From Brachypterus glaber (Eukaryota > Arthropoda > Insecta > Coleoptera > Kateretidae): a stretch of 64,000 bases of DNA. A model generated the notes under the pieces. That model was not told the origin of the DNA and did no database searches. It saw only the letters and a list, made by a program, of their open reading frames with translations. Position numbers and translations under genes: made by a program. Below are positions 1-64,000 of this stretch, in pieces. The stretch spans positions 3,139,340-3,203,339 of the forward strand of contig OY294050.1 of NCBI GenBank assembly GCA_958510825.1, read 5' to 3'. Position 1 is the first letter of the stretch. Each line of letters starts with the position of its first letter.

Positions 1-3000
1 TTAATCCTGGCTGGCCCAAGCAAATCAAAAACCGACTGGTTGCTGGAAAAAGAAAACTTGTCGGGGTCCTCACGGGCCACTGCAACCTAAGGAAGCACCT
101 GGCAACAATGCGGATTCTAGAGAGTCCGCTAGGCCCAGAGTGCGAAGAGGATGAAACATCCTCTCATTACTTAGCCGAGTTACTTAGCAAATATAATTTT
201 TTTTTTATAGGTCGGAGCCATTTAAGGGACCAATAATACACAGGATATTTTTTGTGCCTTTCGCTGACATTCTCTTAGACATAATGTCAATTGTTTGAAA
301 ATAGGTCTTCACGTCTAGTTATATATTATTAAGTTTTATTTATAACTATACACATAAAATGTTGTAACGCCGTAAATATGATTCAGCAACTATAAAACAT
401 TCTTGTAGCTTTAATAAACTTCCAGTAAAGTGGGAAGCGCGTACCGCCAACGTCTATATTTTTAATAACATTTATTAATAATTAATTTAATCCTGGCTGG
501 CCCAAGCAAATCAAAAACCGACTGGTTGCTGGAAAAAGAAAACTTGTCGGGGTCCTCACGGGCCACTGCAACCTAAGGAAGCACCTGGCAACAATGCGGA
601 TTCTAGAGAGTCCGCTAGGCCCAGAGTGCGAAGAGGATGAAACATCCTCTCATTACTTAGCCGAGTTACTTAGCAAATATAATTTTTTTTTATAGGTCAG
701 AGCCATGAAATGGACCAATAATACACAGGATATTTTTTTGTGCCTTGAGAATGTCACTCTTAGACATAATGTCAATTGTTTGAAAATAGGTCTTCACGTC
801 TAGTTATATATTATTAAGTTTTATTTATAACTATACACATAAAATGTTGTAACGCCGTAAATATGATTCAGCAACTATAAAACATTCTTGTAGCTTTAAT
901 AAACTTCCAGTAAAGTGGGAAGCGCGTACCGCCAACGTCTATATTTTTAATAAAATTTATTAATAATTAATTTAATCCTGGCTGGCCCAAGCAAATCAAA
1001 AACCGACTGGTTGCTGGAAAAAGAAAACTTGTCGGGGTCCTCACGGGCCACTGCAACCTAAGGAAGCACCTGGCAACAATGCGGATTCTAGAGAGTCCGC
1101 TAGGCCCAGAGTGCGAAGAGGATGAAACATCCTCTCATTACTTAGCCGAGTGTGTCAGATACGACAGGATCAGGTTGCAAGTCTTTGAAACAAAGACTCA
1201 ACCAAGAGGAACTAAGAGATTCTCTTAGACATAACGTCAGTTGTTTGAAAATAGGTCTTCACGCCTAGTTATACATTATTAAGTTTTCTTTATAACAACC
1301 ACCTTATTTACAAATTATCTACATAAAATGTTGTAACGCCGTAAATATGATTCAGCAACTATAAAACTTGTAGCTTTAATAAACTTCCAGTAAAGTGGGA
1401 AGCGCGTACCGCCAACGTCTATATTTTTAATAAAATTTATTAATAATTAATTTAATCCTGGCTGGCCCAAGCAAATCAAAAACCGACTGGTTGCTGGAAA
1501 AAGAAAACTTGTCGGGGTCCTCACGGGCCACTGCAACCTAAGGAAGCACCTGGCAACAATGCGGATTCTAGAAAGTCCGCTAGGCCCAGAGTGCGAAGAG
1601 GATGAAACATCCTCTCATTACTTAGCCGAGTTACTTAGCAAATATAATTTTTTTTTATAGGTCAGAGCCATGAAATAATACACAGGATATTTTTTTGTGC
1701 CTTGAGAATGTCACTCTCAGACATAATGTCAATTGTTCGAAAATAGGTCTTCACGTCTAGTTATATATTATTAAGTTTTATTTATAACTATACACATAAA
1801 ATGTTGTAACGCCGTAAATATGATTCAGCAACTATAAAACATTCTTGTAGCTTTAATAAACTTCCAGTAAAGTGGGAAGCGCGTACCGCCAACGTCTATA
1901 TTTTTAATAAAATTTATTAATAATTAATTTAATCCTGGCTGGCCCAAGCAAATCAAAAACCGACTGGTTGCTGGAAAAAGAAAACTTGTCGGGGTCCTCA
2001 CGGGCCACTGCAACCTAAGGAAGCACCTGGCAACAATGCGGATTCTAGAGAGTCCGCTAGGCCCAGAGTGCGAAGAGGATGAAAAATCCTCTCATTACTT
2101 AGCCGAGTGTGTCAGATACGACAGGATCAGGTTGCAAGTCTTTGAAACAAAGACTCAACCAAGAGAAACTAAGAGATTCTCTTAGACATAACGTCAGTTG
2201 TTTGAAAATAGGTCTTCACGCCTAGTTATACATTATTAAGTTTTCTTTATAACAACCACCTTATTTACAAATTATCTACATAAAATGTTGTAACGCCGTA
2301 AATATGATTCAGCAACTATAAAACTTGTAGCTTTAATAAACTTCCAGTAAAGTGGGAAGCGCGTACCGCCAACGTCTATATTTTTAATAAAAGTTATTAA
2401 TAATTAATTTAATCCTGGCTGGCCCAAGCAAATCAAAAACCGACTGGTTGCTGGAAAAAGAAAACTTGTCGGGGTCCTCACGGGCCACTGCAACCTAAGG
2501 AAGCACCTGGCAACAATGCGGATTCTAGAGAGTCCGCTAGGCCCAGAGTGCGAAGAGGATGAAACATCCTCTCATTACTTAGCCGAGTTACTTAGCAAAT
2601 ATAATTTTTTTTTATAGGTCAGAGCCATGAAATGGACCAATAATACACAGGATATTTTTTTGTGCCTTGAGAATGTCACTCTTAGACATAATGTCAATTG
2701 TTTGAAAATAGGTCTTCACGTCTAGTTATATATTATTAAGTTTTATTTATAACTATACACATAAAATGTTGTAACGCCGTAAATATGATTCAGCAACTAT
2801 AAAACATTCTTGTAGCTTTAATAAACTTCCAGTAAAGTGGGAAGCGCGTACCGCCAACGTCTATATTTTTAATAAAATTTATTAATAATTAATTTAATCC
2901 TGGCTGGCCCAAGCAAATCAAAAACCGACTGGTTTCTGGAAAAAGAAAACTTGTAGGGGTCCTCACGGGCCACTGCAACCTAAGGAAGCACCTGGCAACA

Positions 3001-3160
3001 ATGCGGATTTTAGAGAGTCCGCTAGGCCCAGAGTGCGAAGAGGATGAAACATCCTCTCATTACTTAGCTGAGTGTGTCAGATACGACAGGATCAGGTTGC
3101 AAGTCTTTGAAACAAAGACTCAACCAAGAGGAACTAAGAGATCTCCCCTGGGCCAATATC
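1..3160 (+). repeat. Tandem array of chimeric retrotransposon/satellite units (~480 bp)
   Basis: Seven near-identical segments start at 1, 487, 972, 1452, 1929, 2409 and 2894, a spacing of 477-486 bp. Each opens with ~180 bp encoding the C-terminal part of a non-LTR retrotransposon RNase H region (motifs LTGHCNLRKHL and CEEDETSSHYLAEC can be read in frame), followed by a ~300 bp AT-rich satellite spacer ending near GTGGGAAGCGCGTACCGCC. Two unit types are visible. Type A (1, 487, 1452, 2409) leaves the retrotransposon sequence right after LAE and continues into a TTACTTAGCAAATATAA spacer. Type B (972, 1929) keeps ~80 bp more of the retrotransposon (CVRYDRIRLQVFETKTQ). Order is A-A-B-A-B-A, then a terminal unit with the natural 3' end. 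The array runs off the left window edge. Confidence 0.9.
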
Positions 3161-3310
3161 CTGACCTTTATTGAAAGGACGGGCAGGTTCAAGAAGGACT
3201 CAAGTTAGTAAATGGCTGGGATTGCCTGGGGTGACAAAAAGGGCCAGAAATGGCCTAGTTGTCCGGTTTTGGCCAACCCAAAAAATTTTCTTCTACTACT
3301 ACTACTAATT
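2894..3310 (+). pseudogene. 3' end of an RNase H-type non-LTR retrotransposon, array terminus
   Basis: The last repeat unit does not return to satellite at the type B junction. It continues into what looks like the true C-terminus of the same reverse-transcriptase polyprotein: after a frame change near 3139 one can read WANILTFIERTGRFKKDSS and a TAG stop at about 3207. A short 3' UTR and a (CTA)n-like tail (CTACTACTACTACTAA) end near 3307. This type of C-terminus and a short simple-repeat tail are usual for insect R1/I/Jockey-type elements with an RNase H domain; I cannot place the clade more exactly. The element is 5'-truncated and frameshifted, hence dead. Confidence 0.75.
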
Positions 3311-3324
3311 TAATCTTTACCATA

Positions 3325-3460
3325 ATTTTTCGACCCTTTGACAAACAGGTCTTTATGACTAATTATAAAGTTTTTTTATAAAATCTAGTTTATTTATTAT
3401 AATAATTTTCTAATAAAGTAGGGTGCGCGTAGCGCTGACGTTTATATTTATAACCTAAAG
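3325..3460 (+). repeat. Diverged satellite unit flanking the array
   Basis: Sequence after the retrotransposon tail matches the satellite half of the array imperfectly: ACAGGTCTTTATGACTAATT against ATAGGTCTTCACGTCTAGTT, then TAATAAAGTAGGGTGCGCGT against AGTAAAGTGGGAAGCGCGT, both ending in ACGTYTATATT. This suggests the satellite existed before the retrotransposon 3' end landed in it. Confidence 0.6.
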
Positions 3461-3610
3461 TAAACCGATTTATTTTAAATTTGTAAAATACTATTTAAGT
3501 ACGAATTATTTAGGCAAAGTTATGTCAACATACCAAAATTTTGCTCGTTAAGGGTCTAGACGTCCATATAAACACACATAATACCCAACTACAGTTTAGG
3601 AAGTATAAAG

Positions 3611-3745
3611 GCCTATCCAGAAGCTTGCATAAGAACATAAAACATAAGAATGCGATGCCGTGATTGGCTTACAAGATACATGGCGGTACATCATCGCATT
3701 GTTATGTACTATGTTGTTATACCAGCCTGTGGATATGCCTGAAGA
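3611..3745 (-). repeat. Foldback/MITE family, copy 1
   Basis: Begins GGCCTATCCAGAAGC and carries ATGCGATGCCGTGATTGGCT. It is the reverse complement of the right part of 4658-4783 and has diverged near its distal end (3700-3745). Confidence 0.6.
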
Positions 3746-4074
3746 TGTATTATAGTTTAATATGTTCAACGTTTCATGGAAATTAATTTCAGAAACTACT
3801 GAAACATACAGTGTCTAGTATACACTGTATACTCAGTTAATTTGAAATTTCCCAAAAGACATTCAATTTTGACCTGCATAATGATAACCAATTAATAGCC
3901 AAATATTGGCAAAGTATAAATCCATAAAGTTTAATAGTTACCACTGGTTATTTATTAGCCATGATCAAAGTTTTCGAAGTATTTTAAATATTATATATAG
4001 TCTTGTTTAAGTGATGTAAGCACTATTTAATATTTGTTTTATACAGATACAGGTATAGGTACAGGTAGAGGTTC

Positions 4075-4288
4075 TGTTTTGCTTAGTTTTAAGTGAAGAA
4101 TCGCCCTGCATTAAAATTTTATTGGTGCTTTTTTTGTTCCCGATTCAATATGTCCATCTTCGAAGGTCCGCAGCTCCCTTAGGACTCATTTCTGGACCAA
4201 CCTTTATAGGAACTTTTTTTCATATTTTTTAACATAGAATCACCTATTGAATTTATCTTCTCTAAACTTATTTCTGAATAAACCTGTA
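4075..4288 (+). mobile_element. Right half of a long-TIR DNA element (TACAGGGT family)
   Basis: Homologous to the right ends of the elements at 49457-50177 and 54562-55277: shared blocks are GCATTAAAATTTTATTGGTG, CAATATGTCCATCTTCGAAG, CTCCCTTAGGACTCATTTC and the end AACCTGTATA. No matching left half is present upstream, so this is a fragment. Confidence 0.7.
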
Positions 4289-4657
4289 TATTATGCTCTT
4301 TTAAAACCAAAATATTTTTTCATATTTTTTTATAAATATTACTGTTAGCAATCTATTTTTTTTTTCTCGAGAAAAAACTAGTAAAAATAGAAACAATGAG
4401 TACAATTTATCCTGTATAAAATATAAGGTTTTTAATATAAATTAATTTTTTTGAAAAGGTAAATAAATTGGAATTTATTTAATATTTTGCGTACACATAT
4501 TGAATATTCATAGACAGTTTTTTCGAAATTGCAGGACGCACGACGTTCTAAACTCCAGGAAAAAAAGTATATATTTTCTATAAACTTTTTTTTTTATTAT
4601 TTTGTGTTAATACCCAAAGTATGACCAAAACTTTGTTAACTTAGTGCCTACTCACAG

Positions 4658-4783
4658 GCCCGCATAAGAACATAAAACAATGCGATGCCGTGATTGGCTT
4701 GATGTGCCGCCATGTATCTTGTAAGCCAATCACGGCATCGCATTCTTATGTTTTATGTTCCTATGCGGGCTTCTGGATAGGCC
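4658..4783 (+). repeat. Foldback/MITE family, copy 2 (palindrome)
   Basis: Self-complementary: GCCCGCATAAGAACATAAAAC at the left pairs with GTTTTATGTTCCTATGCGGGC at the right, and ATGCGATGCCGTGATTGGCT also occurs inverted inside. An extra GCTTCTGGATAGGCC follows to 4783. Together with 3611-3745 it brackets ~0.9 kb in inverted orientation. Confidence 0.75.
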
Positions 4784-5390
4784 TTTAAACAAAAAGGCTT
4801 ATGTGCGAACAAACATTGCGTGTGTAGTTGATAGTTTATTGCAGTTTATTTTATGTCAATCATTTTTTTGACCATAGTGCGAATGCGGCTTGATGGTTTA
4901 ATTATTTTAAAATCCGCAAATACCTCATTCTAATTAGCTTTTATAAAATAACGGTCACGATTGTTTTTTAATTAAGTTTTCATATAGTGATACCTGTCAA
5001 GATTACACAGAGAAAAATTTCTATAGTATTTCCGGTAAAGGCAAAGGTATATTTTTTAAACCTTCCGGCTTGTAATCATTCTTAAAGCTCCTATGGTAAC
5101 GCAAAATGGGCTTGCGTCGTAAGCCAGTTGGCAAGGTCTGATTCACACAACCGTAAAAACGTTGACATGTGCCATAGTTATAAAGCGATTTTGTGACAAA
5201 ATTTTGTTTCTACAGCAAAGTTTTACCAAGTTTCCTTTTCTTCACATCAAAAACTGTAGTGCACACCAGGGTACATAACGCAATTAATTCTATAACATAA
5301 GGATTATCAAACCAACACTTTGTTGACGAACCGGACCATAACCTCACTTTGGAACAAAATTCGAACAACATAGATACTCACTTAAATTAC

Positions 5391-5963
5391 ATGAAACGTG
5401 AGTTAAATCTGTTAAATAACATGGTTAGGGATAAAGATTATACTATCCAGTTACAAAAAGATAAAATATCCGATTTATCTAAATTATTAAGTAGGCCTAC
5501 GATACCATCTTTCACAAGTAGTTCCAACGTTTCAAGCTGTCAGAATAATTTTATGACGCAAAATAATAACAATATAAATAAACCTACAAATAAGTTAATT
5601 ATTGGCAAAAAGGATAGTAAATCCGATAAAAAGCTTAGTGATGATAATTTGTGCCTAAATGCATCTATAAGAAGGAAGTGGGTGCATATTTCGCGTGTTG
5701 AACCAGGTGCCTCAGTGGATCATATGGCTAAATACATCAAACAACAATTTAAAATCACCGATATTAAATGTTTTAAGTTAATGCAGAATGATGATACATG
5801 TTCTTTCAAAATTGGTGTCAAGGAAGATGTTTTTGAATCGCTTCTCAATGCCGATCTCTGGGACAATGGAGTTGCTGTTCGTGAGTTTATTAATTATCCA
5901 CGTCGCGACGTCACGACGCGTCGGAAGTCATTTCAGAACAATACAAACCAAATCGGTCAATAA
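5391..5963 (+). CDS. ORF1 protein of the non-LTR retrotransposon
   Basis: Presumed nucleic-acid-binding ORF1 protein of the element. The frame is open from 5301 to the TAA at 5961-5963. The first in-frame ATG is 5391 (MKRELNLLNN...), which I use as start; position 5349 is TTG, not ATG. If ORF1 homology extends upstream, the true start is lost or frameshifted. The N-terminal third is charged and Leu-rich with coiled-coil character (MKRELNLLNNMVRDKDYTIQ), followed by an Asn/Ser-rich linker. The C-terminal ~90 residues (from RRKWVHISRV through KCFKLM, SFKIGVK to VAVREFINY) resemble the RRM-like C-terminal domain seen in ORF1 of CR1-group elements. No CCHC knuckle is visible. The 3' end overlaps ORF2 in another frame. 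Confidence 0.7.
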   Translation: MKRELNLLNNMVRDKDYTIQLQKDKISDLSKLLSRPTIPSFTSSSNVSSCQNNFMTQNNNNINKPTNKLIIGKKDSKSDKKLSDDNLCLNASIRRKWVHISRVEPGASVDHMAKYIKQQFKITDIKCFKLMQNDDTCSFKIGVKEDVFESLLNADLWDNGVAVREFINYPRRDVTTRRKSFQNNTNQIGQ

Positions 5964-8784
5964 CAGTGATAGTATAGATATTTTTTACCAAAACGTCCGT
6001 GGTCTACGTACCAAAACACGACAACTTCTTTATTCAATATTAAGTTCATCATACTCTATAATCGTACTAACGGAAACTTGGCTTAATGACTCGTTTTTTA
6101 ACCGTGAACTGTTTGATAAAAGATACGTTGTATACCGCAGTGACCGATGTCTTGATACAAGTGATAAAGAACGTGGTGGTGGATCACTTATTGCAGTGAA
6201 GAAATCTTTAATATCAAATGAAGTAAGCAGTGAGGAAATAAATCCTAGGGAAGAACTATGGGTTAAAATCGGTGTAGGAAAAACCAATTTAATACTAGGA
6301 GCTATCTACATCCCTCCGGAATCGAAGATTGAAACATACCTTGGTCATTTTCAAAAGATTAAAAATCTGCAAAATACCTTTATCAATGACACATTTTGTA
6401 TTTTAGGTGACTATAACTTGCCTAAATTAAATTGGTTTGTTACAGAAGAGGGGTGCATACCATTAAATGCCACATCTGAAACTGAAACTACTGTATGTGA
6501 TTATATGAACTATTTAGGTTTAACCCAATTCAATCCAATCTTAAATTGCAACAATGTTATTTTAGACCTAGTGTTTTGTCATAATCCGATTACTGTTGTT
6601 GAATCTACACCTTTAACAAGGCTAGACAAAAATCATCCCGCCTTAGATTTAATTATATCTGGGTTTAACTACATAAAAATGCCCAGCAATGACATCGAAT
6701 CTTATAATTTTAACAAGGCTGATTTTAATACTATTAATACGGAAATCTCCAAAATTAATTGGAAATTTCTTAATAATTTGCCTCTAAACGAGGCTGTTAC
6801 CCAATTTTATAACTTTTTAAATAAATTATTTGAAAAATACGTCCCAAAAACAGTAAAAAAACAGTCTAGTTTTCCCATTTGGGTTCATAAGGATACGCAA
6901 AATCTCATATTTAAGAAAAAAGAAGCTCATAAAAAGTTTAAGTTATCAAATTTACCCCTTGATTATCAAGTGTTTTCTGACTTAAGAAAGGCATGCGAAG
7001 AAAAATTAAAATTAGATCACGACTTGTACATAACAGATATACAAGAAGGCATTATTGATGATTCAAAAAAATTTTGGGGATATATAAAATCCGTTAAAAC
7101 TGATACAGAAGTACCAAACATTATAAACTTTCAAGGAAATCCCTATTCAGGCGGTCAAAATATATGTAATGCTTTCGCTTCTTTTTTCAAAAGTACTTAT
7201 CAAGACTCAAATTTGAATACCTTAGATTCTAGCTATGATTCCACATTAAATAATTTTTCTTTCTTTGATTTATTCGAAAATGACATACATGTAGCCATCT
7301 CTAGATTAAACAGCAACAACACTAGTGGACCCGATGGTATACCTGGGACCTTTATTAAGAAATGCCTTTCTTTGGTTGAGCCATTGTTAATTATTTTCAG
7401 AAAATGTTTGAACAATGGTGATTATCCTATAGCATGGAAAACCTCGAAAGTCATTCCAATTTACAAATCAAACAGTAAGTCGAATATCAGTAATTACCGC
7501 CCAATATGTATTAATTCGAATTTTGCTAAAATGTTCGATTTTATTGTTTCAAATCAAGTAATGCAGCATGTCAAACATACAATTATTGACGAACAACATG
7601 GATTCATATCGGGTAAGTCTACTGAAACCAACTTATTTTTATTTACTAATTTAATAACAACATCCCTAGAGGAGGGACACGTTGTTGAATGTATTTTCAC
7701 CGACTTGCAGAAGGCCTTTGATAGAGTACCAGTACCGCTGCTTCTATTGAAACTAGAAAAATTTTACCATATTAATGGTCCACTCTTATCATGTTTAAGC
7801 TCTATGTTAAATGGACGTAAACAGTTTGTATATTTAAATGGCTTTATCTCAGATGTGTTCGATGTTCTCTCAGGTGTTGGCCAGGGTACCCATTTGGGTC
7901 CAATACTGTTCTTGTTGTTTATAAATGATGTCAAAAAAATCTTAACTGTCTTATTCCTTTTATTTGCCGATGATTGCAAACTTTTCAAGGTTATTAAATG
8001 TCTTGCTGATAAGATTCATCTTCAAAACGATCTTACTCTGTTTAATAACTGGTGTAAGTCAAATGGGTTATGTTTAAACATTTCAAAATGTAAATCAATG
8101 ACCTTCACTAGGAAATTAATGCCCACTTACGGTGTATATTGTATAGATAATGTCCCAATCGATAGAGTTGAAGTTTTTAAAGATTTAGGTGTTCACCTTG
8201 ATACCAAATTAAATTTTACTGATCATATTGACAAGATAGTTACTAAGGCAAATAAAAATTTAGGGTTTATTAAACGATATACTACTACGTTTACTGATAC
8301 ACGATGTCTAATTGTTTTATACACTAGTTTTGTTCGGTCAGGCCTAGAATACGGGTCATTGATTTGGTCGCCAAGTTATACAACCCATATATTACGTTTA
8401 GAAAATATTCAAAAAAAATTTATTAGATTACTGTGTTTCAAAAATAACATTGACTATGCAAATAGCAACATTAACGAGTTGTTAACTTATTTTACCTTAC
8501 CTTTATTGGAGAAACGTCGTTCATACTACGATATTATGTTTATTTACAAAGTTTTTCACTTCATAATAAAATGTCCACCAATTCTTTCACAATTTTCTAT
8601 CTGTGTTCCATTAGCAAACTTAAGGTTTAATAATTTATTTTTTGTTCCATTTCACCGAACAAACTATGGAATGCACTCTCCTTTATGTAGAATGACCAAT
8701 TTAATAAACGCAATCAATGACTGTGATATTTTTTATTTAAGTTTAAATAAATTCAAAAATAACATTAAAAGAGTATTATATTAA
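5788..8784 (+). CDS. ORF2: APE endonuclease-reverse transcriptase polyprotein
   Basis: Open frame of 998 codons. Residues 1-58 overlap ORF1 and look non-conserved; family-like sequence starts at about residue 62 (SIDIFYQNVRGL), just after the ORF1 stop, so translation by reinitiation or frameshift is likelier than use of the ATG at 5788. Endonuclease landmarks: Q68-N69, E96 in LTETW, RGGGSLIAV near 129-137, LGDYN 206-210 and H283. RT landmarks: SGPDGIP 513-519, NYRPI 569-573, D639 in FTDLQKAFD, GVGQGTHLGP near 696-705 and FADD 726-729. FADD replaces the usual YADD; both aspartates are present. A C-terminal ~200-residue region follows, without RNase H. Length (~940 conserved residues) is normal for CR1/Jockey ORF2. 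It acts in target-primed reverse transcription in the nucleus. Confidence 0.9.
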   Translation: MMIHVLSKLVSRKMFLNRFSMPISGTMELLFVSLLIIHVATSRRVGSHFRTIQTKSVNNSDSIDIFYQNVRGLRTKTRQLLYSILSSSYSIIVLTETWLNDSFFNRELFDKRYVVYRSDRCLDTSDKERGGGSLIAVKKSLISNEVSSEEINPREELWVKIGVGKTNLILGAIYIPPESKIETYLGHFQKIKNLQNTFINDTFCILGDYNLPKLNWFVTEEGCIPLNATSETETTVCDYMNYLGLTQFNPILNCNNVILDLVFCHNPITVVESTPLTRLDKNHPALDLIISGFNYIKMPSNDIESYNFNKADFNTINTEISKINWKFLNNLPLNEAVTQFYNFLNKLFEKYVPKTVKKQSSFPIWVHKDTQNLIFKKKEAHKKFKLSNLPLDYQVFSDLRKACEEKLKLDHDLYITDIQEGIIDDSKKFWGYIKSVKTDTEVPNIINFQGNPYSGGQNICNAFASFFKSTYQDSNLNTLDSSYDSTLNNFSFFDLFENDIHVAISRLNSNNTSGPDGIPGTFIKKCLSLVEPLLIIFRKCLNNGDYPIAWKTSKVIPIYKSNSKSNISNYRPICINSNFAKMFDFIVSNQVMQHVKHTIIDEQHGFISGKSTETNLFLFTNLITTSLEEGHVVECIFTDLQKAFDRVPVPLLLLKLEKFYHINGPLLSCLSSMLNGRKQFVYLNGFISDVFDVLSGVGQGTHLGPILFLLFINDVKKILTVLFLLFADDCKLFKVIKCLADKIHLQNDLTLFNNWCKSNGLCLNISKCKSMTFTRKLMPTYGVYCIDNVPIDRVEVFKDLGVHLDTKLNFTDHIDKIVTKANKNLGFIKRYTTTFTDTRCLIVLYTSFVRSGLEYGSLIWSPSYTTHILRLENIQKKFIRLLCFKNNIDYANSNINELLTYFTLPLLEKRRSYYDIMFIYKVFHFIIKCPPILSQFSICVPLANLRFNNLFFVPFHRTNYGMHSPLCRMTNLINAINDCDIFYLSLNKFKNNIKRVLY

Positions 8785-8929
8785 TTATACGTTAAAAATT
8801 ATTATATTAATTATAAGTGTCCAGTTAAATATTCTAGTTTCCATATAACATGTTTTATTCTATTGTACTTAAATGTTTGTAAAAAAGGATATCCGTTAAT
8901 AAATAAATAAATAAATAAATAAAAGTCTA

Positions 8930-9530
8930 TTAGGATAAATGAATGATGTTTTATAATATATTCAACTTTATAGTAGAAGTAAATAAAAGAATCGCGCACG
9001 CGGCAGCTTGCTCCTGAATGTTACCAGAGTAGGGATGTAGAAAATTAAACAGTACGTGAGTACTTGCAAAGAAGCGTGCAATGCATTGCAATGGACCGTT
9101 GTATAGAAATATTTTGTTTTGAGTACAACCCTGTCACTAAATCCGTTGTTTTCACGTGCGTTTGTTTACACTTACTGCATTTTGAAGTTGAACATACTAT
9201 AGTTAACTAACTTCATGCTTTTTATTATAAAACCATACATGCTTTTTATTATAAAAACAATTCTCATGAAAAATCGTAAAAATTATGTGAAATGAGAAGT
9301 ATATATTGGTTTGGTTCATACAAAATCATTGATATAAGGTACAAAATATAAAACTTTTACTTGGTTATGTTGACATTCAAAACAAGCCAAGTGTTTTAGT
9401 GTAAATCGGACATCGTGACATATATAGCGCCAAAGTAAAAAAATATATATATAGCATATTTCGAAATACTATAATATAAAGTATTTATGATACATATCTA
9501 TTGTATAGATCCATCGTAGGGATAACTAAA
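8930..9530. other. Unannotated AT-rich DNA
   Basis: No coding signal. A short direct repeat CATGCTTTTTATTATAAAA occurs twice at about 9213-9256. Otherwise nothing I can support. Confidence 0.5.
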
Positions 9531-9681
9531 TTATTAATTAAAACAAAAGTCCTATTTCCCTATATTTATTATATTGTTTTACCAACCTGAAGATGGTCTT
9601 AGTTATAGAAAAGATCGAAACCTATGTTGGTAAAACAATATAATAAATATAGGGAAATAGGACTTTTGTTTTAATTAATAA
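9531..9681. repeat. Perfect 56-bp palindrome with 39-nt loop
   Basis: Left arm 9531-9586 (TTATTAATTAAAACAAAAGT...) is the exact reverse complement of 9626-9681. The loop 9587-9625 opens with CTGAAGA and contains GATCGAAAC, a hammerhead-like arrangement. The perfect arms imply recent formation or ongoing correction. Confidence 0.9.
9587..9628 (+). other. Hammerhead-ribozyme-like motif 1
   Basis: CTGAAGA, then T, then stem GGTCTT/AAGATC, then GAAAC, inside a long closing stem. It fits the CUGANGA...GAAA hammerhead core except for one extra base before stem II and an atypical stem III (CCTAT). The structure is inferred by eye; activity is unknown. Confidence 0.3.
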
Positions 9682-9689
9682 TTATTTAT

Positions 9690-11587
9690 GATACTTTTGT
9701 TACATACATTTTGCAAGTATAAAAATACTTGATTCAAGTTCAATTAGTATTAGTACTATGTTTAGTAAATTTAGTAAATTAAAATTAAATTACATCTTTA
9801 ATTAAAGTTTTTTTAAAACATTTGATTTAAGTACTTAACATGCTTTTTGATAAACTTTTAAGCCATTTTATCTGAATATTACGTACTCGTTTTTAATAAC
9901 CATTTCTCTTTGTTTATTTACTTTGTTGTTTGAGCTCTATTCGACTCTAGTATTAAAAATACTGTGGTGATCATCTAACAATCGATTAAAAGGGTTTATT
10001 ATTTTATCCTTGACTGGGTCAGTGTTTATTGTCACTAAAAATAACGAACAATTTACATCACAAAATACAAGGGTATTGATGAGAGAAATAGAATTTATAA
10101 TAACAATAATAATAAACTCTTCTCGTTTGGACTTTTTTTTTGGACTTTTTGGAGAGAAGAGTTATTAGTTCGTTGTCCACTACAGCAAAAGTAGGGTTAA
10201 GTTGTAACGTATTTGTATGTATGTATGTTTGTAGGTTTGTTTGTTTATTCGCCTCTGTATCCTAAACGACTAGGCCAATTTTAACGACCAGGCGCAAAAG
10301 ATTCCTTTTCACAACGTATCACTATATAAAATTCCATGTTTCTATAATATTGGTCGTTATCAGGCACGTAATAAAAAATTAAAGAAATCTATACATTTTC
10401 ATTGCGAATTCTGTATCGTACGGTTAATAGCTTTTTATCGTCTTCACGGAAAAAAAAAATTATAGCTAGGAGCGCTATAACACACATACCAAGCAAATTA
10501 TAATCGCTTATTATATAAATACAAGGCTTTCTCTTACAATTATGGCAGTCAGTGTAAAAATTTATATGAAATACTTTAATTGTTTAGTGAATAATAAAAT
10601 ATAACAAATAGTATGGCATTTATAGCTTAAATAGATTTAATTATTGTCCGTGCTAATAATTTTTATAATATAATAAAATTTCTGTAAATTTATAATAGTG
10701 CCTGTAATAAATATAATCGTGTCTGTAATATATATAATCGTTTCCAATTTATTTTTAACATTATTAGTTATTGTGTCCCTTATAATCTATAGCTTAAATC
10801 ACTATAATTTGACACTGTTACCAAATATCTTATAATGTATAGCGCAGAGCCCACTAATTTCTTTCCGTGTTGCTTGCTCTTTAAGTGCTACCTTTACTTT
10901 GATATTTAATTGTTACACTGAGAAAAATATATAATTTAGATTTATTTGGATATGGCCACTTAAATTATTTCGGTGCGAATAATAAATTTTATTTGAGTCA
11001 AATAAGTATTTAGTTCATGTAAATAATCAGTGTTGTTATGGTGATGATGATGGTTTATTTCTGTCTAAACATATTACAGTTATATTGGGAATTTTCTACT
11101 ATAGAAAATTCTAGTGATAATCGCTGTATTATTTTGTTTTTCAGTATTTCTCTTTTACAACAAGATTTCATACCTAAATCTAATTAATAATTAAATATGA
11201 ATAAATTACTATTTAATTATTGTTATTACTTTATTATTTAACAAAAAATACCTCAAAATATTCTTTTTATAAAATGTAATGACAGTTTTTTTAGGTTGAC
11301 TTTTATGAACTTGCATGCAAGCCTAGCGCAGTACCGCGCTAGTCAGTACTGCAGTAAGTGACTAAACTATTGACAGAACTATTATCTGCAATTTAAAAAT
11401 GGACAAAAAGGTTTTATACTAGCAATTGAGAATGGAATTAAATTAACCAAATCAAAGACTATGCTTGTATAAATATTAAGACAAGTAATAAATCAAGTTA
11501 TATCATTTTGCGATGAAAAAAATATAAAAGTTGGTTTGACATACTGAAAATCGTTAAAAAAATAATCTTCCGAATAAACATGATTTT
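9690..11587. other. AT-rich DNA with short hairpins only
   Basis: No coding signal. An imperfect hairpin lies at ~10115-10165 (ACTCTTCTCGTTTGG against GGAGAGAAGAGTTATT). Near 10200-10300 there is TATGTATGTTTGTAGG followed by GACTAGGCCAATTTTAACG, which resembles old repeat debris. Nothing else supportable. Confidence 0.5.
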
Positions 11588-11738
11588 TCGAATTATCGGG
11601 AAAAATTCACAGTTTTCATTTAAATTTGATGTCAAAGGTAATAATTACTCCAGGCCCCCGCAGGGCGATGCCCTGGTCGTAATTATTTCCAGACAGCAAA
11701 TTTTCATGAAAACAGCGAATTTTTCCCGCATAATTCTC
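11588..11738. repeat. Palindromic MITE (~150 bp)
   Basis: CGAATTATCGGGAAAAATTC at the left pairs with GAATTTTTCCCGCATAATTC at the right, and the inner parts (GGTAATAATTACTCCAGG against CCTGGTCGTAATTATTTCC) also pair, so nearly the whole element folds back. Confidence 0.75.
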
Positions 11739-11974
11739 AGCCTCTTGTATAATTATATATGAAAATCTAATTTTGAAAAAAATAATTCTGTTAGATTTTT
11801 TTTAATCTCGGTATAGTAGATTTTTACTGCAGATTTTTCTGCAGATAGAATGGTACTTTGATATAATTTTTCATACTGACCTTTAAAAGTTTTTAAATCT
11901 TAAAATTAAACTTTCTTTAAAAGTTACGCGTGTTTTTCTTTTGTACATATTCCAACAATTTGTTTGTCTTCATT

Positions 11975-12430
11975 TTTACTTTCCCCAAGGAAAGTCTTGC
12001 GTTGGTAAAAAAAAATTCGAAAAAAAATTATTGCTTTTTTTACATTTCTGAATGTTTTATATCCAAAAAATATGATTTCCGTCAAAAAAAAATGTGTCTG
12101 TCGGTCTGTGTGTCTGGCAAATTTGTGACCACGGTAACTGAAGAACGCTTCGGGCTAAAGACTTCAAATTTGGATTTTGGACAGGGTGATTAGCCAAAGT
12201 TCTAGGCTGGGATTGTTTTTGGTAAAAATCGGATTGGGGTAAAAGGGTAAAATGGGGCAAAAACTATTTTTTTCAAAAACATATTTTTTTCAATTTATTT
12301 TTCGTTTTACGCGAAAAGAAACTTTTTTTTGAAAATTTTTTTGAAATTTTTTTTTGTTTTTGATTTTAATGAACCTAGGCATATAGGGAAAGTATTATTT
12401 TGTTGCCAGAAGTATTTTTTTCTCTTTTTC
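11975..12430 (+). repeat. Interspersed repeat family R1, copy 1
   Basis: Matches 31240-31655 in reverse orientation: CCAAGGAAAGTCTTGCGTTG, GTCTGTCGGTCTGTGTGTCT, CGCTTCGGGCTAAAGACTTC and the Gly/Thr-rich-looking GATTGGGGTAAAAGGG block all recur. There is no ORF with coding character. Likely an old non-autonomous element; no clear terminal repeats. Confidence 0.7.
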
Positions 12431-13020
12431 CCTTAAAATAAAAGCGTCTCTTGAGTACTGAAATTCAATCCTACAGCATTACGGTTTCAAGCATCTACTA
12501 ACAACTAAGAGGAACTTTTCATTGTCACAAATACTACACACTGGTCTGGAAACAACATTTAGCTCAACTTTCACACTGATATAACACTAGCGTCATTAAT
12601 AACATAATTAGGTAATAGTATACAACAATAAATAGTTGTATATGCGCCAACCACTATATATTGCATAGAATACAACAACAAAAACGTGTTTTGTATTTAC
12701 AAACGAGTGCCGTTGTTCGACTTACAACAACAAACTGTTAAGCGATCAGGTTTCTCTTTGTCGGGCAAAGAGCGAGGTAGATGTGGCTTGCAAATCCGCA
12801 GGTTCCGATTGCCGCTTCTTCCTAAGTCACGATCCTCGCTTCAAAACGCAGGCAATTCACCTGACCCGTCCGTCCGACTGGCTAGCTGAGCCTGGTAGGC
12901 GTCGGCTCTCTACTCCGTTTGCAAATTTGGTGTAATGTATTTTAAATTCACATATTAATTACATTTATGTGCACATAGAAACTACATATTACCAGTAATT
13001 ATATGTATATGCTTATCGTT
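12431..13020. other. Mixed repeat debris with a GC-richer block
   Basis: 12531-12575 (ACTACACACTGGTCTGGAAA...) recurs at 20352-20396. 12725-12930 is distinctly GC-rich relative to its surroundings (CTGGCTAGCTGAGCCTGGTA and nearby) and may be a transposon fragment, but no domain or terminal structure is recognisable. GCGCCAACCAC near 12647 recurs at 15352. Confidence 0.4.
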
Positions 13021-13855
13021 CCCAGGTAGCAAGGGATGTTATGTTACAAGAAATTAACATCACTTTTGGGTGTATTTTTAAACTAAATCATAACATCACA
13101 TAATATTGAAAAATAACATCTATTTAACATCACATTTGCAACGTAACACGTGTGACGTGACAAACATGTTATTTAATAACAAATAATTAACAACGCTGTG
13201 AATATATCGCATGTCACATATTAACGTGGCTTTCACGTGAATGTCATGTTATTTGGCTTCTCACCGACGTTCGAAGCAAAAAAATCGATATAAGATGATG
13301 ATGATAGAGTAAATTATTATAAGGAAATTGTATACACATTATACGATTTCCAATGGATAGGGGGCTCTGCCGGGCTTCTCTCTCTCTTTATTTTTGGCCT
13401 TTCCCTTCCGGATAATTAGCCAAGCCGGGCTTCTCAAGACCACGGACACGGATTAAAGGAATATATTCTTCGCTTAATCTGCAATTTCGTATTTAGAATC
13501 TATCTGTTTCAATCTGTGATTGTTTCAATTACTGATTGATTTTAAATCCGATTTTTTTATAGGGTTATAGCGTTTTTAATGGTTTTAATTTAGAAAAAGC
13601 TAATATCCTAGGATATTATTTAAATATTAAAGTAACAGTAACGGCATCCATAAGATATTAGATATAACAGGAATGTGGATTTATGATGTCACAAACACGT
13701 TATTTTCGGGATGTCATTGTGTGATGTTATTAGGGGGCGGACTTAGGACATCCCCACCATGCTACATTCTTGTTAAATGTTACTACAATCTTAACATCAC
13801 ATGTTACATATTAACGTGGCTTTCACGTGAATGTCATGTTATTTTGCTACCTGGG
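13021..13855. mobile_element. Non-autonomous DNA element, CCCAGGTAGCAA termini
   Basis: CCCAGGTAGCAA at 13021 and TTGCTACCTGGG ending at 13855 form terminal inverted repeats. Inside, a ~50 bp block (ACATATTAACGTGGCTTTCA...) occurs at 13216-13258 and again exactly 600 bp later at 13806-13848, next to the right end. The intervening 13263-13660 is unrelated sequence, which suggests an insertion or two merged copies. No transposase ORF. Confidence 0.65.
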
Positions 13856-14083
13856 TTGGGTATACTTATGCACATAAAAAATTTAGCCCAAAATGCCCAC
13901 TTTCAATATTTTGGTAAAACATTTATTAGAATCAGCTGATTGTCGCCATCTTTATTAATCATCCTCCCTCAAAAAACTATTATAGTGACAACAACGTTGT
14001 TGTATTATTAGATAATATGAATCTACAATTTTAATAGTTTATTTAATATAACGTTATAATGTTTTAGAATAATAAAAAATCCC

Positions 14084-15139
14084 CGGATTTTTTGGCAGGT
14101 TTTAATGCGTCACTTTATTATATGGCTAACGTTTCTCCCCTCTTTGGGGGCTTTATCAAAGCTGAAAGATAACAACTATTGTTAATAACAATAATAATGA
14201 TAATATATAACAAAAATATTTTTTTGCCTGTATTGAATCCCATTTTCAGGTAAAATATGTAAATTTTCTTACCTAAAAATTATGTGAGCGTAGTTATATA
14301 TATTATAAACTTGAACATTATGAAAAAGAACCTTTTACAACATAAAAATAAATAAATATTACATTACAATATAAAAATTGGTTTTGACACCATGTCGAAA
14401 AATTTGTAGGTTAAAAGCGTCGTTCGCAGTAAAAAACATGTAACATTTTTGTGGGTCGAACCCACAAGAAAAACACTATAAATTTTAAAACGGACATCGA
14501 TTGCCTTAGTAATATTTATTTTCATTTTTGTCTAATTACAGAATTAATAGCTAATTCTTTGTGGAACAGTGGTTACTAACCATGCTGGGGGAGTGTATTT
14601 CTTTCTTCTTTTTTATCTCATTAGTGTAACGGGGGGTGAGATACATATCCTTTAGCTGGGGCCTCCTTTCCCCTCTTTTCATCTCATCAGTGAAACAAAG
14701 GGGGGGGGGGGTATACGTACCTTTTGACCGATGTTACCACAGAGAATTGACTAATGCTGGGTTCGACCCACAAAAATGTTACATGTTTTTTACTGCGAAC
14801 GACGCTTTTAACCTACAAATTTTTCGACATGGTGTCAAAACCAATTTTTATATTGTAATGTAATATTTATTTATTTTTATGTTGTAAAAGGTTCTTTTTC
14901 ATAATGTTCAAGTTTATAATATATATAACTACGCTCACATAATTTTTAGGTAAGAAAATTTACATATTTTACCTGAAAATGGGATTCAATACAGGCAAAA
15001 AAATATTTTTGTTATATATTATCATTATTATTGTTATTAACAATAGTTGTTATCTTTCAGCTTTGATAAAGCCCCCAAAGAGGGGAGAAACGTTAGCCAT
15101 ATAATAAAGTGACGCATTAAAACCTGCCAAAAAATCCGA
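14084..15139. repeat. Large inverted repeat, ~381-bp arms
   Basis: Left arm 14084-14464 and right arm 14758-15139 are near-perfect reverse complements (CGGATTTTTTGGCAGGTTTT outermost, GTGGGTCGAACCCA innermost). The ~293 bp centre contains a run of 13 G (about 14699-14712) and two related CATCTCATYAGTG blocks. Each arm contains one hammerhead-like motif. No ORF of coding quality. Interpretable as two head-to-head copies of one repeat. Confidence 0.9.
15058..15105 (+). other. Hammerhead-ribozyme-like motif 2 (right arm)
   Basis: AGC, TTTGATAAA, stem GCCCCC/GGGG, then GAAACGTT and AGCC. Same layout as the motifs at 9587, 24874, 42123 and 54352. The mirror copy is on the - strand at about 14118-14165. 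Core positions equivalent to C3 and G8 are not consensus, so it is probably inactive. Confidence 0.25.
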
Positions 15140-15348
15140 GTTTTTTTTTACAAACCAGAAAATTACATTCAAAGTTTGGCAACCTATATGGTATTTACCT
15201 ACAATAATAAAAAATGGTATTATATACCTCAAAGTTGTTACAATAGCGTTTGATTGTACTATTTTTAGCCATCTTTTTAAGACAAAATTTTATAAAAATA
15301 TACACTGATAGAATAATATCGTTATTAATACAACAACATAGTATAATA

Positions 15349-15502
15349 TATGCGCCAACCACAAATTTTACTTTAGTATAGTACTAACCATGACATAAGA
15401 TAACCTCTTAATTCTACAACTGGTGGTTCTATCGTGTAGCATATAATATATAATAATATGTAATATGTTATAACATATTACAAAATATGGTTGGTGCCTA
15501 TG
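15349..15502. repeat. Possible MITE, GCACCAACCA-like ends
   Basis: ATGCGCCAACCACAAATTTT at the left and AAAATATGGTTGGTGCCTAT at the right are imperfect inverted repeats ~150 bp apart. The interior is AT-rich and partly palindromic. Confidence 0.45.
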
Positions 15503-16263
15503 TAATTTTAATATGTATGTAATTTTATTTTGTTAAAACAAATGAAAATGGTTTTTCTCAAAAATGCGTCGACAGATTTTTTTAATTTGTTCTTAAAAAG
15601 ATGCCAAATATTTAAATTTAGAAAAAAAAGTTAAGCTAAATTTTGTTTTCAGACCACTGTGTACAGGAAAAGGAAACTCTTACATGAAAACTGAAATTTC
15701 ATTTGATTATTACGCTTTGTAATTTTTATTTTTATACAAAAGTACTTATTTCTTGCATTATCTAAGGCACTTTCAAACCAAAGAATATAAATTACATTTT
15801 GAAAAAAAAATGGTGGACCCAAAAATCACAATTTTTTTTTACATTTTCGGGTTTAGAATGTCATGAAACGTCGAGAAAATGTGAAAAAAGTGTGTGTCGG
15901 TCTATCTGTCTGTCTGTCTGTCTGAAATACTCATTAAATTCGCTGCTTAAATTACTGTGAAATCACAGGTAAAAATTCACATTTTTACAGATAATAGCGA
16001 ATTTACATTACTGATTTAAATTTGCCACTTTTTTTGCTGGTAACATTTGACCTACTTTATTTGCTGTGAAATTACCATATTTTCATGTACAGTGTAGGTA
16101 AATTATTACACTTTATAGAGAGTATATAATGAGGGTTGAATAAAATATTAATCTTAATGTTTCAAGGCCAGACATATAAATTTTTTTCTTGAATAAAGCC
16201 ATAAAACGAAGAAGAAGAGGTTCGAAATTAAACTATAAAGTTAAATTAATTTCATGATAACAT
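15503..16263. other. AT-rich DNA with TCTG microsatellite
   Basis: Holds a TCTATCTGTCTGTCTGTCTG run at ~15901-15923 within repeat-like sequence and nothing coding. Confidence 0.5.
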
Positions 16264-16728
16264 ATTGGCATTACCCTATCCAAAAATCTTACGTGGGATC
16301 AGCACGTCCAAAATACCCTCCAAATAGCAAACACCCGCCTCTCCAAACTCTACCCTCTTATAGGGAGAAAGAGCCCCCTATCAATTAAAAACAAACTTCT
16401 ACTTTACAACCAAACTCTAAAGCCAGTACTCCTCTATGGAGTACCAGCCTGGAACAAAATCACCCTTAAAAAAACGCTCTCAGTCAAACTTCAGGCCTTT
16501 CAAAACAAGGTACTCAGAATATGCATTGATGCCCCCTGGTTCATGCGGAACAACCAAATTCACAGAGATCTCGACATGCCCCTCCTAAAAACGGAAATCA
16601 TCCGATACAGTAAGTCTTTTATTCAAGACAATTTAGACCACCCAAACCCCCTCATCTCAAATTTTCTAGATTACGATCATGAAATCCACTACACTTACAA
16701 AAAGATCAAAAATATCCTCAACCAGTAA
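16264..16728 (+). pseudogene. Jockey-type RT C-terminus, 5'-truncated
   Basis: An open 155-codon frame runs from 16264 (IGITLSKNLTWDQHV) to TAA at 16726-16728. Motifs LLYGVPAWN and QNKVLRICIDAPWFMRN followed by DLDMPLL are characteristic of the region C-terminal to the RT palm in Jockey-clade elements. The palm (with the YxDD motif) and everything upstream are missing because of 5' truncation, typical of incomplete target-primed reverse transcription. Codon use is C-rich (CCC, CTC, ATC), unlike the AT-rich surroundings, which fits a recent insertion from an element with its own composition. A ~430 bp 3' UTR (CCAGCACCAGTG repeated twice) runs to the AATAAA-containing end near 17155. Confidence 0.85.
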
Positions 16729-17160
16729 TGGTGCCCACAAACACAGGACAGGTGCATCTCCAGCACCAGTGAACTAGTTTCACTCCCCCCACACCTCCCT
16801 CCAATCCCTACTCCATCCCCACAAATCCCCCTCCCACCTTCCTCGTCGCAACACCCAAAAATTCATGACAGATGCAAATCAGCATCAGTGAGCAGCAGGG
16901 GGTATCATCTGGTATTACAGACCTAGCAACAAGGAATTAATAGTATCGCATACCATTCTTAGATGGCGCTGGGTGTTTAATTCGTGATGTTCGAGATATA
17001 AAAAAACAAGGTTGGCTCGCACCCCTCAATCCCCTCGTTGAATTTAACTATTTATATGTTTTTATTTTTATTGTTATTATTTATTACATTTTAATCGTCT
17101 TTAAACATGTAGTTTATTATAATATAATGTTTTTTCTGTTAAAAAATAAAGTTTACGTAT
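16729..17160 (+). mobile_element. 3' UTR of the truncated Jockey element
   Basis: C-rich sequence directly after the stop, with two related GACAG(G/A)TGC blocks at 16748 and 16868, becoming AT-rich and ending with AAAAAATAAAGTTTACG near 17155. The exact 3' boundary is not certain. Confidence 0.5.
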
Positions 17161-18340
17161 GTTGAGCTAACCTCTTCTACTCGCCAACCTTGGACCGTCA
17201 CGAGACAAGCGCCTAATTTCAGCTCTCCGTGCCGGAGCTTGTTTTGGTTTTTTGTTCTTTGGCGTTCTTTTTTCTAATGAGGGGACCTTGGTTTACGTTA
17301 ACGTTAGTTTTAGCGTCTATTTGGTGTTTTTTTTTGTAAAAAAATGTTTTTTAATAATATATCGATAAACGGTCGGCGCATGCGCAGTTTATCAAAACGC
17401 GGCATAAAGAGCTGCACTTAAGCGCTGCTGTCACGTTTTTTCTGTGGTTTGACATAACCTATAAATACTGTTGCTTTTGGCGCCTATTCTTTAACATGTG
17501 AATAAAAGTAAGTAAAATAAAAAAGCTAGCAATAATTATAAATATAAAGCAAAATAACAATTATGTTTAACTAATTACAGTACTATGGAATGAATAAACG
17601 AATGTTTGATTGGATTGATAGCTGATAAGACCAAAAAGTTAGAAGAAACAAGGGTCATAGATTTTTCTATTAAAAGTAAGTACACCTGAATTTGTTTAAA
17701 TACATTAATAAATATCGCTTAATATTGTTTTATTATTTACTACTAGAATGCCCTTGACAATTTTAATTTATGTCATGAAATTTGTTCTTTATTGGAAGGT
17801 CACAATTTAGTATTTGTTTTTTGTTAGTACGAGTATTTTTAAATAAAATCATTTCTATATATGCCAAACAGGCCCTATTTGGTTTCAACATGAACATTGA
17901 CATAAAAAATATTTCTCCCGCCAGCCTCTAGCAAGTGTATAAGAGAATTGACATACAATACCAAAATGCCCCACTTTTATTTAGTTTTTAGTTTTGTTTG
18001 TTCAGTACGGGGTTCATAGCCTCCAACACCTGGTCTCTATTGACCTTTGTTAACCACACAGACCTCCTTATATCATCCCTGTTTTTTTTGTCAACAGCAG
18101 TATTTTTTATTATTTTAGGCCCCGCTAAGCCCCCCTAGATATGCGCATAATTTCTTTAAAAAAAAATATTCTCACCCTGAAATAATAACTATTTGTTAGT
18201 AACAAAGTCATACATGTCCAATTATTTAAACACCTCTTGTTTTTTTAGGAAAAGTTGGAGATAAGACAAGATGGATAAAGGAAGATACAATTCAACTCTT
18301 AATGGGATCCCAGGACAGCCCCCCCGGCCTTGGTTTGAGT
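17161..18340. other. Non-coding DNA with repeat fragments
   Basis: Includes TTGGTTTACGTTAACGTTAG at 17290, also present twice inside the MITE at 24093-24357. There is a TATA-less GC-richer spot near 17370-17450. No ORF supported. Confidence 0.4.
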
Positions 18341-18680
18341 CCACCTGGTATTTTTTGGGGCCCCAATTTTCTTTTGCAGGGGCGCCAAGTTTGGTAAAAA
18401 CCGTCAAGGACAAAGCCTTTTTCCTTGAAGGTAATTTTTGGGGCGCCATTTTTTTTGCAGGGGGCGCCAAGTTCGGTAGATACCGTCAGTGGTAAACTTT
18501 TTTTTCGTAAAGGTAATTTTTGAGGCAGCATTTTTTTTGCAGGGGCTCCAAGTTTGGCAGAAACCGCTAGGGACAAAGCTTTTTTAATTTTTGGGGCGAC
18601 AATTTTTTTTCGCTGATCCCCTGGTATTTTTTTGGAGCGCCAATTTTGTTTTACAGGGGCGCCAAGTTACGGACCTGTCC
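18340..18680 (+). repeat. Minisatellite array, forward (~85-100 bp unit)
   Basis: Four to five degenerate units follow the pattern TTTTGGGGCGCCA, T-tract, GCAGGGGCGCCAAGTTYGG, TAAAAACCGTCAAGGACAAAG. Starts are near 18350, 18433, 18517, 18590 and 18630. Each unit holds a T-tract plus GCAG, like a 3' splice site, but there is no evidence of transcription. Overlapping open frames here are a by-product of the periodicity. Confidence 0.75.
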
Positions 18681-18734
18681 CAGGATATCAGCTGAATTAT
18701 TTTCATAATATTTTTTACTACTAAGAACTACTTC

Positions 18735-18914
18735 TTTAGGGGCTATTCAACAATTAGGTCACCATGGGGTCAGAGGTCAAGTTACAAAACAAAAAGTGGG
18801 GTGGGGGGGTTTGATGTATTAGTAGCGATATTTTTTCGGGGGGTAGAAGCCAAATTGACACGGGGTCAAAAGTTGTCTAAATTGTGGGGACGTAATTTTT
18901 GAATAGCCCCTAAA
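18735..18914. mobile_element. MITE, AGGGGCTATTCAA termini (180 bp)
   Basis: TTTAGGGGCTATTCAA at the left and TTGAATAGCCCCTAAA at the right are perfect 16-bp inverted repeats, followed by weaker ATTAGGTC/GACGTAAT pairing. The interior has no ORF. This terminus type is common among animal MITEs. Confidence 0.8.
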
Positions 18915-19109
18915 AATGTTAGAGTAAACATTATGTTTATAATTATTAAGTACCTATTTGATAATAGGCGCGTAGATGGGATTTTTTCTTGGGGGGGGGG
19001 GGGGTAGTCAGCCTCCAGTGTCGGACTGGGAAGCCCAAGGCTAGTGAGATTTCTAGCCTATGGGGCCCAGCTATTAAAAATGTATTTTTTTTTCCTTTCT
19101 AAAATAAAA

Positions 19110-19600
19110 TTTTTCATTCAAAATTTGACGCCCCTACCAAAACAAAAAAAAACACCCTCAGAAAATAGCTTTTTCCCTGAGCGTTTCTACAAAATTTGAC
19201 GCCCCTACCAAAACAAAAAAAGCACTCTCCGAAAAAAAATCTTTGTCCCTGAGCGTTTCTACAAAATTTGACGCCCACCTTTGGAAACGTGCAAGTATTA
19301 CGTAACGCAAATTTTAATCATTTTGGTCCCCCCCGTAACGCTATTTTCCTATACCATTAAAATGGGCGTAACACTTCAAAATGACCCCACCCCCCATAGG
19401 AGCGTTACGTAATACTTGAACGTTCCCTTAGCGCCCCTACCCCTACCTAACAAAACAAAAACACCCTCCAAAAAAAAAAAGCGTTTCTACAAAAGTTGGC
19501 GCCCCTACCAAAACAAAAACAACACCCCTCGACCTCCGAAAAAAAGGCTTTGTCCCTGGGCGTTTCTACAAAATTTGGCGACCCAAGCAAAAAACACCCA
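19110..19600 (-). repeat. Minisatellite array, reverse orientation
   Basis: About five units of ACAAAATTTGACGCCCCTAC, CAAAACAAAAAAACACCCTC, CTTTGTCCCTGAGCGTTTCT. Read on the - strand this is the same consensus as the forward array at 18340-18680 (GCGCCAA...ACAAAG), so the two arrays face each other. The array is split by the MITE at 19280-19430. Confidence 0.75.
19280..19430. mobile_element. MITE, TTACGTAACGC-type termini
   Basis: TTGGAAACGTGCAAGTATTA and TAATACTTGAACGTTCCCTTA are imperfect terminal inverted repeats, continuing into CGTAACGC/GCGTTACG. It sits inside the reverse minisatellite array, so it inserted later. Confidence 0.7.
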
Positions 19601-20474
19601 TTATTTTAATTTTTCAATTTTTTATTTAAAATAACAAAAAAATATATAACAAAGACTCTTGGGGGGTAAATACCCCCTCTAACCCCCCCATATCTACGCA
19701 CCTGTTTGATAAAATATTTTTCTTTATACTTATATATTTTTTTTTAGGTATTTACATAAAGTTTGTATTATAGTTATATTACAATTTTGTTAAAAAAAAA
19801 TACCTTATTAATTTCTTGTTTTTTTTATTACCCACACAACCATTATATTGATTTAGGCGTTCGGCAATTTTGTCGAATGCCTAAATCAAAGTAATGGTCC
19901 AAAAAAAAATAAAAATATTATTTTTAATTTGAATAAGCCGCCATTATGTGCCAGCTGATGTTTAGTTTTCGCATATCATTCATAGGGCGGCGACACATAC
20001 CATTCGTGGTATTATGTGTTGCCTAACTTTAACATGGGGCTTGGGCTTCTGGTGGGTGTTCTGTGGTGAGCAGAGACTCACTCCCCCAATTATCCATTCA
20101 AATTAATTCAAATTTTAGATAAATGAGCCATAGGCACTGAGCCTGTCTCTTAAAGACCAAACAAATTACAGATGAATGATAACATATTGTATACTACACT
20201 TTTAGAGGGTTATTTTTTATAGCAACAGCATCTGTAAATATTTTATTTGAAGGTGGGTATTTACTTTTTTAGGCAAAGTTTAATTTTAGGATATGGTTTA
20301 CGTAAAAAAAATATTTTGTATTCAAACAAAAAAACTAATAATACAAACACTATACTACACACTGGTCTGGAAACAACAGTTAGCTCAACTTTCATATAAC
20401 CCAAGTTTTTTTTTTTTTCATTATTTCATTACTTTGGCATCTTTTAAAGACTAAATTTTAAAAAATCTCTCGAT
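19601..20474. other. AT-rich DNA with one clean hairpin
   Basis: A ~60 bp hairpin at 19837-19900 pairs ACCATTATATTGATTTAGGC with GCCTAAATCAAAGTAATGGT. 20352-20396 repeats a block from 12531. No coding sequence. Confidence 0.55.
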
Positions 20475-20505
20475 AGGTTTTTAAGAAAAACGAATTTCAT
20501 TTGTT

Positions 20506-21475
20506 TTAACCCGGCGTCTGACAGGTGGATTAGTTTTACAAGTAACGACAGGTGGGGTATAATAAACCCCAACAATAAATGGGACCGTTTTTGCTTTATT
20601 TAATAAATTTTATATAAAATGTAGTAAAATATTTGAGTTATACAATATATTAACCTAAAAATAATTTTAAAAATCTTAAATACATATATATATTTATTTT
20701 TAATCGGTTAACAAAAATAAATCAAATTTAAAAAACAAAAAATAGGAAACCTTTTTGTTTCCTATTAACTAAAAAAAATAACGTTTAAAATTGCCAAACA
20801 AAGATCTACATGAATAACATAAATTATAAACTTTTAAATATTATAGGTAGGGTTCAAAATAAATTACTTTAAGTAATCGTAATATGACTGAAAAATACAG
20901 GAGAAACAGGAAGATAATAGTATATTACGCACCGAGTACGCGAACCTAGTTTTCAGTGCAAGAGAGTGCTTATTTTTTTATGAGGCGCAGCCGAGTAAAA
21001 AATCTCTCGAAGTCCACCGAAATAGTTTGCGTCGAGGTCCGTATACTATTTTTTCTACGACCTAAACATCCAAAAGACGCAAAAATTGTCTTAAAATATT
21101 AATTTGTCAATTTAAGGTTATGTGTTTCACGTTTACTCATTTTCTGACAGCAGATGTAAAATCAACTAATTTTCACTTTTCAACCATTGTCATAGGCAAT
21201 GGGTGGAAAATAGGCACTAACTACTAGCTAGGTTGTAGGAAAATAAATGTTACTTATTATGACACGTGGGGTGTCAGAAACCCCAGACGACTTCAAAAGG
21301 ACGTGGCCTCTAATGCTTCAATATTCATACTGCCGTTCATGCTACACTGTGCAAAGTAAAAAGCGATTGAAAGGTACTGAGGCGCTGTCTTCGCTTGGCG
21401 CGAAAATAAAATAGTTACGGAGTAATATTTGGACTCTGGGGTTTGTGACACCCCACGTGTCAGACGCCGGGTTAA
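20506..21475. mobile_element. piggyBac-type non-autonomous element with TTAA duplication
   Basis: The element (20510-21471, 962 bp) begins CCCGGCGTCTGACA and ends TGTCAGACGCCGGG, flanked by TTAA at 20506-20509 and 21472-21475. The TTAA target and CCC-starting inverted repeats are diagnostic of piggyBac-superfamily insertions. The orthologous position in copy 2 (near 22172-22180) has a single TTAA and no element, which proves precise insertion at TTAA. No transposase ORF; CAGGTGGGGT and ACCCCACGTG lie just inside the ends. A smaller hairpin repeat is nested at ~20918-21057. Confidence 0.92.
20918..21057. repeat. Hairpin repeat nested in the piggyBac element
   Basis: AATAGTATATTACGCACCGA at the left and GAGGTCCGTATACTATTTTT at the right pair imperfectly, with AGAGAG/CTCTCG stems inside. 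It resembles the other ...ATACTAT-ended hairpin MITEs in the window. Confidence 0.5.
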
Positions 21476-22143
21476 CAACAAAAATATGACATATTTAAAA
21501 ACTATTTTAGATATTTAGATTTTAAGTCAAAAAGTGAGAAAAAAGTTTTTGTACGGTGTTAATTAGTACAAGGAACATCCAAAAATTTATTTTTTGGGAT
21601 ACGAGTTTTCAAAATTTACAAGTCAGTATGTCATAATAAAAGAAAACCAATAGGGAAATCTGCATTAAGGCCTGAGCCAAAAAATCTCTCAATTGGATAA
21701 AACTTTATTTGGATCCGAAAGGTTAAAAAAAACAAATATTGTGAATGTCTATACAGATATATCCGGATGCATATATAGCAGAACAAAAAGCAAATAAAAT
21801 ATATATCTAAAATGCTTCGTGTTGCATTAAATACTCAATACATATTTATTGTCATATATTTAAATATTCGTCATCCTTATTATGGATCTAATTTAAATAT
21901 TATTATTTTCTTTAGAAATTCTGCTTTCTTTAAAATATTTTTTCTATTTTGCGACTCTTATAAGCTCATAATCACACGCATTTTGCGTGTTCTTATAGGC
22001 CCATAAGAGGTCTCTACTTTTTTTTCTGTTGGGTTGGCAAAATACAAAAGCCTATCTCTTGACGTTTCGCGTGCAAATGTCAATGTCGATTTAAAGTTTA
22101 ATTTTTTACAAAATTTTGTGTTTGGGTTATTTGTTACCGTGTT

Positions 22144-23244
22144 AGGTTTTTAAGAAAAACGAATTTCATTTGTTTTAACAACAAAAATATGACATATTTA
22201 AAAACTATTTTAGATATTCAGATTTTAAGTCAAAAAGTGAGAAAAAAGTTTTTGTACGGTGTTGATTAGTACAAGGAACATCCAAAAATTTATTTTTTGG
22301 GATACGAGGTTTCAAATTTTACAAGTCAATATGTCATAATAAAAGAAAACCAATAGGGAAATCTGCATTAAGGCCTGAGCCAAAAAATCTCTCAATGGAG
22401 ATTTCTCCCGTTAGATTAAACAGGGACAAAAGTTCTACCCAAAAAGGATAGAAGACATACATACACTCCCACTTCCACCCAACCAAACAAATTCTGTATT
22501 TGTTCTTTGTTGAACAAATACAATATTTACTTGGCCGGGCGAAAAGTGTAAAGAAATTACTGGCGCCATCTAAGTTTTAGTAGAATTATCTTATTCTACA
22601 GATTCACATTAGCTATGTTCGTTCATGCCGCTCACTGCTACACCTTCCGGCCAGCCAAATACTGTATTTGTTGTGTGAAAAACAAATACAGTATTTATTT
22701 GGTTGGCTGGAAAGTGTAGCACAAATGAGATAGAGATAGGGTAGACGTATTTTGTTTCATAATTCTAGTTGTAGAGACCTCCATTGGATAAAACTTTATT
22801 TGGATCCGAAAGGTTAAAAAAAACAAATATTGTGAATGTCTATACAGATATATCCGGATGCATATATAGCAGAACAAAAAGCAAATAAAATATATATCTA
22901 AAATGCTTCGTGTTGCATTAAATACTCAATACATATTTATTGTCATATATTTAAATATTATTATCTATCGAATGGGGCTTTTTTATATAATATTTTTCAT
23001 ATTATATTTTCTTTAGAAATTCTGCTTTCTTTAAAATATTTTTTCTATTTTGCGACTCTTATAAGCTCATAATCACACGCATTTTGCGTGTTCTTATAGG
23101 CCCATAAGAGGTCTCTACTTTTTTTTCTGTTGGGTTGGCATCATACAAAAGCCTATCTCTTGACGTTTCGCGTGCAAATGTCAATGTCTATTTAAAGTTT
23201 AATTTTTTACAAAGTTTTGTATTTGGGTTATTTGTTACCGTGTT
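22144..23244 (+). repeat. Tandem duplication, copy 2
   Basis: Directly follows copy 1 and repeats it from AGGTTTTTAAGAAAAACG to GTTACCGTGTT. It carries the empty piggyBac site (single TTAA at about 22173-22176) and an insertion at 22397-22782 absent from copy 1. A small replacement (TTATCTATCGAATGGGGC) occurs near 22970. Confidence 0.9.
22395..22784. mobile_element. 386-bp DNA element with AT target duplication
   Basis: Comparison with copy 1 (CTCTCAATTGGATAAAAC, empty) shows a precise insertion: AT at 22395-22396, element GGAGATTTCTC...GTAGAGACCTCC (22397-22782), AT at 22783-22784. Inside are inverted blocks around AACAAATACAGTATTTATTT. A second, reverse-oriented copy with the same AT flanks is at 37851-38255. 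No ORF. Confidence 0.85.
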
Positions 23245-24092
23245 AAAATTGTGGACTGGTTAATAGCAGTGAAAAAAGAAGAGATGACTGTAAAATATAT
23301 CAAAATATCGCCGCAAGCGGCTCGTTTTCTAAACTTGTACTCGTGCACTAAAAACTTATGTTATGAAACTAGTACTTTAATATACTATTTTAATTAATTT
23401 ATTATTATTTTTTTTTTTAATAAAGTATTTTTTTATTGGTAAAAGTACTTTTCTAGGAAGGTTTCTGATAAAAAATTGGCAACAAAAAGATTATGGTTTT
23501 TTTATTTTTTTTGTACCTTTATTTTAAATATTAAAAAAAAAATATATGATAATTTTTTTGTTATAAAAAGATATATTAGCATAGAAATACCTTCAAAATT
23601 ATAATTTGGTGAATGCGCAATTTTTTACCTTATGGATGCTCCCCCTCCCCCTTAAAATTAGATAAATCCGCCCAAGATGACAAGGGGAAAGGTGTTTAAA
23701 AATGGACGTCTCCGTAAAGCTTTAGTAGTTTTACAAAGAGTATATACTTATATATTGTATATATTATATTATATACTATATAAGTATATACAATACAGAA
23801 AATATTCAGTTTGAAATCACGAGGGGTTAATGCTTCAACTGTTTTTGTTTACCCAATATTATATTTTCAATCATACATTTTCTGTACATAGTCCTTCGTT
23901 TTATAATGTCTGATTTTTTCCAATTGTCACCTTAAAAGAATACAAGAAATGCAAGGTCGCTTATAGAACACACACAATCTTTCGAATAACATCTTCCCCT
24001 ACCCGCATTTCCCGGGTGCCAGTTAGACAAATTTTAACATATTGGACATGCAAAAATTTGAAAACGAAAAATAAAAATAGAACTAGAAAATA
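23245..24092. other. AT-rich DNA with a shared repeat module
   Basis: 23255-23395 (GAAGAGATGACTGTAAAATA, AAACTTGTACTCGTGC, GAAACTAGTACTTTAATATA) is related to 32110-32350. An AT palindrome lies at ~23747-23793. No coding sequence. Confidence 0.55.
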
Positions 24093-24357
24093 TATAAATG
24101 TTACTGTGAAAGACTGAAATCTGAGAATGTCGACATTCACCGGAGAATGTCCGAAAACTAAAATATTGGGGGGGGGGGCGTTGGTTTACGTTAACGTTGT
24201 TTTTTTGGTTTTTGGCTGGTTTGGTGTTTTTTTTTCATGGGGAGCGTTGATTTACGTTAACGTTGGTTTTGCGCCTGTTTTTTTTTTTAGTTTTTCGGAC
24301 ATTCTCCGGAGAATGTCGACATTCCCCAGATTTCGGTCTTTCACAGTAACATATATA
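24093..24357. mobile_element. MITE with ~60-bp inverted ends
   Basis: ATGTTACTGTGAAAGACTGA at the left and CGGTCTTTCACAGTAACATA at the right pair, continuing through GAGAATGTCGACATTC and CCGGAGAATGTCCGAAAA. The middle has two copies of TTTACGTTAACGTTG. The open frame over it is not a gene. Confidence 0.8.
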
Positions 24358-24799
24358 TCAAAATCGACTAAACTACTAAACATTAAAAGTAGATTTCTGT
24401 GTTATCGATCAGAAAATTTACAGTTTACGAAAATACAAACTCTAAAATAAAAGTATACTTTACCATATCGATTAAATGCAATGATTTTACAGCTGAAACA
24501 TAGATGGCAGCTTTTATAGCTTCAAGGAAATTTTCCCGTTTAGCAGAAATTATTTTAGGGTAGAAAAACTTTACTGAAAACATCGACATCTATCGTAACT
24601 TATCATAAATAGTACAGAGCTTTTAAAGTTAACATACGTTTTCTATTTGGAGAGTTAAGAGCTTTATTCAAGTTTGTATTTTCTTTAAAAGATGGTGTAT
24701 TATGTTCCTTGGTACGAAAGTTTTAGAATAATTTGTAATTTTCATTATTAATCAAATTTAATAAGTAAGTATAGGCTTTTTAAAAAGAGCTGTTGAAAT

Positions 24800-25035
24800 T
24801 ATATTAGTGTCCTTCGATTATACAATTAATAAACAAATATCGGGGCTAGGACTTTAAATAAAAACACTAAGTTTTATGCACTAGCGACGTTTCGTCTTTA
24901 ATTAAGACTTTATCAAGCTTAGCATACTTAAAACACTACATATAACATAAATATTATTTAAATAAACAATTACGAACAATAAACAAAACTATAGAACCGT
25001 ACATGTAGACATATTTCAAATTAACTGTTTGTTTA
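24800..25035 (-). mobile_element. Hammerhead-motif repeat family H, copy 1
   Basis: Shares TTATGCACTAGCGACGTTTC, AATTACGAACAATAAACAAA and TATAGAACCGTACATGTAGA with 42105-42365. TTCGATTATACAATTAATAA at 24813 is the reverse complement of the other end of that copy. Partial and rearranged relative to the 42 kb copy. Confidence 0.6.
24870..24926 (-). other. Hammerhead-ribozyme-like motif 3
   Basis: Read on the - strand: AAGC, TTGATAA, A, stem GTC/GAC, GAAACGTC, GCT. The flanking AGC/GCT would form stem I. C3 and G8 equivalents are changed, so cleavage activity is unlikely as it stands. Confidence 0.3.
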
Positions 25036-27223
25036 TTGTTTGGTCAGAAAAATTTTTGTATTGTGGAATTCTAGATTTATTTAAAAGCCACTACATTTTT
25101 AACTTTTCCAAAATAACAAATATTTTATATATAATATCTGTTTAAAATATTATGTTTGTGGTTTAAATATAATATATACATTTTATGCAAAATTCACAAA
25201 TTTTTAAATATGTAATTAATAACATAGTAATTAATAATATTAATGTTTATTAGTACATTAGGCAAATATTGATAAAATAAACGTTTGTTACAAAATATAA
25301 CATTCATTATAATGAATTAATAATTTTATGAGAGTATCACAAGTTATTATAATAAAAATTATTGATAATATTAATTAATTATTTATAAACAATATAGGTA
25401 AGGTATAATTAATTATTTATTTATAAACAATATAGGTAATTATAATAATTATAATTATAATAAATATAATAATTATTATCAGTACAATATAACATATATG
25501 TATACAAAAAGCTTTTAAGCTCAGAAGCGTTAAACTGCTGCCAGGTTTCAAAAAAATATAATTTGCTAGTAAAAATAGTATTTTATTTTTTTACTATGTA
25601 TACGTGTAGGAACATAATAAAAATATACATAAATTAACTGTTTATTGTAAACTTCCAACACCGGCCCCCCCTCGAGCTGGGCCCCGGGTAATCTGCACGC
25701 CCCTGAATCCGGCCCTGTTTCTCACTATAAACATGTGTTTAAAGCTGAAGCTAACATATCATTGAATAAGTGTGAAAAACTATAAGCGTTCAAAGATTCC
25801 TTACCCCTATACCTAACTTTGAACAGATATATATATTTTTTCTTTTATTTATAAGATCTAGATATTAAGTGGCCATGCCTGGACATAGCTAAAGTTGCCT
25901 TATACATAAAAAAACAATTAAAACAGTAGGATTACGGCAATAATAATAGTTATTTAAACATTTGGAAAAAAAAAGTTCAAAGTATGCTCACGATATGTCA
26001 TTTTGGTAAGGATTTTCCTTTTGATTTGAAAAATAGAACAGTGAAAAAAATGCGTACGAGCAAAAATCTTGCAAACTAGTGTCAGTAATTAGTATAATAA
26101 TTGAGCGATTTTGCATTGACACTTGATATTTTAATTACAGTTCCGAAATCGCCTATTGCTACAAACATATTGATTGCGGTTCCTATTTGATAAAACCTAT
26201 AAATCGTATTAACCTAATTTAACGCCAACTGCCACATTATTGAAGATTCTAAATTCAAAACGAGCTATCTCCATTATATTGTCAAATTTAAAAGTATTGA
26301 AAATAAGTCTATAAAAAAATAATAAAATAAACGCGGTGTATTTGAAATAGCGTCAATAATTTTAAATAAAATGTGTATGTTCCTATGTTATTTTCATGTA
26401 CTTATTTTAACCAGTGGCGTGCGAAACGGGGGGCTTATCAGTTTTTTGTCCCAATCTTTTTCTGTGTAGATTTTTTGTAATTTTATTATTGGAAGATGAC
26501 TCCTTAGGTCAAAATACAAAAAAGGTACTCTTGTTGTAATACTATCGGAATAACCGCTTTTGAGAAAAAAATTATTTTAAGGTAAAATTTTACGTTTTAA
26601 AGGCGAAATATTAATTACTTAAATGTTGACAACCAAAATTTCAATGATGGAGTGTCAATGTACATTAAAAACTAAGAAAAAACCTCTTATACAGGTACTT
26701 ACAAAAATCAATCCTAAGGGAGCCTTGGTCTCGTAAAAATGCACCATTTTTAAAGGACCATAGTAACTTTAAAAGCGATTTTTTGACGTATACCTATGTA
26801 TAGAAACTTTTTTTTTTGTTTTTGATGTAGAATTACCCCGCATTAAAAAGTTGGACAAATTGCAGTTTTAAGTAGAAAGTCAATCTCTAGTTGGAAAATG
26901 TCTATTTATGCCCCCCAGAAAACCCTAGCCTAAAAATTGTCATATTTCCGCCTTTAATTTCCCAAATAAAGGGAATTTAAGTTTCAAAAAAGTGGAGATA
27001 GATCGTTTTGATTATGAAGACTTTGATTGATCCAGAACGCAAAGTCATTCAACCAAAAAAATCGATATAACAGAGAAAGTATAAATTTATGTAATAAATA
27101 ACAATTTACTAAAAAAGAAAAAAAACTATTTCAATAGTGTAATTTTGCAGAATAATTGAAAACGAGCTGTAAAAATATGTAGTGCTTTACATTTCGTAGT
27201 ACACTCTTCTAAGTATATAGTAA
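25036..27223. other. Long AT-rich stretch, no genes seen
   Basis: Very AT-rich to 25630, with a short GC-rich spot at 25663-25720 (GGCCCCCCCTCGAGCTGGGC) that looks like repeat debris. 26690-26890 holds blurred fragments of the long-TIR family (CCTAAGGGAGCC, GATGTAGAATTACCCCGCAT). No ORF with coding character. Confidence 0.45.
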
Positions 27224-27545
27224 AATAGTTATTTATGGTACTAGTGGGTAAAGTAAGATATTGCCCATGAGAAAATAAACCTGCGAGGCGTCAGCAGGTT
27301 AATTTTCGAGAGGGCAATATCGGTTTACCCATGAGTGCCATACAAGGTTTTATCCAATAAATAGCTTAGGAATTCATATTTTTATTAAAAATTTTAATGA
27401 CATTTACAAGAAAATAATTTGATAAGTGACAGTTGAGTGGGTAAAATAAATAATTATCCACTCAATATAGTAAAAGCCACGCGGGGGTTATTATTGAGTT
27501 TATCTATTTCAAATAAAGCTGGTAATTGTCTTATTATCTGTATGC
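27224..27545 (+). repeat. Hairpin MITE family G, copy 1
   Basis: GTGGGTAAAGTAAGATATTG pairs with CAATATCGGTTTACCCATGA to form a palindrome (27224-27366). The following 180 bp also match. The whole is the reverse complement of 43655-43915, with an extra ~70 bp (GTGACAGTTGAGTGGGTAAA...) present only here. Confidence 0.8.
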
Positions 27546-27699
27546 TAGTTACTAAATTTTGAAAACGCAGTAACTTTAACGAAGAAAGATAGGATGTTTA
27601 TATGAACATTTCTTCATAAAATTAAATCTATTTCTAGTTGCAAAAGTTTGTAAACGGACTAATAAATCACCCGGTATATAGCCTACAACTTCATAGTAT

Positions 27700-27830
27700 T
27701 TAATATTACAACAACATTGTTGTCTGTAGTGCCGGTATTTTATAGAGGACGATTAATAAAGATGGCGAAAATCGGCTGATTCTAGTTAGGCAGTGTAAAT
27801 GTTTTGGCAAAAATAAATTTTAATACATTT
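27700..27830. repeat. Short interspersed repeat shared with 13895-14010
   Basis: ACAACAACATTGTTGT, GATTAATAAAGATGGCGAAA and AATCGGCTGATTCTAG recur in reverse at 13895-14010 (AATCAGCTGATTGTCGCCAT, ACAACAACGTTGTTGT). It ends ~60 bp before the TATA box of the downstream gene. Confidence 0.55.
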
Positions 27831-27891
27831 TTATAATACTCTTCTAGGTACCAAAATGTGAAGAGTATCACAAACAGTGGTTTTCAAATAA

Positions 27892-27925
27892 TATAAATAT
27901 ATCACCAGAAAAATATTTATCATTA
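27892..27925 (+). promoter_or_regulatory. TATA box and start region of the first His-rich gene
   Basis: TATAAATAT at 27892-27900 lies ~60 bp before the ATG. A start site ~27-30 bp downstream would fall in TTATCATTATC (about 27918-27928), giving a ~30 nt leader. Spacing is normal for an insect TATA promoter, and the paralogue at 32847 has the same arrangement. Confidence 0.65.
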
Positions 27926-27953
27926 TCGCTTAGATCTAAGATACAGATAGAAC

Positions 27954-28721
27954 ATGAAAATATTATTTTTGTGTTTAGGCGTGTGCCTATGTGTGGTATA
28001 CACACAAGCTAGGATTATCACAGAAGATGAAGAAAATCAGGGTTTATCTAACCAGGGTTTAACAAACGTAGATTTAGAAGTAGCAGAGTCGAAACACTCA
28101 AGTCACCACGAATCAGGAGGAGGCCACGAACACCATGGCGATCACCACAGTAGTCATGGTGAAAAAGGCGATAAAGGATACAAAACCGATCACCACCACG
28201 ACAAAGGAGGTCATGGAAAACACGGAAAACATCACCACGAAAGTCACCACGCAGAAAAAGGAGGTCACAAAAAATCCCACCACGATGAAGCAGGCCACTA
28301 TGGTGAACATGACGAACACGGTAAGAAACATAAAGGAGGGAAATTCGGAGAGAAAAAGGGACATAAAAAAGGACAGAAAACAACAGGATATCATCACAAA
28401 GCACACAAGGATGAATATCACAAAGAACATAAATTCTACGACGACCATCACAAGGGAGGTCATCACTCCAAACATGGAGATTTCCACGGTCATCATGGAG
28501 GTAAATCTGGGCATCACAAGAAGGGAGGAAGTCACAAAAGTGGACACCATGACGATCACTACGGGAAGAAAGGACATTCTGATAAAGGACATTATGACGA
28601 TGACCACAAAGGATATAAAGGACATGGTGGGCATGAAAGTCATCACTCCCATCACTCTGACTATGGAAAGAAAGGAGGGCATTCTGGAGGAAAGGAGTAT
28701 GGATTCAGTGAAAAGCATTAG
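27954..28721 (+). CDS. Secreted histidine/glycine/lysine-rich protein, copy 1
   Basis: A 255-residue intronless ORF. Residues 1-19 (MKILFLCLGVCLCVVYTQA) form a clear signal peptide. A short acidic propeptide-like stretch follows (RIITEDEENQ, LEVAESKHSS), then ~200 residues almost wholly His, Gly, Lys, Asp/Glu, Ser and Tyr, with local repeats such as GHHKKGGSHKSGHH, HHSDYGKKGGHSGG and DDHKGYKGHGGHESHH, ending GFSEKH. Such composition suggests extracellular metal (Zn/Cu/Ni) binding or a cuticle, silk or secretion matrix role; that is inference. It resembles insect secreted His-rich proteins that I recall as a Pfam domain-of-unknown-function family, possibly DUF4779. The start is supported by the TATA box, the signal peptide and a paralogue with the same layout. 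An AATAAA signal lies at 28777-28782. Reverse-strand frames are shadows of CAY-rich codons. Confidence 0.88.
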   Translation: MKILFLCLGVCLCVVYTQARIITEDEENQGLSNQGLTNVDLEVAESKHSSHHESGGGHEHHGDHHSSHGEKGDKGYKTDHHHDKGGHGKHGKHHHESHHAEKGGHKKSHHDEAGHYGEHDEHGKKHKGGKFGEKKGHKKGQKTTGYHHKAHKDEYHKEHKFYDDHHKGGHHSKHGDFHGHHGGKSGHHKKGGSHKSGHHDDHYGKKGHSDKGHYDDDHKGYKGHGGHESHHSHHSDYGKKGGHSGGKEYGFSEKH

Positions 28722-28776
28722 GGAATTTGTGTTGATTTGTTTTGTTATGTTTGATTTTGATTATATGTTAAAGATG

Positions 28777-28782
28777 AATAAA
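28777..28782 (+). terminator. Poly(A) signal, first His-rich gene
   Basis: AATAAA 56 bp after the stop codon, in GATGAATAAATT. The same GATGAATAAATT context is kept in the pseudogene at 29705. Confidence 0.7.
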
Positions 28783-28799
28783 TTATTTTAATATATTTA

Positions 28800-29090
28800 A
28801 TTTTAAAATAAGGTCCTTCGTTTTTCCTACTATATACAAAGATTTAATAAAATTGGTCCTACAAAAGTGTAAGAGAAGGATGGGCAATAAGTGCCCCCTT
28901 AAAATTGCCTTGTTTAAACTGGATAATGAAAACTTTTGATGTTTTTATCAAATATTATTAATTTCAGTCAAATAAACTAAGCTTATCAAATTATTTTTAA
29001 CCAGATTTTAAAAAATTCATTTTCACCACGAAAAAAAATTAAAATCGGCTTATAGGTTCTTTTTGCATCCCACTTCCGATATAAGTTTAC
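28800..29090 (+). repeat. 3' flank duplicated with the pseudogene
   Basis: AGGTCCTTCGTTTT, ACAAAGATTTAATAAAATT, CAAAAGTGTAAGAGAAG, AAACTAAGCTTATCAAATTA and AAAATCGGCTTATAGG recur in order at 30345-30610, after the pseudogene. This shows that the gene's 3' part and flank were duplicated as one block. Confidence 0.8.
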
Positions 29091-29111
29091 ATATATTTTT
29101 AAAATTCTTCA

Positions 29112-29648
29112 AGGGATACAAAACCGATCACCCCCATGACAAAAGAGATCATGGAAAACACGAAAAACATCACCACGAAAGTCACCATGCAAAAAAAGGA
29201 GGTCATAAAAAATCTCACCACGATGAAGCTGGCCACTATGAACCCGACGAACACGATAAGAAATAAAGAAAGAAATAAAGTAGCAAAATTCGGAGATAAA
29301 AGGACATAAAAAAGGACAGAAAATAACAGGATATCATCACAAAGCACACAAGCATGAATATCACAAAGAACATAAATTCTACGAGGACCATCACAAAGTA
29401 GGTCATCACTCCAAACATAGATATTTCCAAGGTCACCATGGAGGTAAATCTGGGCATCACAAGAAGGGAGGAAGTCACAAAAGTGGATACCATAACGATC
29501 ACTACGGGATAAAGGACATTATGACGATAACCACAAAGGATATAAAGGACATGGTGGGCATGAAAGTCATCACTCCCATCACTCTGATTATGGAAAAAAA
29601 GAAGGACACTCTGGAGGAAAAGAGTATGGATTTAGTGAAAAGCATTAG
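29112..29648 (+). pseudogene. Broken copy of the His-rich secreted protein gene
   Basis: Homology to the gene at 27954 begins abruptly at GGATACAAAACCGATCACC (equivalent to about 28174). The promoter, signal peptide and first ~70 codons are missing. The frame reads GYKTDHPHDKRDHGKHEKHH to a stop at 29264-29266. Further stops and frameshifts follow (GAAATAAAGAAAGAAATAAAG; a deletion of the GKKGHSDKG-encoding segment near 29507). It ends in the same SEKH* codons at 29648, with AATAAA at 29705-29710. Matching 3' flanks make this a tandem DNA duplication, not a processed copy. No promoter is seen, and expression is not expected. Confidence 0.88.
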
Positions 29649-29714
29649 TGCATTTTTGTTGATTTGTTTAGTTATGTTTGATTTTGATTTGTATATTAAA
29701 GATGAATAAATTAT

Positions 29715-30345
29715 TTTTTTCACCACCAGCCTAAAACCACATCTTTATTACTGTTCTTTTCATTGGTAGAAATATTATTTCTCTACCTCTGACGTCAGAG
29801 GTTCTAAAAATAATGAAATTGCACCATGGTTAATAATGAATTTTTATTCAGCTGTTTTGGCATCTGACGTTTCACTTAATTATTAAATTACATTGCTATT
29901 TACAAGTGTCTTTAGGCACCAAATTTATTTATTGCATGATAAATTAAAAAATATTAACTAAATTAGTACCTATAAAATATGTTTTACAAAAAACATTTCA
30001 AAAAGTGAAAATCATTGGTCCATCATATTCAACCATAGATTATACAACCCATATATTACCGTAAGAATCATAGATTACTAGAGGTACAACCCCCATATAT
30101 TGATTTTTGAGGCAACAGATTCTCCCTCACAGTTTTCGCCTGCCCTTATTTCTGGGGGAGTACCAGAATCAATAAATAAATAGCTAATTAATTGTACTGG
30201 TAGTGAAAAAAATACTATATTTTCCACGTGAGTGAAAATTTAACATTTTAGACCGCGTCTTGCGGGCTTCGCGCTAGCGCGCTCATCCCGCAATTTGACG
30301 CAGGTCAAAAATGTTAAACTTCTCTCACTTGGTAAATAATATACT
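29715..30345. mobile_element. Composite MITE inserted at the pseudogene 3' end, family T copy 1
   Basis: Interrupts the duplicated flank: the gene copy reads ATTATTTTAATATATTTAAT without it. It starts TTTTTTCACCACCAGCC. Near 30199 CTGGTAGTGAAAAAAATA occurs as the inverted end, followed by a hairpin (GACCGCGTCTTGCGGGC... with GCAATTTGACGCAGGTC). The same composite is at 34826-35686, with ~190 bp extra there. Noncoding. Confidence 0.8.
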
Positions 30346-30612
30346 ATTAATACATTTAATTATAAAATTAGGTCCTTTGTTTTCTTAACTATATATATAA
30401 TACAAAGATTTAATTAAATTTTCCTTACAAAAGTGTAAGAGAAGTTTAGATAGGAAATAAGTGGGACCCTTAAAAACTGTCTAGTTTAAATTGGATAATG
30501 AAAACTTGATTTTGTCAAATAGACTAAGCTTATCAAATTATTTTAACCCACATTTAAAAAATTTAATTTACACCTCAAAAAAAAAAAATCGGCTTACAGG
30601 TTTCTTTTACAC
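30346..30612 (+). repeat. Second copy of the gene 3' flank
   Basis: See 28800-29090; same order of blocks with small deletions, ending at ATCGGCTTACAGGTTTCTTT. Confidence 0.8.
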
Positions 30613-31239
30613 TGCAAAGACAACTAAAGATGCTAAATAAATGACAATTATTCCCACTGAAATAGAAATTTTGACAGTTTAGAGTAAGATCTCTGAGCAT
30701 CAGTCAAAGTTTTGCCATAGGCTTGTGATTATTTTACATGGCTCTACCTCTAAAAGTATCGGTCGTACTAAAAAAAATGCATGTAGTTCTCCGCAGGAAA
30801 GTCCCCGACGAAAGGGGGAGGAATCATTCGCGCTCTCTTCTTTCCGTCAAGAGCGTTATAAGGCGTGCGTGCCTATAACGGGCCTCCCGCTTGCACACAC
30901 ATTCCAAACATATTTCCCGTAACCACAGATCCGTGCGTCAAACTATATTCCCTAAATATTAGTTATTGAGAAACACCTTTTTACTATTAGCTTATTCATT
31001 TTTCTAAAGTATTTTTTTAAATTCTCGTAAGAAGAATTGCTTGGAATAAAATTATGTTTGGCCAGTGTAAATAAAAATCATTAACAGTTAATGACCATCC
31101 ATGCATTAAACCCAGGTTTTCCATTTCAAATGACTTAATTTTTTTATTGTTTTATTGTTTCTTATAATTGAGTTTCTTGTAGAAACTTTATTAGTGTTAA
31201 TACAATAAGGAACCAATTTTTAATTACCTTTTTCAACTA
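30613..31239. other. Noncoding DNA with a GC-rich block
   Basis: 30778-30935 is GC-rich (GAAAGTCCCCGACGAAAGGG, GGCGTGCGTGCCTATAACGG) and partly self-complementary. It contains a short open frame but no recognisable domain; probably a transposon fragment. The rest is AT-rich. Confidence 0.4.
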
Positions 31240-31655
31240 CCTTATCCAAAATACTGCTGCCAAAAAAATAATTCTTTCCCCTATAGGACTAGTTTCAAAA
31301 AACAAATTCGAGTTTCGTAAAACAAAAAATAAATTGAAAAATAAATGTTTTTGAAAAAAAATTGTTTTCATCCCATTTTACCTCCTTACCCCAATTCAAT
31401 TTTTACCAAAAACAATACCAGCCTAGAACCTTAGATAATTAATCTATGGTTCAAATTTGAAGTCTTTACCCCGAAGCGTTCTTGACTTATCGTGGTCACA
31501 AATTTACCGGACACACAGACCGACAGATCGACAGACCGACGGAACAACAGAAATCATATTTTTTTGATATAAAACGTCCAAAAACGTAAAAAAAGCAATA
31601 AAATTTTTCGAATTTTTTTTTACTAACGCAGGACTTTCCTTGGGGGAAGTAAAAA
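31240..31655 (-). repeat. Interspersed repeat family R1, copy 2
   Basis: Reverse-complement relative of 11975-12430: ACCCCGAAGCGTTCTTG, GGACACACAGACCGACAGAT, AACGCAGGACTTTCCTTG all match. No ORF. Confidence 0.7.
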
Positions 31656-32790
31656 GTAAGCAAAAAAGGTATGTAATAAACATGGCGGAAATTTATCTAA
31701 TAATAATAATTTATCACTATCAGAATAACGTCTTTGTAATTTAAAAATCCTACTTTATTTTAAAGTTAATTGACAAAGCCACAGACGAGTTTTAATTTTT
31801 AAGAAAATTAATATTTTTAATCGAGCGAGGTTTTAATTCTGACATTTTAATATGATGAGTTTTAATTTACCTGACCTTTAACTTAAAATGAAACTGAATA
31901 ATTCACCATTTGTGATATAGGAAAGGTATTTTTTAATAGGGCTAATATACCTTTTGATTAAAAATAAAATTTCTAAAACAATGTGTTGAAAAGGATAATA
32001 CAGATCACTTATCCATTTTGTATACACTACAAAGTAAAATTTGTATTCTCCTGTTTTAAGTTTAGTTTTATACGAAATCGTGTTTTAAGTTCATTTTCAC
32101 CATGTTCAAATTGTGCCTTGGTTACTTGCAGTGAAAAATAGAAGAGCTGACTATAAAAGATATCAAAATATCGTTTGTTCTATGAATCTCAAACATAGGG
32201 AAAATTGTAATATAAGTCTTTTTTTTTATTTTAGAGTAAAATAGGAAAAAATATATAGCACGTTTTTAGCGCACTAGTACTTTAGAAACTAAACTTGTAC
32301 TCGTGCGCTAAAAACGGGTGTTAGAAACTAGTACTTTAATATACTATTTTGCATTTACCTTCCCCTGTCGTCGTAAGTTTGTTCCCGTGTTTCAGACTTA
32401 CCTTTCTCGGTATATTTGACCTGTACTTCTTTAATATTTACTTTCGTTAGACTTGAGCAACCTTGGACAATAAACTGTTCGTCTACCACAACAAAATTAT
32501 CAAATATCTTGCATTAAACAACCTTAAAAAAATGTCTCACCCATTAAGCATGTCAAATCGTCAAATTTAATTTAAATCTAATTGAATTATTTTGAAAACA
32601 TAACCTAAAATTTAGTAAAAATTGTTTAAAAATAATTTGTTGCACTTAAATGATAAAATATTGCATAAAAATTAAAATAAACTAGATCAAGTCGTCTAGC
32701 ACATAGTATCATTACAATATTGTAGCAAAAACTATGCAATATTAATTATATTACCAATATTTTAGTTATGAAATGCAAAAAAATATCAAA
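31656..32790. other. Upstream region of the second His-rich gene
   Basis: 32105-32350 contains the repeat module shared with 23245-23395 (AGAAGAGCTGACTATAAAAG, AAACTTGTACTCGTGCGCTA). The remainder is AT-rich, with no ORF and no clear regulatory motif that I could defend. Confidence 0.45.
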
Positions 32791-32825
32791 TATAAATACC
32801 CGATGCAAAATTTTAAAACAGTAGT
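32791..32825 (+). promoter_or_regulatory. TATA box and initiator of the second His-rich gene
   Basis: TATAAATA at 32791-32798, with an ACAGT-like arthropod initiator at 32818-32822, ~27 bp downstream. Leader to the ATG is ~27 nt. Parallel to the arrangement at 27892. Confidence 0.65.
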
Positions 32826-32846
32826 TACAATTTAACACCTTGTATC

Positions 32847-33602
32847 ATGAGGTGCATAGTGCTTTGTGTGGGTATCTGCCTACTGGCAACCCTTTGCAGT
32901 TCGAGGATTATAACAGAAGAGGAAGAAAATGAATCATCCCTAGCACCCTTAGATTTAGAAATCGCAGAATCGAAGCACTCAAGTCACCACGAATCAGGAG
33001 GAGGCCACGAACACCATGGCGATCACCACAGTAGTCATGGTGAAAAAGGCGACAAAGGATACAAAACCGATCACCACCATGACAAAGGAGGTCATGGAAA
33101 ACACGGCAAACATCACCATGAAAGTCACCACGCAGAAAAAGGAGGTCACAAAAAATCCCACCACGATGAAGCTGGTCACTACGGTGAACACCATGAGCAC
33201 GGTAAGAAACACAAAGGAGGAAAATTCGGAGAGAAAAAGGGACACAAAAAAGGACAAAAAACAACAGGATTCCATCACAAATCACACAAGGACGAATACC
33301 ACAAACATCACAAATTCTATGATGATCATCACAATGGAGGTCATCACTCTAAACACGGACATCACCACGGACATCACGGAGGTAAATCTGGGCATCACAA
33401 GAAGGGAGGCAGTCACAAAAGTGGACACCACGCCGATCATTACGGAAAGAAAGGACATTCCGACAAAGGACATTATGATGAGGACCATAAAGGATATAAG
33501 GGACATGGTGGACATGAAAGTCATCATTCTCATCATTCTGATTTCGGAAAGAAGGGTGGACATTCCGGAGGTGAAGAACATGGTTTCTCTGAGAAACATT
33601 AA
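32847..33602 (+). CDS. Secreted histidine/glycine/lysine-rich protein, copy 2
   Basis: A 251-residue intronless paralogue of the gene at 27954. Signal peptide MRCIVLCVGICLLATLCSS, then RIITEEEENESS and LDLEIAESKHSSHH. From there it is almost residue-for-residue like copy 1 (GEKGDKGYKTDHHHDKGGHG, GEKKGHKKGQKTTG, SGHHADHYGKKGHSDKGHYD), ending GFSEKH. Signal peptide, leader and 3' UTR DNA are unlike copy 1, while the DNA from ~32965 to ~33290 is nearly identical to it, a pattern suggesting gene conversion or concerted evolution. Same inferred role (secreted His-rich, possible metal-binding or matrix protein; unproven). AATAAA at 33682-33687. Both genes lie on the + strand ~4.9 kb apart. Confidence 0.88.
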   Translation: MRCIVLCVGICLLATLCSSRIITEEEENESSLAPLDLEIAESKHSSHHESGGGHEHHGDHHSSHGEKGDKGYKTDHHHDKGGHGKHGKHHHESHHAEKGGHKKSHHDEAGHYGEHHEHGKKHKGGKFGEKKGHKKGQKTTGFHHKSHKDEYHKHHKFYDDHHNGGHHSKHGHHHGHHGGKSGHHKKGGSHKSGHHADHYGKKGHSDKGHYDEDHKGYKGHGGHESHHSHHSDFGKKGGHSGGEEHGFSEKH

Positions 33603-33681
33603 ATTTCTTGTTATTGTGTTAGTTGTTGTTATTGTTTTGTTGTAAATTTTTCAATTGTTGTAAAATTGTTTTATTTTTTAA

Positions 33682-33687
33682 AATAAA
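33682..33687 (+). terminator. Poly(A) signal, second His-rich gene
   Basis: AATAAA 80 bp after the stop, in TTAAAATAAACTTAAA. Confidence 0.65.
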
Positions 33688-33751
33688 CTTAAATATAAAA
33701 ATTATTAATTGTTTGTATTGTTATTGTTATTTTAATAAAATGCAAGTGCAT

Positions 33752-33966
33752 TATAGTTCTCAAAAAGATGCAAGTCGCTTGCAAAACATCTTTACAGCAC
33801 GATATTTCAAGAACGCTTTGACATAGAGACTTGAAATTTGATACAAATGTTTTATACTACTTAGAAAATCTTTTTTCCCAATTTCAAGTCTGTGCGTCAA
33901 AGCGTTTTTGAAATATCGTTGTGTAAAGTTGTTTTCTAAGGGACTTGGATCTTTGCGAAAACTATA
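33752..33966. mobile_element. Hairpin MITE just downstream of the second His-rich gene
   Basis: TATAGTTCTCAAAAAGATGC at the left and GATCTTTGCGAAAACTATA at the right begin ~85 bp imperfect inverted arms, with CACGATATTTCAAGAACGCT/AGCGTTTTTGAAATATCGT inside. Flanked by TA. No ORF of coding quality. Confidence 0.8.
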
Positions 33967-34825
33967 TTAATTTTAGAGCATAAAAATAATAATAGGTAAT
34001 ATGAAAAATAGCTATAAAAAATGTTTTTTTTTTCATTATAAAATTTTTTTATAGATTATTCTGTAAAATGATAATTAAACGATTTAAACTGTCATTACTA
34101 TGATACTATTTTTGTTGTAAAAATATGAATTCAAATGATTAAAAGTTCAAATCTGAATTTTGTTATAAAATATGAATCTTCTATTTTGTGGATTTATTTA
34201 TTTTTTTGTTTTTTTTTTACTAAAACAAAGGGTGCATGGTTTAAATAAAAACATTTCTTATATTCAGTTTGAAAGAAACTTAAATGAAGGAGAAAGAAGA
34301 TATTGTTACTTTATTTAGTTTTCAGTCAGGAAAAAGAATCATTAGAAATAAAATATTAGTTTAAAACAAAAGAAAACGAAGAAATTTGTATTAATAATAA
34401 TGATTCTAATAAACTATATCAAACAATAAACAAAATATCATCATTAAACCGCAGAAAATTAAAATATACTTCTATCATTTAGGTACTGTAAAAAGTAAAC
34501 TGAATGTTCAGTTACAAATGGCTAGGAAATCGGACGATATTATCCCATAGAATTGTACTTTAATTTTTGTTAACAACACGCAACATTTCATGTCCCTCCT
34601 TAAATACTAAAGTACGTGAACTATAGTGTTTTTAACAAAAATTAAAGTACGTTTATACCGGGTGATCCAATGAAAAAATTATGAAAAGGTAGTATCAATA
34701 TGGGGCCAATATGGGTTAATGGTGTTTATTGTTTGATAGAATTAAAAAAAAATCTCTTATCTATTTTTATTTACGTGTTTTGGTGTTTATTTTAAAACAT
34801 ATCTGTAGTATCTGAAAATTTAATT
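33967..34825. other. AT-rich noncoding DNA
   Basis: A short inverted pair occurs at 34553-34643 (GTACTTTAATTTTTGTTAAC and TTTTTAACAAAAATTAAAGTAC), which may mark another small hairpin element. Nothing else. Confidence 0.45.
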
Positions 34826-35686
34826 TATTTTTTTCACTACCAGCCTAAAAGCACATCTTTATTACTGTTCTTTTCATTGGTAGAAATATTATTTCTCTAC
34901 CTATGACGTCAGAGGTTCTAAAAATAATGAAATTGCACCATGGTTAATAATGAATTTTTATTCAGCTGTTTTGGCATCTGACGTTTCACTTAATTATTAA
35001 ATCACATTGCTATTTACAAGTGTCTTTAGGCACCAAATTTATTTATTGCATGATAAGTTAAAAAATATTAACTAAATTAGTACCTATAAAACATACTTTA
35101 CAAAAAACACTTTGAAAAGTGAAAATCATTGGTCCATCATATTCAACCATAGATTATACAACCCATATATTACCGTAAGAATCATAGATTACTAGAGGTA
35201 CAACCCCCATATATTGATTTTTGAGGGAATAGATTCTCCCTCACAGTTTTCTCCTGTCCCATTATTTCTGGGGGAGTACCAGAATCATCACTTTACATTT
35301 CACTTTCTATTTTTATATATTTTATTACACTTAACACGGAAACATTTTCTAACTTAGTAATTTTAGCAGATCACAAGAAAATTTCTGCCAGAAATGTCAA
35401 GTTATTCATTTGTTTTTTTAATGGCCGCGAACGGCCAGCGTAATATTTTAAATTTATAAGCTTTTTCATTAAATATTAGTAAAATAAATAAATAAATATC
35501 TAATTAATTGTACTGGTAGTGAAAAAAATACTATATTTTCCACGCGAGTGAAGATTTAACATTTTAGACCGCGTCTTGCGGGCTTCGCGCTGCGCGCTCA
35601 TCCCGCAATTTGACGCAGGTCAAAAATGTTAAACTTCTCTCACTTGGTAAATAATATACTATTTTTCACTGCTAGCTTTAGAACAT
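34826..35686. mobile_element. Composite MITE family T, copy 2
   Basis: Near-identical to 29715-30345 from TTTTTTCACTACCAGCC on, with an additional ~190 bp at 35283-35475 (includes GGCCGCGAACGGCC). The 3' module from 35512 (CTGGTAGTGAAAAAAATA) to 35686 (TATTTTTCACTGCTAG) is itself a complete hairpin element with inverted ends. Confidence 0.8.
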
Positions 35687-36084
35687 ATCATTATTTATCA
35701 TGTTTTCAGACTGTGAGATCAATTTTTTTCACCTAGAGCAATAATAATTTTTTCTTGCCTAGTGGGAGTAAATTTTATAAACAATTGAATTCTATCACTT
35801 TAGATGTTTCAGTTCTTTGTGCAATTTTTACTAATTAAACCCAAGAAAATAGCTTTAAATAACTTTTTATTTATTAAATATAATTAATTATAAGTATTAC
35901 CAATTAATACAATCAATAATTAGCTAAATATTATGAAAAAAATAAAAAAAAACTTAATTTTTAAACTTCAATTCAAAGTATTTATTTGAGCAAATGTCAT
36001 TGATCAAGGCTACTTGATTTTTATGAAAATTGCAAGAAATATAATTTCTGTTAATAATTTATTATTTGAATAAAAATAGTTAAA

Positions 36085-36233
36085 TAGTGCTAGTAGTAAA
36101 AAAAACTAATATAAAAACTTCGGTAGAGAACATTATTATATCATCGCACTCTTAAATCCCTCGTAGCTCGGGATTTAATACGCTCGGCTATAAAAAATGT
36201 CTTCTCTACCTTGGTATATAATTACTATTAATT
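36085..36233. mobile_element. Hairpin MITE, GTAGAGAA stem (copy 1)
   Basis: GTGCTAGTAGTAAAAAAAAC at the left edge; stem CGGTAGAGAAC with CTTCTCTACCTTG; the core TTAAATCCCTCG / CGGGATTTAATACGCTCGG is shared with 56846-56993. Confidence 0.7.
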
Positions 36234-37850
36234 TAATTGAGTCTAAAAAACTAAATTTCCGAAAAAGAAAAGGTTAAAAGAGAAACACAGTAAATGTTAT
36301 TTAATTCAGTAGTTTAGCAGGCTTTTGTTAGCAGGTGAGACTTTTTTACACGGAATGAGTTAATGTTATCCAGGGAGATGACATTTATTAATTAATGGAC
36401 CGCTCCCTCTAAGCTCTGGGGGTGAGTTTAATTGTTAAATACGGCGAAAGTGTCACTCAAATATCAAACTAAACTTAATTTAAAACTTTTACCTAAGGTG
36501 TAACTTTCTTGTTGGGAAATGTGGCGTTTCATGAATATGCGCTTATATTAAAAACAATTTAACTTTTCAACTTCTTCAGGATTACATATTATTTATGATG
36601 TTTTGGGGAAGTTGGGGAAGGTGCAAAGTGCATTTTAACTTTTAAATTGAGTTTTTTTAATTCAAAACCCCAAAGCAAAATTAAAAATATGCCGTTATGA
36701 GACAGTTTTCAATCAAAAACTATTATAAATGTTATACTGGGCGTACACCTTAGGTAGACTGTAAATAACACAGTACCACAAAGTATCTGGAAGTGTATTT
36801 GTAGGACTACTTTTTGATTTTTTTTGAACAATTTAAATATCTTAAAAGAATTATTTAGGTATTTAATAATTTCAAGTTAATTTATTTTGACACAATAAAT
36901 TATTGTTTTAAATGTCTAATTTTTGGAGTAAAAAAATATCTAAATTAGTTAAATTTAAATAATACTGAAAAAACATAAAAAAATTGCTTTTAGTTGATAT
37001 TTTGTTATATACATTGTTAATCTATTATGATTTACCAAAAAGCCACAGCTTTTCTCTATAGAAAAGTGGTATTTTCGATTTCTTATATTCAAATTGGTAT
37101 ATTCGATGGCGAAAATGTACCGTTGTTATTGTTGCGCCTTGTTTTATGGTAGTCTATTAGGTTTAATAAAAGTTTGACAAGCTGAGATCAGTTTTTTAAG
37201 TGTTTTTTTTATCATAAGCGTGTTCCAAGAAAGACTATTGTCTAGATAGTCTCCTAGAAACGGTTTAAGAACATTTAAATTAAGAAATAGTAAAAGAATT
37301 ATTGCAATGGTATTAAACAATAGCGAGAAACTAAGCAAATAAATTACAATTAACACCAAACCAAAACATCATTAGAGAGATTTTCATGTTATGGTTTTAA
37401 TTGGCTACACAGTGGTTCGTTTCAGATCAATGGCGCGTAAATCGATTTAAACCATTAACCATGACTATGTCACAAAGATTTTAGTGGAATTTAATTTCAT
37501 ATATGATTTACGTTTTCGTATTGCATTCAATTTCGAGTTAAATTTGGCAATGCCTATTTAATTATATGCATTATTATACTCAAATCTTTAAACTGATAAA
37601 TTTTCGTTTATACAGTTCATAGTTAAGTAAATAGAGAGACATTTTAGCAAAAATTATGAATCCATAGAGATTTCGATGCATTGATATAATCTACTGGTTA
37701 CTAATTATAAAATAAGTCTAAACTAGTTTAAAACTAGTCTAAAATGAAAGTTTTATTGTTAATATACCTTTAATTTTGTGTTGTATTTTTTACTCTACGT
37801 TATAAGTGTGTTAAATATATATAAAAAGTGTAATTAGGTATTTAAGCTTA
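36234..37850. other. Ordinary AT-rich DNA
   Basis: No ORF, repeat pair or RNA gene that I can support. Confidence 0.5.
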
Positions 37851-38255
37851 ATGGAGCTCTCTACAACTAGAATTATGAAACAAAAGACGTCTACCCTATC
37901 TCTATCTCATTTGTGCTACACTCCAGCCAACCAAATAAATACTGTATTTGTTTTTCATACAACAAATACAGTATTTATTTGGTTGGCTGAAAAGTGTAGC
38001 AGTGAGCGGCACGAACGAACATAGCTAAAGTGAATCTGTAGAATAAGATAATTCTACTAAAATTTAGATGGCGCCAGTAATTTCTTTAATAAAAATAATA
38101 TAGTTACACTTTTCGCCCGGCCAAGTAAATATTGTATTTGTTCAACAAAGAACAAATACAGAATTTGTTTGGTTGGGTGGAAGTGGGATTGTATGTATGT
38201 ATCCTTTTTGGGTAGAACTTTTTTCCCTGTCTAATCTAACGGGAGAAATCTCCAT
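37851..38255. mobile_element. DNA element with AT target duplication, copy 2 (reverse)
   Basis: AT-GGAGCTCTCTAC...GGGAGAAATCTCC-AT; reverse-complement relative of 22395-22784, with the same internal GTATTTGTT/AACAAATAC pairs and a TAGATGGCGCCAGTAATTTC block. Supports the boundaries deduced at 22 kb. Confidence 0.85.
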
Positions 38256-38991
38256 TAACTCTTAACATGTTGGTCTATAATAATGCCCAGATATTTACTT
38301 CTAAAATTAAATGTTTTTTAACAATTATTAAATAAAGTATGTAACTCTATATTATAAGAGTGTTATGTATGTATAAAAACTGTACGAAAAGTCCTGAACG
38401 ATTTATAAATAATTAAAAAAAAGTTTAATATTTTATTTTATTAAACAATTTTATTAACAACAATTCACTAATTATCTTTAGATTTAGCAAATACATTTAA
38501 AATTAAATTACAAAAAATTAAAAAACCAATGATGAAATCCTTTGATGATCAATGGTCTCAAATTTTATTTAATTAATTCGTCTCTGTTCCTGTTGCCTTT
38601 GTAGCTCTAAAAATAAAAGTCCCTCTATAGTTACATGGTGAAACATTTCAATTTCAATGTTTTTCTTAATTACTTTCCGAACTAACAATGTAGTCTACGG
38701 TGAGCGGTTAAAAGATATACACAGAAAAAGAAGTATTTTAAATTAACATCTTGACGACGCGAAGCGAAGTCAAAAAATCATTCGAGTGCGCTAAGGACTT
38801 GTCGCAAACGAGTTGCGAACAACATTTTTCGTTCGATCTACAGTTTAGACTCTTTAAAGGTATATATTTTAAAGAATTACCCTAATTTTGACACTTCAAA
38901 ATTTTTTAAACGTCAAATAAATTTTTCAAAATGAAAGCTAGGTGTAATTGTTTGAATAAATGAGTGTGCATAGTTGTAATTTCATTCAATT
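38256..38991. other. AT-rich noncoding DNA
   Basis: Nothing supportable apart from a weak hairpin-like GC patch at 38751-38830. Confidence 0.45.
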
Positions 38992-39263
38992 GGTGTATTG
39001 GTCTACCGGATCTGTACATGACAAGTCTACTAGCCAACTAGCGTAAGTTCGATTCTCACTGGCGCCGATTTGCCCTTTTCAGTAAATTAATAATTGAAAT
39101 TTGGCGAAGTAAGTAAAGCGGACACTCCCTATAAAAACTGGTTCGAAAGTCAGTATAAGCCGGTGGTTCCCTATACTACTAGCCCACGCAAGTCCTGGAC
39201 CTAGGGGATGCTTAATTAAGTAGAATAGTACGAGGTTAAACAAATATGTAATGTAATGTAATA
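38992..39263 (+). repeat. tRNA-derived SINE
   Basis: The 5' tRNA-like part (38992-39066) has a box A-like TGGTCTACCGG, a box B-like AGTTCGATTCTC and a wobble-rich acceptor stem (GGTGT with GCGCC). An unrelated body follows, containing GGTTCCCTATACTACTAGCC, and an ATGTAATGTAATGTAAT tail. No target duplication found. Confidence 0.5.
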
Positions 39264-42104
39264 TAACTATGTACTCGTGCGATAGAAAAATATCGTAACG
39301 AGAATATATAGTGAACATGCATTTTTCTTTATTTCGTGTCACTAGGTCGTACGAAAAATAAATATTTACGAATTATGTGTTTAAAAGAACCCGTTTTATA
39401 AGATATAAATGAACTAATTTAGAAAACGATATCTACGCTACAACCAGTTTTTTTATACCTGTACTTCTTTTTTTAGGCAAACAAAAAAAAAGAAGAAAAA
39501 GAAGGAGAATAAAAAGAAGCAGGTTAGGATATGTTTTTTGTATAGACCTTTCTAACTTTTAAAGAATTAGAAAAATGGCTTGTTTTTGAAATTTTGTACT
39601 TGATAAAACTGAAAATAACAATTATTTATATTTATGCAAAAAGTGCAAAATTTGCGCTTCCCTTATATACATGTAAACGTTTGTGGGATAAATTTTCATA
39701 AACATACCTACAAATAAGAATTTTTTTTCTTGTTGTACGGTAGACTCTTTCTACGAATACACCTAAAATAAAAACTAGACTTATTTTGTATTTATGTTTT
39801 TTATAGATAAGATTATTTTCTGTGTATAGTGCGTGTTTAAAAGGCAGCTCTACAAATGTTATGGTGTTGGGTTGCTAATTAAAAGAGTAAAACCATATCA
39901 AATCCTGCTGATCCAGAGGGTGAACCTGTTTGTATAAAATAAAAGATTATGTGTATCGTACAAGGTGGATCGGATATCTGCTTTTTTGCACGGTCCAATC
40001 AATTTTATATAAGCAAATTAAACAGGGTGTTTTATAAAAAATCAAAAAAAATAATAGAATCAGATACTAGGGTGGTCCAAAAAAAAATGACCCAATGTTT
40101 TGTATTTGTGGTTTCGTTTTAAGTATCAAAATAAGCCTGCAAAATCTTAGCCTAATCAAAAGTTTCTAATTCGTGTCAACAAATCGCCGAAATCACCCCT
40201 TAAAAAAAATTGAAAAAAGTGGGTGTTAAAAAAATGTCTGTTTATCTGTCTGTCTGTCTGTCTGTCTGTCTATATGTAAACCTTATATTAAATTGAAAGT
40301 TTTTGCCCGATTTGTATAATTTAGGTTTTTGATTTTTGGGGAATAGGGCTTTGGATCTGAATAAAATTGTTATCTAATTTTGCTGTGACGTTTCGACGAT
40401 GGATTTTCGTCGTTTTCGAACCTTATAGCTTTTGAATCAAAGGATTCAGGACCTTTTATATTTGCGTCCCATCAAATATGGTTAACATTAGCGTAGGAAA
40501 ACGGGAGCAAAATGGAAAAAACTATAATCTTTAGCGATATATCACTTATTATTTATAGTAGGACACATTTTTTTACATTAATGAAAACTTTTTAATTCCT
40601 TACAAAAACATATGTGATTATTTTTATTCGAGGACTATTAATTTTCGAGATATAGGCATTTTAATAAAATTTGATATATTTTTACATTTTTAATTAGGTG
40701 TCAAATTTTGACAGTAGGAAATTTCAATCATAGGTAAAATAAAATTTTGATGTTTTTAAATATATTGATATCTGATAATGTCCTCGTAAAAAAAAAAACA
40801 ATTATAAAGCTAGAAAGAAAAAACAAAATGGTAAAAAAATAGAAAAAAAGTAACGAATCCGTGAAAAACTAAAACAATAAAATTGTTGATAGACTTAAAC
40901 TTTTAAGATTAGTTTAAAATACGTTATAAGATTTCCACCCGTCTAGAAAAGGTACCTGTTTCACATTTTTATTTAAGTTTGTTTTTAAACTTCAAAGCCC
41001 ACTCTAATACTTATTTATTTATATTTTATTTATTTTATTTATATTTTATACTCGTACATGGGACCTTAATTCACAGGTATTTTAACCACAGGAGTGGTAA
41101 TCCAACTAAAAAATTAGATCTCAAACTTCCAACAGAAGCTCAAAATTATTTTTGACGTTTTTACTCTTCTCCAAGATGACTGAAGGAACTAGGCCAAAGC
41201 CTCCAGATATTTTGTTCTTCTCTTTCATTCTTGATAATATCATATTCTTCGCTTGATTTAAATTTATTGTAGAACTTGTTTGTATATACTTTAAATAAAA
41301 TAAAAAGAATAAGTAAAAAATATAAGAAAATATGTCTTTTGGCTTAAGCTTGAGATTTACCTTAAATGAATTTTAAAGTAAAGGTTTTGTTAGGGGAAGT
41401 TATTTTTTGTTAATTGGGAAGCTAATGATAATAATTAATTAATTAATTAATTAAATCGATTTTAAATTAAATTGTATTATGATGATAAAAAAATCAAACT
41501 TTTTCTGAACTGGGATATAAAATTTTAAAAAGTTAGGGACACTTATAGACCGTTATTGTATTTAGAAAATAATATTTATTTTAAATAATTTTATTTTAAT
41601 TGTGGTCGTAGGAAAAATAGTGTACATAACTTGTCGGAAAATATCTTCCTTGAATTGGCGACGTATTAGTACGTTTCTATAAGTTAGAAACATCGTTTTC
41701 ATTTTATACATATATTTTTTTATTTTAATAAAAGATAAATATTTATATTTCAAAAACCACTCAGTTAATGAAATAATATATTAATTTAAATAAATTTATT
41801 TAAAGTGGAATAAATAAATATTTAAATTTCTTGAAACAAATGCTATAAATTGACTTTCAGATCACTCACTGCAATGCTGAAAAAATAAAAAATAATAAAC
41901 ATATTTTAAAACAATTGAGTTTTATTTAAATAATTTTTGTTTTGTATTCATAATATTACCATAAGTATACTTTTTATCGACTTTTTAATATTTTTTTCGC
42001 TTTAGCTTTTCTTGTAAAAAGTAAAGGATTTTTTTAAGAAATCGAATTCTACACTGAACTAAACGTGTACGTAATATTACGTATATTAATATTATAATAT
42101 TAAT
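39264..42104. other. AT-rich DNA with microsatellites
   Basis: (TCTG)n at 40246-40270 within repeat-like sequence; AATT repeats at ~41435-41455. No gene supported. Confidence 0.5.
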
Positions 42105-42365
42105 AAAAATTAACACTAAGTTTTATGCACTAGCGACGTTTCGTCTTTAATTAAGACTTTATCAAGCTTAGCATACTTAAAACACTACATTTAACATAAA
42201 TATTATTTAAATAAACAATTACGAGCAATAAACAAAACTATAGAACCGTACACGTAGACATATTAGCTGTGACACAGTTAATTTGATAAAGTCTTAATTA
42301 AAGACGAAACGTCGCTAGTGCATAAAGTCCTAGTCCCGATATTTGTTTATTAATTGTACAATCGA
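42105..42365. mobile_element. Hammerhead-motif repeat family H, copy 2
   Basis: A perfect 42-bp inverted pair, 42123-42164 and 42284-42325 (TTATGCACTAGCGACGTTTC...), encloses 119 bp shared with 24915-25020 (CAATAAACAAAACTATAGAA). Each arm contains one hammerhead-like motif, head to head. After the right arm, GATATTTGTTTATTAATTGT matches 24820-24840 in reverse. Confidence 0.75.
42282..42328 (+). other. Hammerhead-ribozyme-like motif 4
   Basis: TTGATAA, A, stem GTC/GAC, GAAACGTC, GCT; the inverted copy at 42120-42166 is identical. Same caveats as motif 3. Confidence 0.3.
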
Positions 42366-42529
42366 AGAACACAAATATAATTTGATAGAATAAAAATTAA
42401 GTTAATTTTGAGCACTCAAATGTTTTTAATTGTAATAAACAAAATGTTATTATTAAAAAGTCCAAACCAAATGCCTATACACGGTGCAGTCTTTTGACAT
42501 TAAATAAAGAGAAGGATTCTAAATCACAA

Positions 42530-42775
42530 AACATGAAAAGCCAAAAAAGGAACATATGTACGGAATTAAACCCTAAGGGAGCTACGGCCCTTTGAAGATA
42601 GATATATTGAATGGGGAACAAAATTAAGCACCAATCAAATTTTAATGCTGCAAGAAGGTTCTTCATTTAAAATTAACCAACATTCTTCATCGGAGCAACT
42701 AAATTTAATATTAAAGGAGTAAAAATTAACATTTTTCTTCTTAGTTGCATTTTTTTTTGAAAACGGTTGCTACTA
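42530..42775 (-). mobile_element. Fragment of the TACAGGGT long-TIR family
   Basis: CCCTAAGGGAGCTACGGCCC, CAAAATTAAGCACCAATCAA and TTAATATTAAAGGAGTAAAA match the reverse complement of 49880-50130. Ends not recognised. Confidence 0.6.
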
Positions 42776-42782
42776 CATGTAT

Positions 42783-42979
42783 ACAGCCCCTCTATAGGAC
42801 GTCCAAAACGCAGTAGGGTACCCCCTTTTTTTCAGATTTTCACTTTTTTTTATCATTATTGGATTTGGAAAAGTGGACGTCCGAAAATGGCGTGCCCCCC
42901 CCTCCTTGTCCGATTCTGCCCGATTTTGGTAACCCTCCCCGGACCCCAACTGCGGACGTCCTTTATGGATGGCCCCTAA
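42783..42979. mobile_element. MITE, GGGGCCATCCATAAAGGACGTCC-like termini
   Basis: CAGCCCCTCTATAGGACGTCC at the left and GGACGTCCTTTATGGATGGC at the right are imperfect inverted ends; a second GGACGTCC occurs inside. This terminus type is widespread in animal MITEs. The open frame across it is not a gene. Confidence 0.65.
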
Positions 42980-43654
42980 TGTTAAATGTACTTATTTAAT
43001 CAATGAAATTTAGTTGATGTAATTAATTTATTCAGGAAGACAACAATTTTTAGGTAATCATCGGCTAAAAATTAATAAAATTATTTTTCGGTGTACAGAA
43101 AAAAACATTCGCATGGTAAAAATTGCAAAACTCTCAAGACTCTTTACCTATGCGGCAGTATTTTATTATTTTTAGGTGCTGAACAGTTGGTAACCATGAT
43201 AAATAAGGCTTTATACAGTGTAAATTTCTATGTATATTTTATACTGTAGCAAATTGGTGTCTGCAAGTTAGCCGAATAAATAATAAACGAAGCAACTTTA
43301 TTACACTCGTCGTATTTTAAAGTTATAACTAGTACCCGGCGTATTTCCAGTTATAGTCCAGTCTTTAACTTAATAAAATAGACTTTACCTGGAAATAATT
43401 CAGTAAGTTTAGATTTATGGTTTATTGGGTAGGGTTTAAGGCCGCAAATAAATAATTTGGAGACATTGAACTCGATTTGCAACTGTCATTTTTTTAACTT
43501 ATTTTTCACAAAAAAACAGACTTTTTAAAATATCTCAAGATCGGTGCATCCTAGGACAAAAAACTTTTGATGTGAAAATAAAGAGGACCGAATCTAATCT
43601 AAATGTACTAAATGTAATTTGTTTGACTCTGTAAGTTAAAAATATATTTTATCC
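42980..43654. other. AT-rich noncoding DNA
   Basis: Nothing supportable. Confidence 0.5.
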
Positions 43655-43915
43655 AATACATACAGATAATAAGACAATTACCAGCTTTATTTTAAATAGA
43701 TAAACTCAATAATAATTATTTTCTTGTAAATGTCATTAAAATTTTTAATAAAAATATGAATTCCCTAGCTATTTATTGGATAAAACCTTGTATAGCACTC
43801 ATGGGTAAACCGATATTGCCCTCTCGAAAATTAACCTGTTTGGCTGATGCCTCGCAGGTTAATTTTCTCATGGGCAATATCTTACTTTACCCACTAGTAC
43901 CATAAATAACTATTT
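43655..43915 (-). repeat. Hairpin MITE family G, copy 2
   Basis: Reverse complement of 27224-27545: ACAGATAATAAGACAATTAC, AGCTATTTATTGGATAAAAC, GGGTAAACCGATATTGCC. Confidence 0.8.
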
Positions 43916-44796
43916 CGGGGATCCCATTTCGGGGCTTCTAGCATTAAAAGGAACCCGATTCAGGACCTGGCGATTTGCAAATAGCTTAATTAGAATGTAC
44001 TTTAAGACATATATAAAATAATAAATAAATAATAGCAAATAATGAAATAAAAATGGTCACCAGCTCCAGCACCAGACTAATAGTACACTATAGCATGCGA
44101 AGCATTGCTGGTTTATGTTGGGCATAAATACAGTCTAGATGTTAAAATATTGAAAGGATTTCTGTAACTTAGTGCTATTTCATATAAATAAAGAAAATAT
44201 ATGTATCCACAGATTTATGTTCTGCTACCAATATTATGGCTTACGATTTTGAATTTTTTATTACTACTTAAGTGTGGTATTAATGTTAAATCGATTTTTT
44301 TTATAGGGAAATTTTTGTTCATCAAGAAAACTGCATGATTTTTGTAAAACTGGGTTAAAGGCTGATATTTTTTAACAAAAATCAACTATTAAGTGTTCCA
44401 TACCTCAAAAATTAATTAGTTATCAATACAAAGGAAAAATAAAATTAAACCAAAAGAAAGCTCAAATCATTCTCTACAAAATCTTAATCTAAATTTTTGT
44501 TATTTTATTAAATAAATATAAATTCATACTATTAACTAATTAGGTGTTTTAAAGATAATAAATAGTCACTAAATAATATTATTAAAAATATTGCTCATTT
44601 ACAAAGACTTTTTTTTCCGAAAAATCGAAATAAAAGTGAATTGTTACAAAGCTCTATTTCTTTTATCAAATTAAAATGTGGTGAAACGGGGAATGGAGTT
44701 TAAGGACAATATAGTTTTTTAATAAGTCTGTATGCAACTCCTCATTTTCTCGCAGTGTACAAACTTAGTTTATAATTTTATATATTAAAAAATACA
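43916..44796. other. AT-rich noncoding DNA
   Basis: No coding or structural signal that I can defend. Confidence 0.5.
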
Positions 44797-45478
44797 TACA
44801 GAGAGGTCCAAAAGTCACCCTCCCCCCCCCTCTTAACGTTTGAACCAGTTGAGATATCGACTTTAAATTTGGAACTTTTAAATAAGACAACTTAATCTAT
44901 CTTTTAGAATATATTTAATACTTTCAGCTCTTAAAATGGGGGCAGGGGGCATGGGGCACATTTTTTTAAATATAAAGGGGGATCGTGTAATATATCATTT
45001 TAAAGCTTATAAAATTCTTAACTACATATTTTTAAATTAAAAAAAAAAATGTATTTAAAATGGGGTTAATGTCAAAATTCCTCTAAAAAAACAAATAATT
45101 TTTTAAAAATGCCTAATTTCATCATTAAAAAATGTTAATTAAAGTTTTAAACTAATTTTAGTTGACATAAATAAAAATTTCTAAAAAAAAAACTTAAAAA
45201 ATCGAATGTTTTAGCACAAAAAATTTAAAAATCAAAACCTTAAAAAACATTTTTAAAAAAATTAAAAATGTTAGTTTAAATAGAGAATTTTATAATCTTT
45301 AAAATGATGTATCACACGACCCCCTTTCCATTTAAAAAAATGTCACCCCATGCCCCCCTGCCCACATTTTAAGAGCTGAAAATATCAAATATATGCTTAA
45401 GAGTTCTAAATTTGAAGTCGATATCTCAACTCGTTCAAAAGTTAAAAGGGGGGGGGGTGACTTTTGGACCGCACTGTA
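44797..45478. mobile_element. Long-TIR element, TACAGNGNGGTCC ends (682 bp)
   Basis: TACAGAGAGGTCCAAAAGTC at the left mirrors GACTTTTGGACCGCACTGTA at the right. The inverted arms extend ~200 bp (CTTTAAATTTGGAACTTTTA, GGGGGCAGGGGGCATGGGG and relatives). TA at both edges fits a TA target, as in Tc1/mariner-type elements. No transposase. A right-half copy lies at 50270-50488. Confidence 0.85.
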
Positions 45479-45652
45479 TAATAATACTATTAAGTTTATA
45501 GATTTACCTAAGATGTTCTCTGAGAAGTACTAATGGTTTTTGAAAAAAGCAGGAGCACATTTTTTTGTAATTTATTTATAATTTTAACTACCAGATGAAC
45601 GGCGCTATTTGGTTTGTCCCACTATGCGTAGTGTCCCTCTATACAACCGTTT

Positions 45653-46736
45653 TAGAATAGAATAGAATATAATAGAATAGAATATTACCTTTATTTCATA
45701 AAAAAGACAGTTATAATAATAAAATATATAAAATCCTTTAAAGAAATAGTGTCTAAAATACAATCAGTTAAATAAATAGATAAATAAATAGGTTAAAATC
45801 AAAACATTACAATATAAAAATGATGAAATTTTAAGAAATTACAGTTCTGTAGCTTAAATATTCATTTACATCATATGGCTCAATTTCTATTAGGTATTGC
45901 TTCAGTTTATTTTTTAAAACTTTTAGACTTTTTAAAGTTTTTATAGCATCTGGAAGATGATTAAAGAGTTTTATTGCAGAATAGTAATTACTTTTTTCAA
46001 AAATTGCCAATCTATAATTCGGATATACTAGACTCTTAGTCCTTGTTTCATATGAATGTTTTTTTGAGTTATCGTGAGTATTATTTTTTACCATGAATAT
46101 TATGACTTCATATATGTAAATTGCCGCAACAGTAAGCATTTCATTTTTCTTAAAAACCCCTCTACATGAGTCCTGTCGTTTCATACCAAACATAGACTTC
46201 ATTGTTCTTTTTTGAGCAATGAATATCTCATTACTTTTATCCCTTAGTATGGTCTGTCCCCAGAAAATTATTCCGAATCTCAGGAGGGATTGATAATTGG
46301 CGTAATATACAATTTTCAAAGTGCTGATATCAACATAGTTTTTAATTACTTTTATGGAATATAAAGCTTTGTTAAGTCTTGGAAGAAATATCGCAACATG
46401 ATCTTTCCAGCTTAAGAATCTGTCAATTTGAAGTCCAAGAAATCTGGTTTGACCGGACAAGTCAATCATTTTATTATGAATATTAATTGTTTCTAAAGTA
46501 AATATACTCTGTGGCATTTTAAAATGCATAATGACCGTTTTTTCATCATTAATAACTAACTTGTTCCTATCACACCAGACTTCAAGTTCTTCAATAGGCT
46601 TAGTGATATTCTCCAAAACCTCAGCCAAAGTTTCACCATAAAATAAAAAGTTGGTATCATCTGCATAATTGACACTTAAACTATTACGAATTTTTTTTTT
46701 TTCCCCTACATCTGAATTAAAATTCCACGAATACAT
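45653..46736 (-). pseudogene. 5'-truncated CR1/Jockey-group RT fragment
   Basis: A 301-codon frame (46736 to 45834) begins just upstream of the palm motif: NYADD at residues 23-27, followed by LEVWCDRNKLVINDEKT, FLGLQIDRFLSWKDHV (the usual post-palm 'LG...L.W..H' block), and a C-terminal region with YETRTKS and NHLPDAIK, typical of CR1-group ORF2 ends. The fingers, endonuclease and ORF1 are absent. The ATG is incidental: the element is cut 5' near 46736. Its 3' UTR runs to a (TTCTA)n-type tail seen on the + strand as GAATAGAATAGAATATAATA at ~45657-45690. No stops, so insertion is fairly recent. Family differs from the element at 5-8.9 kb (YADD against FADD, different tail). Confidence 0.85.
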
Positions 46737-47305
46737 TTTTTTGTATAATAAAATTAAATTGAATTAACTGAGTGCTTTTTCTTTTTAAATTTAAGATGTA
46801 TAAATGTCTTTTCAGGCTTACCTTTTAATAAGAAAGTCGTTATATTTTCAAGATGAGAGTAATATTAACTGCACAACCTTATGTAAAACAAAATTTACAT
46901 AGTAGATAGAAAAACGTATTCGAATTAAGCTTTTAGAAGCGGAAATTGTGTAATAAATTTTTTAGATTTTGCATTTTTACTTTATGATAGAAATATTGCT
47001 TCCTTTATTTAAATAAGCTTATATTTTACTAGGAGTATCACATATATTAAGGAGAAATTTAATCAATTAACCCTATATTGCACATAATTTTATTTTGAAA
47101 AGAAAAAAAATTGAAATACGTTTTTTGACTTTTGATTTTTTTTTTATTTAAAAATTTAGATACTTTTTTTTCAAACATTGTGCACATAAAAAACAAAAAC
47201 GAATACAAAACTAAAAAGTACTGAAATCTATCTGCTCAAAAATTATTAGGTTTGGACTTTTTAAACAAAAACAAACAGACTAACAAAAATTCGTCTCCAG
47301 CTAAT
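46737..47305. other. AT-rich noncoding DNA
   Basis: Nothing supportable. Confidence 0.5.
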
Positions 47306-47872
47306 GTCAAAAGGGCAGACTAACATCTCTACTCTAAGTTTCTCTACTCCCTAACATCCCTACTCCATAACATCCCTACTCCACAACAACTCTACTCCGT
47401 AACATCTCTACTCCATAACATATCTACTCCGTAACAACTCTACTCCACACTATAGACACTCGATTAGCCACTTGTCTTAACTCAAAAGAATATTTGTCAT
47501 GCTAAGTCACTGTCAAAAATGAATTCAGTTTATTAATTACTTACATATTAGTGCATGTTAAGAGTACGCGGTCATTGTTGCTTTTAGAATAATTCATTTA
47601 TGATTGTTCTAGATTTACATTTAAAGATAAACGTTTTCTAGGAAAAAAATAAAATAATCTAGAAGAAGAAGGTTCTTTGTTCTTTGAACTGCTCATTTAT
47701 TATTAAGTGGCTAATAAAGTGCATATAGTGTGGAGTAGAGTTGTTACGGAGTAGAGATGTTATGGAGTAGAGATGTTACGGAGTAGAGTTGTTGTGGAGT
47801 AGGGATGTTATGGAGTAGGGATGTTAGGGAGTAGAGAAATTTAGAGTAGAGATGTTAGTCTGCCGTCAAAAG
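47306..47872. mobile_element. Foldback-like element with 16-bp minisatellite arms and 8-bp target duplication
   Basis: GTCAAAAG at 47306-47313 and 47865-47872 is the target duplication. The element (47314-47864, 551 bp) starts GGCAGACTAACATC and ends GATGTTAGTCTGCC. Each arm (~165 bp) consists of about eight tandem 16-bp units (consensus GGAGTAGAGATGTTAC on the right arm). Arms are joined by a ~220 bp centre without ORF. The architecture recalls Drosophila Foldback elements; an 8-bp duplication also fits the hAT superfamily. Confidence 0.9.
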
Positions 47873-48094
47873 CTGTTTGAATATTTACCGGCAACCGCCA
47901 AGTTGAAGACCGGTGTCCGAAGTGAAAACTAGGTCCTCAAAAAGTTTGTGTTTTGATTATAATTATTAAATAATTCAGAGGTCCTAAGGCCTAGTTTTCC
48001 CAAGTGGAAACAAGGTGAAATATAGGGTAAATGGAAAATTCATCCAGGTTTATATTAACTTAATTTTCAAGACCTTTTCAAAACTGAAATTTGA

Positions 48095-48165
48095 AGGCAG
48101 GTCGAGGCGGTTAATGCGTTCAGTACCTAATTAGGCTAAAGCGTGGGTTGAGTTCTCGTGGTGAA
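48095..48165 (+). repeat. Degenerate tRNA-like SINE head
   Basis: GGTCGAGGCGGTTAATGCGT (D-arm/box A-like), CTAATTAGG (anticodon arm-like) and GTGGGTTGAGTTCTC (degraded box B) resemble a tRNA-Ser-type SINE promoter. Body and tail not recognised. Confidence 0.35.
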
Positions 48166-48309
48166 AGACAATTTTTCATTGAAAAGATATGACATCGAAA
48201 CTTACAATATGGCTGCTCTCTTTGTGACATAAAGACTTTTGGCCGACTGTACATTGTACATTTGCGTTATTTTTATAAATTGAATTTTAATTCTACTTAC
48301 CCTACATTG

Positions 48310-49145
48310 GGCTATCCACGGTTTTCCGTTACTTACTTTTAGTTCGACTTTAGAAAACACTTTGTTTCCTTGTACAAGGGTTTCAAGATTAAATGGTATG
48401 AGATTATTTGTGTTGAATAATCAAGGGATTAAAAAATCAAGGGATTAAATATTCAAGGGATTATTGGGTTTTTGGGCCTATTTGTTGAGGTTATGAACAA
48501 ACCTGACGTGATGGGGTTAAACGGGCCTCGGATTCGGATTTAGCGACCCCAAAAACATTGAATAAACATGGTCTGGTCAGAGGAATCATTTTTTCGAGTT
48601 CTTTTGTGGAGCTGTTTAATTTATTCTGTATACGCAGGTAGGTTAACATCTATATATGCTTGTAAACTAATATATAAGTTTGCAGGTTTTTTGTTTAAAA
48701 CTATTTTTTATGCACTTATGAAAACTTGAAAAAATTTAATTTTCGCAAAATCTTCAAATAATTGGCGATTTTTTTATGTACTAACTTAAGGGGGGGGGGG
48801 AAATATTTTTTTTTTAGTTTCTCCCAACTAGTATTGTTTCTAAATATTACCAAAGAAACCCTACAAAATTTCCTTAGTTTTATATACAGTTTTTATCCGA
48901 AAAACAGGCATCGATTTGTTTCAAAGTTAAGTTTAAACATTAATCGATTTGGCTCATTTTTGAGTGGCCACCGTTTTTTCCCAAGGAGAAATTTTTGAGC
49001 CAGAGAGCGTTTTCGATTTCGAAATTCGGGACTTTTTGGCACACCGTAATCGATTGTTACATTATAAGCACACAAATTACACAAAAAAAAACTGAGTGAA
49101 TGCCATAGTTGAACTAAAAGTAACTAAGGGCGAACCGTGTACCTT
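48310..49145. repeat. Possible DNA element, imperfect inverted ends
   Basis: TCCACGGTTTTCCGTTACTT...TTTTAGTTCGAC at the left and GTTGAACTAAAAGTAACTAA...GAACCGTGTACC at the right. Inside at 48421-48465 is a triplicated ATCAAGGGATTAAA. Open frames inside lack coding character. Confidence 0.4.
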
Positions 49146-49456
49146 ATTATACTCTTCTAGCGCTTACTCGCTGTGAATAGTATTAGAGTCGTTTAAATTT
49201 ACAATAATATTATAATGCAAAAGTTAAACGAAGAAAGAAAAGAAAAAGTGCATGAAAAATGTTTGACATTTTATAGATTGAAACAAGATGCACATTTTAA
49301 ATTAGAAAAGTTTTATACTCTGCAGAAAACTACTATAGATTCAAGTACCCGTTCCTTTCAAATCGATTCACACTTTTTACCTAAAGAGTTTAATTTTTTT
49401 GCGAATGGAAAATTTCAGACAATAAAATACCGCTGATGAGTGTTTCTTTTCAAGTA

Positions 49457-50177
49457 TACAGGGTGATCAATAACTGGCATGCCAAAGACGTGATTCTGCA
49501 TCCAAAAATATTAAAAAATGTTCCTATAAAGGTTGGTCCGCTAATGAGCCATAAGGGAGCTACGGCCCTTTAAAATTGTAATAAAAATGAGGTTTTTAAT
49601 TAATAACTCTAGTACTCTTTAAGCTAGAGAGACGAGCTTCTGCATGTATACTAGTATTATTAATGACAATAAGTTTATGTTAAATTATTTTTTTGAATTT
49701 ATCCAGAGGCGTGCCTAGACGGAAAAATGTATTAGGCTTAACACATTTTTGCCCGAAACTTTTTTATGTGTACTTTTTTTGATTTTTTTTAAAAAATATA
49801 GATTCCTTTAGTAAAAATACATAAAAAATGTCATATAGTGTAACACTGTAGGAGCAACGGTTTTCAAAGAAAATGCAATTAAGAGGAAGTAACATTTTGT
49901 GCCACCAAAAACGTTCCTTTTTAAAAGGCTTTTACTCCTTTAATATTAAATTTAGGTGTTTTGATCAAGAATACTTTTTTGGTTAGTTTTAAATAAAGAA
50001 TCACATATTAAAATTTTATTGATGCTTTTTTTTGTTCCCCACTCAATATCATCTTCGAAGGGCCGTAGCTCCCTTAGGGCTTATTTCCGGACCAACCTTT
50101 ATGAAAGCTTTTTTTCATATTTTTGAATGTAGAATCACCTCTTAAATTTTGGCATGGCAGTTACTAATCACCCTGTT
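49457..50177. mobile_element. Long-TIR element, ACAGGGTGAT ends (~721 bp)
   Basis: TACAGGGTGATCAATAACTG and TACTAATCACCCTGTTT are inverted ends. The inner arms (~110 bp) include GGGAGCTACGGCCCTTTAAA against GGGCCGTAGCTCCC. The interior shares TATCCAGAGGCGTGCCTAGA with 54562-55277. No transposase ORF. Confidence 0.85.
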
Positions 50178-50269
50178 TAGAATCTATATTATAGAATATT
50201 TTAAATTTTGCTAAACAATTGAGGAACTAGTACAAAGAATAGGCCTTTAAGTTGATTTTTTTCATAAAA

Positions 50270-50488
50270 AAGGCAAATAAAAAAGAATTTAAAAGCTTTA
50301 AAACTGTGTATAACAAGACTCCATTTCTATTTTAAAAAAAATTGTTGCCCACAATTTCAAAAGCTGAAAATATTAAATTTATTCAAAAATATAGAGTTTT
50401 CTTATTTACGTGTTCTAAATTTGAAGTCGATATCTTAATTCGTTCAAAAGTTAAGAGTGGGTAACTTCTTTTGGTCCGCTCTGTATAA
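50270..50488. mobile_element. Right half of the TACAGNGNGGTCC element
   Basis: CTAAATTTGAAGTCGATATC and TTCGTTCAAAAGTTAAGAG, ending TTTGGTCCGCTCTGTATA; matches 45290-45478. The left half is absent. Confidence 0.7.
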
Positions 50489-50540
50489 ACAGTGGACTCC
50501 TATTTATTTGTATGCGGCAGACTCCAGAACTAATTTTATA

Positions 50541-51395
50541 TACAGTGCGTGCATTAAGTCTGGAATCACCCGATTAACTTTTTAGTTACAAGTAAAACAC
50601 AAAAACCCTCGGATAGGTCGATTTTTATTTTTAATTTTGCAAATTATGGTGTAATAAAAGTTATTAAAATTTGCACCCCCTTGCACCCTCACCCCCCAAC
50701 TTTTTTTTTCAAATAGCAACCTACCCCTTGTGACACTTCGTTGGAAAGGTAATTTAATAAGCTTTCCAACGGTGTATAATAAAGCCTAATTTGGTAAAGG
50801 GCTAATGATAAAATGCACAATTTAGTTTATTATAAAGACACGTAAAGTATAACTTTAGTTCACTATAAATGTTCAAATTGATGTCCTTCAGCTCTTTGAC
50901 AGTGGACAGTAAAAAAACGGGATTAAAATCGATTAAATAGTAAACATAAAATTGGTCAATAAAAAGAAAAAAAATTGCATTTTTCAACAGGGTATAAAAT
51001 ATTACAATAAGTTTAAAACAACCTTATTTAGATTCTCAGGAAGGTGCCAAGTAGGAAATAGGGCAACAATTACCATATTATGCGTAATATTTCACACAAA
51101 CAATGTTTAAATAAAACATGCGTTTTTTCATAGACCCTTTAACAAATTAGGCTTTATCATACACTGTTGGAAAGCTTATTTAATTACCTTTCCAATGATG
51201 TATCACAAGGGGTAGGTTGCTATTTGAAAAAAAAAGTTGGGGGGTGAGGGTGCAAGGGGGTGCCAATTTTGATAACTTTTTTTAGACCAAAATTTGCAGA
51301 ATTAAAAATATAAATCGACCTGTCTGAGGATTTTTGTATTTTACTTGTAACTAAAAAGTTATTCGGGTGATTCCAGACTTAATACACGCACTGTA
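50541..51395. mobile_element. Long-TIR element, TACAGTGCGTGC ends (855 bp)
   Basis: TACAGTGCGTGCATTAAGTC at the left and GACTTAATACACGCACTGTA at the right. Arms extend ~270 bp each (CCCTTGCACCCTCACCCCC/GGGGGGTGAGGGTGCAAGGGGG, GCCTAATTTG/CAAATTAGGC). TA at both edges. The small open frame in the centre (- strand, 50802-50987) is not conserved-looking. Tc1/mariner-like by termini only. Confidence 0.9.
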
Positions 51396-54339
51396 TGTAT
51401 ATTAGCGGAACTAAATTGCTAAAGGACATTTTGTTTTCCATTTCATTCTAAAAACATGCTTTCGTCATAACAAAGATGAAAAGACTAAAAGCCGAAGCTG
51501 TGTTTTAGTCATATTACAAAAGTTTTTAAAACAAATTAACCTTATTTTAATGTGTTAATTCATAGAACAATAACACCAAAACCAAATTATGTTATTAACA
51601 GCAAGGTCGACAGAAGGTTGGTGAGTGTTGTTCATTAATCGAAATCATTTTATAAGTAACAAGCCCTGAAGATATGTAATGCTACTCATTCCATTATACA
51701 GTAATTGGTATATTACCTTTTCCCAAATACATACTTAAAAAGAAATATTAAAAAAAAAAAATCAAAAAAAAACTTCAACTAAAAAAATCAACAACTATTT
51801 TTTGCGAAAAACAAAAAAAAAATTGAAAAAAAATAAATTATATATTTTTTTTTCATTTTTTAAAGAAATTTAACCGCCCATGACTTTTTTCTTTTTGTAG
51901 ACATTACTTTCAAAAACAATAGGGATCTTCCCCTCATAGAACTTTTTTTCTAAAGAGTTCAAGTCAATCGGATTATTCATTCTTGAGTTATCGTGTCATC
52001 CAAAAACGTGGCATCGGACGGCCGGATACACTGTGGTCCCAGAAAAAAAAGTGACAAAAGTCTGCTTTTTGCATAGTGCCATTTTTTGCACCGCCGATTA
52101 CAAAACAAATAGTAAAAAGATTAAAAAAAAATTGCGACATTAGGGAGGTTCAAAATTTTTGAAAAATGTCCGATTTAGCTGAAATTTGGTATAAAGGCTT
52201 CTTTTGGTAATATTAATACAGATTAATCCCTGAAAACCTAAAATTCAAAACGGGGAATATATATATATAAAATTATTATTGTTATAGGTGAAGAAAATTG
52301 ATTTCAGTCTGAAAACATCAAAATAATGGTATGTTCTAAACCTAGTAGTGAAAAAAAAACAGTTAGGTAGTGCTAGTAGTGAAAAAAATAATTATTATTT
52401 TTAAAAAAAGTTTGTTTACGTTCTTTATCAAATATACATTTTTCAGTAATTAAGCTTAATTTTGGTCGGATTTTATTTAAAAAGCCCTTAAGTTAATTCG
52501 TTTTGGTTAAAATTTACGAAACTAATATTATGTTAACCAACCATTAAACATCATAATTCAAACGCCAAAGTCAGTCGGTTTTGTTACTTAGTTATACCTA
52601 TACACGAATCGGCTTTCAGACTTTTTGCCTTTAAAAAGCGGACGTTTTTTAAAAGAGGCCGCTAACGTTGATAATGAAGTTTGCTTTCCTGAAAATGCTA
52701 TTAAACTAATAGCCATTATGCCGTATAGGTAGCTGCGTTATTTAATTTTGCTTGACCAGTGTTGGATATAGGTACTGTGTGGTCGATTTTTTACATCGGC
52801 GCTACACTGAGATAAATTTTTACTTCCACGTGCATGGGTAATTTACTTGCAGCTGCTGCTGATGTGAATTTACACTCGAAGCGTTAATATAAATGCGGTG
52901 TGTATTATATTTTTACATCCAGTGTGTAAAGTTTACACCAACGCGCAAAAATAGAATAACCATTTTGTTATTTTTCTATTTATGAATAGTGTTTTATGGA
53001 AAAACTACGCAACAGAAAAATAAAACGTATATTCGTAATCAGCGCTACAAAAAGTACCAATATAAAATAGAAACAGAAAACATACACAAGTCTTAATAAC
53101 TCAAAATTTGCAGGCCAGTGTTACCGCCTAAATAAGTAAAATATTATAAAATGTATGTTTTAAGGATATTGTATTAATCACACTTAGCACACAACCTAGC
53201 CGTGTCTGTCAATCTGTCTGTCTGTAAACTCGATAACTCCATTTATAAATAACATATTGACAAGCGGTTTTTTGCATATTGTTTCTTATCGTATTTTGAA
53301 GAGCTGATTAGATTTTGGGGGTAAGGGGGCAAGAATGGGGTAAAACTCCTATTATTAGCGTTGTTTGGTCATAATTAAGGCAATTATTATTTTATTTTAT
53401 TAATTTAGCACTTATATGAAAGATAATTTTAAATTGGTCAAAAAATGTTGCAAACTATTATTTCTTAAAATGCATTGTTTTCGAGATATTGGCGTTTAAA
53501 GCAGAAAAAAGTTTTTTTATCATATCTCACTTATTTATAACCCGATTTCAAAAAAATTATATTTTAAATAAAAGGTATTTTTAGGTCCTATAAAAAATTT
53601 TATATACAGTTTTTTGCTATAATATAACGTTTTGGAGATACAGACTTTCAAACTTTAATAAATTATGCAGGAGTATTAATGGTTGCCTATTCACGTGAAG
53701 ACACAACTTTCCTTTTCATAACGTTTCAAATTAGTACCTAGTGCCGATGTTTTGACAAAACTAAATTTAGTTTTAACCCTTCCCCTGGGACTCCGGGTTT
53801 CCCATTTTTTAAATATATAAAAATGTGAAAACAGCATTAAGTAAACTGGAATTAGCTGGAAAATTACATATAATCATCTGTAAAATGGTAGAAATTATCC
53901 AAAACTTTCAAACAAAATCAATAAAATTTAATTAGGAAATCATAACGAGATTTAATATTCTTCTGTGATATAGTTTCATTAAAATTGCAATTATTTGGGA
54001 CAGTTAAATAATGTGTTCAATTTTCATTAGATGGAAATGCATTATATTGATTTACTGGGAACATTAACAAATAAAGAAACATTTCATGTAACAAAATTAA
54101 ATTTTCTAAATTTCACAAATTACATCAAACATAAATTGCTTTACTACACTGTAAAAAATTAACTGAATAGTTAATTAAATGTCTTAAAGCCAGAAATTTT
54201 AGCCCAAAAAGCCCAAAAAAAATTTTGACATGACATGTCAGATGATTTTATTTTTTAAAGTTAATTTTGGTGGAATAAAATTGTTATTAATAATTGATAC
54301 TATGGCTATAATAGCCAGAAAATATTTGACGGTGCCTAC
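51396..54339. other. AT-rich DNA with repeat fragments
   Basis: 51880-52060 (TTGAGTTATCGTGTCATCC, GACGGCCGGATAC) looks like an old interspersed repeat. 52338-52395 holds two adjacent CTAGTAGTGAAAAAAA ends of the family T/hairpin MITEs. 53205-53230 has TCTGTC repeats. No gene. Confidence 0.45.
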
Positions 54340-54349
54340 TTAATAATTG

Positions 54350-54395
54350 AAGCCCTGAGGAAGAGAGTCACGTAGACCCTCGAAACGTCGGCCAA
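54350..54395 (+). other. Hammerhead-ribozyme-like motif 5
   Basis: GCC, CTGAGGA, A, stem GAG/CTC, GAAACGTC, GGC. CTGAGGA matches the CUGANGA core exactly, GAAAC is present and GCC/GGC can form stem I. The only departure is one extra A before stem II. Best hammerhead candidate in the window. Confidence 0.4.
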
Positions 54396-54561
54396 AAAAT
54401 TATACTATAAATTTGGTACTTTATTTCACCAATGTAATCCACTGTAATCCCAATTTTTTAAAAAAGTAAAGTAATATGTTTTCTCTAAACTGCTAGTAGC
54501 ATGTTGGGTGACATGTAAAAAAAAAGAATAATCATATTTTGACATCTAATGTAAATAATTA

Positions 54562-55277
54562 TAGAGGGTTATTCAGAAATAAGTTCGAGAAATTTAAGAG
54601 GTGATTCTACGTTAAAAAATATGAATAAAAGTTCCTATAAAGGTGGGTCCGGAAATCAGTTTTAAGGGAGCTACGGCTCTTTAAAATTGTAATCAAAATA
54701 AGGTTTTTAATTAATAACTCTTGTAGCCTTTAAGCTAGAGCGACGAGCCTTTGCATGTATATTAGTATTAATAAGGGCAAATGTTATTTTTGTTTATAAT
54801 TTATCCAGAGACGTGCCTAGACAGACAAAATATGTGAGGCTTAACAAATTTTTGCCCCAAACTTTTTTATGTATATTTTTTTGGATTTTTTGTAATAAAT
54901 ATAGATTCCTTCAGTAAAAATACATAAAAAATGTCATATAGTTAACACTTTAGGAACAACCGCTTTAAAAAAAAATGCAAGTAAGAGGAAGTAACATTTT
55001 GTGCCACTAAAAATGATACTTTTTAAAAGGCTATATCTCCTTTAATATTAAATTTAGGTGTTTTGGTGAAGAATACTTTTTGCTTTTAAATGAAGAATCG
55101 TCCTGCATTAAAATTTTATTGGTGCTTTTTTTGTTCCCGATTCAATATGTCCATCTTCGAAGGGCCGCAACTCCCTTAGGGCTCATTTCCTTACCAACCT
55201 TTATACGAACATTTTTTCATATTTTTTAACGTAGAATCACCCCTCACCCCTTGAACTTATTTCGGAATAACCCTGTA
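54562..55277. mobile_element. Long-TIR element, TA-AGGGTTATTC ends (716 bp)
   Basis: TAGAGGGTTATTCAGAAATA and TATTTCGGAATAACCCTGTA are inverted ends. Interior and sub-terminal arms (AAGGGAGCTACGGCTCTTTA etc.) match 49457-50177, but the outermost ~25 bp do not. No transposase. Confidence 0.85.
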
Positions 55278-55613
55278 TAAATAATATATTATTAATATCT
55301 TTATGTCTAACATAACATAATTGATGGTTTTTCTACTACCCTATAAATGTTCTTTTCAGAATAGTATCGCGATTAAGATTTTTAACAAGGCATATCAATG
55401 ATTTGCACATAAATAAGTAATTATTTAAATTAGGTATACAACTGGAAACTTGGAAACACTAGTAGATTTGTGTACAAGATCGAAAGAACGAAGGGGCAAA
55501 ATGGTCGTAAGGCACGATAGCTTGCAGATACGGCCTAATAAAAGTCTTGCACATTTATGGGGTATAGATTTTACGATTGTATACATAAAAATACATATTT
55601 AAGCCACAAAAGG
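55278..55613. other. AT-rich noncoding DNA
   Basis: Nothing supportable. Confidence 0.5.
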
Positions 55614-55897
55614 CATTGTTTGCCGACCCCGTTGGCGCAATGGTTAACGCGCTTGATTACGAATCTCGGGTTTGTGGGTTCGAGCCCCACATAGAGCATC
55701 GATAAATAGTCGGTAGATGGAACTACTATGACTAACTGTAATGTGGGTTGCAGGTGAAACTGTAAACACATTTTCAGGGTGGATTCGAGTTCTGTTGAGG
55801 ACCGTGCTTCGGAGGGCACGAAAAGATGGCGGTCCCGTTAATTAGGACATGGCAGCGAAAAACGACGTTAAACAGTATAAAACAAACGACATTGTTT
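55614..55897 (+). repeat. tRNA-derived SINE with 8-bp target duplication
   Basis: CATTGTTT at 55614-55621 and 55890-55897 flanks the element. The 5' tRNA-like part (55625-55700) has box A TTGGCGCAATGG, ACG in the anticodon position and box B GGGTTCGAGCCCC. The body contains GTGCTTCGGAGGGCACG and GCGGTCCCGTTAAT, a module shared by many insect SINEs, and the tail is AT-rich. Anticodon stem pairing is poor, so this is not a functional tRNA gene. The - strand open frame covering it is incidental. Confidence 0.85.
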
Positions 55898-56845
55898 TTT
55901 CTATAGATGCCAAAATTTTTTAAAAGCATTAATAGGTTTTAACAAGGGAGAGATTAAAATTGTAAATTTTACTACATCATATTTTGAAAAGAGATTTTAA
56001 AAGTTGGGTTAAGGTAAAATAGAGTAGGTACTGAATTTTTTGTTAGTTTTTTGTATTGTACTATTTAACTTATTATTATAAGGCTTTATAATTAAAAAAG
56101 TTATGTAAATTAGGTTTTATTTTTCCGATAAATTTTATTCTACTAATTTTCATTTTTAGAAAAAAAAATCTAAGCGAATACTATGTTTTTGGTTTGATAT
56201 GTTTTGAATTTGACAAATAAATTAGCTTACTTCAAAAATTAATTCTTACCTTCTCATCAAACTATGTTGTAAAATGTACGATTTCAATGCTCACCTTGAT
56301 AAAACCTATTAATGCTTTTTAAATAATTTCGGCTGATAGCTGAACAAAAACAATCGACTTTTTAAATATAAATTAAATCAACTAACACGCTTTGAGATTG
56401 TTCAAAAATGTTTAATTAATTGGAAGTACTTTTTTGAAGAAAAATTGGAAAATATATGGTATTTACTTCCTATGTATAATTAACCCAAAACTACAAGCAA
56501 GGCATCTGATGCAGTGAGTACACATCAATAAAATATTTTTATGTATATTAAAAATATATGGATTCCGAATCTTTCAAGGAATACGGTACATAAATTCAAA
56601 AATAATCATGTATACCATTATTAAATAAAGCATTTCTCGCTATATAAAATGGCGCTCAAACTTATGTCAAACGTGCAGTGCAATGGAAAGCCTTACACAA
56701 ATGAAAACGTCATTTAAAACCAAATTGACATACACTGGATTTGTAATAAACCAAGAAACAACTTAGATAAATATATTTACTATATGTAGTTCCTTTTACA
56801 TGTATTGTTTTAAGAGTGGTCACACGAATAATAAGAATAAATGCG
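55898..56845. other. AT-rich noncoding DNA
   Basis: Nothing supportable. Confidence 0.5.
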
Positions 56846-56993
56846 CTAGTAGTGAAAAAAATAATATTTAAACTAAGGTAGAGAAGACTATTATAGCCTC
56901 GCACTCTTAAATCCCTCGCTGCTACGCAGCTCGGAATTTAATACGCTCGGCTATAAAAAAAAAATTCTCTACCTTGGTATATAATTACTATTA
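56846..56993. mobile_element. Hairpin MITE, GTAGAGAA stem (copy 2)
   Basis: CTAGTAGTGAAAAAAATAAT at the left; stem AAGGTAGAGAA with TTCTCTACCTT; core TCTTAAATCCCTCG / TTTAATACGCTCGGC. Sister of 36085-36233. Confidence 0.75.
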
Positions 56994-59640
56994 TTTTATA
57001 TTATTTCTGTATTTGATCATCAATAATTTTATTATGTATCGGTCGTAATTTCGGAGATTAAAGAGTTCACCCCTAAAACTGATTTTTTATGCTTCCGTTG
57101 CATACAAAAAATCGTTCAGATAAAGTTTTGAAGTGTTAAATGAAAATGAAACATCATAAAGTGTTTTTCTGAGTGGAAAAAGGTCAATATGGTAACCGCA
57201 CATTTTCAGCAGTAAACGAGGCATAAACATCTCTGCAAAAGGGTGGCTGGTCCGTCCCTGATAACCGCAGAACGTCTGCTGACCACTTTATTTAATCTTT
57301 GATCTACAGCAACACCCTTTGATGAAATATGTTATAGAGGGCTTTAAATAATAGCCCCTGTGAAAGCTACAGTAGTGTCAACTTTAAGCACTTCGATTAA
57401 AATTATTTTTTTCGAAAATGTACTTAAAACCAGCCACCTGTTTAGTAAGAATATCCTTTTTAGCTTGTTTATTTTCTTTTATTTATTTATTTTATTTACT
57501 TTTTGTTTGAGAGAATTTTTTTTATATTTTTAGGTTCTACATACACAAAGAGGAAAGAATTCCTAAAAAATATACACTAAAACGTCGTTTGGCACTCCGT
57601 ATACTTAAAAGAATCGAAGACTATAGAGGGATCAAATATGGCTCAATGGCCAAAGAAGTTTATTTTTTTAATTAAATGGAGAATCGTATCTCGTACGTGT
57701 TTGAAGCAATATTAAATTCGTGTGCCGTAAAAGGCTAAAAGTATTCGAACATTCGAGAGATCGTTTTTACAAAAGAGAATAACCTAAAGTCTTATTATAC
57801 CTCCAAGCCCTTTTTCTATGGATGTCGCTGTAAATATGTTTTTTACATTTTGGAGCCCACATGGTACCACATATAGCGCAAAAAAAGGACTAAAAAGAGT
57901 TTGACCTTTTAAAATATTTGTAGGGATTCCGCAGAGTCATGTTTTTGCAACGTTGCAACGATTTTGCAACGTTGCATCTATTAAATCAAGCTAGTTATAT
58001 ATGCAAACTTCTAAATTTTAGAATTCAAAGTGACTCACCACGGTGACTCTAATGTCCAAAATTGTTTAATTTTCCTTAGGATAGGCATTAGTTTCATTTT
58101 TTTTAATTTAGTAAATTTCAATGTTTTTTTTTTCAGGCCTTTGCGCAACGTGGCAACAGCGCTCAATCGTTATATTCTATTCTAGGGCACATAACTCTAT
58201 CACCTACAAGAGAGAGATAGCAGCTATATATCCAGAATGCGAAATATAGGCAACCAACATGAAAACTTTTGACATTTTGATCGAAAAAATATTCCACAAA
58301 CGTCACCTTAAAAAGTAAACAAAATACTAGACAGCGTTGACAAATTTTTGTAAACATGTATTAATCGCCCGTACAGTTAGAAAGAGAAAACAACACACTT
58401 CGAGAGAAAAAACATGCGATCTCGCAAATTGGCAGGGTATCAAAATGGCGATTCTCTATCCCCTAAATATCCTGCGCCAAAAGCTGCGTAAATAGGTAAA
58501 TTTCGTTATAAGGATTGAAGTTATGTGGTCTAGGGTCTACAAAAAGACACGGAGATATAATTTTACTATAAAAACGCATACTGCCCTGAAAGTATGTAAT
58601 GATTTTACATAAAAATATATTGTTGAATAAAAGTTTAAAGAATGTTATATTGATAAATATATCAAATACAATGTTACAAACACTATTTTTCAAATAGTTG
58701 TAACAGAGTGGTCACCCTGTATATATTGAGTATTTATATTTTTATTTGTATGGTTATTGAACGTGACATAGCATTGTTCTTAACGGGTGGTTTGCTGTTT
58801 ATTTTTACAGATGCTAATATTATTAGTATTTGGGAAGCTTGCATTTTGTGTAATTGAGGCGTTTACATAAAAAGGGTGTACATTTTTATTAGACTAATTA
58901 ATTGGTTAATTCGGTTTTCTTAATTAATAAATATGGGAATATCTTTAATGATGTTGTTTTAGATACTGGCAATAGTTAGGGATTGTTTGTAAAAATGGTT
59001 TTTTCTACTTCGAAGCAATGTCATGAAAATCAATATCAATCAATATGTAGAAGTAGTTTTTTTTAATCATTTCGCTTAATTAAATTTAAATTCATTTTCA
59101 GTAATTTAAAGTAATTCAGTTTATTTTGATCGAAAACTCCTCAGATATTTTTTGTTTATAGTTTTATGACTGGTATATCAGCATCTTTGGGAAGGGACGT
59201 TTTGCCTGTTTTTAGTTATGGTTAAAAATGGGATTCGGAAATATGTAGTCGTCTAGTAAAGTTGGGTCTTAGGGAAGTTGTAGAATTAACGTAATATGTG
59301 AAAATTTAAAGTAAAATTTAGAGTCGCGCGTATAGAAATATCTGAAGGGTAAAGATGCTATGATTTCATAATTTTTCCATTTCAACTTAAAATATTTTGT
59401 TGTTTTTTTATTTGTTTTTAACTTTTCATTTTTCTTTAAATTAAATTCTTTTCATTGTTGTTTAATCCTTTTGTTTTATTGGCAAGATATATTTTAATTA
59501 ATTTAAAATATATTTGAAGTTTCTTTACCTTTCGCATATCTACAGTTTGTGTTATAAGAAGAAGTCTTCACTGGAATAAGAAAGTCAGATAAGTATTAAG
59601 TAGTAATTAGATTCTTATATTAACATTTGTTATCATATGA
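56994..59640. other. AT-rich DNA, no secure genes
   Basis: A stretch at 57533-57680 preceded by a T-tract and AG reads FYIHKEERIPKKYTLKRRL and remains open for ~45 codons; it could be a decayed exon or transposase fragment but is too short to name. The rest shows nothing. Confidence 0.35.
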
Positions 59641-60102
59641 TATATGATAATGTAATATTATTACTGGTGGCACGCTACCCAAATAGCAACTATACAGCTA
59701 TTTGTATTTGATACGCCTCCAAATAATAGTGTGTGGTTCTAAATTAATGCCTTAGATAATTAATATTTTTGGCTATAATTGGGACCAGCACCCTATTACA
59801 AATTGGTGGACAGCGGAAACGCGTTAAATAACGCTGGGTTTTATTTTTTTTACGTTTTTATAGTTTTTTTTGCGGTTTTTACGAAGAATTTTCAGTTTTC
59901 ACATATTTCTGTTTTTTTTTGGTAACCGATTCATTAGTTTTACGTAAAAGTACGAAAAGGTATAAGTTTTTATTTTTTTGCGGATTTAAAAATCGAGTTT
60001 TTTAGCGATTTCCTTTGCGGTCGTTTTTTTTTTAATTTTTGTTTTAGACTATAGATATTTGTTTTTCCCCAAGGTAAATTTATTTAATTATTTTATAACA
60101 AA
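59640..60102 (+). other. Leader of the Gag-macrodomain gene; possible LTR/primer-binding junction
   Basis: Around 59791-59820, CCCTATTACAAATTGGTGGACAGC resembles an LTR 3' end (...ACA) followed by a TTGGTG-type primer-binding site, as in several Ty3/gypsy-type elements. After it comes a long U-rich leader. I cannot identify the tRNA or the 5' LTR border, and a matching 3' LTR is not in the window. Confidence 0.3.
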
Positions 60103-60612
60103 ATGTGTTGCGAATGTTGCAAAAAGATGACTCAAGTGAAAAAGAGCAATTTTTCCTTTGACTTAGTAGAAAATTTTTCAGGTGGTCCCGATTTTTCATT
60201 ATTTTTTACTGCCATAGATATTGTTGCTAAAAATAATAGTTTGACGGAGCAAGAGACAATAGATTTAATTATTTTGAAATTAAGAGGTCAGGCATTGGTT
60301 TATTTTCACGCTTTACGAGAAAATGAATGCCCCACTAATTTGGTGGATTTAAAACAGTTTTTTAGTAGAATTTATACGAAAAAGGTTAATTTTTTTGATA
60401 TTAAAAATGAACTGTCTACTTGTATACGTTTAAATGATGAACCGTTAGCAAATTTTGTAATTCGTTTAAAAATATTAGCAAACAAAATGTTTTCAGATAA
60501 ATTGAGTCCTAATGAGCAAACAGTTTATAATCGTCTTATCTTAGATCAGTTTTTTGAAGGTATAGACACAGTTTTAGCTAATGAAATACTTAGTAGCGGT
60601 AAATTTTTTTAG
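60103..60612 (+). CDS. Gag-like protein, N-terminal ORF
   Basis: 170 codons from ATG 60103 (context AACAAAATGT) to TAG 60610-60612. Begins with a Cys cluster (MCCECCKKM). Residues ~18-165 look like a retrotransposon Gag/capsid domain: FDLVENFSGGPDFSLFFTAI, then LKLRGQALVYF, DLKQFFSRIYTKK, ELSTCIRLNDEPLANFVIRL and FEGIDTVLANEIL, matching the usual Ty3/gypsy-type Gag order (SG...F, L.G.A...., L...F...., E....F..RL). The stop is reached through GGT AAA TTT TTT TAG. The next frame (+1) continues the same domain without a break in character, so the product may be extended by frameshifting or the frame may be broken by one extra T. No zinc knuckle is seen here. Function by family: self-assembling RNA-packaging coat. 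Confidence 0.7.
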   Translation: MCCECCKKMTQVKKSNFSFDLVENFSGGPDFSLFFTAIDIVAKNNSLTEQETIDLIILKLRGQALVYFHALRENECPTNLVDLKQFFSRIYTKKVNFFDIKNELSTCIRLNDEPLANFVIRLKILANKMFSDKLSPNEQTVYNRLILDQFFEGIDTVLANEILSSGKFF

Positions 60613-61609
60613 CGTCGATGAAGCATTGCAAGCTGGGGAGAATATACTAGAAATTAGAACGAGATTAATTAAACAAACTTTTCACGATCAATTTATAGAA
60701 TTTCAGGATAATCTCAAAATATCTGTTTTACAAAATGAAATGAATTATAATAATAATAATAATGAATTTTACGGTAATAATAGTAATAATGATAGAAACG
60801 GTTATAATATTAATAGTAATTATAATTTTAAACCTAGGTATAATCAAACACGCAATAGGTACAATAATTTTTATGATAGGCGGAAATTTCAAAGGCACAA
60901 TCTGGTAGGAAATTTGGGTTTTTACAATTTTAAATATGATAATACCATAAAGGGTACCGAAATTAGAGATCAGGATAATTACGAATATTTTAAATCAATT
61001 AATTACAAAGCGGACGATTACAAAATTAAGGAAAAGTACCAAGACATATTTTTGTGCCCGGAAAATGTTTCTCTCGCTCACTGTGTTTCAGAAGATTTAG
61101 ATATGAATAAAGGAATTGCAACTCAATTTAAGTCAAAATTTGGTAAATTAGAACAATTAAGAAATCAAAAAGTTCGTACAGGCGGTTTGGCGATTTTAAA
61201 GGATAACGATAGGTTTATTTATTATTTGGTAACGAAAAAGTATTCATACGAAAAGCCGACATATGAAATTCTGTGGAAGTCACTTTTAGAGCTTAGAAAT
61301 CATGTAATTAAAAATAATGTTAAATATTTGGGTTTGCCAAGAATAGGATGTGGTTTGGATCAGCTTAATTGGGTTAAAGTAAAGGAAATGATTTGTTATA
61401 TTTTTAAAGACGTTGATGTTAATATTACGATTTTCTCATATCCGCTAAAAGCAAGATTATCAGTTTATAGTAATTTAAATAGCCAACAAGTACATTTTGA
61501 GTCGGATTATTATGGGACTAATACCGAAAAGGAATCACATATAATTACGCAAAATCCGGAAGTTAGCGGTACATTTTCAGGTAGAGATGAACATTATATT
61601 AGGTACTAA
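60581..61609 (+). CDS. Gag C-terminal region fused to a TARG1/OARD1-type macrodomain
   Basis: 342-codon ORF; the ATG at 60581 overlaps the end of the Gag-like ORF by 32 nt in the +1 frame. Residues ~8-45 (FFSVDEALQAGENILEIRTR) continue the Gag-like domain. 55-108 is an Asn/Arg/Tyr-rich linker (possible RNA binding; no CCHC knuckle). Residues ~150-288 are a macrodomain of the TARG1 (OARD1) ADP-ribose glycohydrolase class: DIFLCP 155-160, SLAHCVSEDLDMNKGIA 164-180, TGGLAILK 200-207, YYLVTKK 214-220, KPTYE 225-229, LPRIGCGLD 252-260, NITIFSY 281-287. The lysine and aspartate known to be catalytic in human TARG1 correspond to K219 and D260, both kept. A 54-residue tail has no known domain. Inference: removes ADP-ribose from proteins or nucleic acid, tied to a Gag scaffold. 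No pol genes follow. Confidence 0.85.
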   Translation: MKYLVAVNFFSVDEALQAGENILEIRTRLIKQTFHDQFIEFQDNLKISVLQNEMNYNNNNNEFYGNNSNNDRNGYNINSNYNFKPRYNQTRNRYNNFYDRRKFQRHNLVGNLGFYNFKYDNTIKGTEIRDQDNYEYFKSINYKADDYKIKEKYQDIFLCPENVSLAHCVSEDLDMNKGIATQFKSKFGKLEQLRNQKVRTGGLAILKDNDRFIYYLVTKKYSYEKPTYEILWKSLLELRNHVIKNNVKYLGLPRIGCGLDQLNWVKVKEMICYIFKDVDVNITIFSYPLKARLSVYSNLNSQQVHFESDYYGTNTEKESHIITQNPEVSGTFSGRDEHYIRY

Positions 61610-64000
61610 CTGTTGTTTTAAAAGGTGAAATTTAATTATAATAACTAGACCGAAGTTTTTGTATATGAGTAGAAACGTAGTTTTGTATTATTACGATATT
61701 TTTCTAAGTAAAAAAGATCAGAAAATTTATGAAAATATGTTTTTTCCTTGTTATTTTCGAAAATATTATTTGTTTGAATTTGTTGTCTTTATTTTAAAGT
61801 TTTGTTTATACAAACCAGTATTTACGTTTTTTTTTTCACCCCAAAATCCTAAGCGTCACTAATTTTAGGCCCTAACTGACAACATGTAAAAACATGTGCT
61901 GTGAACCTTTTTGTGCAGGTCAAGAATTTGTACATTTAAACCCTTTAATTCAATATTTTGTGTAAAGTATTTTTAAAATTTATAATGAAAATTATAAATA
62001 TATATATATATATATATATTATGAAAGATAATAGACGTATTAATATTTTACAAATGAGAAAAGCATAATTTCATGTTAAAAATAGTTTTTATCGTCATTA
62101 AGCTTAAAAAAGCTTATTTTAACGTTTAGCGTAAATATTATTGAATAATTTTTGAAAGTTAATTTTCTGATCTATTTTTATGTATAATTGTCATGACAAC
62201 TCGCTAAGATTTTTTTTAGATAAAAAGGCCATTTGTTTTTTTTTTTAAATATATTTTTTTTGACACTGAAGTTTTCTTTAATTTTAATAAACATAATTAT
62301 GTTGAATTTGTTTTTAAAAGTTTATGTGCAGAGAGTAGTTTTGAAATACAGTTTTAATATTTGCAGTTATGAAGAAATTTAGTTATATCAAGGCTTAAAA
62401 TTGGCATAAGTTACAGTTAAATATATTTTCCAAGAAATTATTAGTTTTTAACGTTTGTTTTATTTTTAAAATATAAATAAATGTTTTTTGAAGTTATTTT
62501 TGCAGTTATCGATAGTACTCAAATGTTAAGTAATAATTATTGCATATGTTATGTTTTATGTCTGTATGTTAAGGTGGCCACCGAGAATAAATGTGCGTAT
62601 GATTGGTTGAATAAAAGTCTATGAATGTTAATGCAAAATTTTGTTTTGTTTTGGGCATTAAAATGCGTAATTTCTTGTTTTTAAAAAAAGTTGTCGTTTT
62701 TTTTTGAAGATACTATCAATAACTGACTATTTTTAATATTTTTGAGTGTTTTGATAATTTTGGTTGTTAAATTACTTTCAGTTTTTTAAGAAAAGCCTAA
62801 ATGAATATTATAAAAATTAAAATTTATCTTTTGCACATAATTTTGTTAATTTTTTTATGTTTTACGAGTTTTTTTTATAAAATTACATTTTTTCAGTAAC
62901 GTAATAAGAATAAGAAGCGCAATAAGAAACGTTTAGTTTGGTAATAATAAATTTTGAGTATATGAGTTCTTGGGTTAGCGAGTTATTTTTTTAAAGTAAT
63001 AATGAGTTAAGTAATTACGTTTTTTGAAAAGTTTGTAATCTACATAAATTTCAGTTAGAAAAATAGGAATTGATTTAATTTTTAAGGTTTGAAGCTGAAA
63101 CCTCTGTTTAAAACAGACTAATTTATCAATGAAAGTATTTTGCAATAATATTTGAACCTAGAAGTCTAAATTAAAGATTGTAGCTATATTTTTTTAAACT
63201 GATTAACAACCATAAGATATGGACTAATCAAGTATAGCTTATATCATTTGTAGTGTTACAAACACGTTTTCTTTTGACAAGTTTTGAGTGGAAAATATCA
63301 TAATAAATATTTGTTAATTTTTCAGAATGATGTATTAATGTAATAATTTGATTCAGTTTTATTGGTTTATATAGTAGGAAGTATTTAAAGTTTTTAGAGA
63401 TTTCGAAATGAATTATGAAAAGGTATAGTTATAAAAGAGGTTTTATTGAGTTTATAGGTATATTTTTATACATTTGCTTCAAAAGTTAAGCAAATTAAGA
63501 ATTTAAAAAGGTTTTTTTTGTTTATATTATACAGTCCAAATGAAATTTTTAGCAGAAGCTAAAAGTGTTAGTATGGTATACCATAGAAGTATTTTTTTGA
63601 ATTTAAAAGTATATACCGGTATATTAAGTAAAAGAATAGGTACATAAACCTATGAGTACATAAATAAGAGAAATAAGGTAAAATAAGTGAAATAAAATAA
63701 TTTGATAAATAAATTAGTAAATATTGGGTATAATTAGTAAAGGAATTGGTACAAAAACCTATGCATATATGAGTAGATAAATAAGAGAAGTAAGGTAAAA
63801 TAAGGAAAATAAAATAAGTTAATAAATAAATTAGTAAATATTGAGTATAATAAATAAACTAATAATGAGTAAATAATTAGGAAATAAAAAATGAGTAAAT
63901 AATGGAACTAGTATTTTTAATTATCGTTACGTGATCATTATACCAATTGAAACAGATTAAGATTAATTACACGAACGCTATAGTTACGTTGTAATTGCAA
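61610..64000. other. AT-rich 3' region, no pol genes
   Basis: No protease, RT, RNase H or integrase frame follows the macrodomain ORF. (AT)n occurs at ~61999-62019. At 63628-63855 there is a ~110 bp tandem duplication (AGTAAAAGAATAGGTACATA against AGTAAAGGAATTGGTACAAA; AGTAAATATTGGGTATAAT against AGTAAATATTGAGTATAAT). A short open frame at 61659-61862 lacks coding character. Confidence 0.55.

What the first reader, a model, noticed from the sequence alone, without database searches (positions are those of the whole stretch)
60103..61609. Gag-like protein joined to a TARG1-type ADP-ribose hydrolase macrodomain
Seen: a Gag/capsid-like domain followed by a linker and a macrodomain with the TARG1 signature (SLAHCVSED, TKK, LPRIGCGLD) and both catalytic residues (K219, D260 of the second ORF). 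Known: TARG1/OARD1 hydrolyses ADP-ribose from Glu/Asp and from DNA; viral macrodomains counter host ADP-ribosylation defences. Inference: a retroelement, or a gene co-opted from one, uses a captured host-type ADP-ribose hydrolase in its particle, possibly to escape PARP-based restriction or DNA ADP-ribosylation. I do not recall a described Gag-TARG1 family, but I cannot search.
Basis: partly seen in the sequence, partly recalled or inferred. Interest (0 to 1): 0.92.

Follow-up and report, generated by a model that had tools for sequence, protein, structure and literature searches.

The report
Jumping gene with capsid-hydrolase fusion
The stretch is a young mobile genetic element of an insect (probably a beetle) whose only long gene joins a virus-like shell protein to an enzyme of the kind that removes ADP-ribose tags, and relatives of that enzyme sit in many other mobile elements, which hints that such tags may be used against mobile DNA.

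Summary
ORF1 is a Ty3-type Gag capsid; ORF2 carries a complete TARG1-type macrodomain with K219 and D260. They are one gene cut by a frameshift in this copy. In the same 648-Mb genome at least 64 macrodomain matches of full query length and 93% identity or more exist, 41 of 64 in a frame of 499 codons or more. The fusion is the only long gene of a ~8-kb LTR element: 1.1-kb LTRs, PBS-like and PPT-like sites, 4-bp target duplications in 17 of 17 copies examined, identical LTRs in the window copy. No pol was found, so it must be moved in trans. The macrodomain is under purifying selection (dN/dS 0.19). TARG1 recurs in other retroelements: five Pol-bearing loci of this genome, four with a Baculo_F envelope, and 46 of 102 long protein hits; a single capture is rejected. 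Most likely role, inferred: an ADP-ribose hydrolase carried by the Gag particle that reverses host ADP-ribosylation. Activity, particles and any anti-defence role are untested.

The parts
58695..58698 (.). 4-bp target-site duplication TAGT, left copy (right copy just outside the window)
   Evidence: identical 4 bp on both sides of the element; seen in 17 of 17 copies examined
58699..59800 (+). 5' LTR (TGTAACA...CTATTACA); no mismatch to the 3' LTR, which lies outside the window at window-equivalent 65610-66711
   Evidence: (0 mismatches of 1103 compared)
59804..59823 (+). primer-binding-site-like sequence 3 bp after the 5' LTR (TGGTGGACAGCGGAAACGCG); tRNA not identified
   Evidence: present after the LTR in the 17 copies printed; LTR end plus site found exactly in 25 of 35 fetched loci
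60103..60612 (+). ORF1: Gag, most of the capsid domain; cut in this copy by a frameshift in the T-run 60604-60610
   Evidence: fold of the same region from an intact copy
60581..61609 (+). ORF2: end of capsid domain, Asn/Arg-rich linker, TARG1-type macrodomain and C-terminal tail; in intact copies one frame with ORF1 (500 aa)
61019..61441 (+). TARG1-type macrodomain (conserved H; K219 and D260 of ORF2)
61610..64000 (+). start of a 3.5-4.0-kb 3' region without pol (continues to window-equivalent 65609; PPT-like AAAAGGGGGGAG at window-equivalent 65595, outside the window)
   Evidence: no + strand frame of 90 codons or more there in 17 copies; no convincing pol/env similarity; PPT

Best explanation
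A young, multi-copy, non-autonomous Ty3-type LTR retrotransposon of an insect genome. Shown: LTRs, PBS-like and PPT-like sites, 4-bp target duplications, and one long gene, a Gag capsid fused through an Asn/Arg-rich linker to a complete TARG1-type macrodomain, intact and under purifying selection in many copies; the window copy is broken. Inferred from the lack of pol: its RNA is copied and integrated by protease, reverse transcriptase and integrase from another element. Inferred from the fusion and the conserved residues: each Gag subunit carries the enzyme, so the particle or its nucleoprotein is loaded with a hydrolase that removes mono-ADP-ribose (from Glu/Asp side chains or from DNA, by the recalled activity of TARG1) put on Gag, cDNA, integration sites or chromatin by host ADP-ribosyltransferases. 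Recurrent capture of the same domain by other Ty3 elements fits a general counter-measure.
For: Fusion in one frame in 16 of 20 fetched copies; genome-wide 41 of 64 full-query matches at 93% identity or more lie in frames of 499 codons or more, 47 of 64 in 478 or more (my count of the table). LTR/LTR mismatches 0-8 per ~1100 bp in 17 copies, 0 in the window copy. TSD 17 of 17. The ORF diverges less (2.6%) than LTR, leader and 3' region (3.8, 5.8, 4.3%). dN/dS 0.34 overall, 0.31 capsid, 0.19 macrodomain over 120 pairs of 16 copies. Key K and D in 20 of 20 fetched copies, 5 of 5 other TARG1-bearing Pols fetched from this genome, 47 of 48 retroelement-labelled domain rows of the protein collection. 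No pol. Recurrence; more than one origin.
Against: No expression, particle or enzyme data. The partner that supplies pol was not found: the TARG1-bearing loci L030-L034 and the nearest Gag relative L035 lack its PBS, and no shared LTR was seen. Recurrence in selfish elements would also fit a role other than counter-defence, such as ADP-ribose binding or DNA-break handling at integration. The C-terminal tail shows no constraint (dN/dS about 2, few changes). Pairs in the dN/dS average are not independent; the copies came from a list ranked by macrodomain similarity and I favoured long frames. Retroelement-borne and other TARG1 domains keep K and D alike (all but two of 108 other rows), so conservation alone does not single out a retroelement function.
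Confidence: 0.66

Rival explanations
1. The macrodomain works as an ADP-ribose reader or tether: it binds ADP-ribosylated chromatin, DNA ends or RNA-protein granules to steer the Gag complex to integration or assembly sites, hydrolysis being secondary.
For: Macrodomains bind ADP-ribose (recalled); in other elements the domain lies next to integrase, which would suit targeting.
Against: Both key residues are kept in 20 of 20 copies and in 47 of 48 retroelement-labelled rows; a pure reader would not need the lysine-aspartate pair (recalled biochemistry).
Confidence: 0.2
2. Passenger: the macrodomain was picked up by chance and hitch-hikes on a successful Gag-only element without benefit.
For: Retroelements pick up host sequence by accident (recalled); the copies are young, so decay could lag.
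Against: Macrodomain dN/dS 0.19, lower than the capsid's 0.31; one capture for all retroelement-labelled rows is rejected and the tree needs 11 label changes, on a poorly resolved tree; five further TARG1-bearing Pol loci in the same genome.
Confidence: 0.07
3. Host-co-opted Gag-TARG1 gene (Arc-like), not a mobile element.
For: Some Gag genes are domesticated (PNMA, Arc; one search shows structural similarity to them).
Against: Tens of nearly identical dispersed copies with LTRs and target duplications.
Confidence: 0.02
4. A deletion derivative: a formerly complete TARG1-bearing gag-pol-env element that lost pol and spreads on its relatives' enzymes, the Gag-TARG1 junction being a by-product of the deletion. 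This concerns origin, not function, and can hold together with the main reading.
For: Other elements in the genome carry TARG1 in Pol; a tree that joins the window domain to the RNase H-integrase group is not rejected (p 0.75).
Against: A tree that joins it to beetle host TARG1 genes is not rejected either (p 0.53), and raw identity is higher to those (49-56%) than to the second tier of this genome (40-45%); the nearest Gag relative has no TARG1.
Confidence: 0.3

Closest known systems
TARG1/OARD1/C6orf130 (human ADP-ribose hydrolase, PDB 2lgr, 4j5r)
   Same: sequence homology over the whole domain (E about 1e-41), key lysine and aspartate aligned
   Different: here fused to a retroelement Gag in a multi-copy mobile element; activity not tested
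Ty3-type (Metaviridae, errantivirus-like) LTR retroelements
   Same: capsid homology to Gags of such elements, capsid-like fold match to Arc, PNMA2 and dArc1, 4-bp target duplication
   Different: no protease, reverse transcriptase, integrase or envelope; TARG1 fused to Gag
Gag-only non-autonomous LTR elements of plants (TR-GAG; papers seen in a search listing only)
   Same: LTR element with a gag gene and no pol (their definition is recalled)
   Different: animal element, gag fused to an enzyme domain, 3.5-4.0 kb of non-coding 3' region
[quoted passage not shown] 2009, as cited in a passage of PMC4977317; original not held)
   Same: a retroelement carrying a macrodomain gene
   Different: additional ORF in a vertebrate retrovirus; type of macrodomain not seen by me; the passage does not describe a Gag fusion
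TARG1-bearing Ty3 Pol polyproteins found here (for example P0061, P0079, P0082, P0136 and loci L030-L034)
   Same: TARG1 domain with the same residues in Ty3 elements
   Different: the domain sits inside Pol (before protease, between RNase H and integrase, or after integrase), not on a Gag that stands alone

Membership tests
LTR retrotransposon | two long terminal repeats, TG...CA ends | tested here: met
   1.1-kb direct repeats, TGTAACA...CTATTACA; right LTR of the window copy lies outside the window
LTR retrotransposon | target-site duplication | tested here: met
   4 bp in 17 of 17 copies examined; uninterrupted site for copy L018 seen in L034
LTR retrotransposon | primer binding site and polypurine tract | tested here: met
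   TGG-initiated conserved site after the 5' LTR and A4G4-6 purine tract before the 3' LTR; the matching tRNA was not identified, so the PBS rests on position and conservation
Ty3/Metaviridae | Gag capsid related to Ty3-type Gags | tested here: met
   fold match (best Foldseek E 3.5e-3, probability 1.00; none at E<=0.001 in the PDB)
Ty3/Metaviridae | Pol with protease-RT-RNase H-integrase | tested here: not met
   no pol in 17 copies; so filed as a non-autonomous derivative, not as a full member
TARG1-type macrodomain | homology to TARG1 rather than to other macrodomains | tested here: met
   human TARG1 structures E 1e-41; other macrodomains in the PDB only E 0.012 or worse
TARG1-type macrodomain | catalytic lysine and aspartate (roles recalled) | tested here: met
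   20 of 20 copies
TARG1-type macrodomain | removal of ADP-ribose from Glu/Asp or DNA | not testable with these tools
   needs a biochemical assay
Gag-only non-autonomous LTR element | gag but no pol, recent copies | tested here: met
Gag-only non-autonomous LTR element | partner element that supplies pol, with matching PBS/LTR | tested here: inconclusive
   none among L030-L035; genome-wide LTR and PBS searches did not complete
Domesticated Gag gene (Arc/PNMA-like) | single or few copies, no LTRs | tested here: not met

The most novel reading that the evidence does not exclude
TARG1-type ADP-ribose hydrolases are a general, repeatedly captured counter-defence of Ty3 and errantivirus-like retroelements, delivered here on every capsid subunit; this implies that insects, and perhaps other animals, restrict retroelements by ADP-ribosylating their proteins or DNA, a defence I know no description of.
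Probability: 0.35. Interest if true: 0.93.

Novelty: new variant of a known kind. Interest (0 to 1): 0.8.

Why it matters
ADP-ribosylation is an established antiviral and anti-phage signal, and viral macrodomains are known erasers (recalled). A retroelement that makes nothing long but a capsid joined to such an eraser, kept under selection, together with repeated capture of the same enzyme by other Ty3 elements, makes the question 'do animals use ADP-ribosylation against retroelements?' directly testable with one small protein. It is also a natural capsid-enzyme fusion in which the cargo is part of the shell protein.

Tried and rejected
Rejected: that ORF1 is not Gag (weak Pfam only, but settle it); that Gag and macrodomain are chance neighbours (fused in tens of copies); that a pol hides in the 3' region (only two weak antisense hits, best E 0.019, both in one copy); a programmed frameshift between ORF1 and ORF2 (most sister copies have a single frame, so the window copy is simply broken); a host gene.

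Led nowhere: single-sequence fold of ORF1 (mean pLDDT 43); viral-contig scans (no relatives confirmed); protein search with ORF1 (none of 256 candidates at E<=0.01); PDB sequence search with ORF1 (none); Rfam on 56000-64000 (none). Nine paper searches found no paper on a Gag-macrodomain fusion or on TARG1 in Ty3 elements (full text of open-licence PMC papers only). Five of the nine returned nothing; the hits of the others I judged by title and start of abstract, and read passages only of PMC4695847 and PMC4977317. A tenth search was on Gag-only elements (listing only).

The macrodomain tree has only 141 columns for 116 or 107 rows, and many forks are open. I dropped nine rows (long branches, second copies, odd rows) before the clade tests, and the quick free search was beaten by held trees. 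It shows more than one capture but not the donor of the window's domain. Retroelement labels on the tree and are mine, from the proteins' other domains; three likely retroelement rows without such support were left out of the 27-row strict set, while a few rows kept in it or rest on motifs or on near relatives (for example P0039, P0119).

Full report
What is there. ORF2 residues 139-286 match human TARG1/C6orf130 chains at E about 1e-41, while other macrodomains in the PDB score only E 0.012 or worse; NCBIfam's DarG antitoxin model also matches, far below its cut-off (52 of 250 bits). K219 and D260 align with the lysine and aspartate of human TARG1 (their catalytic role is recalled). Pfam gives weak, sub-threshold matches only: PNMA for ORF1, Macro for ORF2.

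Gag. A capsid profile built from the Gags of TARG1-bearing Ty3 proteins in hand scored ORF1 at 30.5 bits; the best of 1000 shuffles of ORF1 reached 5.0; of the 257 window frames of 50 aa or more only ORF1's own frame (30.4) is among the eight best rows printed, the eighth being at 2.2 bits. AlphaFold2 of residues 1-220 from an intact copy, with three distant Gags, gave nine helices at mean pLDDT 73.7. The top PDB matches are capsid domains (Arc 6gse, E 3.5e-3, probability 1.00; PNMA2; MOAP1; dArc1; retroviral capsids), although none passed E 0.001; among predicted viral structures the best is ORF1 of a fungal metavirus (E 8.4e-4), followed by a mix of Gags and unrelated proteins. A single-sequence fold of ORF1 was useless (pLDDT 43), and searches of the protein collection and the PDB sequences with ORF1 found nothing. 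Decisive: in the same genome locus L035 holds a gag-pol-envelope element whose Gag is 45% identical to ORF1 over 162 aa, E 9.5e-47.

One broken gene. In the window the capsid frame is cut by a frameshift in the T-run 60604-60610. Intact copies exist: of 20 fetched copies, 16 have the fusion in one frame of 500 codons (501 in one); four, the window copy included, are broken. I picked these 20 from the table and favoured long frames, so the fairer figure is the table's: 64 matches span the whole 142-aa macrodomain query at 93-100% identity, 47 of 64 in a frame of 478 codons or more and 41 of 64 in one of 499 or more (my count). Some of the 478-484-codon ones show stops in the Gag part. Only 150 of 584 candidates were scored, so copy numbers are lower bounds. 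With ORF1 as query, 55 full-length matches at 93-100% were listed (my count), mostly in the same long frames; I did not pair the two lists one by one.

The element. In 17 copies with both LTRs it measures 7.6 to 8.1 kb: LTRs of 1.10-1.15 kb with TGTAACA...CTATTACA ends, a conserved TGGTGGACAGCGGAAACGCG site after the left LTR, a purine tract (AAAAGGGGGGAG with small variants) before the right LTR, and a 4-bp target duplication in 17 of 17. Copy L018 sits in a sequence whose uninterrupted form is seen in L034, with a 4-bp overlap. The window copy runs from window 58699 to an equivalent of 66711; its right LTR lies outside the window. Its LTRs show no mismatch over 1103 bp, the 17 copies 0-8 mismatches, so insertion is recent; I give no date because no rate is known to me for this insect. 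Three of the 20 copies (L012 and L013, a tandem, and L019, where no left LTR was recognised) were left out of these counts.

No pol. In the 17 copies the only other frames of 90 codons or more are short antisense ones of 96 to 123 codons, present in 7 of 17. Fourteen pol or env proteins gave two weak antisense hits in one copy (best E 0.019) in the 3.5-4.0-kb 3' region; the same queries gave 133 cross hits among L030-L034. The element must therefore borrow protease, reverse transcriptase and integrase. I did not find the partner: L030 has another PBS (TGGCGCAGTCGGTAGGA), and none of L030-L035 carries the window element's PBS.

Selection. Over 120 pairs of the 16 intact copies dN/dS (NG86) is 0.34 for the whole ORF, 0.31 for the capsid, 0.19 for the macrodomain; the C-terminal tail is near 2 on few changes. 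Over 136 pairs of 17 copies the ORF is the least diverged region (2.6% against 3.8% LTR, 4.3% 3' region, 5.8% leader). Pairs are not independent and the sample is not random, so the numbers are indicative.

TARG1 in other retroelements. With the macrodomain as query and long candidates, 102 proteins matched; by their precomputed Pfam domains I count 46 of 102 as retroelement proteins, 24 of the 46 from one longhorn beetle, Molorchus minor. Most of the others look like cellular genes of insects. Domain order: before protease (P0041, P0079); between RNase H and integrase (P0061, P0093, P0136); after RNase H with no integrase match in the protein (P0048, P0137); after integrase (P0069, P0076, P0082, P0086). 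In the P0142/P0143 group the order is Gag-protease-TARG1. In the window's own genome a second tier of matches at 40-45% identity lies in frames of up to 1614 codons. Five such loci were fetched. L030, L031, L032 and L034 have a gag-like first ORF (only weak or no Pfam support), a pol with TARG1 between RNase H and integrase, and a Baculo_F envelope; L033 has TARG1 after integrase and a third ORF without Pfam match, its gag lying outside the stretch fetched. A likely host TARG1 exon (L029) is 53% identical to the window's domain over 102 aa; it falls among beetle host genes on the tree, which is why I call the host probably a beetle. The aligned lysine and aspartate are kept in 20 of 20 window-family copies, 5 of 5 of these Pols and 47 of 48 retroelement-labelled rows of the collection, the exception being a second, degenerate domain of P0061; but they are also kept in all but two of 108 other rows.

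Origins. On a 107-row tree (141 columns, poorly resolved) holding the 27 retroelement-labelled rows together is rejected (log-likelihood 213 lower, p-AU 2.4e-7) and the tree needs 11 label changes. The window's domain may group with beetle host genes (p 0.53) or with the RNase H-integrase retroelement group (p 0.75); neither is rejected.

How it most likely works. Shown: a mobile, recent, Gag-only element whose Gag carries a constrained TARG1 domain. Inferred: the fusion places an ADP-ribose hydrolase on each capsid subunit, so that ADP-ribose put on Gag, on reverse-transcribed DNA, on integration sites or on chromatin is removed. A passage of PMC4695847 reports that SIRT6 mono-ADP-ribosylates KAP1 to silence L1 elements, which makes chromatin silencing one plausible target; whether insects do so is not known to me.

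Known or new. LTR elements with gag only are known in plants (search listing); macro domain ORFs are reported in some fish endogenous retroviruses (passage of PMC4977317; Basta et al. 2009 not held). Nine paper searches found nothing on TARG1 in Ty3 elements or on a Gag-macrodomain fusion; most subscription papers and all preprints lie outside that library. I rate it a new variant of a known kind, with an unusual and testable implication.

Noticed in passing
L035 (G000:C18:9364000-9371999): A Ty3-type gag-pol element (pol frame interrupted) whose third ORF is a Monjiviricetes-type fusion glycoprotein (PF24664, E 2e-101), that is an envelope related to negative-strand RNA viruses; no TARG1 found; its Gag is the nearest relative of the window's Gag outside the family.
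   Followed up: partly
L030, L031, L032, L034: Errantivirus-like elements with Baculo_F envelopes and TARG1 between RNase H and integrase, in one genome.
   Followed up: partly
protein hits P0098, P0120, P0123, P0130: DNA ligase III-like proteins that carry a TARG1-type macrodomain, and an XPG-type nuclease joined to one (P0130): repair-enzyme fusions worth a look.
   Followed up: partly
protein hits P0145, P0150, P0153: TARG1-type macrodomain in proteins with another reverse-transcriptase match, with a viral methyltransferase, and with an endonuclease domain: capture beyond Ty3 elements.
   Followed up: partly
protein hits P0069, P0076, P0082, P0105: In these TARG1-bearing Pols a CCCH-type zinc finger follows the macrodomain.
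   Followed up: no
L012/L013 (G000:C1:84095700-84112799): Two copies of the Gag-TARG1 element in tandem, 7115 bp apart, apparently sharing an LTR.
   Followed up: no
window 1-3073: Tandem array of a ~485-bp unit (6.4 copies) whose frames repeat a piece with a Cys/His pattern like the C-terminus of some non-LTR reverse transcriptases (pattern recalled; no Pfam match).
   Followed up: no
window 5782-8781: Non-LTR retrotransposon frame of 1000 codons with endonuclease and reverse transcriptase matches.
   Followed up: partly
window 27951-28718 and 32817-33599: Paralogous His/Lys-rich proteins of family DUF4779 (E 4e-41 and 2e-41); fragments that look alike by eye lie at 29012-29706.
   Followed up: partly
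window 63618-63863: Minisatellite with a ~110-bp unit inside the element's 3' region; it differs between copies.
   Followed up: no
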